Assembly: GCA_023539445.1 (NCBI GenBank)
Contig: JAKCEW010000006.1
Coordinates: 1-46,034, forward strand
Direction: 5' to 3'
Origin: Candidatus Terraquivivens yellowstonensis
GTDB lineage: Archaea > Thermoproteota > Nitrososphaeria_A > Caldarchaeales > Wolframiiraptoraceae
Length of the DNA: 46,034 nucleotides
Shown here piece after piece: positions 1-46,034 of this stretch (the stretch's first letter is position 1; each line of letters starts with the position of its first letter). The translations under genes were made by a program, and so were the position numbers. The notes under the pieces were generated by a model, which did not search any database, was not told where the DNA came from, and was given only the letters and a program-made list of their open reading frames with translations.

Positions 1-39
1 AATCCCCTGGGATTTTTCAAAGGGCGTGTTGAGCCGTAG
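1..39 (+). CDS. 3' end of an upstream gene (partial)
   Basis: The first 39 bases stay open in one frame and end in TAG, reading NPLGFFKGRVEP before the stop, two bases ahead of the MBL nuclease ATG. The tight spacing suggests the tail of a co-transcribed gene. Related MBL exonucleases often sit beside an ATP-dependent DNA ligase, but twelve residues cannot identify the product. Confidence 0.3.
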   Translation, partial: NPLGFFKGRVEP

Positions 40-41
40 GT

Positions 42-1049
42 ATGGGAGCGTCCTACGAAAGCGGCGCACTCGTCGCATGTAAAAACGTGATGGTGGCATT
101 CGATGCGGCCGGAGAGTGCCTAGATGCCACTTTGAGGTGCATAACCCATGCGCACGTAGACCACGCCGCAAGGGTAAACGAGCCCAACACGTTAATGAGC
201 CTTGAAACCTACGAACTCCTAAGGGCCGTAGGACGCCTTAAGCAAAACGCAGGCATATTAGAATTCAAGAAAGCGATGAACATAAAGTCCGTGAGGGTGA
301 CCGCGATTAATGCCGGCCACATATTGGGTTCGTGCCAATATGCGATAGAATGTGACGGTAGTGCGCTACTCTTCAGCGGGGATGTAAACGTCCAAGATAC
401 GCTTGTCACAAAAGCAGCCGAATCCATGAACGTTGATTTTATGGTTTTGGAGGCAACATACGGCGACCCTAGCTTCGTGTTCCCTGACAGGGAAACGACC
501 TACTCTAAAATCGTGAAGTGGATTTGTGAATGTCTGAAGAACGGGCGCATCCCTGCGTTTAAGGCATACCTTATCGGAAAGTCTCAGGAGATCATAAAAC
601 TGGTTAACGAATACCTAGGAATACCCGTCGTAGTGAACGATGCCGTTGCCAAAGTGTGCGAAGTCTACAAAAAGTTTGGTTTAGACCTCTCGTATTTTTG
701 CAAAAGCACAGCTGCCGGAAAAGAGGTCTTAAAGACTGGCGAGTGCGTGTACGTGAGCAACCATAGGGCTGATTTTCCAATCGGTAAAAGGGTGATGTGG
801 GCGATTGCGACAGGCTGGGCGCTTAGGTACAGATTTGGATTTTACGATGCTGCATTTCCGCTGAGTAGCCACGCTGATTTTAGAGGACTGATAAGCCATG
901 TCGAGGCATGCATGCCGAGGAAAGTTTACACGATGCATGGCTACAGCAAGCGCCTCGCTAAAGAGCTGGAGAGGAGGGGTTTCTTGGCTATGCCTCTCGA
1001 ATCCGTAGGAAGGTTTGTGCCCTTCATTTATGAAGAAAAGCGGGCTTAG
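42..1049 (+). CDS. MBL-fold exonuclease (DNA-ligase-associated / mRNA 3'-end-processing-like)
   Basis: This 335-residue protein has the metallo-beta-lactamase metal site HAHVDH near residue 36, a second ligand region AGHILGSCQ near 92, FSGDVN near 111, SSHADF near 278 and a terminal TMHG motif. This order matches the archaeal family annotated as DNA-ligase-associated exonuclease or putative mRNA 3'-end processing factor, which resembles CPSF/Ysh1 but is shorter. It probably cleaves single-stranded nucleic acid with two zinc ions in the cytoplasm. The ATG at 42 is the first start after an in-frame TAG. DNA versus RNA as substrate cannot be decided from sequence. Confidence 0.8.
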   Translation: MGASYESGALVACKNVMVAFDAAGECLDATLRCITHAHVDHAARVNEPNTLMSLETYELLRAVGRLKQNAGILEFKKAMNIKSVRVTAINAGHILGSCQYAIECDGSALLFSGDVNVQDTLVTKAAESMNVDFMVLEATYGDPSFVFPDRETTYSKIVKWICECLKNGRIPAFKAYLIGKSQEIIKLVNEYLGIPVVVNDAVAKVCEVYKKFGLDLSYFCKSTAAGKEVLKTGECVYVSNHRADFPIGKRVMWAIATGWALRYRFGFYDAAFPLSSHADFRGLISHVEACMPRKVYTMHGYSKRLAKELERRGFLAMPLESVGRFVPFIYEEKRA

Positions 1050-1085
1050 CAAAAATTAAAATACAGCTAGTATGAAAAAATTTAC

Positions 1086-1259
1086 GTGAGCTCTAAGAGA
1101 AGACGCAGAGAGGCACCGATGCCGGCCACAATGGCAGGACTTTTAGCGTTTTTTGGTGAGGAGTCTAAGGGCTTTAAAATTAGGCCCGAGGTCGTTATGA
1201 TCCTGGCTGTAGCGATGGTCATCATAGTTCTGGTTGCCGCTAGGGTTTGGCCGTTTTAG
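1086..1259 (+). CDS. Preprotein translocase subunit Sec61-beta (SecG)
   Basis: A 57-residue protein starts at GTG 1086. It has a basic N-terminus (SKRRRR), the family motif PMPATMAGLLAFF, the segment ESKGFKIRPEVV, and one C-terminal membrane helix ending ARVWPF. This is the standard layout of archaeal Sec61-beta, a tail-anchored part of the SecYE(beta) channel. The length is normal for the family (about 53-60). Its TAG stop interleaves with the TAA stop of the convergent regulator at 1256. The gene is easily missed because it is so short. Confidence 0.9.
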   Translation: MSSKRRRREAPMPATMAGLLAFFGEESKGFKIRPEVVMILAVAMVIIVLVAARVWPF

Positions 1260-1534
1260 GCCTCATCTATGGCCTGCTGGCCCAGGCCCGTGAGTGTCCA
1301 GAGGGATTTTCCCCTACCTTTCAGACTTTTGACTATACCCTCTGCACTCATATTCTTGAGATGCCTCCTTACAGCCGAGGGTGATAGGCCTATCTCCTCT
1401 GCGATTTGTATCGTTGACATGGCCTTGCGCTCCATCAACATCTTGATTATCGCACTCCTTACTTTAATGCCCCTCGACGTATTCTTTATTCTGCTTAAGA
1501 AAGCTCTTGGATTTACTTCTCGAGGGGTTTGCAT
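1256..1534 (-). CDS. Small winged-helix transcriptional regulator (ArsR/MarR-like)
   Basis: A 92-residue protein made almost entirely of one winged helix-turn-helix: helices around 22-35 (RSAIIKMLMERKAMS), a recognition segment IAEEIGLSPSAVRRHLKNM around 43-61, and a wing GRGKSLWTLTGLG around 74-84. No cysteine or histidine metal site is visible, so an ArsR-type metal sensor is not indicated. It converges on the Sec61-beta gene with overlapping stops and has no partner gene. The ligand and targets are unknown. Confidence 0.75.
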   Translation of the reverse strand: MQTPREVNPRAFLSRIKNTSRGIKVRSAIIKMLMERKAMSTIQIAEEIGLSPSAVRRHLKNMSAEGIVKSLKGRGKSLWTLTGLGQQAIDEA

Positions 1535-1578
1535 ACCTTAAGAATTGTTAAACACGCTACGATTAATTCTTTTCAGAC

Positions 1579-2679
1579 CTAGCATCTTAAAACCGGTGGT
1601 ATGAAACCGGCCCTTATCGCATGGTCTGCCAACACGATTGCAACGACCGCCTCCACGACCGGTACAGCTCTGGGAACGACCGTTGGGTCATGCCTGCCCT
1701 TTACTGAGATCTCGACCTCCTTCATGCTATCCAAGTCCACAGTTGTCTGCTTCTTGGCTATTGATGAGGGGGGCTTAAAAGCAACCCTGAAGATTAACGG
1801 CATGCCCGTGGATATTCCGCCGAGTATACCGCCTGCGTTGTTCGTGAGTGTTACGACTTTTCCATCAACAATCGCGTATGGATCGTTGTTCTGCGAGCCT
1901 AGTAATTTGGCAACAGCAAACCCTGCGCCGAACTCTACACCCTTAACCGCCGGTATTGCAAATAGTGCCCTGCTTAGGTCAGAATCTAACGCTGAAAAGA
2001 TGGGTTCGCCTAGACCGATCGGCAGCCCAAAAACTTGACATTCCACTATACCACCTAGGCTGTCGCCCTCATCCCGAACCTCGTTTATTCTTTTAATCAT
2101 TTCATAGGCGGCAGCTTCATCCGGACATCTGACCTCGTTGCTGTACCTCTTGTTCCTGACGTCCTCCAACGTGAAGTTCTTAGCCCTTACACCGCCTATT
2201 TCCAGAGTATAGGCCATAATCTCAACCCCTAGCGTCTTCGAGAGCAACTTCTTGGCGACCGCTCCCGCCATGACTAGGCTCGCAGTAATCCTGCCGGAGA
2301 ACCTCCCGCTACCTCTCCAGTCTGCGAACCCGCCATATTTCATGCGTGCAACGTAATCAGCATGTCCAGGTCTGGGCCTATTCACGAACATTCTATACGG
2401 CTCCGAATCGACATCCTTGTTCCATACGAGCATGCAGATGGGCGAGCCCGTCGTCCTACCTTCGAACACGCCTGAGAGTATCTCAACCCTGTCCTCCTCC
2501 ATTCTGGGCGATGTAACGCTGGATAAGCCCGGCTTCCTTAGGTCGAGCTCCTTCTGTATGTCGGCCTCTGAAAGCTCTAAGCCCGCTGGGCAACCGTCGA
2601 TTACCGCTCCGACGCATTTTCCGTGACTCTCGCCGAAGCTTACGACGACGAACCTTTCACCTATGATATTCCCAGTCAA
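1579..2679 (-). CDS. aroC: Chorismate synthase
   Basis: This protein makes chorismate from EPSP, the last shikimate step, with reduced FMN. The 366-residue length is typical. Family signatures are GNIIGERFVVVSFGESHGK at the N-terminus, a conserved RPGHADY stretch near 102, and GRISTGMP-type glycine-rich loops later (GGILGGISTGMP near 282). The start is TTG at 2679, chosen because the family begins M-x-GN-x2-G. No other shikimate gene is in view, so it appears unlinked from the rest of the pathway. Confidence 0.96.
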   Translation of the reverse strand: MTGNIIGERFVVVSFGESHGKCVGAVIDGCPAGLELSEADIQKELDLRKPGLSSVTSPRMEEDRVEILSGVFEGRTTGSPICMLVWNKDVDSEPYRMFVNRPRPGHADYVARMKYGGFADWRGSGRFSGRITASLVMAGAVAKKLLSKTLGVEIMAYTLEIGGVRAKNFTLEDVRNKRYSNEVRCPDEAAAYEMIKRINEVRDEGDSLGGIVECQVFGLPIGLGEPIFSALDSDLSRALFAIPAVKGVEFGAGFAVAKLLGSQNNDPYAIVDGKVVTLTNNAGGILGGISTGMPLIFRVAFKPPSSIAKKQTTVDLDSMKEVEISVKGRHDPTVVPRAVPVVEAVVAIVLADHAIRAGFIPPVLRC

Positions 2680-2758
2680 ACCTACATGCTATTTTGCGCT
2701 TTGAATTTAAAGCTATTTGTAAAGCCTCTTAATGCATAATCGTGAAACCAACTTAAGG

Positions 2759-3265
2759 CTACCAAGCTGGGACTTCGTACTTGTACATTATCTTATCCCC
2801 ATCTCTTAGCTTATAACTCCCGGCACCGACCGTTGCATACTCCCAGTCCGCCTTCTCTTTGTTCCAGATGTAAAACATCCAGTACTTACCGCTTTCCGGG
2901 TTGTTCCTTAGCCCATCGATAGATTCTATAAACTCACCAAGCCCTGCAAAGTATTTTGTCTCCACGACAGCAACTCTTCTTAAGGCCTCCAGAGCTGTCG
3001 CCCCCTTTGTCAAATAGATGGTCTCCGCCTTCGTCATATTGCCGTTATCCACTATGACATCGACTTTGAGTATTAGCCCTTCAAGCTCATGTATGTGAGC
3101 CTCAAACCCAGCAAACGTTTCAATAAGTGCGTCTGTTTTCTTTGCCTGTTCGGCTAGCTGTATACGTGTATCGTAAACTTGGTATCCCACGTAAACCAGC
3201 GCAAGGCTTAACACTACGAACGCGATTATGATTGCTTGGAACTCTTTTTTAACCAATGGTCTCAC
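2759..3265 (-). CDS. Membrane-anchored DUF4430 (transcobalamin-like C-terminal) protein
   Basis: The 168 residues contain one N-terminal membrane helix (about 10-30), a short helical, coiled-coil-like linker (about 32-70), and a C-terminal domain ending GKYWMFYIWNKEKADWEYATVGAGSYKLRDGDKI, which resembles DUF4430, the transcobalamin C-terminal-like fold. The domain should lie outside the membrane. It overlaps the upstream membrane-protein gene by 4 bases, so the two are co-translated. In other prokaryotes DUF4430 proteins accompany ECF S-components, and a role in capturing a vitamin or cofactor (perhaps a corrinoid) is plausible. That function is inference. Confidence 0.65.
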   Translation of the reverse strand: MRPLVKKEFQAIIIAFVVLSLALVYVGYQVYDTRIQLAEQAKKTDALIETFAGFEAHIHELEGLILKVDVIVDNGNMTKAETIYLTKGATALEALRRVAVVETKYFAGLGEFIESIDGLRNNPESGKYWMFYIWNKEKADWEYATVGAGSYKLRDGDKIMYKYEVPAW

Positions 3266-3933
3266 CTCCAGCCTTCGCCCGCTGCAACCCTTACGCCGGA
3301 ACGGTTTGCAACGGCTACTGGTACCTTAACCCTCACTAATAGCTTGGCGAGTGCGACTAGTGGTGGGACGAATATCAGCGACGCGAGGTGGTATAGGGTG
3401 AAGGGTATCTGGCCGATGAAGGACAGCCAAAAAGACCCGATCCATAGCCCGCAACCTATGACACCCGTCCAAAAATCGAAAATTAGTATGGCGATCGCAC
3501 TCGTCAGGAGTGTGCTACCTAGCAACCTCTTGTATCTGTCAAACATAGAAAGCTTGCTTCGCATTCCAAGCAGCCAAGCGAAGGCAAATCCAGACCACTT
3601 GAAGATCCATACATGCCAAAGTGCGGGACCAAAAAAGATGATGTCGAAAGCTATCACGCTGGCGAGTGCTAGGACGCCAAAGTACCTATTAAGCGCCTTC
3701 CAGAACGCGCCCCCTCCCAAGGGAAGCGAAAAGGAGCCGACCGTCACAAGCGTCGGTATAACCCATTCTAGGTTAGGCAACAGCTCTATTCCGGCAACGG
3801 CCCTATATACCCAGAACAAACTTGTGAAGAGAATGCCAAGCAAGACGAACAGCTTAAACCTCCTCGATAAGATTTCATCGACCGTCTTTCCACCCCATAT
3901 TCTGTCCAGTAAGGAGGTAAACCCGCTAAGCAT
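3262..3933 (-). CDS. Polytopic membrane protein, ECF-transporter S-component-like
   Basis: The 223 residues have about six hydrophobic helices. The C-terminal part, around GQIPFTLYHLASLIFVPPL, resembles the loop and last helix of ECF transporter S-components, which bind a vitamin in the membrane. It is the first gene of a two-gene operon with the DUF4430 protein (ATGA-type overlap). The promoter is clear: CTTAAATAA at about 3957-3966 on this strand, about 25 bases from the ATG, so the transcript should be nearly leaderless. A perfect inverted repeat fills the space between them. No ECF ATPase or T-component is nearby. The substrate is unknown. Confidence 0.55.
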   Translation of the reverse strand: MLSGFTSLLDRIWGGKTVDEILSRRFKLFVLLGILFTSLFWVYRAVAGIELLPNLEWVIPTLVTVGSFSLPLGGGAFWKALNRYFGVLALASVIAFDIIFFGPALWHVWIFKWSGFAFAWLLGMRSKLSMFDRYKRLLGSTLLTSAIAILIFDFWTGVIGCGLWIGSFWLSFIGQIPFTLYHLASLIFVPPLVALAKLLVRVKVPVAVANRSGVRVAAGEGWR

Positions 3934-3935
3934 AG

Positions 3936-3956
3936 ATGGATGGTGTATCCATCCAT
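3936..3956 (-). promoter_or_regulatory. Operator-like palindrome upstream of the ECF-S/DUF4430 operon
   Basis: ATGGATGG, 5 bases, CCATCCAT: two perfect 8-base arms between the TATA-like element (3957-3966) and the start codon (3931-3933). A repressor bound here would cover the expected transcription start. In RNA it would be a strong hairpin only if transcription began upstream. Confidence 0.6.
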
Positions 3957-3991
3957 TATTTAAGCGTTATGTGTAAAGAAAGCATGAGAGG

Positions 3992-4915
3992 TTAGGCCGG
4001 CATGAAAACAGGGCTGGAGTCCGTCACCGGCCTAGCAACCTCAAAAGCTCGAGCTAGAGAGGGCGGCACCATAAAGATTCTTTGGTGAACGTCGGGCGAG
4101 TAGAATACGAGGTTCTCGATCCCCCTTTCTTTTAACCTACGTCCGACATCCTCTGGAGTAAGGCTAAGGGGGTCTGTTGCCTTTGAGCCCAATACAAAGC
4201 CCCACTCTGATGCATAGGACGGTACGAAGGCATGATACGCTCTAGCGACTGGGAAAACGCTCGCTGCGGTCTTGTATATGGCCGCAAAGCAATTCCTGCT
4301 GTAGTAAGTGGATGTAGCCTGGGTTGCGAATACGCCGCCGTCGCTCAATTTCTTCGCCAATATTCGGTAAAATTCCATCGTGTAAAGAAGATAGGAGGGG
4401 CCGCCCTCCAACGGATCCGTCACGTCAATTATCGCCACGTCAAACGAGTTATCTGGAAGCCGCTCAACATACTTCCTCCCATCCTCGATGACGATCTCTA
4501 CCCTAGGGTCGTCAAAGGAATTCATGTGAAATTCCGGCAGATACTTCTTACATAGCTGGACAACTTCCTCGTCCAAATCGACCATGACAACCTTCTCGAC
4601 CGTCCTGTGTTTTAGAACTTCCCTAAGCGTTGCTCCTTCACCACCACCTATTATCAATACCCGCGAAGGTTTTGGGTGCGTGAGCATCGCAGGATGAACC
4701 AAAGATTCGTGGTAAATCTTCTCATCCGCACTGGATGACTGTAGCTTACCGTCGAGTATCAAGCATAGACCGAAGTCGTATGTGTCCACTATGTCGACTT
4801 CTTGATACTTCGTCTTGCCACTGTAGATGACGCGCTTGATTAAGTGAAGCACGGCTGAGGTCGGTGTCTGCCACTCTAGAAAAAGCCTCCAGTTTACTCT
4901 TCCACTTTCTGCCAA
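3992..4915 (-). CDS. speE: Aminopropyltransferase (spermidine synthase family)
   Basis: It transfers aminopropyl groups from decarboxylated AdoMet to a polyamine. Visible are the substrate-loop region GKTKYQEVDIVDT near 33, LDGKLQSSSADEKIYHE near 54, the nucleotide site LIIGGGEGATLRE near 88, and an acidic catalytic region IDVTDPLEGGPSYLLYT near 164. The length of 307 is normal. It starts at TTG 4915 inside the end of speD (22-base overlap), so the two form an operon. Spermidine, thermospermine and aminopropylagmatine synthases cannot be separated by eye. Confidence 0.92.
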   Translation of the reverse strand: MAESGRVNWRLFLEWQTPTSAVLHLIKRVIYSGKTKYQEVDIVDTYDFGLCLILDGKLQSSSADEKIYHESLVHPAMLTHPKPSRVLIIGGGEGATLREVLKHRTVEKVVMVDLDEEVVQLCKKYLPEFHMNSFDDPRVEIVIEDGRKYVERLPDNSFDVAIIDVTDPLEGGPSYLLYTMEFYRILAKKLSDGGVFATQATSTYYSRNCFAAIYKTAASVFPVARAYHAFVPSYASEWGFVLGSKATDPLSLTPEDVGRRLKERGIENLVFYSPDVHQRIFMVPPSLARAFEVARPVTDSSPVFMPA

Positions 4916-5277
4916 ACCTCTTCAACCTCTACGATTCCCCGCTTAAGCTCCTTGACGTAAATGCGCGTTGGTTTTATGTTCTTGTAGATGACCTCGTATG
5001 CTTTCCAAGGATCTACATAGTCTCCGCATGTGAATAGATCGACGGCGGCATAACCATACTCTGGCCATGTGTGAATTGAAAGATGAGACTCCGCAATCGC
5101 CAATATGCCGGTCACACCGCCACCTCGCGGAAACTTTTTAAAAAATTCCCCGAGAACTTTAGCCCCCGAGGCTTTTGCAGCCTCGAGTAAGGTCGTCCTC
5201 AAAGCTTCTAAATCTCCGAGTATTGAAACGTCACAACCATACAGTTCCGCTATTAGATGTCGCCCCAACTCCTTCAC
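4894..5277 (-). CDS. speD: S-adenosylmethionine decarboxylase proenzyme (or arginine-decarboxylase paralogue)
   Basis: A pyruvoyl enzyme that supplies aminopropyl donor for polyamines. Numbered from the GTG at 5277, the self-cleavage site is E63-S64 in AESHLSIHTWPE, with catalytic C84 in LFTCG. I chose GTG 5277 (KELGRHLIAELYG) over the in-frame GTG at 5286 because the GGAGG at 5286-5290 touches the upstream GTG but sits 8 bases from 5277, and the family begins at this point. Some archaea use a close paralogue as pyruvoyl arginine decarboxylase, but linkage to speE favours AdoMet decarboxylase. A hairpin covers its start (separate entry). Confidence 0.9.
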   Translation of the reverse strand: MKELGRHLIAELYGCDVSILGDLEALRTTLLEAAKASGAKVLGEFFKKFPRGGGVTGILAIAESHLSIHTWPEYGYAAVDLFTCGDYVDPWKAYEVIYKNIKPTRIYVKELKRGIVEVEEVWQKVEE

Positions 5278-5306
5278 CCGAATCACCTCCTTTTAAGTGA
5301 AGGAGT
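5268..5306 (-). promoter_or_regulatory. Translation-control hairpin candidate over the speD start
   Basis: In the mRNA the arm ACTCCTTCAC (5306-5297) is the exact complement of GTGAAGGAGT (5277-5268), which begins with the GTG start codon. The 19-base loop holds the Shine-Dalgarno AAAGGAGG. The same 5' arm can instead pair CTCCTT with the AAGGAG of the Shine-Dalgarno, so two exclusive folds are possible. TATA-like elements lie near 5324-5336 and 5366-5375. Feedback control by polyamines would make sense but is inference. Confidence 0.55.
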
Positions 5307-5451
5307 GGTCCGTCCCACCCCCTTATCATAAATAAGGTTTCTATTTTGAACGTCAAAGCTGGCTACTTTTAAACCCTTCGGTATCTTTGATGCTTTTGCT
5401 TAAACATTAATTTCATACAGGTTTGAAAAATCAAAGGAGTCAACGAACGGC

Positions 5452-6648
5452 TTGAACGGACTCAAAAATTTAACAACCAATGATTTAGAGGAGTCTTCTG
5501 TACTTCTACTCGCAACCCTTGTCGTATTTCTTATCGGCTTCTGGCTTCACATGCCTTACAGCGGTGGCCATATTTACAGCGACATAGTCTCAGTATACCA
5601 AGCTAGGTTAGGAGGTTTTCCACCAAAGGCACCATATGCTGAGGCCTTCTTTGAATACCCGGTAATAGTTGCAGCATTGGCCTATGCGTCTGGCCTCATG
5701 GCAAGCCTTTTAACCAAAGAATACTATACGGCCCTATTCCTTTACTACATAATCACCTCGGCGGTCTTGTTTTTCGCAACATTCTTAACGATATTGGAGC
5801 TTGTAAAGTTGTGTGACATATGTGGTATTAAGAAAAAAAGGATATATGCGTACTTTATAATCACGCCAAGCTTGCTTTTCATGAACCTCCTCAACTGGTA
5901 CATCTTAGGGGTCTACTTCATGGTAAGGGCAATCAGGTTATCCATCGAGGATAGACCCGTACATTCTGGCACCTTCTTCGGGTTATCGGCCGCGTCGAAC
6001 TTTATAACGGCCATCCCCTCGATCGCTGTATTGATAACGTATGGTGATTTCAAAAGAAAGATGAAGTTCGCTATCATGGGTCTTACAGCCTATTTTCTCA
6101 TAAACCTCCCAGCCATCCTATCGAATCCGGGCAATTGGTTAAGGTTTTGGGAATATCACGCCTCATGGTATGTGGAATGTAACTGGCAGATACTGTTGTT
6201 TGACATGTTTGATCCAAATGCTAGAATGCTCTCTGCAGCGTTGATGTCTATACTAATTATTCTACCGTTGATCGTGTTGCGTAAAACCTCGCTCCAAAAT
6301 CACATTAAAATTCTGTTAGCATCTTGGTTAGTTATAGCTTGGTTCCTGTTTGCCAACTATGTCTACACACCTCAGATGAACATGATGCTACTCCCTTTCT
6401 TTACGCTTCTGAGCATAGCACCGTACCCGCTCTTTATGCTCTTTGATACTTTGAACTCTGCGATAATTGTTGTAGGGTTTTCGGGTTTCATACAGAAGGT
6501 ACTGGGCATAAAATACACGGTCGAGCCTTGGGGTATAAACTCGCCCATACAATGGATAGCTATTGCTAGATCCTTCCTCCTTCTAGCGTTCGCCCTCTAT
6601 TCGCTGTACGCAACTTTCAGGAAATCATCTAGTAATCTCGTAGCGTGA
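5452..6648 (+). CDS. GT-C type membrane glycosyltransferase (GT87/DUF2029-like)
   Basis: A 398-residue protein with about ten membrane helices. The first outer loop after helix 1 contains YSDIVSVYQ and the segment EYPVIVAALAY, both usual in polyprenol-phosphate-dependent mannosyltransferases of the GT87/DUF2029 type, where a loop Asp is catalytic. It probably adds sugar to a lipid or glycoprotein on the outer face. The start is TTG 5452, twelve bases after AAAGGAG. The gene converges on tyrS with a 24-base overlap. The sugar and acceptor are unknown. Confidence 0.65.
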   Translation: MNGLKNLTTNDLEESSVLLLATLVVFLIGFWLHMPYSGGHIYSDIVSVYQARLGGFPPKAPYAEAFFEYPVIVAALAYASGLMASLLTKEYYTALFLYYIITSAVLFFATFLTILELVKLCDICGIKKKRIYAYFIITPSLLFMNLLNWYILGVYFMVRAIRLSIEDRPVHSGTFFGLSAASNFITAIPSIAVLITYGDFKRKMKFAIMGLTAYFLINLPAILSNPGNWLRFWEYHASWYVECNWQILLFDMFDPNARMLSAALMSILIILPLIVLRKTSLQNHIKILLASWLVIAWFLFANYVYTPQMNMMLLPFFTLLSIAPYPLFMLFDTLNSAIIVVGFSGFIQKVLGIKYTVEPWGINSPIQWIAIARSFLLLAFALYSLYATFRKSSSNLVA

Positions 6649-7746
6649 GATTGTTTCAAAAAGCTCCTTGGCCCTCTTGTTGGTTTCAAAGTAAGTCCTT
6701 ATCGGCTCAAGTATCTTGTCAAGCGCTACCACGACCGCCCTCTTTAAGTCCAAAGGATGTATACGGCCGAGCTCGTAATCCTTCCTAAGGTGCTCAAAAT
6801 CTTCATACAGCACATCCCCGCCATACTTTTGCGGCCTCTCTATGTATAGCTTCCCGAGTTTCGGGAAGATTATGTACTTACAGTACTCTATTATTGGGTT
6901 AGATTTTGTGTCCCTCGGCGGACAGTAAGCCTTCATTATCTTTTCCTCCAAAACTTCCCTACTATCGTGCACGTATATGCTGGTTTCTGGCACGCTCTTG
7001 CTCATCTTCGAGCTTATTTGTACGTCTATCTCAGAATCATCGTCTAGACCCTTTGCTCCCACGGGTCCTGTTAAGCCCATTAGCATATGATGGTGGACCG
7101 CTACGGGCTTTGGAAATCCGAGCTTTGGAGCGATCTCTCTTGCAAGCATGTTGGCCCTTCTCTGATCAAGGCCAAGCTGGCATATATCAACCCCAAGATA
7201 GAATATGTCAGCAACCTGCATGGCTGGATAGAAGAGTTGGGCAGCCTCTTGGAGTTCACCCTCTTGTCTACCCATTATCGGAAGACATCTAAGGAATCTC
7301 TTGAGCGTAGCCTCTTTCGCCACACTTATAACAAGTTTCCAGTATTCTTTATCGGCCGCTACGTCGTTGGCCCAAACGATCTCTACTTTGTTGATGTCTA
7401 TACCCGAGGCTTTCCAAACCTCGATGAGGTATTCGCCGACCTTTCTTATCTTCTCTAGGTCACCGCCCATCTTCTTGTTTACCATCGCATGCCAGTCGGC
7501 AAGCAACAGCTTGAACCTGCAACCAGCATCCAACATATCCTTCAGCTTTATTGCCCTGAGTACTGCGAAAGGTATATGGGCAAAACCGCTCGGCTCGAAC
7601 CCATCATAGGCGACTGGTCTTTCGTTCGTCTCAAGTAGTTGCCTAAGTTCCTGAAGCGTTATAACCTCCTCGGTCGGCACCCTAGTGATCAGCTCCATCC
7701 TCGTTTCGACGTCCAAATCAACCCCTTCCCTTCTAAGCCTACGCAC
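6625..7746 (-). CDS. tyrS: Tyrosyl-tRNA synthetase (archaeal type)
   Basis: A class I synthetase that charges tRNA-Tyr. The HIGH-equivalent is SGFAHIP at 53-59 and the KMSKS loop is intact at 247-251. Tyrosine-pocket features include AYDGFEPSG near 46, YPAMQVADI near 173 and DQRRANM near 194. The length of 373 is slightly long because the listed GTG (7746) adds ten residues. Family members usually begin near VETRMELITR, so TTG at 7716 with AAGGGG upstream is an alternative. A TATA box TTTAAATATT at about 7761-7770 would start transcription near 7742, favouring a nearly leaderless mRNA. Confidence 0.95.
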   Translation of the reverse strand: MRRLRREGVDLDVETRMELITRVPTEEVITLQELRQLLETNERPVAYDGFEPSGFAHIPFAVLRAIKLKDMLDAGCRFKLLLADWHAMVNKKMGGDLEKIRKVGEYLIEVWKASGIDINKVEIVWANDVAADKEYWKLVISVAKEATLKRFLRCLPIMGRQEGELQEAAQLFYPAMQVADIFYLGVDICQLGLDQRRANMLAREIAPKLGFPKPVAVHHHMLMGLTGPVGAKGLDDDSEIDVQISSKMSKSVPETSIYVHDSREVLEEKIMKAYCPPRDTKSNPIIEYCKYIIFPKLGKLYIERPQKYGGDVLYEDFEHLRKDYELGRIHPLDLKRAVVVALDKILEPIRTYFETNKRAKELFETISRYEITR

Positions 7747-7785
7747 CTACCTACTGTGTGAATATTTAAAAATACTGCATCGGTT

Positions 7786-7864
7786 TTGCCCCACCACGAA
7801 CACCGCACCTCATAGACCAGGGCGGCAACCCTTTCTCGGTGCGGCTCAAGGTATGGTGGGGCAA
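7786..7864 (-). ncRNA. Structured RNA candidate between pheT and tyrS (H/ACA-like rod)
   Basis: An 11-bp perfect outer stem (7786-7796 with 7854-7864) encloses an asymmetric internal loop (9 and 6 bases), a perfect 7-bp stem (7803-7809 with 7838-7844), and a capped hairpin AGGG-CGGCAA-CCCT. Read on the minus strand, the base of the apical part has tandem G-A pairs with a 3-base UAU bulge, like a kink-turn. The internal loop top lies 16 bases from an AAA trinucleotide. This is the layout of archaeal H/ACA guide RNAs, though AAA is a weak ACA box. The plus strand instead has a true ACA but no kink-turn. It could also be a leader or terminator. Confidence 0.4.
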
Positions 7865-7897
7865 CAATAAAATCGTCAGACGTGCTTAAAACCATTA

Positions 7898-9571
7898 TCA
7901 TAATTTATTGAGCAAACTGCGAACTTTCTGCAGCTGTATCTCGACCGCGCTCACAGGCATCGTTATGCCGAAAGCCTCTAAGACCTCTGGACTTATCTCG
8001 CCCATTATTCCTATTTTAACGCCATTTACCTCCAACTCTGCGACCCTTCCCTCAATGAAGCTAACATGCTCTACCTCTTTCAAATTCCACTCCTTTAGGC
8101 CGAGGTTTCTCAGGAACTCCTCCGTAACTGACTTAACCTCCGAGAATGATGTATCTGCATAGGAGCTTACGAATGCTAGCCTAGTCTCCCTCCTAACACC
8201 TTCATCGGAAGATTCATCGATCACCAAGACATCGCCTATCTCAAAAAGTCTCTGCGGGTAAGGATTGTGTTTATTCATGGTCAAGTTGTAAAGTAGGCTT
8301 GGAAGTAGCCAAGTCCTGAGTATGTCGTACTCAGCCGAGACCGGGTTAAGAATCCTTACAGGGTTCTGCGGCTCAACTTTCATCCAACGATAGTCTCTCG
8401 TACTGTTGGAGAGCGTGAAGTTTACGACCTCCGTAAAGCCTAGGCCAAACATTATTTCCCTGCATACGTCCTCGAAGTTCGTGCTAGGATGAAGTTTACC
8501 GAAGCCCAACGTCCTAGGGACGATCGGTTGTAGGTTCTCATACCCAAGACCTATGGCTATCTCTTCAACTAGGTCAACCGGATGCATGATGTCAAGTCGA
8601 TATGCAGGCACCTCAGCGAATATCATGTCGCCTTTTGTCCTCTTAACACCAATCCTTGACCTTCTCAACGCTCTTACGGCCTCCTTCATGGATAAGTTCA
8701 AACCAAGTAAATCGTTGGCATAGCTTAGTTTAAGCTTCCAAGTCTTCGCCCTCAGGTCTGGTGTCGTCATTTTCATGCCGTTATAGACTATTCTAACCTG
8801 TCTGATTCTTCCGCCGATGTCGGCCAGCGCTGTCGTCAGTATATTCAAGGCACCGCTTACGGCCTCCAAGTCCGTACCTGTCACGTCTATGAAGAGCGTC
8901 TCCGTACCTTCCGTCAGCTCCGTCAGGGCTGCGTTTATTATCGGCGGTAGCGAAAGCACCTCGCCGCGCGAATCCATGATAACAGGGAACAGTCCAGTTC
9001 CGGCTACTATGTGGCCATACTTACGGCCAACCTCATGCTCTTTGATTATCTCCTGCGGCGTCATTCTCCTAAAGCTCTTGAGGGGCACAAAGCTTATTTC
9101 ATCGCCCTTTACTGCCTTGTAGATTATCGGCGGTTTTATGGCTCTTGCGTTATGTAAGCCTATGGCCACCTTCCTCCTGTTCCTTCCTACAACCCAGTGC
9201 AGGTCCTCCTGCATAGCTATCAGTTCCTCGATCTCCTCCGCCGAGAGGTTAAGACCTTCGACATAAGCGGCCACAACCCAAGGTCTAACCGTTTTAACAC
9301 TCTTATCGACCTTTAAGAAAGTCTTGGGAGGGAGTACGCGAAACCTAGGAATGCCAGTTTCTATTCCGAGAATGCCCCTGAGCGCCCTAGCAAGGCCTGC
9401 AGGGCTGGAAAAATCCGGTCTGTTTGGGTTGTACTCTACCTTAACGTAGTCCGCACCCAACTCCTCGATAGCTACACCAATGCCCGTTAGGGCACCAATC
9501 AGTTCATCCTTTTCAAGCTTTTGGCCTAGTATCTTGAAAAACCTTTCCAGTTTTAAGTTAAGTATCGGCAT
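7898..9571 (-). CDS. pheT: Phenylalanyl-tRNA synthetase beta subunit
   Basis: The non-catalytic partner of PheS in the (alpha-beta)2 PheRS; it edits mischarged Tyr and binds tRNA. At 557 residues it is the short archaeal/eukaryal form, lacking bacterial B2 and anticodon-binding extensions. Visible regions are the N-terminal domain beginning MPILNLKLERFFKILG, the B3/B4 editing domain (about 95-245; VVGRNRRKVAIGLHN, GTETLFIDVTGTD), the B5 domain (about 265-335), and the synthetase-like core (about 355-550; HPTNF-type HPSTNFEDV, NPVSAEYDILRTWLLPSLL). ATG 9571 is followed by no better start. pheS lies 2.4 kb away with two genes between. Confidence 0.96.
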   Translation of the reverse strand: MPILNLKLERFFKILGQKLEKDELIGALTGIGVAIEELGADYVKVEYNPNRPDFSSPAGLARALRGILGIETGIPRFRVLPPKTFLKVDKSVKTVRPWVVAAYVEGLNLSAEEIEELIAMQEDLHWVVGRNRRKVAIGLHNARAIKPPIIYKAVKGDEISFVPLKSFRRMTPQEIIKEHEVGRKYGHIVAGTGLFPVIMDSRGEVLSLPPIINAALTELTEGTETLFIDVTGTDLEAVSGALNILTTALADIGGRIRQVRIVYNGMKMTTPDLRAKTWKLKLSYANDLLGLNLSMKEAVRALRRSRIGVKRTKGDMIFAEVPAYRLDIMHPVDLVEEIAIGLGYENLQPIVPRTLGFGKLHPSTNFEDVCREIMFGLGFTEVVNFTLSNSTRDYRWMKVEPQNPVRILNPVSAEYDILRTWLLPSLLYNLTMNKHNPYPQRLFEIGDVLVIDESSDEGVRRETRLAFVSSYADTSFSEVKSVTEEFLRNLGLKEWNLKEVEHVSFIEGRVAELEVNGVKIGIMGEISPEVLEAFGITMPVSAVEIQLQKVRSLLNKL

Positions 9572-9706
9572 CTACTGTATCACCAGCGTTCGTTTTCTAA
9601 ACTTATGGCACCACCAAGCCGCTACCGATTCTGTCTTTCTTTAAAATATTTAAGTTTGAAAAAGTACTTATACTAAAAGCTTTGAGAACATGTATTTGAG
9701 TGTTGA

Positions 9707-10687
9707 ATGAGTAACGAGTACTCCGTAACGAAAAAACATGAGGTGCGTATGCTAATTCAAAAGATGAGAGATGGTATGATCAAAGAACTATCAGCAACTG
9801 TTGACCCAAAGCTCGGCATAACCTACCCAGAGGCGGAGATTTATCTGAAGGGCAACGCTCAATCCACAATTGAAGCGCTGTATCAAGAAGGGTTGCTCGT
9901 AAAAGAGCAGAAAGAGAATGTGATGGTTTGTAGAAAGTGTGGCGGTTCATCCTTCAGGGTAATGTACCGTTGTCCAAATTGCAATTCTTTAAACTTAAGA
10001 AAGGGAATGACTATTCAGCATCTCACGTGTGGATATACGGAGCTAGAGTCCGTATTTGCTGAGCGCAACTACATATGCCCTAAATGCAAGAAGAAGCTCA
10101 GAGCATTAGGTGTCGATTATGTGAAACCAGGCATACAGTACGTCTGTAATGATTGCGGAAGTATAACACAACATCCAACAATTCTACTCAAATGTTGGAC
10201 GTGTGGAGAATTGCAGACACTGGACGAGGCGAAATACATGGAAGTTAACACATATCTGTTAGACCATACCAAACGTGAACTCTTGGAAAGGGTGACTTTT
10301 AATCTGGCACCCATAGTCCAAAGAATATCTGCACTTGGTTGGGTCGCAAAAAAAGATTATAAGATAAAGGGCAGATCTGGTATCGAGCATACTTTTACGT
10401 TAGCTTTATGGCCGTATGAGCACGCTTTACATAGTCTCCCTGAGATTGTTGTGGATATCCATATGGATGTTGCCGAGGACGTACATGTACTTGCACTCTA
10501 CGCAAAAATCATAGACACTGGAATAAAAAACGCAATATTTGCTGTAGTTCCGAGGGCAAACGAGAAGGCAAAAGCCCTAGCAAAATACTATGAAATAACA
10601 ATGGTAGAGGCTGAGAATTCGGAGGTTTTGACAGAAAAGCTCACACTTACGATAGAGGACAAGATAAAAAAGTTACTAATAAGCTGA
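9707..10687 (+). CDS. TackOD1-domain zinc-ribbon protein
   Basis: A 326-residue protein in three parts. Residues 1-70 look like a helical winged-helix-type region. Residues 73-165 hold many cysteines in the order CRKC, YRCPNC, HLTCGY, CPKC, GVDYVKPGIQYVCNDC and CWTC, which fits the TackOD1 domain (thaumarchaeal output domain 1), known from TACK signalling proteins. Residues 170-326 have alternating strands and helices (DIHMDVAEDVHVLALYAKIIDTG, IFAVVP) that could be a restriction-endonuclease-like fold, but no clear catalytic motif is visible. Its ATG follows a TATA-like TACTTATACT by about 35 bases. The function is unknown. Confidence 0.7.
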   Translation: MSNEYSVTKKHEVRMLIQKMRDGMIKELSATVDPKLGITYPEAEIYLKGNAQSTIEALYQEGLLVKEQKENVMVCRKCGGSSFRVMYRCPNCNSLNLRKGMTIQHLTCGYTELESVFAERNYICPKCKKKLRALGVDYVKPGIQYVCNDCGSITQHPTILLKCWTCGELQTLDEAKYMEVNTYLLDHTKRELLERVTFNLAPIVQRISALGWVAKKDYKIKGRSGIEHTFTLALWPYEHALHSLPEIVVDIHMDVAEDVHVLALYAKIIDTGIKNAIFAVVPRANEKAKALAKYYEITMVEAENSEVLTEKLTLTIEDKIKKLLIS

Positions 10688-10688
10688 T

Positions 10689-11945
10689 TCACCATCGTGT
10701 GCTTGGTTTAATTAGCTCAGCCACGTATGCATAGAATCTAACGAGGCTATATATCGGTCTGTAGAACAGAGTGAGCAACGGCAATAGGTACGCATCCCTT
10801 AAGTCTGATGGGAATTCGAGCACAGAAAAAGCGCTCAGAACTGTATGTAGCTCCACTATAAAGTAAAACACCACTAACAATAATCCAACGCTTACGATGT
10901 TCTGTGCATACATAAAATACGCGAACCACGTCGGTCTAATGAATATGGCTAGCATATCCATCAACACCATATCCGGCGCACCTAAAATGCTAGGTCTTCC
11001 AAAAATTCTTCTGAAGAAGATGTTCCTGTGCCTTATCAAGACCCTAATTTGGCTCCTATGCCACCTCTCTCTTTGCCTAAACCATGAACGCCAAGTTTCG
11101 GGGACCTCTGTGAAAGCATAGCACTCCGGTATGAAAATAACCCTGCCCCTTATCTTGTGCACTTTTAGCGTGAGGTCAAAATCTTCGCCAAGTACTGGGT
11201 CGAAACCTCCGATGGCCTCTAGAACACGTTTTCTTACGATGGATTTTGCACCCGGTATTATGAGTAACGTTCTGAACAGCGCCTGCAACCTCCTACCTAT
11301 GTCAAACGCTATCACGTACTCGTACGATTGTAGTCTCGTTAGAAGGTTTTTGTTCCCGTTGAGTACCCTCAAGTTTCCACTAGCAGCCAATATCCTTGGA
11401 TCGGAAAAGTACGCGACAATCTTGCTGAGAGCATCTCTCGAAATCAGCGTGTCGGCATCAACATTCACTACGATGTCGCCTTTTGCAACAGTCAAGCCAT
11501 AGTTTAATGCGTACGTCTTAATCCCACCTTTGGGTTTAGATAGAAGCTTTATCTTATCTTTGAAATTCGATGCAATATCATAAGTCCTATCAGTAGAACC
11601 ATCATCTACGACTATGATCTCCTTAAACTTATAGTCGTTTTCGAGTATGGAGGTTATACAGGCGGCTATGGTCCTCTCGTTGTTGTGGGTAGGAATTATG
11701 ACGCTAATCATAGGGGTGTACACAAGTTGCGGAGGTTTTCTGATGATTTCGTAGATCGGCAATATCACAGATTTGCCGATAGCTCTAGCATAGTCTAAGA
11801 CAAATGCTGGAAGAAATATCAGAACAAAGTCCCAAGCACCAATGTTAAAATAGCCCGCGACGGAGATCATGATGTAGAGCATCAAAGGTATTAACGCGAG
11901 GTTTATCCCGAATACTAGCAAATTAAACGAGCTAACTTTGACCAT
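10689..11945 (-). CDS. Membrane-bound family 2 glycosyltransferase (processive type)
   Basis: Two N-terminal membrane helices (about 7-55) precede a GT-A domain. Its motifs are SVIIPTHNNE near 83, VDDGSTDRT near 115, DAD near 164, GEDFD near 253 and QRERW near 290. The D, DxD, ED and QxxRW set is that of processive GT2 enzymes such as hyaluronan, chitin and cellulose synthases. About three C-terminal helices follow. It likely polymerises or exports a surface polysaccharide. It lies 6 bases downstream of pheS on the same strand, so it is probably read through from that promoter, and its stop nearly touches that of the TackOD1 gene. Confidence 0.85.
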   Translation of the reverse strand: MVKVSSFNLLVFGINLALIPLMLYIMISVAGYFNIGAWDFVLIFLPAFVLDYARAIGKSVILPIYEIIRKPPQLVYTPMISVIIPTHNNERTIAACITSILENDYKFKEIIVVDDGSTDRTYDIASNFKDKIKLLSKPKGGIKTYALNYGLTVAKGDIVVNVDADTLISRDALSKIVAYFSDPRILAASGNLRVLNGNKNLLTRLQSYEYVIAFDIGRRLQALFRTLLIIPGAKSIVRKRVLEAIGGFDPVLGEDFDLTLKVHKIRGRVIFIPECYAFTEVPETWRSWFRQRERWHRSQIRVLIRHRNIFFRRIFGRPSILGAPDMVLMDMLAIFIRPTWFAYFMYAQNIVSVGLLLVVFYFIVELHTVLSAFSVLEFPSDLRDAYLLPLLTLFYRPIYSLVRFYAYVAELIKPSTRW

Positions 11946-11951
11946 GCTGTC

Positions 11952-13508
11952 CTATAACCTTCCACTTTTTAAGTCAACGTAAACTCTGGCCATATCCCTT
12001 ATCCAGCTGAGGTCGTTGGCGTATAGCGTTCTTATGTCATCAAGCTTGAATAATGCCATGGCTAACCTTTCCAAACCACCGCCCCACGCCAAAACCGGAT
12101 ACTTGACACCCAACGGGGCAGTAACCTCCGGCCTGAATATTCCCATCCCGAAAAGCTCCAACCACTCGCGCTTCTCAGGCATGTAAACGATAACCTCTGC
12201 CGACGGTTCCGTGTAAGGGAAGTAGGATGGCCTGAATATTATCTCCTTAAGGCCTATCCTGTTACAGAATTCCTTTATTAGACCCATCAATTCCTTGAAC
12301 GTCACTTTCTTATCCATTATTATGCCCTCTACTTGGTGGAATTCTGCTAAGTGCTTCCAGTCCACCTTTTCGTTTCTGTATATTCTGTCGACCGAGAATG
12401 CTTTGACGGGGGGTTCGTTGTGGTATGCAAGGTGCCTGATGGTCGTCGCGGTCGTATGCGTCCTGAGCACAAGTTTTCTGGCCTCCTGTTCACTCCACTT
12501 ATACCTCCAACCTCTAGAACCGGTGTTACCGCCAAATTCATGCGATTGCTTCACTGGTTCAACGAATTTTTCCGGTAGCCTACCGATGCTAGGGTATGCT
12601 AGGTAAAAGGTGTCGTGCATCTCTCTAGCTGGATGGTCCTGAGGTTGGAACAATGCATCGAAGTTCCAGAAAGCAAGCTCGACGAGCGGCCCCCTGATTT
12701 CCTCGAAGCCAAGCTCAACGAAGACGTCCTTTATCAACTTGATTAATGTTTCGAGAGGATGGCGCTTCGCTGTAAAAATCGGCTTCGTGGGTGCATGTAT
12801 GTCAAAGGGGCTTAGTTCAAAATCACGCCACTTTCCAGTTATCAGAAGTTCAGGTGTCAGCTTCGTAACCACAGGCCGCTCCAATTCTAGCTCTTCCAAC
12901 GGTATGCTACGCGCCAGCTCTGTAAGAGCCATGCTGTACTTTCTCTCCTCATACAACTCTACGACCCTTGGTCTACCAGAAAGCTCGAGACAAGCGTCCA
13001 AGAGTTTCGGCGACAGAGCATCAACCCTTATGTCACCCTTTCCAAGCTGTTCCAACAACTCCTCCTCAGGTGTGATCTCTGGTACATCGCCAACAATCCT
13101 AACAACCCTAGAGCCATCATGCTCCTCTATCGTTATCCAGCCCTTCCTTTTCGCCCACATTATCGCGATCGGCAACTCGCCTTGCAGGAGTTGCTCCTTC
13201 TCAAGCTCGCTTACACTCATACAACCTCCAGCGCTTTTCAAGATGCTCACAAGTCTCCTTTCTGGAAGACCGTTCTTAAGATACTCCATACCGACCGTGC
13301 CCAACTTGGCGATCTTTACGGATGCCTCTCTTACTTCGACCAAACCTTTCTCCTTAAGCCAGAGCGAGGCCTTAGCCACAGCACCCTCATCCTTTGATAT
13401 CGCACTAGCAACCTCACCGTATTCCATAGGCCTGCCCTTCTCCATTAGTGTCCGAAGGATGAGCCTTTCAAGCCAGTGAAGTCTCAGCTTAGCCATACCA
13501 CAATCCAT
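11952..13508 (-). CDS. pheS: Phenylalanyl-tRNA synthetase alpha subunit
   Basis: The catalytic class II subunit that charges tRNA-Phe. The N-terminal region (1-170) has the winged-helix repeats usual in archaeal/eukaryal PheS. The catalytic domain has motif 1 near VFVELGFEEIRGPLVE, motif 2 around LRTHTTATTIRHLAY and FSVDRIYRNEKVDW, and motif 3 WGGGLERLAMALF near 485. The length of 518 is normal. A TATA-like TTTTTATAT at about 13522-13532 lies roughly 25 bases from ATG 13508, so the message may be leaderless. ATG 13496 is an alternative start. Confidence 0.96.
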   Translation of the reverse strand: MDCGMAKLRLHWLERLILRTLMEKGRPMEYGEVASAISKDEGAVAKASLWLKEKGLVEVREASVKIAKLGTVGMEYLKNGLPERRLVSILKSAGGCMSVSELEKEQLLQGELPIAIMWAKRKGWITIEEHDGSRVVRIVGDVPEITPEEELLEQLGKGDIRVDALSPKLLDACLELSGRPRVVELYEERKYSMALTELARSIPLEELELERPVVTKLTPELLITGKWRDFELSPFDIHAPTKPIFTAKRHPLETLIKLIKDVFVELGFEEIRGPLVELAFWNFDALFQPQDHPAREMHDTFYLAYPSIGRLPEKFVEPVKQSHEFGGNTGSRGWRYKWSEQEARKLVLRTHTTATTIRHLAYHNEPPVKAFSVDRIYRNEKVDWKHLAEFHQVEGIIMDKKVTFKELMGLIKEFCNRIGLKEIIFRPSYFPYTEPSAEVIVYMPEKREWLELFGMGIFRPEVTAPLGVKYPVLAWGGGLERLAMALFKLDDIRTLYANDLSWIRDMARVYVDLKSGRL

Positions 13509-13597
13509 TTTTGTCCGTTAGGCCGATATAAAAAATATGTTCTATCTGGTACCTTACTGCAACAAATATATGTAACCGAGGCCCTGAGATTTTAACC

Positions 13598-13891
13598 ATG
13601 ATAGATTATGCCGTGCTGATAACCAACATAATCCTGTTCGTGGTGGGCTTCCTCATAGGTTTCGGTGTCACCAAAGTTTTAAAGGGCGCACTCTTAATAA
13701 TAGCAGCAATCATCATACTGAGCGTCGTTGGTATAACGATAGCGGGCTTTGTGTTACCGAGTTTTGGCGAGATATACAGAATAATGACGTCTTTGGAGGA
13801 TGTTGCGAAAAGTTTTATCGAAATCTTAAAGACTTACCCCATGCTGACCGCCGGTCTTCTCGTAGGCTTAATAGTGGGCATAGTCAAGTAG
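13598..13891 (+). CDS. Small membrane protein, FUN14-like
   Basis: 97 residues with two or three hydrophobic stretches (about 5-22, 30-54 and 80-97) and a small central amphipathic part. The glycine pattern FLIGFGVTKVLKGALLII near the front and LTAGLLVGLIVGIVK at the end resembles FUN14-family proteins, small membrane proteins of uncertain role in archaea. It heads a plus-strand run with the endonuclease subunit (6-base gap) and DGGGP synthase. The assignment rests on pattern and size only. Confidence 0.45.
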   Translation: MIDYAVLITNIILFVVGFLIGFGVTKVLKGALLIIAAIIILSVVGITIAGFVLPSFGEIYRIMTSLEDVAKSFIEILKTYPMLTAGLLVGLIVGIVK

Positions 13892-13897
13892 AGGCAG

Positions 13898-14485
13898 GTG
13901 GTTCCAGAATTCCTAAGAAGGGGCGGGTTGAGTATGTCTCCGGAAGAGGCTGCTTTCGTTAAACTTAAGCTGTACTTTGACGGTGAAAAGATTTACACAG
14001 AGACATCGGAGCAATCTCTAGCCTTTCTGTCGAAAGGTTACGGACAGCTTGACAAGGAGCGTGGAATAATTGTTTATAGTAATGTGGAGGCCCTCTACCT
14101 ACTCGAAAACAAGATGGCTACCGTCATATCAGGAAATTCTGAGATGTCGTTCAACGAGCTCCTCTGTGCCCTTGAGGGTAAAAGCGAGACGTTATGGAGG
14201 GACTACGTAATTTACAGGGACTTGAGGAACAGACGCTATACCGTCAAGGAAGGGTTTAGCCCAGATTTAATCTTTAGGGTATTCGAAAGGGGTGAGTTTC
14301 AGAAGGAGGCCGCGAAGTACTTGATAGCCCCGTTAAGCGAAGGCAAGAGCATCAAGCTCAGCAAGATCAAGCACCTCTTATCCATCTGCAGAGCGCTTAA
14401 GAAGGAGATGGTTATTTCCGTCGTTGATAGGAGAAATGAGATTGTGTACTATTTGGCAAGCCAGGTCGATTTGAAGAATGTCTAA
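13898..14485 (+). CDS. tRNA-splicing endonuclease subunit, EndA-like with degenerate active site
   Basis: The C-terminal half (about 105-190) matches the archaeal EndA nuclease fold: YVIYRDLRNRRYTVKEGF, then SPDLIFRVFERGEF, KYLIAPLSEG, ICRALKKEMVISVVD and YYLASQVDL. In active subunits the triad is Tyr (in RVY), His (in the KHSxYLV-type strand) and Lys. Here RVY is RVF and the His position is occupied by Glu/Ala; only the Lys remains. This fits the structural subunit of a heteromeric endonuclease as in Crenarchaeota, which needs a catalytic partner encoded elsewhere. The start is uncertain: GTG 13898 or ATG 13934. It overlaps the next gene by 8 bases. Confidence 0.75.
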   Translation: MVPEFLRRGGLSMSPEEAAFVKLKLYFDGEKIYTETSEQSLAFLSKGYGQLDKERGIIVYSNVEALYLLENKMATVISGNSEMSFNELLCALEGKSETLWRDYVIYRDLRNRRYTVKEGFSPDLIFRVFERGEFQKEAAKYLIAPLSEGKSIKLSKIKHLLSICRALKKEMVISVVDRRNEIVYYLASQVDLKNV

Positions 14486-15341
14486 AAAGAATAGTTTCGG
14501 CAAGCTCATCGCATACGCTAAGCTAATGAGGCCGCAAAACGGAATCATGATGTTCATAGCCGTTCTTGTCGGCGTACTCTTCTCAGAGAGCAGGTCCATG
14601 ACGGTGTACCAAGCATCTTTAGCTTTTTTGACCGCGTTCTTTCTTAGCGGAAGCTCCATGGCGATAAACGATTATTTCGACAGACACGTTGATGCCGTAA
14701 ACTCGCCGAGTAGGCCCATACCTTCAGGCAGGGTGTCGCCAAAAGATGCCATCGTTTTCTCCATCATATTAGGGGCATTGGGTCTGGTGGCTGCCGCTTT
14801 TACCTCGCATATCTGTTTAGCCTTCGCTACATTGGCGTATGCCTCCGCTATCTTGTACAACTCGTCGGTAAAGATGAGTGGATTGCCCGGGAACATGCTG
14901 GTGAGTTTTAACGTCGTAGCACCGTTCATCTACGGATCTCTTATGAGTGACGGTACGGTCGGAGCAAAGGTACTCATCTTTGCTCTGCTTGCGTTCTTGG
15001 CAAACACCGGAAGAGAAGTGATCAAGGGAATATCGGATGTCAAGGGTGACGCGCTTAGGGGTGTGAGGTCTGTGGCCAGAAGCATGGGCGAGAAGCGTGC
15101 AGCAATACTCGGAGCAGGCCTCTACATTTCTGCGGTCTGTCTCAGCCCCCTGCCCTACGTACTTGGTTACGTCTCTTTTTTGTACATACCCGCGGTACTT
15201 GTATGCGATGCTGGCTTCATCTACTCCTCGGTCTCGATAGTGAAATCGCCAAGCAAAGAGAACGCCATAAAGGTAAAAAACTACTCCTTGCTATGGATGT
15301 TTATAGCCCTGCTGTCCTTCATAATCGGAGGCTTTCCATAA
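14478..15341 (+). CDS. Digeranylgeranylglyceryl phosphate (DGGGP) synthase, UbiA family
   Basis: It adds the second geranylgeranyl chain to GGGP, an essential step in archaeal ether lipids. The 287-residue protein has about eight membrane helices and both prenyl-diphosphate motifs: NDYFDRHVDAVNSPSRPIPSG near 64-84 and DVKGD near 188. The RPxxP pattern after the first motif is typical of this archaeal UbiA subgroup rather than quinone prenyltransferases. It overlaps the endonuclease-subunit gene by 8 bases, so they are probably one operon. Confidence 0.9.
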   Translation: MSKKNSFGKLIAYAKLMRPQNGIMMFIAVLVGVLFSESRSMTVYQASLAFLTAFFLSGSSMAINDYFDRHVDAVNSPSRPIPSGRVSPKDAIVFSIILGALGLVAAAFTSHICLAFATLAYASAILYNSSVKMSGLPGNMLVSFNVVAPFIYGSLMSDGTVGAKVLIFALLAFLANTGREVIKGISDVKGDALRGVRSVARSMGEKRAAILGAGLYISAVCLSPLPYVLGYVSFLYIPAVLVCDAGFIYSSVSIVKSPSKENAIKVKNYSLLWMFIALLSFIIGGFP

Positions 15342-15379
15342 AAACCCTTAATTTGGACCCATGAAATTCCGAAAGGATA

Positions 15380-15464
15380 GCGGGGGTTGCCAAGCCTGGT
15401 CAACGGCGCAGGGCTTAGGACCCTGTCCCGTAGGGGTTCGTGGGTTCAAATCCCACCCCCCGCA
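15380..15464 (+). tRNA. tRNA-Leu (anticodon UAG)
   Basis: 85 bases fold as a class II tRNA. The acceptor GCGGGGG (15380-15386) pairs with CCCCCGC (15457-15463) and A is the discriminator. D-stem GCC/GGC; anticodon stem CAGGG/CCCTG with loop CTTAGGA, anticodon TAG at 15416-15418; a long variable arm; T-stem GTGGG/CCCAC. No intron and no encoded CCA. Confidence 0.96.
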
Positions 15465-15533
15465 CATATATTTTGGGCTAAACCTTCCTTTTAGCAAGAG
15501 GCTGCCTCAGCGTGCTTTTACACCTTAGAATAA

Positions 15534-15607
15534 AGCCCCGGGCGGGATTCGAACCCGCGACCACCGGCTTACAAGGCCGGCGCTATGCCGGGCTTAGCTA
15601 CCGGGGC
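15534..15607 (-). tRNA. tRNA-Thr (anticodon UGU)
   Basis: 74 bases on the minus strand fold cleanly. Acceptor GCCCCGG pairs with CCGGGGC and the discriminator is U, as usual for archaeal tRNA-Thr. D-stem GCTA/TAGC; anticodon stem CCGGC/GCCGG with loop CTTGTAA, anticodon TGT opposite 15571-15573; T-arm GCGGG TTCGAAT CCCGC. No intron. It is convergent with tRNA-Leu and follows rimI. Confidence 0.96.
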
Positions 15608-15643
15608 TCCTCCATACGGGTTCATGGGCGCCAAATAATAATT

Positions 15644-16093
15644 TTACTCTATCTCCTTATACATGATTATCGCATCCTCATCGCGGTAGTAACGATGTAT
15701 CCTCCCCTTTTCGACAAAACCCATGCTCGAATAAAATTTCCTGGCGGCGATGTTGGAATCCCTGACCTCCAGCCAGACCTCATCCGCTCCAGACCTTCTT
15801 ACGTAGGAAATCGCCTCCTCCATCAGCGCCCTTCCTATCCCCATACGTCTAAAGCCCTGCTCTACCGCGAGGTTCAGGATATGGCCGACCTTTTTGCCGC
15901 GCCGCGTCTCGACGTCCACTACGACGTAGCCCACGAGCCTTCCGTCAATAACCGCCACCTTGATGCTCTCAGGGTTTTTCATGTGGAGGTACGTGAACAT
16001 GTAGCAGGGCCATGGGTCTCTGAACGACTCCTCCTCAATCCTGCAGACGTCCCTTATATCATCCGGTCTGAAAGCCCTTATCGTTAAAACCAT
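15644..16093 (-). CDS. rimI: N-alpha-acetyltransferase, RimI/Ard1 type (GNAT)
   Basis: It acetylates protein N-termini with acetyl-CoA, as archaeal Ard1/RimI does. From ATG 16093 the protein is 149 residues: TIRAFRPDDIRDVCRIEEESF, then VGYVVVD, the acetyl-CoA loop region ILNLAVEQGFRRMGIGRALMEEAI (R/Q-x-x-G-x-G/A form), and the motif RDSNIAARKFYSSMGFVEKGR with the conserved Tyr near the end. A longer frame reaches 16180, but those 29 residues lack family similarity, and a TATA-like CTTAATTC near 16117-16126 places transcription close to 16093. Confidence 0.88.
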   Translation of the reverse strand: MVLTIRAFRPDDIRDVCRIEEESFRDPWPCYMFTYLHMKNPESIKVAVIDGRLVGYVVVDVETRRGKKVGHILNLAVEQGFRRMGIGRALMEEAISYVRRSGADEVWLEVRDSNIAARKFYSSMGFVEKGRIHRYYRDEDAIIMYKEIE

Positions 16094-16346
16094 GCCAATC
16101 CAAAAATCTTGAACTGACGAATTAAGCATTTCCGAGTCCAAGAACCACCCGACCATCGGCGTATGGTACGTTCTCCCCAATCATTAGAGTATGAAGAGTA
16201 TTTATCCAAGCATCCGGGAAAAATTTTTCCACGGGTGCTGAGCTTTTGGCCTGCCCGAGCATCGGCGGATGTGTGCCTTTAGGCGGCATCGCCCCTTGAA
16301 GCATAAATGTTTAATAGGCTTTTGCATCTTTTGATCGTGGGTTCGC

Positions 16347-16637
16347 ATGTCGTTTCTGAAGAAGTTTGTTGAGAAGATTACGCCACCAAAGGTCACCCTG
16401 AGTTTGAACTTCAGCGGCAACGTCTTTTTCCTCGGTGAAGAGGTCAAGGGAGATTTGATAGTGTCCTCCGAAGATGATTTTGATGCTGACGAGGTTAGAT
16501 GCGAGATGCAGTGCATCGAGTCGGCTAAGGTTCAGAAGCTTGTCTATAACCCAAGCCTGAAGAGGAGCATCCCAGTAGAAGTTTGGGAATCTGCTACGCT
16601 TTACTCCACGAAGCCAGCGCCTCGGCACCTGCCTTAA
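16347..16637 (+). pseudogene. Truncated arrestin-like (Spo0M-type) gene
   Basis: The 96 residues begin like arrestin-fold Spo0M-type proteins (LKKFVEKITPPKVTLSL, then FFLGEEVKGDLIVSS, DEVRCEMQCIES), which usually run past 200 residues. Here the frame reaches VWESATLYSTKPAP, a point well inside the fold, and stops. It ends 44 bases inside the convergent gene at 16594-17028. A deletion joining two genes is the simplest reading. A genuinely short protein is possible. The promoter looks intact: TTTAATA near 16309-16315. Confidence 0.5.
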
Positions 16638-17028
16638 CAGCTTCTGCCTTCTCTATCAGGCTCAGGTCATGCTGAATGACCGTGTCAAGCTTATCTTCTT
16701 TGACCTTGATTGCGTCGAATATCCCCGCATAACCAGCAACAGCTCTGTCTATCCGTTGCATCACTCTGTCAAGTCGGAGTGTTAATGTATCGAGCCTCCA
16801 AGCATCCTCGCTCGAGACCTTCTGTAATGCGATAGGGTTCGTTAGGCTCTTCTTTATTGTATCCTTCGCGGCCCTGAGTTTGTTGACGATTTCCATCCTG
16901 ACGAGTCTATCGCTCTCTCTACGTAGCTCCTTTTCTTTGTACCCACGGTATCCTGGTATGTAGCTTATGATCCTCTCAAAAAGACCCAATTCACCACGGA
17001 CTTTATCCACTTTCTCCTTCCCACTCAT
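16594..17028 (-). CDS. Helical, coiled-coil-rich protein of unknown function
   Basis: 144 residues from ATG 17028, which has a strong GGAGGAAAGC Shine-Dalgarno and overlaps the preceding stop as ATGA. The N-terminal signature LGLFERIISYIPGYRGYKEKELRRESDRLVR is followed by long amphipathic helices (about 50-140). It resembles, from memory, small proteins with a GYxGYKEKE motif found near membrane-organising genes, but I cannot name the family. A longer frame to 17160 gives low-complexity residues and ignores the Shine-Dalgarno. Co-translation with the membrane protein upstream suggests a shared complex. Confidence 0.7.
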   Translation of the reverse strand: MSGKEKVDKVRGELGLFERIISYIPGYRGYKEKELRRESDRLVRMEIVNKLRAAKDTIKKSLTNPIALQKVSSEDAWRLDTLTLRLDRVMQRIDRAVAGYAGIFDAIKVKEDKLDTVIQHDLSLIEKAEAVKAGAEALASWSKA

Positions 17029-17279
17029 GCTTTCCTCCTCCAGTATGTGAGTAGTGCCATGACTGGAAGGATTATTAACAGTAGGCCGAGTATGACAATT
17101 GGGCTCATCACTGTCTGCACGATTGGAATCAACGCGATAACAAAGATGACCAATCCCCAAACCACGTAGTACAGGGTATCCCTACGGTTGACGAGGCCAT
17201 AAACGATTGTGTAGATGCCGAGCGGTGCGAGTATCCAAGTTAACAAACTCAAGACGAGGAGACCGCTTCCATAAACCAC
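17025..17279 (-). CDS. Small polytopic membrane protein, start uncertain
   Basis: 84 residues from GTG 17279 give at least three membrane helices. The same frame continues upstream to about 17336 and encodes another clear helix (YGVGALAIFVISLGVAAVVYG), yet it has no ATG, GTG or TTG before the stop at 17418-17420. ATT at 17334-17336, directly after AGGAGA, is a possible rare start; a sequence error is another possibility. A TATA-like GCTTATATTC at about 17395-17405 supports transcription beginning near 17375. It is co-translated with the coiled-coil gene downstream. The function is unknown. Confidence 0.6.
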   Translation of the reverse strand: MVYGSGLLVLSLLTWILAPLGIYTIVYGLVNRRDTLYYVVWGLVIFVIALIPIVQTVMSPIVILGLLLIILPVMALLTYWRRKA

Positions 17280-17448
17280 GGCCGCGACACCGAGTGAGAT
17301 GACAAAGATTGCGAGTGCACCTACGCCGTAGCCAATTCTCCTAGGCTTTGCTTGAAAATCCGTGAAGATTCTAAAACATTCGATCTTGGAACTATGAATA
17401 TAAGCTTTTTCAATGAGTCAGAGGATGTTCGCATCTTTTGAATGCTGA

Positions 17449-17745
17449 GGGGCGTGTGGCCCGTAGTCCTCCTTCTGTTTTAGGCGGGATTTGTCTAATC
17501 GGTGCCTGAGGCCTCGCCGGGGCAGGCTCAACGGCCTCTTGCCTTTCCCGCGCGGGTCGCCCGTTCCACCCAATCCCGATGCCTCGTCAGCGGCTTCTCA
17601 CCGCATCAAACTCATCTGGCATCGGGAGGTCTCGTTTCTGGTGCGTTGCCAGGGGTCTCCCCCTACGCCTCACGGCGTCGCGCGCCCCTACTTGGGGGAG
17701 GAACTTCCTCAGGAGTTCCCCGAGACCCGCCCGGCCACTCGCCCC
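17449..17745 (-). ncRNA. rnpB: RNase P RNA
   Basis: The catalytic RNA that trims tRNA 5' leaders. On the minus strand, P1 pairs GGGGCG-GTGGCC (17745-17733) with GGCCAC-CGCCCC (17462-17449). CR-I appears as GAGGAAGTTCCTC (17698-17710), CR-IV as AGATGAG (17611-17617), and CR-V as ACAGAAGGAGGACTA (17464-17478), near the consensus ACAGAANNNGGNUUA. The size of about 297 is usual for archaeal type A RNA. Exact ends are estimated from P1. Open frames here are by-products of high GC. Confidence 0.9.
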
Positions 17746-17856
17746 ACAATAAGAAAAAGCTTCCCCCTTTATCAATCCTTTTCCCGAAATCGGATGAATT
17801 TTGTACACGGGAAGGTTACTGGTTAAAATATCTTGCCGTTAACCATCCGAAAAGCC

Positions 17857-17866
17857 TTATTAATAA
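17857..17866 (+). promoter_or_regulatory. TATA box of the 23S rRNA transcription unit
   Basis: TTATTAATAA preceded by purines (AAAAGCC) is the best TATA/BRE pair upstream of the rRNA. It predicts transcription starting near 17885-17890, before the leader hairpin and processing stem. Confidence 0.6.
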
Positions 17867-17903
17867 CTCTCAAGAATCAAATAGTTGCCGAAGCGTTGTA
17901 TGA

Positions 17904-17932
17904 GAGCTCCGGTCCCTTGGACCGGTTTGCTC
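17904..17932 (+). other. Leader hairpin of pre-23S rRNA
   Basis: CCGGTCC-CTT-GGACCGG is a perfect 7-bp hairpin with a 3-base loop, extended by GAGC/GCTC across a small internal loop. It lies between the promoter and the processing stem and may be a processing or folding element. Confidence 0.6.
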
Positions 17933-17963
17933 GATGCGGGAGTAAGTTACGCTTACTATGACC

Positions 17964-18008
17964 GCGCTCAAAGGTTTGGAGACGTCGCCAGCTGGGCGGC
18001 GTGGAACG
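17964..18008 (+). other. 5' strand of the pre-23S processing stem (with BHB motif)
   Basis: Segments pair in order with 21229-21272: GCGCTCAAAGGT with ACCTTTGGGCGC, GGAGACG with CGTCTCC, TCGC with GCGA, CTGGGC with GTCCAG, GGCGTGG with CCACGCC. Two 3-base bulges, AAA (21250-21252) and CAG (17989-17991), flank the 4-bp TCGC/GCGA helix on opposite strands. This is a canonical bulge-helix-bulge, the site cut by splicing endonuclease in archaeal pre-rRNA. Confidence 0.85.
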
Positions 18009-21228
<3,220 letters not shown>

Positions 21229-21272
21229 AAAGCCACGCCGTCCAGGCGAAAACGTCTCCTACCTTTGGGCGC
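21229..21272 (+). other. 3' strand of the pre-23S processing stem
   Basis: This strand carries CCACGCC, GTCCAG, GCGA, the AAA bulge, CGTCTCC and ACCTTTGGGCGC, complementary to 17964-18004. Together they form the bulge-helix-bulge expected for excision of pre-23S rRNA. Confidence 0.85.
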
Positions 21273-21274
21273 GG

Positions 21275-21292
21275 GTTACGTAACTCGTTTTT
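21275..21292 (+). terminator. Probable terminator of the 23S unit
   Basis: A perfect palindrome GTTACGTAAC is followed by TCG and five T residues (21288-21292), directly after the processing stem and before the DUF996 gene. Confidence 0.5.
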
Positions 21293-21306
21293 AATGGGGA
21301 AATGTT

Positions 21307-21816
21307 TTGAGCCTCGAATCGAGCAAGGCTTTAGGCGGTGTCGGTGCCATACTTGTTGCAATAGGCTCCTTCGTTCCAGTTCTTGCAATCGTCGGCATAA
21401 TACTCGTACTCATAGGCATGAAGGGCTTAAGCGATGCTTACGGTGAGAAGGCAATATTCCAAAACGCCTTGTACGGGTTTATATTCAAAGTGGTAGCCTC
21501 AGCGGCCTTCTTCTTCATATTTGTCGGCACATTGCTTCGCGGCCTAACCGTGTTTAGACCGATAGAGTTCCTAGCCGGTTTCGGCCTGGCGTTGGTGCTG
21601 GCCTTCATATTCTTCGTGCTGGCTGCGTACTTCTACAAGAAGTCCTTCGACACCCTATCATCAAAGTCCAACGAGCGCCTTTTCGGGACCGCGGGGTTGC
21701 TTTTGCTCATCGGTGCCGTCCTCACGATAATCCTAGTCGGCGCATTCATAATGCTGGTGGCATGGATCCTCGCCGCTGTTGCGTTCTTCTCGTTGAAGCC
21801 ACCGGCCGCTAATTAG
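21307..21816 (+). CDS. DUF996-family membrane protein
   Basis: 169 residues with five or six hydrophobic helices and little soluble sequence. The opening SKALGGVGAILVAIGSF, the motif GMKGLSDAYGEKAIFQNALYGFI and the short C-terminal tail are typical of DUF996, an archaeal/bacterial membrane family without a known function. The start is TTG 21307, about 7 bases after GGGGA; the nearby ATG at 21302 is followed at once by a stop. It converges on the flavodiiron gene with a 4-base overlap. Confidence 0.7.
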   Translation: MSLESSKALGGVGAILVAIGSFVPVLAIVGIILVLIGMKGLSDAYGEKAIFQNALYGFIFKVVASAAFFFIFVGTLLRGLTVFRPIEFLAGFGLALVLAFIFFVLAAYFYKKSFDTLSSKSNERLFGTAGLLLLIGAVLTIILVGAFIMLVAWILAAVAFFSLKPPAAN

Positions 21817-22982
21817 ACGTTCTCCTTGATTTTATCGGCTAAGGATTTGCCCATTTCAGCAATTTGCCGCATGATCTCTTCCGTTGGTGGACCGTTAACC
21901 TCCAAAACATCCACGTCCTTGAACTTGAAATCCTTAAGCACTTCTTGGATTTGCCTTACTGCACCTCCACCCCAGCCGTAAGAACTTAAAATAACAGCGA
22001 ATTTTGTCGGCGGACGCAACGCTTTGAAAAGGTACGCGGCATAAACAGCTAATGGATGGGCCCCGCCTAAAACCGTTGGGGCGCCCAAAACAACGGCTCT
22101 CGAATCTACGAGGTCCTTGGCTAAGTCACCAACGTCTGTTACGAGTAGGTTGTGGAAAGCCAATTCGATACCTTCAGATGCTAGTGTTTCAGCCATTTGC
22201 TTAACCATAGCATCCGTGCTGCCCCACATGCTAACATAGGCTATGGTTGCCTTAGGTCTTGTTTCACCAGTAGCCCACCGTCTATACGCGCCCAGAATAG
22301 GCTCAGGCTTTCTATGTATAGGGCCGTGGCTTGGTGCTATCGTTTTAATGTTTAAGCTGGCGATCTTTTCTAGGGCCCTTTGTGCCAAAGTTCTAAAGGG
22401 CATCATTATCTCGCCCCAATACCTTTGAGCATGGACAAGCAAATCCTCGACCTCATCGCTGTAGGCACCACTGGCCACATGGGCGCCGAAGAAATCGCAT
22501 GAGAACAGGATCCCATCCTCTTCTAGGTACGTGAACATCGTTTCCGGCCAATGGAGCATAGGGGCCTCTATAAAGCGCAAGCTCTTGTCGCCTAAGCTTA
22601 TAACATCGTTGTCGGCTACGATCCTGATTCTTTCTTGCGGAGTATGATAGTAGACCTGAGCCATTTTTGCACCCATAGCAGTGGTTATCAGTTTAGCTTT
22701 TGATGCGATCCTCATCATATGAGGTATTGCGCCAGCGTGGTCTGGTTCCGCATGATTCATAACGATGTAATCGATTTCTTCAGGATTTACGAGGTTACGA
22801 ATTTTATCTTCCAAATCTTTTTCAAAACCTGGATTCACAGTATCTATTAGGGCCTTTCCGTTTCTGCCGATTATGAGGTAAGCATTATAGGTCGTTCCCT
22901 TTGGAAGCGGTATCAGAGCATCGAAAATTCTGCGATTCCAGTCCCTTATGCCGACCCAGTAAACATTTTCCGCGATTTTCAT
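21813..22982 (-). CDS. Flavodiiron protein (A-type flavoprotein, FprA family)
   Basis: It reduces oxygen to water or NO to N2O at a diiron site using FMN electrons. The N-terminal beta-lactamase-like domain has the diiron motif HAEPDHAGAIPH and further ligands in LHWPETM, SCDFFGAH and PSHGPIHR. The C-terminal flavodoxin domain (about 250-385) starts IAYVSMWGSTDAM and contains SSYGWGGGA. There is no rubredoxin domain, so it is the minimal class. I place the start at ATG 22982 (MKIAENVYWVG), preceded by GGAAG; an in-frame ATG at 23000 adds six residues. Confidence 0.92.
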   Translation of the reverse strand: MKIAENVYWVGIRDWNRRIFDALIPLPKGTTYNAYLIIGRNGKALIDTVNPGFEKDLEDKIRNLVNPEEIDYIVMNHAEPDHAGAIPHMMRIASKAKLITTAMGAKMAQVYYHTPQERIRIVADNDVISLGDKSLRFIEAPMLHWPETMFTYLEEDGILFSCDFFGAHVASGAYSDEVEDLLVHAQRYWGEIMMPFRTLAQRALEKIASLNIKTIAPSHGPIHRKPEPILGAYRRWATGETRPKATIAYVSMWGSTDAMVKQMAETLASEGIELAFHNLLVTDVGDLAKDLVDSRAVVLGAPTVLGGAHPLAVYAAYLFKALRPPTKFAVILSSYGWGGGAVRQIQEVLKDFKFKDVDVLEVNGPPTEEIMRQIAEMGKSLADKIKENV

Positions 22983-23052
22983 AACGTTTCTTCCATACAC
23001 AATTTTTCACTTTTATTATTACGTTGCAATAAGCCATATTTACGCTTTTTAC

Positions 23053-23856
23053 TCACTGATCCACACGCGCCCTGATTTTTCTGAATGCCTCCTGTACCTC
23101 TGAAGCAGAGTTGCTGAACGGCTGAATGACCAATGTGACGCATCGCCTTCTAAGATACTCTAGGATATCTGTCCCGTCGCCCGTCAATGAGAGGACGTAC
23201 TCGTTGATTGACTGCCCCATAAAACCGCCATCGGGATTATTGGCACCCAGCCTCCTGGCGACGTAAGACTTTGCCGCGGCATTCGGGCTATCCAAGATAA
23301 CGGGCGTATAGATTGCCGTGAAACCTTCGTCTGCGAGCGAGAGGAAATATTCGAGTTTGCTCCTCCTGTACACGTGGAAGAGCCTCATGTTTAAAAGCCT
23401 CGCTATACGGGCCGAGGCCTTCTCGATCTTCTCACAACCTAAGTACATCGTGCCGTCGTATGTCCGCCTGATTCTCCTAGCATATTCTTCGATTAACTTT
23501 ATGGAATTTTTGCATAGTTCTTGCTGGGACAGATACGCCGGGTTTCCGGGCACGAGGCATGGTTGTAGGTTGCTGTAGCTCTGTGCCATTTCGATAAACT
23601 CCTTAACTCTCATATCAGCATCGGAGCGTCTCACGGATATCGTAACCACCAAAGTAACGTCTTTCTGTTCCTCGAGTAGGATGGAAAGGTCGGAAAATCT
23701 AGGGTCTGTGCTGGCCCACTCGGCATCGATAAAATGCTCCCTAATGCCTATAGAGCTGAGCAAACTGTTCATTTCATACAGCAAAGCTAGAGTCCCTTCA
23801 GCGCTGGAGGATAGTTGTGAGGGCTTAGTTGCCTTTGCTAGGCGGAAGTCCCTCAC
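23053..23856 (-). CDS. Conserved-looking protein of unknown function
   Basis: 267 residues, soluble, with alternating hydrophobic strands and helices (HFIDAEWAS, VTLVVTISV, GFTAIYTPVILD, CVTLVIQPF) that suggest an alpha/beta, possibly barrel-like, fold. I do not recognise the family. There is no signal peptide and no membrane segment. It starts at GTG 23856. It lies between a flavodiiron gene and a ferritin-like gene on the same strand but with its own gaps, so a redox role is only guilt by association. Confidence 0.6.
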   Translation of the reverse strand: MRDFRLAKATKPSQLSSSAEGTLALLYEMNSLLSSIGIREHFIDAEWASTDPRFSDLSILLEEQKDVTLVVTISVRRSDADMRVKEFIEMAQSYSNLQPCLVPGNPAYLSQQELCKNSIKLIEEYARRIRRTYDGTMYLGCEKIEKASARIARLLNMRLFHVYRRSKLEYFLSLADEGFTAIYTPVILDSPNAAAKSYVARRLGANNPDGGFMGQSINEYVLSLTGDGTDILEYLRRRCVTLVIQPFSNSASEVQEAFRKIRARVDQ

Positions 23857-23944
23857 CTATTCGGAACCAATTCACCTCTCACCGCTGGAATTTACTCTGT
23901 AGAGTTTTTTGTCAATATATAAAATTTTCAAAAAAATTGGTGTT

Positions 23945-23971
23945 AAAAATGCGCAGGTAGTTTGAAACTAC
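23945..23971 (-). terminator. Hairpin and T-tract after the ferritin-like gene
   Basis: A perfect inverted repeat GTAGTTT-x-AAACTAC (23957-23971) overlaps the stop codon and is followed on the minus strand by ATTTTT and a further seven-T run, a likely transcription end. Confidence 0.5.
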
Positions 23972-24417
23972 TTTAAACCCAGGAGCTTCTTCAGTTCTGC
24001 TATGTGTTCTTGTTCGTCCATTATTACGTGCCTAACCTCGTGCTCTAACTTAAGGTACTCGTACGGCAGGTTTTCCTTTTCTTGTGCGATCTTCTTTAGG
24101 ATCTGGACATAGAAATCTACTGCAGCCTTCTCGTCCTCTAAGTTCACCTCTAAGATTTCTTGTATCGTCTTTGCCGACTTAGTCTCGGCTATTCCCATTG
24201 AAGGTACGCCGCCTAGATAATCGCCTATGAGCGTCCTAAAGATTTCTTGATGCTTTGCTTCATCGCTAGCTATCTCTTTCAATCTCTCTATTATGGGCTC
24301 GCAATTCAACCCATCCACGATCTCTGCATGACTTAGGTACTGAACATAGGCCGCATGTTCCAGCTCGAGAGCCTTGTTAAGCATGTTAACCAATTCTTCT
24401 TTTACTTTAGACGACAT
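23968..24417 (-). CDS. Ferritin-like diiron protein
   Basis: 149 residues from ATG 24417 form a four-helix bundle with carboxylate/His iron ligands: LELEHAAYVQY near 18, EAKHQEIF near 52, NLEDEKAAVDFY near 91 and LEHEVRHVIMDEQEHIAEL near 122. It could store iron, act as a peroxidase or protect against oxidants. A strong TATA GTATTAAATATT at about 24440-24450 is 25 bases from this ATG, giving a leaderless message. The open frame extends 23 residues further upstream but crosses the promoter. No haem-ligand methionine is obvious, so it is not clearly a bacterioferritin. Confidence 0.82.
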   Translation of the reverse strand: MSSKVKEELVNMLNKALELEHAAYVQYLSHAEIVDGLNCEPIIERLKEIASDEAKHQEIFRTLIGDYLGGVPSMGIAETKSAKTIQEILEVNLEDEKAAVDFYVQILKKIAQEKENLPYEYLKLEHEVRHVIMDEQEHIAELKKLLGLK

Positions 24418-24523
24418 ATTTATTATTGGCAAACAAGTAATATTTAATACTTTCGAAAAAGACACGAAACGTGCACCTTCTAGCATTTAAAGTGGCAAGG
24501 TTGATTGAAGGCTGGGTCGTTAC

Positions 24524-26068
24524 ATGTTCGAAGTTATAGCCAAAGACCTCCTCGGAAGGATAGGCAGGATAGAGACAAAGTCCGGAAGGTTTGAAACACC
24601 AGCATTCCTTCCGGTGATAAACCCAGTAAGCCAGGCCATACCTGCAAGCTATATTTCCGAGAAGTTCGGATGCAGGGCGGTAATAACGAACGCCTACATA
24701 ATTTACAGGAGATTAAGGAGCGAGGGCATGGAGAAAGGTGTTCATAGCATTATATCTTTTGACGGCGTAGTCATGACGGATTCTGGCGGATACCAGATGC
24801 TCGAGTATGGCGACGTAACGGTCACGCCTAAGGAGATCGCGAAATTTCAAGAGGCAATAAGTAGCGACATGGCCATACCGCTCGACGTGCCAACAGGTCT
24901 AGTAAGTTATGAGAAGGCCAAGGAGAGCGTGGAGAAGACTTTGGCAAACGTCGCGGAAACCCTTGAGGTACTGGCTAACGGCAGGAGGGCTTTATGGGCG
25001 GCACCGATACAGGGTGGAGCGCACCTCCAATTGTTAGAGTATTGCGCGTCAAGGTTGGTAGAGATGCCCTTTGACTTTTTCGCCCTTGGAAGCCCAACGC
25101 CCCTCATGGAGGGCTACATGTTTACCAAGCTTTTTAAGATGATAGCGACCGTTAAGCGCATCATTCCATCCGAGAAACCCCTCCACCTATTCGGTGCGGG
25201 CCATCCCATGCTAATGCCGTTTGCCGTGGCGATGGGTTGTGACACTTTTGACTCTGCAAGCTACTATCTATATGCAAAGGATGGGAGGTACATGAGTAGC
25301 TCGGGGACGTTGAGACTATCGATGCTGGATTACTTTCCATGCGAATGTGAGGTCTGCTCGAAATACTCTCCCGACGAGCTAAGGTCTTTGCCAGACGATG
25401 AAAGGGTTAGGCTTTTATCGCTCCACAACCTGAGCGTTTGTTTTCGCGAAGTTATGGAGATAAGGCAGGCAATTAAGGACGGAAGACTGATGGAGTTGCT
25501 TGAGATAAGGGCTAGGTCCCACCCTAGGCTCTACGCCGCCTTTAGGTCTATGCTTTCCGATAGAAAACTCATAGAGTTGATGGAGATGCACACGCCCGTA
25601 TCGAAACGTAGGGGGATGAACCTCTTTGACAAACTCAGCCTTCTAAGACCAGAAGTCAGCAGGACGAGAAGCAGGCTTATGGAATACGTTCCGGTGAAAA
25701 AGTCCGACACGATAGTTTTGATACCGCAAGTTGGAGGGAAGTATAAGACTGTGGAGGCCGCTGAAAGAATCGTCAAAGAGAAGCTCCCCGAGGTTGCTGA
25801 AAGAGCCTCTTACGCTTTCTTTTTAAACCCTTACGGTGTCGTCCCTGCAGAACTGAAGTTTGTTTATCCATTTTCGCAGACGAACTTTAGCATTTCCCTG
25901 CTGAGTGATGCTAAGGAAAACATAACCGACGCAACCGTAAATTACATAGTGGGGCACGGCTATGAGTACGTGGTTTTGCTGAATGTCAGGAGTCCATCGC
26001 TGAGAGAGCTCGTCATGCTCATCAAATCTAAGCTGGAAGAAAAAGGAATAATGGTGAGTGTAATTTAG
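24524..26068 (+). CDS. tgtA: Archaeosine tRNA-guanine transglycosylase
   Basis: It swaps guanine-15 in archaeal tRNA for preQ0, the first tRNA-bound step toward archaeosine. The catalytic domain (1-330) has D86 in TDSGGYQM, D121 in IPLDVPTG, the base-binding GSPTPLM and a zinc site CECEVC near 277 with a later His. Residues 350-514 match the C1-type archaeal extension, but the usual C-terminal PUA domain is missing: 514 residues against about 580 for the full euryarchaeal enzyme. A separate PUA protein may complement it. ATG 24524 is the first start. Confidence 0.93.
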   Translation: MFEVIAKDLLGRIGRIETKSGRFETPAFLPVINPVSQAIPASYISEKFGCRAVITNAYIIYRRLRSEGMEKGVHSIISFDGVVMTDSGGYQMLEYGDVTVTPKEIAKFQEAISSDMAIPLDVPTGLVSYEKAKESVEKTLANVAETLEVLANGRRALWAAPIQGGAHLQLLEYCASRLVEMPFDFFALGSPTPLMEGYMFTKLFKMIATVKRIIPSEKPLHLFGAGHPMLMPFAVAMGCDTFDSASYYLYAKDGRYMSSSGTLRLSMLDYFPCECEVCSKYSPDELRSLPDDERVRLLSLHNLSVCFREVMEIRQAIKDGRLMELLEIRARSHPRLYAAFRSMLSDRKLIELMEMHTPVSKRRGMNLFDKLSLLRPEVSRTRSRLMEYVPVKKSDTIVLIPQVGGKYKTVEAAERIVKEKLPEVAERASYAFFLNPYGVVPAELKFVYPFSQTNFSISLLSDAKENITDATVNYIVGHGYEYVVLLNVRSPSLRELVMLIKSKLEEKGIMVSVI

Positions 26069-26074
26069 GGCATG

Positions 26075-26599
26075 CTACCGCTGCTCCATCATACGGCTAA
26101 TAGGGTTCCCATACGCGTTGTAGTATGCTATCTCCTCGAGCGCTTTTCGCCTCTTCTTTCCCTTCCTCGCAGGCTTTACTGGATAGCCAAAGGGTGCTAC
26201 GGTTATCAGCTTCCATTCTTTCGGAGCATTGAGCATTTGTTTAACCTTTTCATCGTCAAAGTTAGTTATCCAACAGGAGCCAACGCCGAGAGACCATGCC
26301 GCCAGCATCATGTCTTCCATAGCCCTAGCGCCGTCGACCTCTGGAAGCTTCGCATTCTCCATAAAAAGCGCAATGGTGAATGCTGCATTAGCTATGTGGG
26401 CTCCCGTCGGGGTCGTTTTGCTCAGCAAAGATAACTTATCCCTATCGTCTACGACTATAAAGCGCCACGGCTGTGTGTTCTTGGAGCTATGAGCGAGACG
26501 TCCCGCCTCCAGAATCTTGATTATCACATCCTTGGGAACCTTCTCCGGCTTAAACTCCCTTACGGCCAGGTTTGTCCTTATAGCTTCCATAACGTCCAT
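26075..26599 (-). CDS. Nitroreductase-family flavoprotein
   Basis: 174 residues with the FMN-binding nitroreductase pattern: an N-terminal helix ending NLAVREFKPEKVP, the FMN loop AGRLAHSSKNTQPWRFIVV near 32-50, and the C-terminal LGVGSCWITNF and VAPFGYP. These enzymes reduce varied substrates with NAD(P)H; the physiological one cannot be read from sequence. The C-terminal KKRRK stretch is basic. It converges on tgtA with a 6-base gap and faces the beta-CASP gene. Confidence 0.85.
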   Translation of the reverse strand: MDVMEAIRTNLAVREFKPEKVPKDVIIKILEAGRLAHSSKNTQPWRFIVVDDRDKLSLLSKTTPTGAHIANAAFTIALFMENAKLPEVDGARAMEDMMLAAWSLGVGSCWITNFDDEKVKQMLNAPKEWKLITVAPFGYPVKPARKGKKRRKALEEIAYYNAYGNPISRMMEQR

Positions 26600-26681
26600 A
26601 CTTTAGCCCAAGGGCATCTCGCTCCCTCTTGGATTTAAGACTAACTTCTTGGAAACATTTATGAATCACGTCAGAGTGAAT

Positions 26682-26750
26682 ATGTTAAGAAGAAAGGTTG
26701 CTCATATGGTGTGTGAGCTTTCTGAGGAACGGTGTCCGTTATGGAGATAA
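26682..26750 (+). CDS. Possible 22-residue leader peptide/small ORF
   Basis: ATG 26682 opens a 22-codon frame, MLRRKVAHMVCELSEERCPLW plus one Arg, ending in TAA that overlaps the start of the beta-CASP gene in another frame. A TATA-like CATTTATGAA near 26655-26664 would begin transcription almost at this ATG. Two cysteines and the CPLW ending look non-random. It may be a coupled leader ORF or chance. Confidence 0.3.
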   Translation: MLRRKVAHMVCELSEERCPLWR

Positions 26751-27994
26751 CTTTTCTAGGCTCCGTAGGCGAGGTAGGGAAGTCAGCGATACTCATAAAG
26801 ACCGATAGAGCGAGGATCTTATTGGACTATGGTATCAAGCCGAACGACGAGCCGGAGTTCCCCGCCCACATAGCGCCAAAAGACTTGGATGCTGTCGTGA
26901 TCACGCACGCCCATCTAGATCATTCCGGAGCCGTGCCGTTGCTGTATATGGATGAAGGGCCGAAGCTCTACTCAACTAGCATGTCCCTTGAAACATGCGA
27001 GATACTTCTCGAGGACTTCCTCAGGCTTTCCGGCTACTACGTTCCGTACGAGTATTTAGAGGTAGAGTACATGCTTGGAAGGGCAAGGAGGGTTTACTAC
27101 AGGGAGCCGGTAAGGGTTAAGGACGTCGAGATAGAGCTACTGGATGCCGGCCACATACCCGGAAGCGCTCAGGTCGTGATAAATGCGGACAAGCGTCTTC
27201 TCTTCACGGGAGACATCAACCCCATAAAAACTAGGCTGCTGGACGGTGCTGACATAAGCCAGACGGATGTGGATGCCGTCATAACAGAGTCGACCTATGC
27301 CAAGGAAGCGCATGAGGATAGGCAGGAACTTGAAAGGCGTTTCGTCGAAGAGTGCAATAGGGTTGTTGAGAACGGCGGTATAGTTTTAGTACCCGCATTC
27401 TCAGTAGGTCGTTCCCAGGAAATCTTATGCATCTTGACAGCTCACAACTTCAAACACATGCTCTCGACGGACGGGATGGCGGTCAAGCTGCTGGAGCTTT
27501 ATCTAAGAAATAGAGAATTCATCGCAAATTACAACCTGCTCGAAAAGGCTAAAAAAAGGGTTAACATAGTCAGCGGTAAAAGGGAAAGGAAGAGGGTACT
27601 CGAGCATCCCGGCGTTATAGTTTGTCCAGCCGGCATGCTAAAGGGTGGGCCTGCTGCTTATTACGCTCAACATATAGCCAACGACGAATCCTCAGCGATA
27701 TTCTTGGTCAGCTACCAAATACCGGGAACGCCGGGGGCTTTGCTGGTTTCGGAGAAGAAGTTGATGGTCAACGGCAAGGAAGTGCCCGTCAAGGCTAGGG
27801 TTGAGCACTTCCTGTTCTCGAGCCACGCCGGTCAGAAGGAGCTCCAAGCCCTCTTAAGGTCTTTCAATCCTGGAACAAAGGTCTTCACAGTTCATGGCGA
27901 TGGTGATAGTTGTGAGGTCCTTGCCAATTGGGCCAGGGAGGAGTGCTCCTTAGAAGCCGTCGCGCCCTCATTGGGAATGACGTATGAAGTCTAG
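26732..27994 (+). CDS. Beta-CASP MBL ribonuclease (aCPSF2-like)
   Basis: A 420-residue RNA-processing nuclease of the CPSF-73/RNase J group. It shows MBL motifs: D/GIKPND, HAHLDHSG near 70, AGHIPGSAQ near 143, FTGDIN near 161, then the beta-CASP insert (about 190-330, with PAFSVGRSQE), and the C-terminal SSHAGQKELQ and VHGDGDSCE. There is no N-terminal KH domain, so it is the aCPSF2 type rather than aCPSF1. GTG 26732 and ATG 26741 are both possible; homologues begin MEITFLG, favouring 26741. A small ORF overlaps the start. Confidence 0.87.
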   Translation: MSVMEITFLGSVGEVGKSAILIKTDRARILLDYGIKPNDEPEFPAHIAPKDLDAVVITHAHLDHSGAVPLLYMDEGPKLYSTSMSLETCEILLEDFLRLSGYYVPYEYLEVEYMLGRARRVYYREPVRVKDVEIELLDAGHIPGSAQVVINADKRLLFTGDINPIKTRLLDGADISQTDVDAVITESTYAKEAHEDRQELERRFVEECNRVVENGGIVLVPAFSVGRSQEILCILTAHNFKHMLSTDGMAVKLLELYLRNREFIANYNLLEKAKKRVNIVSGKRERKRVLEHPGVIVCPAGMLKGGPAAYYAQHIANDESSAIFLVSYQIPGTPGALLVSEKKLMVNGKEVPVKARVEHFLFSSHAGQKELQALLRSFNPGTKVFTVHGDGDSCEVLANWAREECSLEAVAPSLGMTYEV

Positions 27995-28024
27995 CCCGTC
28001 TGCTTGGGCTCAGTTCTGATATCA

Positions 28025-28969
28025 TCAATGAGATGAGAAAGATACTGGCGAAGACAGGCGAAGTTTGGAAACCAATTTACAGTAGCTGCATACAGAATTC
28101 ATCGAAGGCATGCCGCACCTTTCGCATTCCCTTATGGCCGGTGCTTCAAAGTGTTTTTCTAGAATTGGTAGAAAACGTTTTACGTGGCTCTTGAATAAGA
28201 GGTATTTAAAGTTCGGAATTTCCTCCTCGATCCTTAGCAGTAGTTTCTTTCTTTTCAACATTCTGGAACCCTTTACCAACGGACATTCGCGGTCTACGTA
28301 CCCCGTATGCGTGGATAGTACGTAGTAGAGGTTTTCCTGCTCGGTCACCTCTACCAGTGGCTTTATCTTCTTGACGATCTTTGGATGCGTGCTAGGAAGA
28401 ACTGGTTTATTTCTTACCAAGTCCCCTAACGCCCCGCTCATGTACTGGTTAAACAGGAGCTCAACAGTATCGTCGAGGTTGTGACCAGTAGCTACAGCGT
28501 CCAATCCGTTCTCGAGTGCGACTTTATTTATCAGGTACCTCTTGACAACCCCGCATATCCCGCATATCCTCCGTCCGAGTTTAGAGGTAGCAAAATCGCC
28601 GATGGAGTATCCTTCAACCTTTTTCAAATCATACGTTATGCATTCTATAGAATTCTCCTGACAAAATTTTTGGACTAATGCTTGGCATGCGTCGGAATAT
28701 TCGGGTATCCCAAGGTTCAAGTGTATTACCGTGAAGTTAAGGCTTGGAAAAATGTTCAAAAGGGACCTAACCAAGGCCATGCTGTCCTTTCCTCCGGAAA
28801 CGGCAACGCCCAAATTTTTGACGTCACTAAGCATTCTGTACTTTATTATCGTCCTCTTAACCTTCTTCTCATAGTGCTCAATAAGGCAGGATTGGCATAA
28901 ACTGCTCCTCATGCTATCCAACCAGTAAAGTGACTCCGCTTCCGTCTTGCATTTGCTACATCTGGCCAT
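28025..28969 (-). CDS. tRNA 2-thiolation enzyme, TtuA/Ncs6 (CTU1) family
   Basis: A 314-residue PP-loop ATPase that activates a tRNA uridine for sulfur insertion. It has an N-terminal zinc pair (CSKC, CQSC), the PP-loop VAVSGGKDSMAL near 55-66, a central CGICG near 136 with other cysteines for a Fe-S cluster, the GHNLDDTVE motif, and a C-terminal zinc pair (CERC, CSYC). TtuA makes s2T54, important in thermophiles; Ncs6/NcsA makes s2U34. I cannot choose between them. A ubiquitin-like sulfur carrier would be needed from elsewhere. Confidence 0.87.
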   Translation of the reverse strand: MARCSKCKTEAESLYWLDSMRSSLCQSCLIEHYEKKVKRTIIKYRMLSDVKNLGVAVSGGKDSMALVRSLLNIFPSLNFTVIHLNLGIPEYSDACQALVQKFCQENSIECITYDLKKVEGYSIGDFATSKLGRRICGICGVVKRYLINKVALENGLDAVATGHNLDDTVELLFNQYMSGALGDLVRNKPVLPSTHPKIVKKIKPLVEVTEQENLYYVLSTHTGYVDRECPLVKGSRMLKRKKLLLRIEEEIPNFKYLLFKSHVKRFLPILEKHFEAPAIRECERCGMPSMNSVCSYCKLVSKLRLSSPVSFSSH

Positions 28970-29061
28970 TCTACAGTACGGTTGGAATGAGAGTATTTGA
29001 GTTTATTTTCGTGTTGGTGTTTTTCGGGAAAAAGGGACGCCGGGTAGCGATCGAGAAGCAA

Positions 29062-30018
29062 CTATGCTTGTCCATGCTGAGCCTTTGACTTTACCTCTTC
29101 TACGTATCTTATCGCTTCGAGTGCGGCCATACATCCGAAACCAGCGGCGGTTATCGCCTGTCTATACTTTTTGTCGTGGACATCACCTGCCGCAAACACT
29201 CCGGGAACGTTGGTCTTCACGACATCCCTAGTGATGATATACCCCTCATCGTCCAATTCTATTTTGTTTTTGAAGATGTCTGTTGATGGTTTGTGACCTA
29301 TGGCTACAAAAACAGCATCGCATTGAATGATAGATTCTTCACCCGTGAGAAGGTTCTTTACTTTGACACCTCGAACCTTTTCCTCGCCCAGTATATCGGT
29401 AACGGTGCTGTTCCAGACGAACGTGATCTTTGGGTTGGAGAACGCTCTCTCCTGCATTATTTTAGATGCTCTAAGCTTATCTCTTCTATGAATAACCGTG
29501 ACCTTCCTTGCTATGTTGGCGGTAAACAATGCATACTCCATGGCAGAGTCGCCGCCACCTACTATGACCACGTTTTCAGCATCCTTAAAGAGCGGTGCAT
29601 CGCAGGTAGCGCAGCTTGATACTCCCCTACCGATTAATCTCTTCTCTGATTCGAGGCCAAGCCAGCGTGGGGCTGCCCCAGTCGCGATTATTATCGAATG
29701 TCCTAAATATTCCTCGCTACTGGTAACGACTCTGTAGGGACTGCTCGAAAAATCTACGTCGATTGCATCGTCATAGATAATCTCTGCACCAAACTTTAAT
29801 GCCTGTTCTTTCATTCTCTCCATCAATTCAGGCCCAGGTATTCCTTCAGGGAAGCCTGGGAAATTCTCGACTTGACCAGTTAACATTAGTTGGCCTCCGG
29901 GAGTTACGCCTGCGATGATTATCACTTTCAGATTTGCCCTCGCCGCATATAACGCTGAGGTATATCCAGCCGGTCCGGACCCAATAATTATGACGTCATA
30001 AACATCCTTTTGAGCCAA
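29062..30018 (-). CDS. trxB: Thioredoxin reductase
   Basis: An FAD enzyme reducing thioredoxin. FAD-binding IIGSGPAGYTSALYAARAN is at the N-terminus; the redox CATC lies in SSCATCDAPLF near 137; NAD(P) binding is at VVGGGDSAMEYALF; a second FAD motif GVFAAGDVHD is near 284. GGDSAxEEA plus HRRDKLRASK suggests NADPH use. I prefer TTG 30018 as start since GGAGG sits 8 bases upstream; the frame extends to TTG 30033, which would place that Shine-Dalgarno inside the gene. Confidence 0.93.
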   Translation of the reverse strand: MAQKDVYDVIIIGSGPAGYTSALYAARANLKVIIIAGVTPGGQLMLTGQVENFPGFPEGIPGPELMERMKEQALKFGAEIIYDDAIDVDFSSSPYRVVTSSEEYLGHSIIIATGAAPRWLGLESEKRLIGRGVSSCATCDAPLFKDAENVVIVGGGDSAMEYALFTANIARKVTVIHRRDKLRASKIMQERAFSNPKITFVWNSTVTDILGEEKVRGVKVKNLLTGEESIIQCDAVFVAIGHKPSTDIFKNKIELDDEGYIITRDVVKTNVPGVFAAGDVHDKKYRQAITAAGFGCMAALEAIRYVEEVKSKAQHGQA

Positions 30019-30105
30019 GAGGATGCCCTCCAAGACTACGTATGATGCATGATCAAACTTTTAAAAATCCCTTTGTGCTTAGCGCCTCATAATTGAAGAT
30101 ATTGG

Positions 30106-30192
30106 TGCGGCCGCCGGGATTTGAACCCGGGACCTTGGGGCCTACCCCCTATGACGGGGCCCCCACGTCCTACCAGACTAGACTACGGCCGC
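30106..30192 (-). tRNA. tRNA-Gly (anticodon CCC) with 13-base intron
   Basis: Acceptor GCGGCCG/CGGCCGC with discriminator A, D-arm GTCT/GGAC and T-arm CCGGG TTCAAAT CCCGG are all regular. The anticodon stem is TGGGG/CCCCA with 20 bases between. A helix GCCC/GGGT with 3-base flanks CGT and AGG gives a relaxed BHB; cutting removes 13 bases (30142-30154) at position 37/38 and leaves the loop GCCCCGG, anticodon CCC at 30156-30158. Mature length is 74. The acceptor sequence fits Gly. Position 33 is C instead of the near-universal U. Confidence 0.82.
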
Positions 30193-30306
30193 GGATGCTC
30201 GGACAACACACGTTGATAATATTACAGAGTAGAAAGGGATAAATGTTACGCAAACGGATCTGATAATGTTAATTAACTCGGAATAAGGTAAAGCGTTGGG
30301 AAAGGG

Positions 30307-31008
30307 ATGCTCGAGACAGAAGTCGTTTTTGAAAAGGAGTTAGAGGACTTCTATTCGGAGGACACGGTGTTAATAGAGGGTCTGCCTGGCGTTGGTTTGG
30401 TGGCGAAGGTCGCCGTTTCCTATCTTTTGACCAAGCTGAACCCGAAGAGGGTGTGCCGGCTCTACTCGCCTTATTTTCCGAGCATTAGCTTCATAAGGGA
30501 CGGTAGGCTTATGTTCAGCTTTGGTGACATCTACCTCGCAAAGTCACCTAGGCCCATGCTGTTGCTTTATGGAAATGCGCAACCCATGACAAGCTACGGG
30601 CAGTATGAGTTTTGCGAGAAAGTTTTGGATGTTGCACAAAAGTTTGGGTGCAAATTCGTCATAACGCTGGGAGGTTATGGTAGGGATTTGGTATCGGATA
30701 AAAGGATGGTTTTCTGTTCGTCGACCGACAAGGATGTACTCGAAAAATGGGTTGGAAAGCTTGGGGCTCTGAGGTATTCGGGGCAGATAATAGGAGCGGC
30801 AGGGCTGCTGATTACGTTAGCAAGTATGAGAAACATGAGCGGTTTATCGATACTCGTAGAGACTAATGGGTTGGCGCCAGACTTCTTCGGGGCTATGCGT
30901 GCCCTAGAATCCCTAAACAAGCTTCTCGACATCAATATCAGGCCGAGAAACCTTGAAGAGCTTTCAAATGCTTACGCGTTCGCAGAGATAGAATATGAAC
31001 GTACCTAA
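30307..31008 (+). CDS. PAC2-family protein (proteasome-assembly-chaperone-like)
   Basis: 233 residues. The PAC2 fold signature is clear: TVLIEGLPGVGLVAKVAVSYLL near 20-41, FVITLGGYGR near 122, GQIIGAAGLLI and LVETNGLAPDFFGAMRALESLNKLL near the C-terminus. Archaeal relatives (PbaA/PbaB type) bind proteasome core particles, though some act otherwise. It follows tRNA-Gly divergently and converges on the Lsm gene. A second PAC2 protein lies 4.2 kb away, beside a proteasome subunit. Confidence 0.85.
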   Translation: MLETEVVFEKELEDFYSEDTVLIEGLPGVGLVAKVAVSYLLTKLNPKRVCRLYSPYFPSISFIRDGRLMFSFGDIYLAKSPRPMLLLYGNAQPMTSYGQYEFCEKVLDVAQKFGCKFVITLGGYGRDLVSDKRMVFCSSTDKDVLEKWVGKLGALRYSGQIIGAAGLLITLASMRNMSGLSILVETNGLAPDFFGAMRALESLNKLLDINIRPRNLEELSNAYAFAEIEYERT

Positions 31009-31051
31009 CGAACTGAGGCAAACGTCGTTAGGCACAAACCTTTAGCTCTTG

Positions 31052-31474
31052 TCATTTTGCCTCTTCTTTGATGAATTCTTCGAAGACCTTCTGGACGCGT
31101 TCAGCTGCAGGTCCAGAGCCTTCAACCACGCCGCTTCTTGTCACCCTAATTCTGTCCATGACGAGTATGACATCCGCCTCCTTGATGTATCTGACCATAT
31201 TCGGAAAAACGCGATTGAGTCTCTCTGCAAGCTTTTGCATGTCTATTCCAGCCTCCATCGTCTCGATCATCAATATGTTATTGCCAGATAGGAACACCTT
31301 CGGAACAGTGTTTCCATCTTCATATTTTACGTCAGCAAGCCATACGCTATAGTCTGAAGGGTTGTATGCCAAGAGCCTGCCCTCCAGCTTTATACCCTGA
31401 ACGGTCGATACCCTAACGACCTTATCCATGAGTGCCGCAAATTCATCAGAAAACCTCTTGGACGGTAATGCCAT
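31052..31474 (-). CDS. Sm-like protein with C-terminal extension (SmAP3-type)
   Basis: The N-terminal Lsm domain (about 10-75) has Sm1 (VVRVSTVQGIKLEGRLLAYNPSDYSVWLADV) and Sm2 (VFLSGNNILMIE). A C-terminal domain (about 78-140) with helix and strand pattern (DMQKLAERLNRVFP, DVILVMDRIRVTRSGV) makes it 140 residues, twice the usual SmAP1. This matches SmAP3, which forms rings of uncertain RNA or protein role. ATG 31474 is preceded by a short AT-rich region. Confidence 0.85.
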   Translation of the reverse strand: MALPSKRFSDEFAALMDKVVRVSTVQGIKLEGRLLAYNPSDYSVWLADVKYEDGNTVPKVFLSGNNILMIETMEAGIDMQKLAERLNRVFPNMVRYIKEADVILVMDRIRVTRSGVVEGSGPAAERVQKVFEEFIKEEAK

Positions 31475-31566
31475 GAGCCCAACCTCGCCATTTTTATTTA
31501 CTAGAACTTGAATAAAAGCATAAAATGCGAGGATAACCTTACGAAGGGCTTGCTGTCAAAAGCCGT

Positions 31567-32364
31567 TTAAGAAGATTGCTCTTCTTCGTCTTCGCTCAGC
31601 TCATCATCCGCCTTAACTTCTTTCATCGCCGATTTGCTTACCAAGGAGTCAAGCGGTTGTTTGATGACTATACCAAAACCAGATTGTATATCGAATGTGT
31701 ATATCGTGGGGTCCATCTGTGACCACCGCATCTTTCTCACGTATATTGTCCTGATAAGCTTGCCGTCAAGCCTCGTTATGCCCATCACTATTACACCCGA
31801 CGCAAGGAATTCCTCGTAACCGAACCTGCTCAGCTTAGTAGAGCCCGTAGGTATGTCCGTAATGAGCAGGGTCGTAGCGTTACAAACCTCTTCTAAGTAT
31901 GTTATGACCTCTCTCAGATACTCCCTGACGTAAAATTCTTCTTTAGCTCCCATTGCAAGGGCTGAGACTGGATCTAGGACTATTCTTGATATGGGCCCTC
32001 CCCTAGTCACCCTTCTGATTGCTTCGATGAATGCCTTGCTCTCCTTCCCATACTTCCTGACCTCGGCTGCCTCTAGCCTTATCTCAAAGGGATAGAAAAG
32101 TCCGTTCTTGACGTAGGGCCAAAAGTTCCAGCCTAACGTTTCAGCGCCCGTGAGGACGTTTCCAACCCTTTCGTCCAATGATACGTAAACACACGGCTCA
32201 TTACGCAATAATCCATCCCTCAAAAACTGCAGTGCAAGTATTGTCTTGCCAGCACCGGTCTCGCCAGCGATGAGGTATGTCCGTCCTTGGATGAAACCGC
32301 CTCCCAACATTTTGTCGAGCTTTAGTATCCCTGTCGAAACTCTTTGCAACAAAGCGCTCACCAT
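31567..32364 (-). CDS. KaiC-like RecA-family ATPase
   Basis: A single KaiC/RadA-type domain: STGILKLDKMLGGGFIQGRTYLIAGETGAGKTILALQF carries Walker A; a catalytic Glu pair sits in YVSLDERV; Walker B is ISRIVLDPVSALA. The C-terminal tail is acidic (DELSEDEEEQSS). Such archaeal proteins often regulate or assist signalling and motility, but the partner is unknown here. The longer frame begins at ATG 32376; TATA TATTTATAAG at about 32385-32394 makes ATG 32364 more likely. It lies head-on behind thrC on the same strand. Confidence 0.8.
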   Translation of the reverse strand: MVSALLQRVSTGILKLDKMLGGGFIQGRTYLIAGETGAGKTILALQFLRDGLLRNEPCVYVSLDERVGNVLTGAETLGWNFWPYVKNGLFYPFEIRLEAAEVRKYGKESKAFIEAIRRVTRGGPISRIVLDPVSALAMGAKEEFYVREYLREVITYLEEVCNATTLLITDIPTGSTKLSRFGYEEFLASGVIVMGITRLDGKLIRTIYVRKMRWSQMDPTIYTFDIQSGFGIVIKQPLDSLVSKSAMKEVKADDELSEDEEEQSS

Positions 32365-32392
32365 ATTCTTCCACATCCGTCTTATAAATACT

Positions 32393-33622
32393 CTACTGGT
32401 TGAGCAGAGAGGTGAAAATATTCCTGATTAAATCCAAGTCGGGTGCAACGTCTATGGGCTCTAAGCCCTTAATCAACTCTGGATTTGGATCTTTTAGCAT
32501 GTTCCCTGTACAAATGCAAACGATCGTTTCGTCAGCATCGATCTCTCCATTTTCTATGAGCTTCTTGACACCCGCTACCGATGCAGCCGCAGCAGGCTCC
32601 ACGCCTATCCCCTCAAGGCTAGCCAGCATCCTTTGAGCCTCGATTATCTCGGCATCCGAGACCTTTGCAACAAGACCGTTAGATTCTTTTACGGCCAACA
32701 GCGCTTTTTTCCAGTTTACCGGCTTTCCTATCCTTATGGCTGATGCTATCGTGTTGGGCGCTTCAACTGGTCTCAATGTCTCAAGACCATTTTTCACTAA
32801 ATCGACAAACGGCGAGGCACCCTCGGACTGAATGCCAACCATTGACGGCACACAATCCGTTAGACCAACCACCTCCATTTCTTTGAACCCTTTCCAAGCT
32901 GCTGCTATGTTCCCACAATTCCCGACGGGAAGCGCTACGTATCTTGGCACTTTACCGAGCTGGTCTGTTATTTCAAAAGCCACGGTCTTCTGCCCTTCAA
33001 TCCTCCACGGGTTGATCGAATTTAGTAGGTAAATGCCAACCTCATCTACAACCTTCCACACTAAGCTCAGGGCTTCGTCGAAAGTTCCATCCAATCTAAT
33101 CACTTTTGCGCCATACATTATTGCTTGAAACAATTTGCCAAGAGCAACGGTTTGCTTCGGCACGATCACGATGCAAGGGATTCTGGCCCTAGCGGAATAT
33201 GCAGCAAGCGATGCGGCGGTATTGCCCGTTGAAGCACATGCAACGCCCTTTACCCCGAGCTTTAATGCTTTAGTTATGCCAACACACATGCCTCTATCCT
33301 TGAAGCTACCCGTGGGATTCATCCCCTCATACTTGATGTAAAAATCTTTGGCTCCCAGCCACTTGCCAAGCCTCTCACATTTGTAGAGAGGCGTACCGCC
33401 CTCATACAGCGATACCGTAGAATCGCCAACCTCAAAAGGTAGCAATTCAAAATACCTCCAAACGTTGAAGCTCCTAGACCTAAACCTTTCCCACGAAATG
33501 CCGTCCAAGCTTTCAAGATCTATGCGAACTTCTAACAGTCCACCACAATCACATTTGTACTTGATAACGTCTGCATCATACGTCGAATGGCATTCTATAC
33601 ACTCCTGCCAAACCTTTTTCAT
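32393..33622 (-). CDS. thrC: Threonine synthase
   Basis: A PLP enzyme converting O-phosphohomoserine to threonine. The 409-residue protein begins with a zinc-ribbon-like CIEC...CDC (C8, C11, C24, C26), as in archaeal forms. K108 in PTGSFKDRG binds PLP, and STGNTAASLAAYSARA and the glycine loop GNCGNI hold the phosphate. No other threonine-pathway gene is nearby. ATG 33622 is a normal start. Confidence 0.94.
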   Translation of the reverse strand: MKKVWQECIECHSTYDADVIKYKCDCGGLLEVRIDLESLDGISWERFRSRSFNVWRYFELLPFEVGDSTVSLYEGGTPLYKCERLGKWLGAKDFYIKYEGMNPTGSFKDRGMCVGITKALKLGVKGVACASTGNTAASLAAYSARARIPCIVIVPKQTVALGKLFQAIMYGAKVIRLDGTFDEALSLVWKVVDEVGIYLLNSINPWRIEGQKTVAFEITDQLGKVPRYVALPVGNCGNIAAAWKGFKEMEVVGLTDCVPSMVGIQSEGASPFVDLVKNGLETLRPVEAPNTIASAIRIGKPVNWKKALLAVKESNGLVAKVSDAEIIEAQRMLASLEGIGVEPAAAASVAGVKKLIENGEIDADETIVCICTGNMLKDPNPELIKGLEPIDVAPDLDLIRNIFTSLLNQ

Positions 33623-33651
33623 AACTTTTCACTTCAAACTTATGCGCTAAT

Positions 33652-34368
33652 TTAAACATTGCTTGTACCCAGAAGGTTGCTAAATAACAAAATCGGCTGG
33701 AGATTCACAGTCAGTTTAACCTTGTCACCGTCCTTAAGGCCGTACCTCTCTCTGAGGTTGTACGGTGCAACAACCTCTATCACCGATGCATCATGGTGCG
33801 TTCTTTCTATGAAGAGTATTGCGCACTCGTCTTTATCGTTGAAGAGCGCCTTTATGCACTTAGCGCTGCCGTAGCTTCTTTTCTCGTCCTTGAAGCCCTC
33901 TATCACTATATCAGCGGCTTTTTCTAACAAGATCCTTCCTTCTACTGCTGCGCTTGATGACAACCTTATGTTAAGCGTACCCAAGAAAGGTTCGAAACCG
34001 AGCTTCTCTTTAATTTGGGTGTAGTAGCCCGGAAGGCCTATGTAGTAAGCACCCTCGCCGAGTCCGGAGAATACCCTTCCCTCCAAAGTTATCTGGACAG
34101 GCTGCTCAAATATCCTCTTCAGCCTAACGTGCAGATCGATCAATTCGTTCATCCCATTTTTTGTTAATTTCACGTAGGTCTCCCTTCCGACAATTCTCCG
34201 TGTTATGTAACCTTCCTTTTCCAGTTGGATGAGTAATCTGGACGCCGTTTGCTGCGAAATGTTAAGTTGTTTTGCGAGCATTGATGTAGTTATTCTGATA
34301 TCGTGGGCAAAGGCGTCGTTCTCTGCCAAGAAGATCAGTATGCTCTCCTTACCTTTTAGCAGCCTCAT
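33652..34368 (-). CDS. ribK: CTP-dependent riboflavin kinase with N-terminal winged helix (RbkR-type)
   Basis: Residues 1-85 are a winged helix-turn-helix (TTSMLAKQLNISQQTASRLLIQLEKEGYITRR). Residues 95-238 are the archaeal DUF120 kinase: GRVFSGLGEGAYYIGLPGY, FEPFLGTLNIRL, and LRERYGLKDGDKVKLTV. It makes FMN from riboflavin with CTP. Fusions of this kind act in other archaea as riboflavin-responsive regulators (RbkR), so it may also control riboflavin genes elsewhere. The gene stands alone between thrC and the proteasome subunit. Confidence 0.93.
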   Translation of the reverse strand: MRLLKGKESILIFLAENDAFAHDIRITTSMLAKQLNISQQTASRLLIQLEKEGYITRRIVGRETYVKLTKNGMNELIDLHVRLKRIFEQPVQITLEGRVFSGLGEGAYYIGLPGYYTQIKEKLGFEPFLGTLNIRLSSSAAVEGRILLEKAADIVIEGFKDEKRSYGSAKCIKALFNDKDECAILFIERTHHDASVIEVVAPYNLRERYGLKDGDKVKLTVNLQPILLFSNLLGTSNV

Positions 34369-34423
34369 ACGAGGTACCGACCTAATAACTTGACGCTCTT
34401 CTTCTTGCTATATGAAATGTCTC

Positions 34424-35029
34424 TCATAAATTTATGGTCTCGTTTACCATCAGGCCTTTTTCAGTAAAGATGAGTATGTCTATGCCGTTTCCGCTCGCCG
34501 CATCTCTAGCCATCGATGCTTTGATCGCTTTTATGGATAAATCGTAAAGCTCCTTTGGTGTCATATTTTCTCTGTACTCGCTCTCAACGACCCCTATCGC
34601 TATCTCAGCGCCAGAACCTACGACTGCATAATCGTCCTCTATCATGGAACCAAGCGGGTCCAATACTATTATGTGTGACCCATCCTCGTCAAACCCTCCG
34701 ACTATGCTTTCCATCAAGTAGGGGAAGAACCTGCTGCTGAATAGGTAGTTGGAAAGAATCTTTGCAACCGTCCGAACTTTTGGTTCGATGCGGTTCTCAA
34801 TCTTATAGAGGTTTATCGCAGCCGTAGCATCCCTTATGAGCATCTGCATATCGGCGACAAAACCCGCACACGCAGCGCCTATTTTCGGGGTTATCTGGAA
34901 TACTTTTTTCGCAGATTTGCTCATAACGAAGTAACCATATGAGAGCCTCTTCTCGGAAGCCAGGGCGACAGCATCCTTGCTTCTGATACCTAATGTCGTT
35001 GCACCTGGATACGGAAACTGAGTGCTCAA
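34424..35029 (-). CDS. psmB: 20S proteasome beta subunit, apparently non-catalytic type
   Basis: 201 residues with the Ntn-hydrolase beta fold, including the GSGAEIAIGVVESEY and RDAASGNGIDI regions. Gapless alignment from memory to the Thermoplasma beta subunit puts A10 at the position of catalytic Thr1, with T11, T12, E26 at position 17 and K42 at position 33. The nucleophile therefore seems to be Ala, as in one of the two beta subunits of Sulfolobus-type proteasomes. An active beta should be encoded elsewhere. The start is TTG 35029, giving a 9-residue lead. If T11 were used, one residue would be missing before the GIRSKD strand. Confidence 0.88.
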   Translation of the reverse strand: MSTQFPYPGATTLGIRSKDAVALASEKRLSYGYFVMSKSAKKVFQITPKIGAACAGFVADMQMLIRDATAAINLYKIENRIEPKVRTVAKILSNYLFSSRFFPYLMESIVGGFDEDGSHIIVLDPLGSMIEDDYAVVGSGAEIAIGVVESEYRENMTPKELYDLSIKAIKASMARDAASGNGIDILIFTEKGLMVNETINL

Positions 35030-35183
35030 ATTCCATTCACCGGTTTTCCTTGTTTAATCGTACTTAAGCGGCATACTTAAATGTTAAGTTTTCCTTTCTT
35101 CAAGCCGTCCTGCTCGTTGATGTTGACTCTTCTGAAGGGGTTGCTGAAGTTAAATAGTGGCTTAGTAGCTCGCAAAATAAGGG

Positions 35184-35993
35184 ATGGAGGACATCATTCG
35201 CTTTTACGAGCTGCCAACCCTAAAAGAACCGTACCTAATCGCCGGCTTCCATGGCTGGTCCGATGGTGGAAAAGTATCGAGCATGACGCTCCTGTATCTG
35301 TTGACGAAGCTTCCATCAAAGCTTTTCGCTGAAATGAACTCAGAACCCTTCTACGATTTCACGGTAAGGAGACCATACGTCTCTTACAAATCGGGCATCA
35401 TGACGAGCTATACGATGCCAAAGAACGAATTCTGGTACGTTAATGGTGCAGGTGGGCGCTCGCTTGTACTGTTCCTTGGTGAAGAACCAAACCTAAACTG
35501 GATGAAGTACGTTGATGCGATAATGTATGTTATCAAAAAATTCGGGATAAAGAGGGTTTATACGATAGGCGGTTTGCTGGACAGAATACCGCACACCGTA
35601 GAGCCTGTGATGAGCCTCTTTATCAACAACGAAAGCCTCAAAAAAGATGTCTGGGCACTCGGTGGAGAATTCACGAACTATGAGGGGCCCGGTAGCATTC
35701 ACAGCCTCATACTGTATGCGTGCATGAAGGAGGGCATAGAGGCCATGATTATATGGGGGCATTCACCCATTTATCTACCATTCCCGGACGTTCAAACAGC
35801 CTATTACCTGACAAAGAAGCTCGCGGAGCATCTTAACATAAATTTGGACCTAGGCAACCTCGAGGAAGGGTACAGGGATTTTAAGGTTAGAATTAACATA
35901 GAGATGCAAAACCAGCCAGAGTTGAGAAGGTTGGTCTTAGAGCTGGAGGACGAGTACTACAGGTCACGAAGAAGGATCAAACACATATCCTAA
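35184..35993 (+). CDS. PAC2-family protein, second copy
   Basis: 269 residues with PAC2 features: LIAGFHGWSDGGKVSSMTLLYLL near 18-40, FGIKRVYTIGGLLDRIPHTVEP near 113, GPGSIHSLILYACMKEGIEAMIIWGHSP, and a charged C-terminal helix ending SRRRIKHIS. It is divergent from the proteasome beta gene, 150 bases away, consistent with a proteasome-assembly role like PbaA/PbaB. The distance in sequence from the copy at 30307 suggests separate subfamilies. It is followed closely by rtcA. Confidence 0.85.
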   Translation: MEDIIRFYELPTLKEPYLIAGFHGWSDGGKVSSMTLLYLLTKLPSKLFAEMNSEPFYDFTVRRPYVSYKSGIMTSYTMPKNEFWYVNGAGGRSLVLFLGEEPNLNWMKYVDAIMYVIKKFGIKRVYTIGGLLDRIPHTVEPVMSLFINNESLKKDVWALGGEFTNYEGPGSIHSLILYACMKEGIEAMIIWGHSPIYLPFPDVQTAYYLTKKLAEHLNINLDLGNLEEGYRDFKVRINIEMQNQPELRRLVLELEDEYYRSRRRIKHIS

Positions 35994-36019
35994 ATTACGA
36001 TGTATAAACGTGAGAAGCA

Positions 36020-37117
36020 TTGGGCGCTGAGGATATCTTCAGCCTTGACGGTTCCATAGGCGAGGGCGGAGGTCAGGTACTGAGGACGGCCATAGCCCTT
36101 TCCGCCATGATGCTGAAGCCCATCAGGATATACAACATTAGGGCTAAGAGGTCACCGCAAGGTCTTAGACCGCAACACATGACCGCAGTAAAGGCTGTGG
36201 CTTGGTTGGCGGACGCCGACGTTAAGGGGTTGAGCGTAGGTTCCAGCGAGGTAGTTTTCATACCGAAAAGATTGAGGGGCGGAAAGACGACGTTCGATGC
36301 GGGAACAGCTGGTAGCACTACGCTAATCCTCCAGTCTTTGATGCCAGCCATGGCCTTCGCAGAAGAACGCGTGGAGGCTGAGATAAGGGGAGGGACTAAC
36401 AACCCTATGGCGCCCACGTTTGAGTACCTTTCTTACGTTCTTCTACCGGTGCTTAGACAGATGGGCTGCAACTTCTCACTCGAATTAATGAGGCGTGGGT
36501 TCTATCCAAGAGGCCAAGGAATTGTCAGGGTTAGGTCGGAGCCCGTGGACTATCTTAAACCGATTAGGTTGACAGAATTTTCAGGTATAGAGAAGATATC
36601 AGGAATCAGCTACAGCTGTAGATTGCCGGGCCACATAGCCGAGCGCATGGCCAGAAGCGCATCCAAGTTTTTGAGCGCAAACGGTTACGAGAACACGGAC
36701 ATATCGCTGGAAGTGTTGCAGGCTGATGCGCCTAAGTGTTCTGTGGACCCTGGTTGCGGCATCATATTGTTCGCTAGGACAAAAGACGGCAATATCATAG
36801 CATCGGACAGCCTCGGAAGGTTGGGCGTTCCTGCTGAGAAGATTGGTGAGGAGGCAGCGGCAGACTTAGTAAAGCAACTAAATGCTAAGGCGCCAGTTGA
36901 TAAGCACCTCGGCGACCAGTTGGTCATTTGGACGGCAATCGCAAAGGGTCACTCCGAGTACAGGGTTACAGAATTAACGCTACACACGCTCACGGGCATA
37001 GAAGTTTGTAAGAGGTTAACGGGCGCGGAGTTTGTGGTTGAGGGTACGATTGGTGAACCCGGCAGGATATATTGCAAGGGCATAGGCTTGACGCGGAAGG
37101 TTGCGAGAGGGGATTAA
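36020..37117 (+). CDS. rtcA: RNA 3'-terminal phosphate cyclase
   Basis: It converts RNA 3'-phosphate ends to 2',3'-cyclic phosphates with ATP. The 365-residue protein begins DGSIGEGGGQVLRTAIALSAM, then RPQHMTAVKA, GSTTLILQSL, and the active-site His near 296 in VDKHLGDQLVIW, which becomes adenylylated. The length is typical of the active enzyme rather than the Rcl1 paralogue. It starts at TTG 36020, 26 bases after the PAC2 gene, so the two are likely co-transcribed. Its substrates overlap with products of nucleases in this window. Confidence 0.93.
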   Translation: MGAEDIFSLDGSIGEGGGQVLRTAIALSAMMLKPIRIYNIRAKRSPQGLRPQHMTAVKAVAWLADADVKGLSVGSSEVVFIPKRLRGGKTTFDAGTAGSTTLILQSLMPAMAFAEERVEAEIRGGTNNPMAPTFEYLSYVLLPVLRQMGCNFSLELMRRGFYPRGQGIVRVRSEPVDYLKPIRLTEFSGIEKISGISYSCRLPGHIAERMARSASKFLSANGYENTDISLEVLQADAPKCSVDPGCGIILFARTKDGNIIASDSLGRLGVPAEKIGEEAAADLVKQLNAKAPVDKHLGDQLVIWTAIAKGHSEYRVTELTLHTLTGIEVCKRLTGAEFVVEGTIGEPGRIYCKGIGLTRKVARGD

Positions 37118-37128
37118 AACTACTGGAC

Positions 37129-37908
37129 TTAAGCTCGAAACTTTGCGACCCTGTTAGCTATCAACGCAGAAAGTACACCAGCCGGAACACCACCGTCTAT
37201 GTTCACTACGCCTATGCCGAGCGAGCATGACTGGAGCATCGCCATCAGCGCGGTCTTGCCCTTACCGCCATAACCATAACCGGACGATGTAGGTACGGCG
37301 ATTATTGGTACATCGACGAGGCTACCGACAACTGTTGGAAGGGCTCCTTCCCTTCCCGCGACCACCACTATCACGTCAACGTCCCACTCCAGTAACGCTT
37401 TAAGTGGTTCGAATAACCTGTGGATTCCGGCCGCTCCGACATCGTAAAAGGTTTTTACTGTGCAACCCATCTCCTCGGCAATTATTCTTGCCTCCTCGGC
37501 TACCGGAACGTCATGAGTCCCGGCAGTGAGTATGCCAACCCTTCCACCTGTGCTGGGCTTAGGGTAGCCCCTGCCCCTCACGACTAGTATCTTGGCTAGT
37601 TCATTGTATTCAAATTCGCAATCTTCTGGTAAGCGCGATACTATGTATTCATACCTTTCTTTTTGAAGCCTACTCACTATAGCCCTGCCAGCATCCATCA
37701 ATAATGCACGTACTATCTCCAAAAGCTGATCGTCAGTTTTTCCTTCGGCAAGTATGATTTCTGGAACGTCTCTCCTCAACTCTCTACCAACGTCTAGCCT
37801 TGCAAAATTTGATACAGCTTTGATTGCGAGGGTTTTGACGAGCCTTTCAGCCTCCTCGACGCTCAGCTGACCCTTAGAGAGCCTAGTGAGTATCTCGCGT
37901 AGGTTCAT
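37129..37908 (-). CDS. larB: LarB-type protein (pyridinium-3,5-bisthiocarboxylate mononucleotide pathway)
   Basis: It carboxylates and hydrolyses nicotinic acid adenine dinucleotide, the first step to the nickel-pincer cofactor. The C-terminal domain (about 120-255) is related to PurE: GILTAGTHDVPVAEEARI, YDVGAAGIHRLFEP, VVVAGREGALPTVVGSLV and VPTSSGYGYGGKGKTALMAML. ATG 37908 overlaps the larE stop as ATGA, so larE and larB are co-translated; the longer frame to 37932 adds eight doubtful residues. The length of 259 is normal. Confidence 0.9.
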   Translation of the reverse strand: MNLREILTRLSKGQLSVEEAERLVKTLAIKAVSNFARLDVGRELRRDVPEIILAEGKTDDQLLEIVRALLMDAGRAIVSRLQKERYEYIVSRLPEDCEFEYNELAKILVVRGRGYPKPSTGGRVGILTAGTHDVPVAEEARIIAEEMGCTVKTFYDVGAAGIHRLFEPLKALLEWDVDVIVVVAGREGALPTVVGSLVDVPIIAVPTSSGYGYGGKGKTALMAMLQSCSLGIGVVNIDGGVPAGVLSALIANRVAKFRA

Positions 37909-38753
37909 GTAATATTTTCTATAAGAGCACACTTATTCGTTTTTCGGAGGGATTCAAGGAAACTTCCCTGTCTGTACCCCTCTAAGTCCAACGTCACGAA
38001 CGTGAAGCCGAGACCCTTAATATAGGCCACGATCTTATCGATGAGGTTTACATCGAACATTAGATGCCTCTCGTCTTTACCGACCTCTATCCTGACGAGG
38101 TCCCCGTGGACCCTGACACGAAGGACTTTCGGGTTAACGTGCCTCTTTATGAATTCCTCAGCCATAGCGACCTTTTTTAGGAGCTCGGCGGTTATCGGGT
38201 GGCCGTATGCTATCCTCGATGCAAGGCATGGAGAGGAGGGTTTTTGTGCCGTAGGAAGGCCGAGTAACCTCGATATCTCCCTCACAACCTCCTTTCCTAT
38301 TCCTAGCTCAGCTAAAGGGCTCCTGACGCCGAGCTTTCTAGCGGCCTCGATGCCGGGCCTAAAATCCTTTAAATCATCAAAATTCACACCATCCACTACC
38401 TGCTCGGCGCCTAATCTGTTAGCGACCTCCAAGAACCTAGTGTACACCACCTCCTTACAAAAGTAGCACCTATCAGGCATGTTCTTCGCGTATTCCGGCC
38501 TAGTGGTCTCGTCAATGTCTACAAAAATTTGCTTAATTCCTATGAGCTTCGCTATATCAGCCGCCTCTTTCAGCTCCCATTCCGGGATTGATGGCGAGCG
38601 GGCCGTGACCGCATAAGCCCTATCACCCAACACCATGTGGGCGACCTTCGCGACTAGTGTGCTATCAACACCTCCGGAGAAGGCGACCAACACGCTGTTG
38701 AACCTCTTAAACCATGCTATGAGCTCTGAGAGCTTTGAGCTCACTTCTTCCAT
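37905..38753 (-). CDS. larE: LarE-type sacrificial sulfur transferase
   Basis: A PP-loop enzyme giving its own cysteine sulfur to the nickel-pincer cofactor precursor. The PP-loop is VAFSGGVDSTLVAK. Counted from ATG 38753, C176 in KPSSPCLASR matches the sacrificial Cys176 known for Lactobacillus LarE, so this is the single-use type. CYFCK near 96 is a further conserved pair. The Shine-Dalgarno AAGGTGA fits ATG 38753 better than GTG 38762. The partner nickel insertase LarC is not in the window. Confidence 0.9.
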   Translation of the reverse strand: MEEVSSKLSELIAWFKRFNSVLVAFSGGVDSTLVAKVAHMVLGDRAYAVTARSPSIPEWELKEAADIAKLIGIKQIFVDIDETTRPEYAKNMPDRCYFCKEVVYTRFLEVANRLGAEQVVDGVNFDDLKDFRPGIEAARKLGVRSPLAELGIGKEVVREISRLLGLPTAQKPSSPCLASRIAYGHPITAELLKKVAMAEEFIKRHVNPKVLRVRVHGDLVRIEVGKDERHLMFDVNLIDKIVAYIKGLGFTFVTLDLEGYRQGSFLESLRKTNKCALIENIT

Positions 38754-38831
38754 ATATATCACCTTAGCAGATTCCGAGAGTTAAAGTTTTTACGAAAAAC
38801 CTTTTTGTTAGCACGTAACCTTTAACGTCCC

Positions 38832-39524
38832 GTGCCAGGGCTGGGGAAGGACTGGTGGAGGGTCATCAGGGCGCTTGACAAGCTTACGTGCTTTTACGAC
38901 GAGCTAAATTCGGTAATATCGCTCGGCAGGGATAAAGAGCTTAGAAAAGTTGCCGCAAGAAACTTAGGGAACGTAGACGGTGTGGTGCTCGATGCCGGTG
39001 CAGGGAACGGAGCTATGACAAAGGCCGTGCTTGCAGAGAATCCAAATGTTGGCCTCGTCGTTATGCTGGATTTCTTACCGGAAATGCTGAAGAAGGCTGA
39101 CGTGGAGCGCTCAATCTGTGAGAAGGTCATCGGGGTGTTCGAAGCAATACCCTTAAGGAGCAACTCGGTGGACGGTGTGACCATGGCATTTTCCTTGCGC
39201 GATGCTTACGACATGAAAGTTGCCCTCCAAAACATCAAGAGAGTCATGAAGGACTGTGGAAGGCTTGCAATTTTGGAGCTCGGTAAACCAGACCACGCAC
39301 TCAAACGATTCCTTGTCGCCCTATATTGGAGATTCATCTCGCCAATGCTGGCGTTCATTAAGTTGGGGAGAAAGGGTCTTTTGGCGTACGAGATATACCC
39401 GACTTATGCGAAGATGCCGAAGAACAGCGCACTCATCAGTCTAATGAAAACTCTTTTTGGAAACGTGCGTGTCGAGAAAAAGATGCTGGACGGCGTATTG
39501 CTGATAAGCGCCTCGCATGGTTAA
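38832..39524 (+). CDS. Class I SAM methyltransferase, UbiE/MenG-like
   Basis: 230 residues. The N-terminal YDELNSVISLGRD resembles the YDxxNxxxSxG lead of UbiE/COQ5 enzymes. SAM motif I is VVLDAGAGNGAMT near 52, later motifs are GVFEAIPLRSNSVDGVTMAFSLRDAYD and GRLAILELGKP. These enzymes methylate demethylmenaquinone or related quinones, so it may serve a respiratory quinone; no other quinone gene is linked. The start is GTG 38832. Substrate assignment is tentative. Confidence 0.78.
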   Translation: MPGLGKDWWRVIRALDKLTCFYDELNSVISLGRDKELRKVAARNLGNVDGVVLDAGAGNGAMTKAVLAENPNVGLVVMLDFLPEMLKKADVERSICEKVIGVFEAIPLRSNSVDGVTMAFSLRDAYDMKVALQNIKRVMKDCGRLAILELGKPDHALKRFLVALYWRFISPMLAFIKLGRKGLLAYEIYPTYAKMPKNSALISLMKTLFGNVRVEKKMLDGVLLISASHG

Positions 39525-39557
39525 ATACACCTATCAGTCATTTGTTACTGGTCAATC

Positions 39558-40088
39558 TTGAGGAGGGCGTTGTTCATAGGGAGGTTCCAGCCAATACATA
39601 TAGGCCATGTCGAGGCAATAAAACACATACTATCTGAGAACGATGAACTCATAATCGTGGTGGGAAGCGCACAGTATAGTCACACGTTCGATAATCCATT
39701 CACGGCCGGCGAGAGAATCGAGATGGTTAGGATGGCTTTAGAGGAGGCAGGCATAGACCTTAGAAAGGTTCTAATCATACCCGTGCCCGACGTAGGTTCT
39801 CACTCCATGTGGGTCGCACATGTTAAATCACTAACGCCCAGCTTTCAAACAGTATACACTAACAACCCGCTGGTAACACAACTATTCATGGAGGCAGGCT
39901 ATGAGGTAAAACCAATAGAAATGTTTAGGAGAAACGAACTCATAGCAACTAGGATAAGAAAGATGATGGTGGAGGATGAAGATTGGAGGGCACTAGTACC
40001 GAAATCCGTGGCACAATTCATCGATAAGATAGACGGTGTGAAAAGGATTAAGACGATAGTCAGCACCGACTCTCCTCTTCACGCCTGA
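39558..40088 (+). CDS. Nicotinamide-nucleotide adenylyltransferase (archaeal NadM)
   Basis: It forms NAD from NMN and ATP. Residues 5-17 carry the nucleotidyl-transfer motif LFIGRFQPIHIGH; the C-terminal FRRNELIATRIRKMM includes the ISxTxxR-type ATP site (ATRIR). The length of 176 is standard. The start is TTG 39558 in TTGAGGAGG, 33 bases after the methyltransferase gene. A nearby leading TATA-like element is not obvious, so it may be read from upstream. Confidence 0.92.
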   Translation: MRRALFIGRFQPIHIGHVEAIKHILSENDELIIVVGSAQYSHTFDNPFTAGERIEMVRMALEEAGIDLRKVLIIPVPDVGSHSMWVAHVKSLTPSFQTVYTNNPLVTQLFMEAGYEVKPIEMFRRNELIATRIRKMMVEDEDWRALVPKSVAQFIDKIDGVKRIKTIVSTDSPLHA

Positions 40089-40139
40089 AGCGTACAAGCT
40101 TTCCAAATTTGATTTAATAGACAGCGATATCTAATAATT

Positions 40140-40517
40140 ATGGGAAGCCAGAAGATGAGTGCTTTCCGGTATAAGCAAGTAATCGTTGTAAGAACGGACC
40201 TTAACATGAGCGTCGGGAAGCTCGCGGCTCAGGTGGGGCATGCTGCTGTCTCGGCCGCGGAGGAGTGTAGGAGGTCTAAGCCCAATTGGTTAGAGGAATG
40301 GATGGAGGAGGGGCAGAAGAAGGTCGTGCTCAAGGTGAAGTCTGTGGACGAGCTTGAAGAGTTGAAGAGGAAAGCCGATATGCTTGGCATACCGAATGCC
40401 CTGATATCCGATGCCGGTTTGACAGAGCTGGAACCCGGGACAGTAACGACCCTTGGAATAGGTCCAGCCCCCTCTGAACTAGTCGATAAAGTTACGGGCA
40501 ATTTACCCCTGTTATGA
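40140..40517 (+). CDS. pth2: Peptidyl-tRNA hydrolase, archaeal/eukaryal type (Pth2)
   Basis: It frees stalled peptides from tRNA. The 125 residues match Pth2: [28 protein letters not shown] near the front, [19 protein letters not shown], and the end [28 protein letters not shown] 40140 or ATG 40155 may be the start. It overlaps truD by 4 bases and leads a three-gene tRNA operon. Confidence 0.95.
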
Positions 40518-41926
40518 AACATCGAGTGAAGGTTGTGATGTTAAGCAAGCTCCAGCCAAAAGACATCGAGCACTTCATTGGCATAGAAGGCTATGTAACA
40601 AGGTCAGAGGGTGTTGGGGGCATGATTAAGGAAAGACCGGACGATTTCATGGTGTGGGAGGTTCTGAAAGATGGTAGCGATGCGAGGGCGATGTTCGAAA
40701 CGAGTCTTTCAAACAAGATGTATGGAAAATTCCTACTGTACGTCCTGCATAAGGTTGATGTCGATACGATATCGGCGATATCTCTCATATCTAAGATGCT
40801 TGGTGTCAAACAAAAAGATGTGGGCGTTTGTGGAATAAAGGACAGAAGAGCCTACTCGTGGCAGTTCATCACCGTACCAAACGACAACCTTCTAACTCTG
40901 AATGATGTAGTTCAAATCGCAGATCGGATATTATTGCGTCGTGTATCGATGAGGAATTCCAAGATATCATCTGCTGATTTGTACAGAAACATGTTCGAAA
41001 TCAAGATTTCGAGGTTGCGATTTGATGGCCACTCAGCGGCCGATCTGATTGAAAGAACCGTTAATGAGTTGAAGCTGAAAGGTGCACCGAACTTTTTTGG
41101 ACATCAAAGGTTTGGAGCATGTAGGCCTATAACGCACGTAATCGGGAAGCTGATAATAAAGGGCATGCTTAAGGAAGCGGTTGAAGAGTTCATCACAGGT
41201 TGGACTTGGTTTGAGCCTAGAGTTGTAAGGGAGGCGAGGATGAGGCTTGCGGAATCTTGGAACCCTGAAGATGCATTGAAGAATCTGCCAAAGCACCTTC
41301 TTTATGAACGAGCCATGGCAGAATACTTGGCAAAGAACGCACACGATTATACGGGTGCGCTTAGAAGGCTGCCTCTGAGACTTAGGAGATTATTTGTGGA
41401 GGCCTACTCGGCGTACATCTTTAACAGATGCTTATCGAGGTTGCTGGAAAAAAATTCCGATTTATTGGTGCCGAACACTGGAGATTTAGTCGTTGAACTC
41501 GATGTTCATGGCTCGCCGACACGTAAGCCCTTCCTTTTGCGTCATGGTGCCTTGTCGCGCGCACTATCGCTTGCACGGGCTGGTAGGTTGTCCGTACTCC
41601 TCCCAGTACCGGGGTATAGGATCAAGCTGCCGAATAACGAGAAGGGAGAATTTTTGGAAGAGATTTTGGAAGAAGAAGGTGTAGGATTGGAGGATTTCAC
41701 CTCTAAAGCCCTGCCGGAAGCTGCGACTGCAGGAAGCTACAGACCGATTGCCATACCTTCTTGGGAATTCAAAACCTCCGATATAGGAGACGATCATGTA
41801 TGGGTTCGCCTTTCCCTTCCAAGCGGATGCTATGCCACGTCCTTGCTAAGGGAGCTTATGAAACCCGAAAGCGCTCTCTGCTTCGAGGGCTACTCAGATA
41901 AATATTCCGGCCTAAGTTTGAATTGA
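40514..41926 (+). CDS. truD: tRNA pseudouridine synthase D
   Basis: It makes pseudouridine-13 in tRNA. The catalytic Asp is D110 in [14 protein letters not shown]. Other marks are [13 protein letters not shown] near 38, the motif [20 protein letters not shown] near 196, and the TRUD insertion domain (about 200-365). The length of 470 is large, as usual in archaea. The ATG lies inside the pth2 stop (ATGA), so they are translationally coupled. Confidence 0.95.
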
Positions 41927-41947
41927 GGAGAGCGCTGGGGGGTCTAT

Positions 41948-42736
41948 ATGGGAGAGGTGATACAGGAAGGTTCTAGGGTTTTATTTTTGACAGAAAAGAA
42001 GAAGCGTTACCTCGTTAAGGTCAAACCCGGAATAAGGTTTCATACTAGTGAGGGATACGTGGACCTGTCCGAACTTATTGGCAAGAGGTACGGCACAAAA
42101 CTCGTGAGCAACACGGGATCTGTTTGGTTTGCTTTGAAGCCAACGATTATAGATATAGTTATGAAGATGCCGAGACCAACCCAGGTGGTCTATCCTAAAG
42201 ACTTGGGTGCCATAATAATCCTCGGGAACATCAGGTCGGGCTCTAGGGTGCTTGAGGCTGGGACTGGTAGCGGCGTCCTGACGGCTGTTATAGCATCCTA
42301 CGTCATGCCCAATGGCATGGTCTACAGTTACGACCTCTCGGAAGAGTATTTGGAGAATGCAAGGAAGCAACTCGATGAGCTAGGTCTGCTACCTTACGTA
42401 AAACTAAAGCAGGGTGATGTTACCGTGGCGATAGAAGAAAGGGATTTGGATACGATAGTCTTGGACATACCAACGCCTTGGCTGGCGGTGCCGAATGCGT
42501 ACGAGGCGTTGTCTGATGGAGGGACCTTCGTATCATTAAGCCCCACGATCGAACAGGTCGTCGAGACTGTTGAAGCGCTCAACTCGAACGGCTTTGCTGA
42601 CGTAACCACCATTGAGTTATTGATGAGAACGTTGAGGGTCAAAAGGGGTATGACGAGGCCTGACCATATAATGAGAGCACATACAGTCTACATAACGACG
42701 GCCAAGAAGGCTTGTCGCGACTCTTCGGATTATTGA
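41948..42736 (+). CDS. trmI: tRNA (adenine-57/58-N1)-methyltransferase
   Basis: A SAM methyltransferase acting on the T-loop of tRNA. The N-terminal beta domain (about 1-75) precedes the Rossmann domain with VVYPKDLGAIIILGNIRSGSRVLEAGTGSGVLTAVIA near 81-117 and the DIPTPW motif near 174, typical of TrmI. The C-terminal RxxRVKRGMTRPDHIMRAHTVYI follows. Archaeal enzymes modify both A57 and A58, stabilising tRNA at high temperature. It is third in the pth2-truD-trmI run, after a 21-base gap. Confidence 0.93.
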   Translation: MGEVIQEGSRVLFLTEKKKRYLVKVKPGIRFHTSEGYVDLSELIGKRYGTKLVSNTGSVWFALKPTIIDIVMKMPRPTQVVYPKDLGAIIILGNIRSGSRVLEAGTGSGVLTAVIASYVMPNGMVYSYDLSEEYLENARKQLDELGLLPYVKLKQGDVTVAIEERDLDTIVLDIPTPWLAVPNAYEALSDGGTFVSLSPTIEQVVETVEALNSNGFADVTTIELLMRTLRVKRGMTRPDHIMRAHTVYITTAKKACRDSSDY

Positions 42737-42921
42737 GGCATCTTCTCCTGTCCTTCACTTGGTGCGGCTTCTGTTGCCGGTTTTTCCTCGGTAGCCGGAG
42801 GAGCCTCTTCAGCCGGCGCGGGTGTTACCTTCTTCGCTCTCCTTTTAGCCGGGGCTCTCTTCTTAGCCTTTTTCTTCGCAGCCTTTCCTCTCTTTTTTCC
42901 TGCTTTCCTCTTCTTAGCCAT
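42730..42921 (-). CDS. Lysine/alanine-rich small basic protein (histone H1-like)
   Basis: 63 residues in two halves. Residues 1-31 have 19 Lys/Arg (KKRKAGKKRGKAAKKKAKKR) and residues 33-63 are Pro/Ala/Glu-rich and acidic. Such composition is found in H1-like DNA-binding proteins and unstructured tails. It may bind nucleic acid, but composition alone cannot prove it. TATA-like AAATATTAAG near 42950-42960 and a purine-rich GGGAAAGCG before ATG 42921 support expression. It overlaps trmI by 7 bases at its end, and a histone gene lies 2 kb downstream. Confidence 0.6.
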   Translation of the reverse strand: MAKKRKAGKKRGKAAKKKAKKRAPAKRRAKKVTPAPAEEAPPATEEKPATEAAPSEGQEKMPQ

Positions 42922-42972
42922 ACGCTTTCCCTATACGCATTCTCATAACTTCTTAATATTTATTTTGGAGAA

Positions 42973-43194
42973 GTGAATGCAGTTGTACGCATGGTGATGC
43001 TCTTGAGAAGCATCTTGAAGAGTATCATAATCGTTGTGCTCACAATGCTGATAGGTTTCTCAGCTGTCTTTGGCTACGTCGCTGAAAAATTAATGAACGC
43101 ACAACCGCCTACAGGTACGCTCACGGGCGCTATAATAGTGGTCATCGGTACGATTATTGTTCTTACGCTATTTTGGAAGGAGAAAGCTATATAA
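42973..43194 (+). CDS. Small two-helix membrane protein
   Basis: 73 residues from GTG 42973 with helices at about 14-37 and 48-68 and a short loop LMNAQPPTGT between. TTGGAGAA precedes the GTG; ATG 42991 is an alternative. It is divergent from the lysine-rich gene and converges on adkA with an 8-base overlap. I recognise no family. Confidence 0.5.
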   Translation: MNAVVRMVMLLRSILKSIIIVVLTMLIGFSAVFGYVAEKLMNAQPPTGTLTGAIIVVIGTIIVLTLFWKEKAI

Positions 43195-43807
43195 CAACTC
43201 CTTTTTGTTGCAGAACAAATTTTATCAGGTTTGCGAGTTCCTTGGCACACTCGATCGCATGCTGAAATGGATATTGTTGCGGATAATAATATCTAAGGAT
43301 TTTCAGATAACACTTTGCTTCGTTCGCTGCCGCTACAGCAAACATTTTGCTGATGTTTTGGTGCTCTTCTATCATCTCTATGCTTTCCAGTCCCCTCTTT
43401 CTTACGGTCTCTTGGTCCATTTCCCTTCTCGCAAGTATGTCTTCAGGTCTGAATTCCAAGAACACTATCAAGTCCAAGTTTAATGCCTTAACAACTTCGG
43501 GCGGTAAACCCGGATAGTACCCATAAGGCGTACTTATGGCGGCATGCGTGTCTACGACAACAATGTCTTCACTCCGGCTCGCTATGTTCTTCGCGGCACG
43601 GAGTTGAAGGTTTCTGTAATCGATTAGGGCGAGCTTTTTCCTCATCTCGTCCCTGTCTGTTACGCCGAAGTACTTAGAAGCCTCATCCAGCATAAGGTCG
43701 CCGAAATTTATGACAAAAACTGATGGCATAATCTCTTTGAGCTTTTTAAGGATGGTGGTCTTCCCAGCACCCGGTACAGCGACAACGGCCACTACTGCTT
43801 TGACCAT
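43187..43807 (-). CDS. adkA: Adenylate kinase, archaeal type
   Basis: It balances ATP, ADP and AMP. The P-loop is VVAVPGAGKTTILKKL at 6-22, in the archaeal AdkA form that is closer to shikimate kinases than to bacterial Adk. INFGDLMLDEA and DTHAAISTPYGYYPGLPPEV mark AMP binding, and the lid is RPEDILARREMDQETVRKRGLES. The length of 206 is right. ATG 43807 is standard. Confidence 0.93.
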   Translation of the reverse strand: MVKAVVAVVAVPGAGKTTILKKLKEIMPSVFVINFGDLMLDEASKYFGVTDRDEMRKKLALIDYRNLQLRAAKNIASRSEDIVVVDTHAAISTPYGYYPGLPPEVVKALNLDLIVFLEFRPEDILARREMDQETVRKRGLESIEMIEEHQNISKMFAVAAANEAKCYLKILRYYYPQQYPFQHAIECAKELANLIKFVLQQKGVVI

Positions 43808-43839
43808 GGGCGGGACACTGTGAGATCTGTACTCTTGGC

Positions 43840-44619
43840 TCAGAACTGCATCTCTAACTGTTTTTCGAGCCTCTGTCTTTGGGCTAAGTACTCGTCCTCC
43901 TTAAGCTCGCCGATCTTGTACCTCAGCTCTAGCTTGCTGAGTTCGTGCTTTATCTTTTTATGCTGCTCCATCAGGACGTTCAGGCTTTCAAGCACGCTGT
44001 TCAGGTCTTTTATTATGAGGTCGATGAGCTCATCGCTCAAGCGGAGGCTTTTTCCGGAGCTTTTGATCTTCTCTATTCTTGAGCGAACCGATTCTTCGAA
44101 TGCTGGAAGGTCTGCAAGCCTCACGTCGAAGGGATTCTGCAGAAGCCCGAGCTTAGGCCTCAACTTTGAGAGTTCCTTGTCTATCTCCAATTTCGACATG
44201 ATGTACTGTCTATCCGGTATCTCGCCGACTTCATGCCTGACCTTGAGCTGGTTAAGCTTCGCCGTCAGCTCGCCTATCCTCTCTTCTATCTTCGCCTTTT
44301 CTTCCTGTAGCTTGCTTTCGAGCGTTTCAATCCTGCTGCGGTATTCTCTATACACCTCCTCAAAGATGTCCACGTCGGTACCGCCTTCCAAGAACACGTC
44401 TAAAAGCTTGAACCTCCACTTATGGAGGTTGGCGATTTGCTCGATAAGTTTCCTTTCTTCAGTCATCTCTTCGGGTTTTGGAGCCTCTAAGCTCGGCACC
44501 TGCGGGGCAGCTTGAGCTTCAGGCGCAGGTTCCAGCTCCTTTCCGCAATACATGCAAAACCTCCCCTTAATCGTTGACTTACCGCAATGTGGGCATGTAA
44601 CTCTCTCTATTCCGCTCAT
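43840..44619 (-). CDS. Zinc-ribbon coiled-coil protein with duplicated SHOCT-like motif
   Basis: From ATG 44619 the 259 residues comprise an N-terminal zinc ribbon (CPHC and CMYC, about 8-30), a Pro/Ala-rich linker, and long coiled coils (about 75-259). Two segments repeat a pattern L-x2-L-x-(V/L)-R-(H/Y)-x2-G-E-(I/L)-x4-Y: LNQLKVRHEVGEIPDRQY and LSKLELRYKIGELKEDEY. These resemble the SHOCT module, which often mediates oligomerisation. An upstream TTG at 44643 is less likely, since TATA ATTATAAAAATA near 44648-44660 places transcription close to 44630. The function is unknown. Confidence 0.7.
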   Translation of the reverse strand: MSGIERVTCPHCGKSTIKGRFCMYCGKELEPAPEAQAAPQVPSLEAPKPEEMTEERKLIEQIANLHKWRFKLLDVFLEGGTDVDIFEEVYREYRSRIETLESKLQEEKAKIEERIGELTAKLNQLKVRHEVGEIPDRQYIMSKLEIDKELSKLRPKLGLLQNPFDVRLADLPAFEESVRSRIEKIKSSGKSLRLSDELIDLIIKDLNSVLESLNVLMEQHKKIKHELSKLELRYKIGELKEDEYLAQRQRLEKQLEMQF

Positions 44620-44850
44620 AAGACTCACAATTTTCCTGTCCAAAGGGGTATTTTTATAATTTAAAACTTTTTTTACGCATGGATTAGAGCGACTTACCGG
44701 TGTATGAATTGCGTATTTTTACAGTAATTTCTCGGACCTCTCAAAAGTTATTTTTGAAAAAAGCCAATTAAAAGCGAAATAGAGGTTTTAGCCCGCTCAG
44801 AAAGGTTATTATAGGGGAATAAGCTGTGTCTTTTGTAAAGAGGGTTGTTT

Positions 44851-45084
44851 ATGGTCCAAGGTGAGCTTTCCACGGCTCCAATTCACAGGATAATAAAGAA
44901 GGCAGGTGCAGCTAGGGTAAGCGAGGAGGCAGCCGAAGAGCTTAGGCGTGTTTTGGAAGAGGTCGGCCTCGCCGTCGCGAAGGAAGCGTTGGGTCTGGCA
45001 AGCTATGCGGGCAGAAGGACCGTTAAGCGTGAGGACATAGAAAGGGCCGCAAGAACTTTGCTTAAAGGGATTTTCGCACCTTAA
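44851..45084 (+). CDS. Archaeal histone
   Basis: 77 residues forming one histone fold: STAPIHRIIKKAGAARVSEEAAEELRRVLEEVGLAVAKEALGLASYAGRRTVKREDIERAARTL. The RxTVxxxDI motif and the loop-1 ARVS are the usual DNA-contact features. Archaeal histones wrap DNA as extendable dimers. ATG 44851 has GAGG eight bases upstream; an in-frame TTG at 44845 is unlikely. A separate 200-base AT-rich region precedes it, holding its promoter. It is alone, apart from the lysine-rich protein 2 kb before. Confidence 0.93.
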   Translation: MVQGELSTAPIHRIIKKAGAARVSEEAAEELRRVLEEVGLAVAKEALGLASYAGRRTVKREDIERAARTLLKGIFAP

Positions 45085-45179
45085 AGTTTTAGAAAAGATT
45101 CTGCCCACCGAGCCTTTGACTTTCTGACGAATCTTAAATTTAAGTTAGGAGTTCTGTAGATAATAAGAAGGGACATCGC

Positions 45180-46034
45180 ATGAAGATCGTTTCCAGATTT
45201 GCGCTTTTTATTTTACTGTTTCTGCTTTTCCAACCGGTCGTCTTTGCCCAGAACACTTACGTCGTTAAGGATATGACATTGACGGTCTTCGCGGACGGCG
45301 TCGTCAGGGTTAGCACAACGATCTCGGTTAACGAAGATGAAGCATCAATTACCCTTCCGCTTTTATCCTCTCAAGCGCATGTGTTTAACATAGTTGTCTT
45401 TGATGAAAACTCGGCACCGCTTGACTACGAGCTTGGGAATGAGAATATAACAATCTACACCCTCGGTGCTAGCAACGTCATTTTGGAATACGACACGGAT
45501 GCTTTAACATGCAAGGAAGCTGGGTTATGGACGCTGACGATCAGCACACCCTTCGAGCTGAAAGTTGTTTTTCCTGAAAACTCCATACTGATTTATATGA
45601 GCGCACCGCCATCTCTCATAAGCTCCGAAGGGAACAAACTAAAGCTTACCCTTTACCCTGGGGATTGGGAGATAAGTTATGAGATACTTTACCAGAGAAC
45701 GGTAACACAAACAACAACCCAGACAAGCACTTCTGCCGAGTTTATACCCATCCCATTCTACTATGCCTTGGTTGTGTGTGCCATAGTGGCGGTCGCGGTC
45801 GGGCTGACGGCCGGTCTGGTGTTACACAAGCGTAAGAAAAGGCTTGAGGGTCTTAAAACGGAGGAAGTGGAGATTGTGCGTTTTTTGAAGGAAAAAAACG
45901 GAAGGGCGTTGGAGGCGGAGTTGAGGGATGCATTCCCAAACATTCCTAGGACTACGATGTGGAGGCTTGTTAAGAGGTTAGAAAAGAAAGGGATTCTTAG
46001 GGTCAAGAAGGTTGGGCTTCAGAACGTGGTGGAG
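45180..46034 (+). CDS. Membrane-anchored winged-helix protein (cut by window end)
   Basis: ATG 45180 opens a frame of 285 codons to the last base. Residues 1-23 form a signal-like segment (RFALFILLFLLFQPVVFAQ), followed by a beta-rich outer domain (about 24-185) with a Thr-rich hinge (TVTQTTTQTSTSA), a membrane helix (about 195-220), and a cytoplasmic winged helix (EEVEIVRFLKEKNGRALEAELRDAF, PRTTMWRLVKRLEKKGI). TATA TCTTAAATTTAAG near 45132-45144 and AGAAGGG before the ATG support the start. Such proteins may pass outside signals to transcription. The C-terminus is missing from view. Confidence 0.75.
   Translation, partial: MKIVSRFALFILLFLLFQPVVFAQNTYVVKDMTLTVFADGVVRVSTTISVNEDEASITLPLLSSQAHVFNIVVFDENSAPLDYELGNENITIYTLGASNVILEYDTDALTCKEAGLWTLTISTPFELKVVFPENSILIYMSAPPSLISSEGNKLKLTLYPGDWEISYEILYQRTVTQTTTQTSTSAEFIPIPFYYALVVCAIVAVAVGLTAGLVLHKRKKRLEGLKTEEVEIVRFLKEKNGRALEAELRDAFPNIPRTTMWRLVKRLEKKGILRVKKVGLQNVVE

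Follow-up and report, generated by a model that had tools for sequence, protein, structure and literature searches.

The minus strand of the gap between pheT and tyrS in an uncultured hot-spring archaeon, Candidatus Terraquivivens (Aigarchaeota/Caldarchaeales), carries what is almost certainly the gene of a canonical archaeal box H/ACA sRNA. It lies at positions 7864-7785 of the window, by which we mean the whole 46,034-nucleotide stretch of DNA that was analysed; the window is contig C10 of its genome (G000), and the genus is assigned from the sequences most closely related to tyrS and to the RNA locus. Taken as a whole, the evidence makes it highly probable that this gene yields a single-hairpin H/ACA sRNA from its own promoter and that the RNA guides modification of 23S rRNA at helix 69/71. 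Guide RNAs of uncultured archaea with assigned targets are few.

Structure of the H/ACA RNA

The minus-strand sequence at 7864-7784 is UUGCCCCACCAUACCUUGAGCCGCACCGAGAAAGGGUUGCCGCCCUGGUCUAUGAGGUGCGGUGUUCGUGGUGGGGCAAAA. Between 7786 and 7864 this strand folds with -44.5 kcal/mol, compared with a mean of -27.8 for shuffled sequences (z = -5.0; 0 of 200 shuffles as good), and the plus strand folds less well (z = -3.9). The nested perfect stems described in an earlier, sequence-only reading are both present in the fold, the outer one with 11 bp (UUGCCCCACCA/UGGUGGGGCAA) and the inner one with 7 bp (CCGCACC/GGUGCGG, closing pair G.U), and so are its tandem G-A pairs with a three-base bulge. The parts of the RNA, its neighbours and its predicted target are collected in Table 1.

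Table 1 Features of the guide RNA locus and of its predicted 23S rRNA target (window positions).
Feature	Position	Strand	Sequence and remarks
pheT, upstream neighbour	7898..9571	-	ORF; adjoins the RNA in most relatives
Putative TATA box of the RNA gene	7885..7891	-	TTTTAAG; ~26 nt upstream of the RNA in 6/6 Terraquivivens genomes
H/ACA guide RNA gene (almost certain)	7785..7864	-	Ends approximate; fold, covariance-model match 7784-7864 in G000, orthologs in the order, covariation
Lower stem, 5' strand	7854..7862	-	GCCCCACCA; partner 7788-7796
5' guide	7846..7853	-	UACCUUGA (plus G7845); with G7845 complementary to mature 23S CUUAAGGUA
GA stem, 5' strand	7838..7845	-	GCCGCACC; partner 7802-7809
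Kink-turn with apical stem and loop	7810..7837	-	GA 7837-7836, UAU bulge 7814-7812, GA 7811-7810
GA stem, 3' strand	7802..7809	-	GGUGCGGU; covariation
3' guide	7797..7801	-	GUUCG; GU(U/C)NG in nearly all Caldarchaeales orthologs
Lower stem, 3' strand	7788..7796	-	UGGUGGGGC; covariation
ANA box	7785..7787	-	AAA in the window; directly 3' of the 9-bp lower stem
Putative TATA box of tyrS, downstream of the RNA	7761..7774	-	TATTTTTAAATATT; kept in the genus
tyrS, downstream neighbour	6625..7746	-	ORF; conserved start probably ATG near 7698
Predicted target, 23S exon 1	20060..20072	+	CUGACUCUCUUAA; U1921 = 20065, U1923 = 20067 (E. coli numbering)
23S intron within the predicted target	20073..20223	+	151 nt; absent from 23S of G001 and G005
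Predicted target continued, 23S exon 2	20224..20230	+	GGUAGCC; splice site CUUAA^GGUAGCC

Structurally, the RNA follows the '10/5/9' geometry, consisting of a 9-bp lower stem, the pocket, a 10-bp GA stem, the kink-turn and the ANA box. This is the productive fold defined from Pyrococcus, and 10/6/9 forms a further productive class (PMC4652768); many relatives carry a 6-nt 3' guide and thus have the 10/6/9 form. The lower stem lies within the 7-9 bp typical of archaeal H/ACA RNAs. The pocket strand that forms the 3' guide, typically 5-6 nt, is 5 nt long in 12 of the 28 orthologs and 6 nt long in 14. The GA stem of the window copy is composed of eight pairs, closing G.U included, and two G-A pairs, and it ends in the kink-turn; nearly all orthologs share this composition. 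An ANA triplet had been placed 16 bases from the pocket. The triplet stands, and the distance is corrected to 14 nt from the pocket-closing pair, within the usual 14-15 nt.

The genome encodes both Cbf5 and Nop10. The geometry, the kink-turn, the ANA box, the covariation and the conserved position described below and the presence of these two proteins together strongly support the proposal, made from the sequence alone, of an H/ACA guide RNA on the minus strand. The cbf5 match is itself split in two, about 20 nt apart (G000:C8:85387-86357; L283, L284). Introns are known in archaeal cbf5, and the split is possibly such an intron or else a frameshift.

No Rfam family (release 15) reaches its gathering score at this locus. 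The sole signal, GlsR14, would make the RNA a box C/D RNA; at 19.7 bits against a cut-off of 90 it was rejected. The RNA family is thus positionally conserved yet missing from Rfam. We found no earlier report of the family or its target in literature whose coverage stops short of key crenarchaeal H/ACA work, and a Sulfolobus member may already be known.

Conservation and covariation

By DNA search the RNA turns up in each of the five other Terraquivivens genomes and also, in another family, in archaeon HR01; it is always in the gap between pheT and tyrS. A covariance model built from those seven sequences (R1; six Terraquivivens and archaeon HR01) detects an ortholog in 21 of 44 genomes from the order, never more than one in each. 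A second model (R2) matches 29 of 41 genomes of the order at E < 1e-8 and 101 of 398 Thermoproteota genomes. In L095 and L091, matches on the opposite strand reflect the same hairpin in antisense and were left out. A weaker match of 28.5 bits with H/ACA geometry occurs in Odinarchaeia (L057, 6167-6244), and its homology is uncertain.

The covariation proposed as a check is present. Across 28 orthologs and 17 pairs, 97.3% of cells are paired, and both sides change in 13 of the 17 pairs; none of 500 shuffles pairs as well as the real alignment, and slid controls are 41-60% paired. Double changes occur in seven of nine pairs of the lower stem (99.6% of cells paired) and in six of eight pairs of the GA stem (94.6%). 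A model of this very structure produced the alignment, which is therefore biased towards it; a separate, segment-wise alignment gives the same counts. The G-A pairs of the kink-turn read GA/GA in 22 orthologs and GA/GG in four. The ANA box is ACA in 16, AAA in six and AUA in five, the remaining one being an ACA shifted by 1 nt.

Since the structure is conserved with compensatory changes, the hairpin is far more than a product of chance. GC-rich stems within an AT-rich spacer could suggest a fortuitously stable hairpin or a repeat, but set against the covariation, the kink-turn, the ANA box and a position conserved across the phylum, that explanation has a negligible probability. Outside Caldarchaeales, an outer stem of about 7-18 bp encloses the hairpin (L246, L249, L253, L255, L234, L243); it is perhaps a processing stem, and it is absent in Terraquivivens.

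Genomic context and promoters

Outside Caldarchaeales, 22 of the 37 loci that were read, from 14 further Thermoproteota families, adjoin pheT and/or tyrS. The orientation of the neighbours varies among relatives. In part of the order (L013, L026, L030, L102 and L108), tyrS is on the other strand and convergent with the RNA, and pheT, where found, stays on the upstream side of the RNA; L250 and L262 have both genes on the strand opposite the RNA.

The sequence-only reading had located the RNA just upstream of the tyrS TATA box, and this is borne out by the box on the minus strand at about 7774-7761, directly downstream of the RNA. In Terraquivivens this TATTTTTAAATA box, between the RNA and tyrS, is separate from the TTTTAAG box of the RNA. 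The same reading had suggested a terminator or leader of the synthetase genes, and a cis-acting leader, attenuator or terminator would suit an RNA placed between pheT and tyrS and sharing their strand. Such a role is nevertheless very improbable, as the RNA has its own TATA box, lies upstream of that of tyrS, persists in relatives with opposite-strand genes, and conserves its guide strands and ANA box. Because of its own putative TATA box, the separate tyrS box downstream and the opposite-strand tyrS, or both genes, in relatives, the RNA is best regarded as a gene in its own right.

Predicted target in helix 69 of 23S rRNA

Helix 69 of 23S rRNA is a key contact between the ribosome halves (intersubunit bridge). 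It is very likely the target of the RNA family and, with less assurance, probably the target of the window copy as well. The first lead is L030, a tyrS-adjacent ortholog, whose guides pair with CUGACUC-UC-UUAAGGUA in helix 69/71 by 7+8 bp around U1923, the numbering being transferred from E. coli by a helix 69 alignment and the pairing scored without L030's own 23S. The best candidate across lineages is the 23S helix 69/71 site CUGAC-UCU-CUUAAGGUA. When five Caldarchaeales lineages are scored on their own 23S, CUGAC-UCU-CUUAAGG reaches -16.4, compared with -9.1 for the next site. Permuted guides do as well in 2 of 1000 cases (five lineages) or 4 of 1000 (seven) at a spacing of 2-3 nt, the 3-nt spacer having been allowed post hoc, after inspection of the data; restricted to a 2-nt spacer, the Caldarchaeales test yields no significant site (217 of 1000).

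The guides of distant relatives, outside Caldarchaeales, combine ..AGA with GU(U/C)AG and form their duplexes on either side of U1921, leaving the standard 2-nt spacer. At this spacing, each of the seven guides examined (six from outside Caldarchaeales and that of G026) has the U1921 site as its best match in the 23S of its own organism, and a joint permutation test of the seven finds 9 of 2000 as good. G026 shares the 3' guide GUUCG with the window, and its 5' duplex is weak. Ten further 23S genes were read, and all have an almost identical helix 69 as far as the intron sites. In G000, an intron interrupts the target, and therefore only spliced rRNA can pair. Other Caldarchaeales have 23S introns either at this site or behind CUCUC, 4 nt further upstream.

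In the window, the 5' guide with G7845 pairs with 23S CUUAAGGUA over 9 bp, including one G.U. The 3' guide GUUCG pairs with CUGAC save for one C x U1917 mismatch, and the duplexes stand 3 nt apart, not 2; an unpaired third residue in the target counts as an anomaly, as does a weak duplex on the 5' side (PMC4652768). The target score of the window RNA alone is no better than that of shuffled guides (116 of 200 as good), so the assignment for this copy rests on orthology.

A genuine H/ACA sRNA could instead have, in Terraquivivens, another rRNA site, a tRNA or an mRNA as its target, or its guide function could have decayed. The mismatch and the off-register pairing, the non-significant single-genome test and a Wolframiiraptor guide that departs from helix 69 all lend this some weight. 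On the other side, helix 69 outranks every other rRNA site in each of the three Terraquivivens genomes tested once a spacing of 3-4 nt is permitted, the 5' guide is complementary to it over its 9 bp, and no convincing canonical match appears at other 16S/23S or tRNA sites. A scan of 16S and 23S at strict spacing gives nothing for the window RNA, and tRNA and pre-tRNA targets give nothing convincing at canonical spacing. The target originally proposed, CGAACA-UN-CUCAAGG, is absent from 16S and 23S rRNA and does not rise above the control level genus-wide, where counts for CGAACTNTYAAGG resemble those of the reversed-pattern control; a related site is found in helix 69/71 instead. We regard a different target or decay as possible and clearly the less probable reading, and retain helix 69 as the preferred target.

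Two further 23S sites were considered and rejected. GGC-UU-CCAAGG, at about base 470 of the gene, is not kept in HR01. CCGAC-UG-UUUAAUA comes second best, and is not significant as the best strict-spacing site.

Proposed mechanism and register shift

We postulate that the single-hairpin box H/ACA sRNA is made from its own promoter on the minus strand between pheT and tyrS. L7Ae would bind the kink-turn, and Cbf5-Nop10-Gar1 would bind the stem and the ANA box. The pocket would then pair with spliced 23S rRNA at helix 69/71, allowing Cbf5 to convert a uridine to pseudouridine. This uridine is predicted to be U1921 in the wider family, and U1921 or U1923 in most Caldarchaeales, including the window, where the register has slipped.

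In most Caldarchaeales, roughly two bases have been lost from the stem-proximal end of the 5' guide, judged against the distant family. This loss moves the 5' guide to the U1923 register, while the 3' guide remains in that of U1921. For the organism of the window, the modified base would accordingly be either of these two. The Wolframiiraptor-type RNA has a 5' guide, CGUUUGG, that is unfit for helix 69 and a 3' guide, GUCGG, that fits (L103, L104, L106, L108, L109); its target may have changed.

As a tentative history, which we hold to be less likely than not, an H/ACA guide gene may already have been next to pheT and tyrS when the Thermoproteota began to radiate and may have kept that place, and it is possibly linked to the tyrS-adjacent H/ACA gene of Nanoarchaeum. 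It would originally have guided Psi1921, and in Caldarchaeales it would be caught shifting by 2 nt to U1923, with both strands shifted in L030 and the change half done in Terraquivivens and Caldarchaeum. The family shows, via intermediate steps, how a small slip could retarget a guide RNA. The helix 69 assignment predicts pseudouridine at U1921/U1923 of 23S rRNA across much of Thermoproteota, which can be checked in cultivated carriers of orthologs.

Comparison with known guide RNAs

The H/ACA sRNAs of Pyrococcus and Archaeoglobus share with the window RNA the 9-bp lower stem, the 5-6 nt 3' guide, the 10-bp GA stem, the kink-turn and an ANA box 14-15 nt from the pocket (PMC4652768). Their targets differ, and the window RNA matches no Rfam family. 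Within Thermoproteota, RNA-Seq has identified two H/ACA sRNAs in S. acidocaldarius (PMC5539422), and the Sulfolobus RNA Sso1 is the H/ACA sRNA for Psi35 of tRNA-Tyr (PMC4652768). Sso1, compared here by description, has the same 10/5/9 form and is linked to tyrosine decoding. An Sso1-type role was rejected for our family, as the tRNA scan shows no such site and the first base of the 3' guide, G, faces G34 beside U35, with which it cannot pair.

A positional parallel is an H/ACA sRNA of Nanoarchaeum equitans, seen by RNA-Seq in the spacer beside tyrS with a box A upstream (PMC3491384). It is 159 nt long with two hairpins, in contrast to the single hairpin of the window. By target region, a parallel is Haloferax Hvo2, which acts on helix 69, guiding sites L1956/L1958, and one published model of it has an extra unpaired target residue (PMC4652768); its uridines differ from those predicted for the window RNA. 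Yeast 25S rRNA carries Psi2264 and Psi2266 in helix 69, guided by snR3 and snR84 (PMC8307265), and from the equivalence of 2258/2260 with 1915/1917 we infer that these correspond to U1921/U1923. The yeast guides are eukaryotic snoRNAs and share with the archaeal family the predicted equivalent uridines. In the tentative history of a register shift, the old and the new site, U1921 and U1923, would be the two additional uridines of helix 69 for which yeast employs a guide each.
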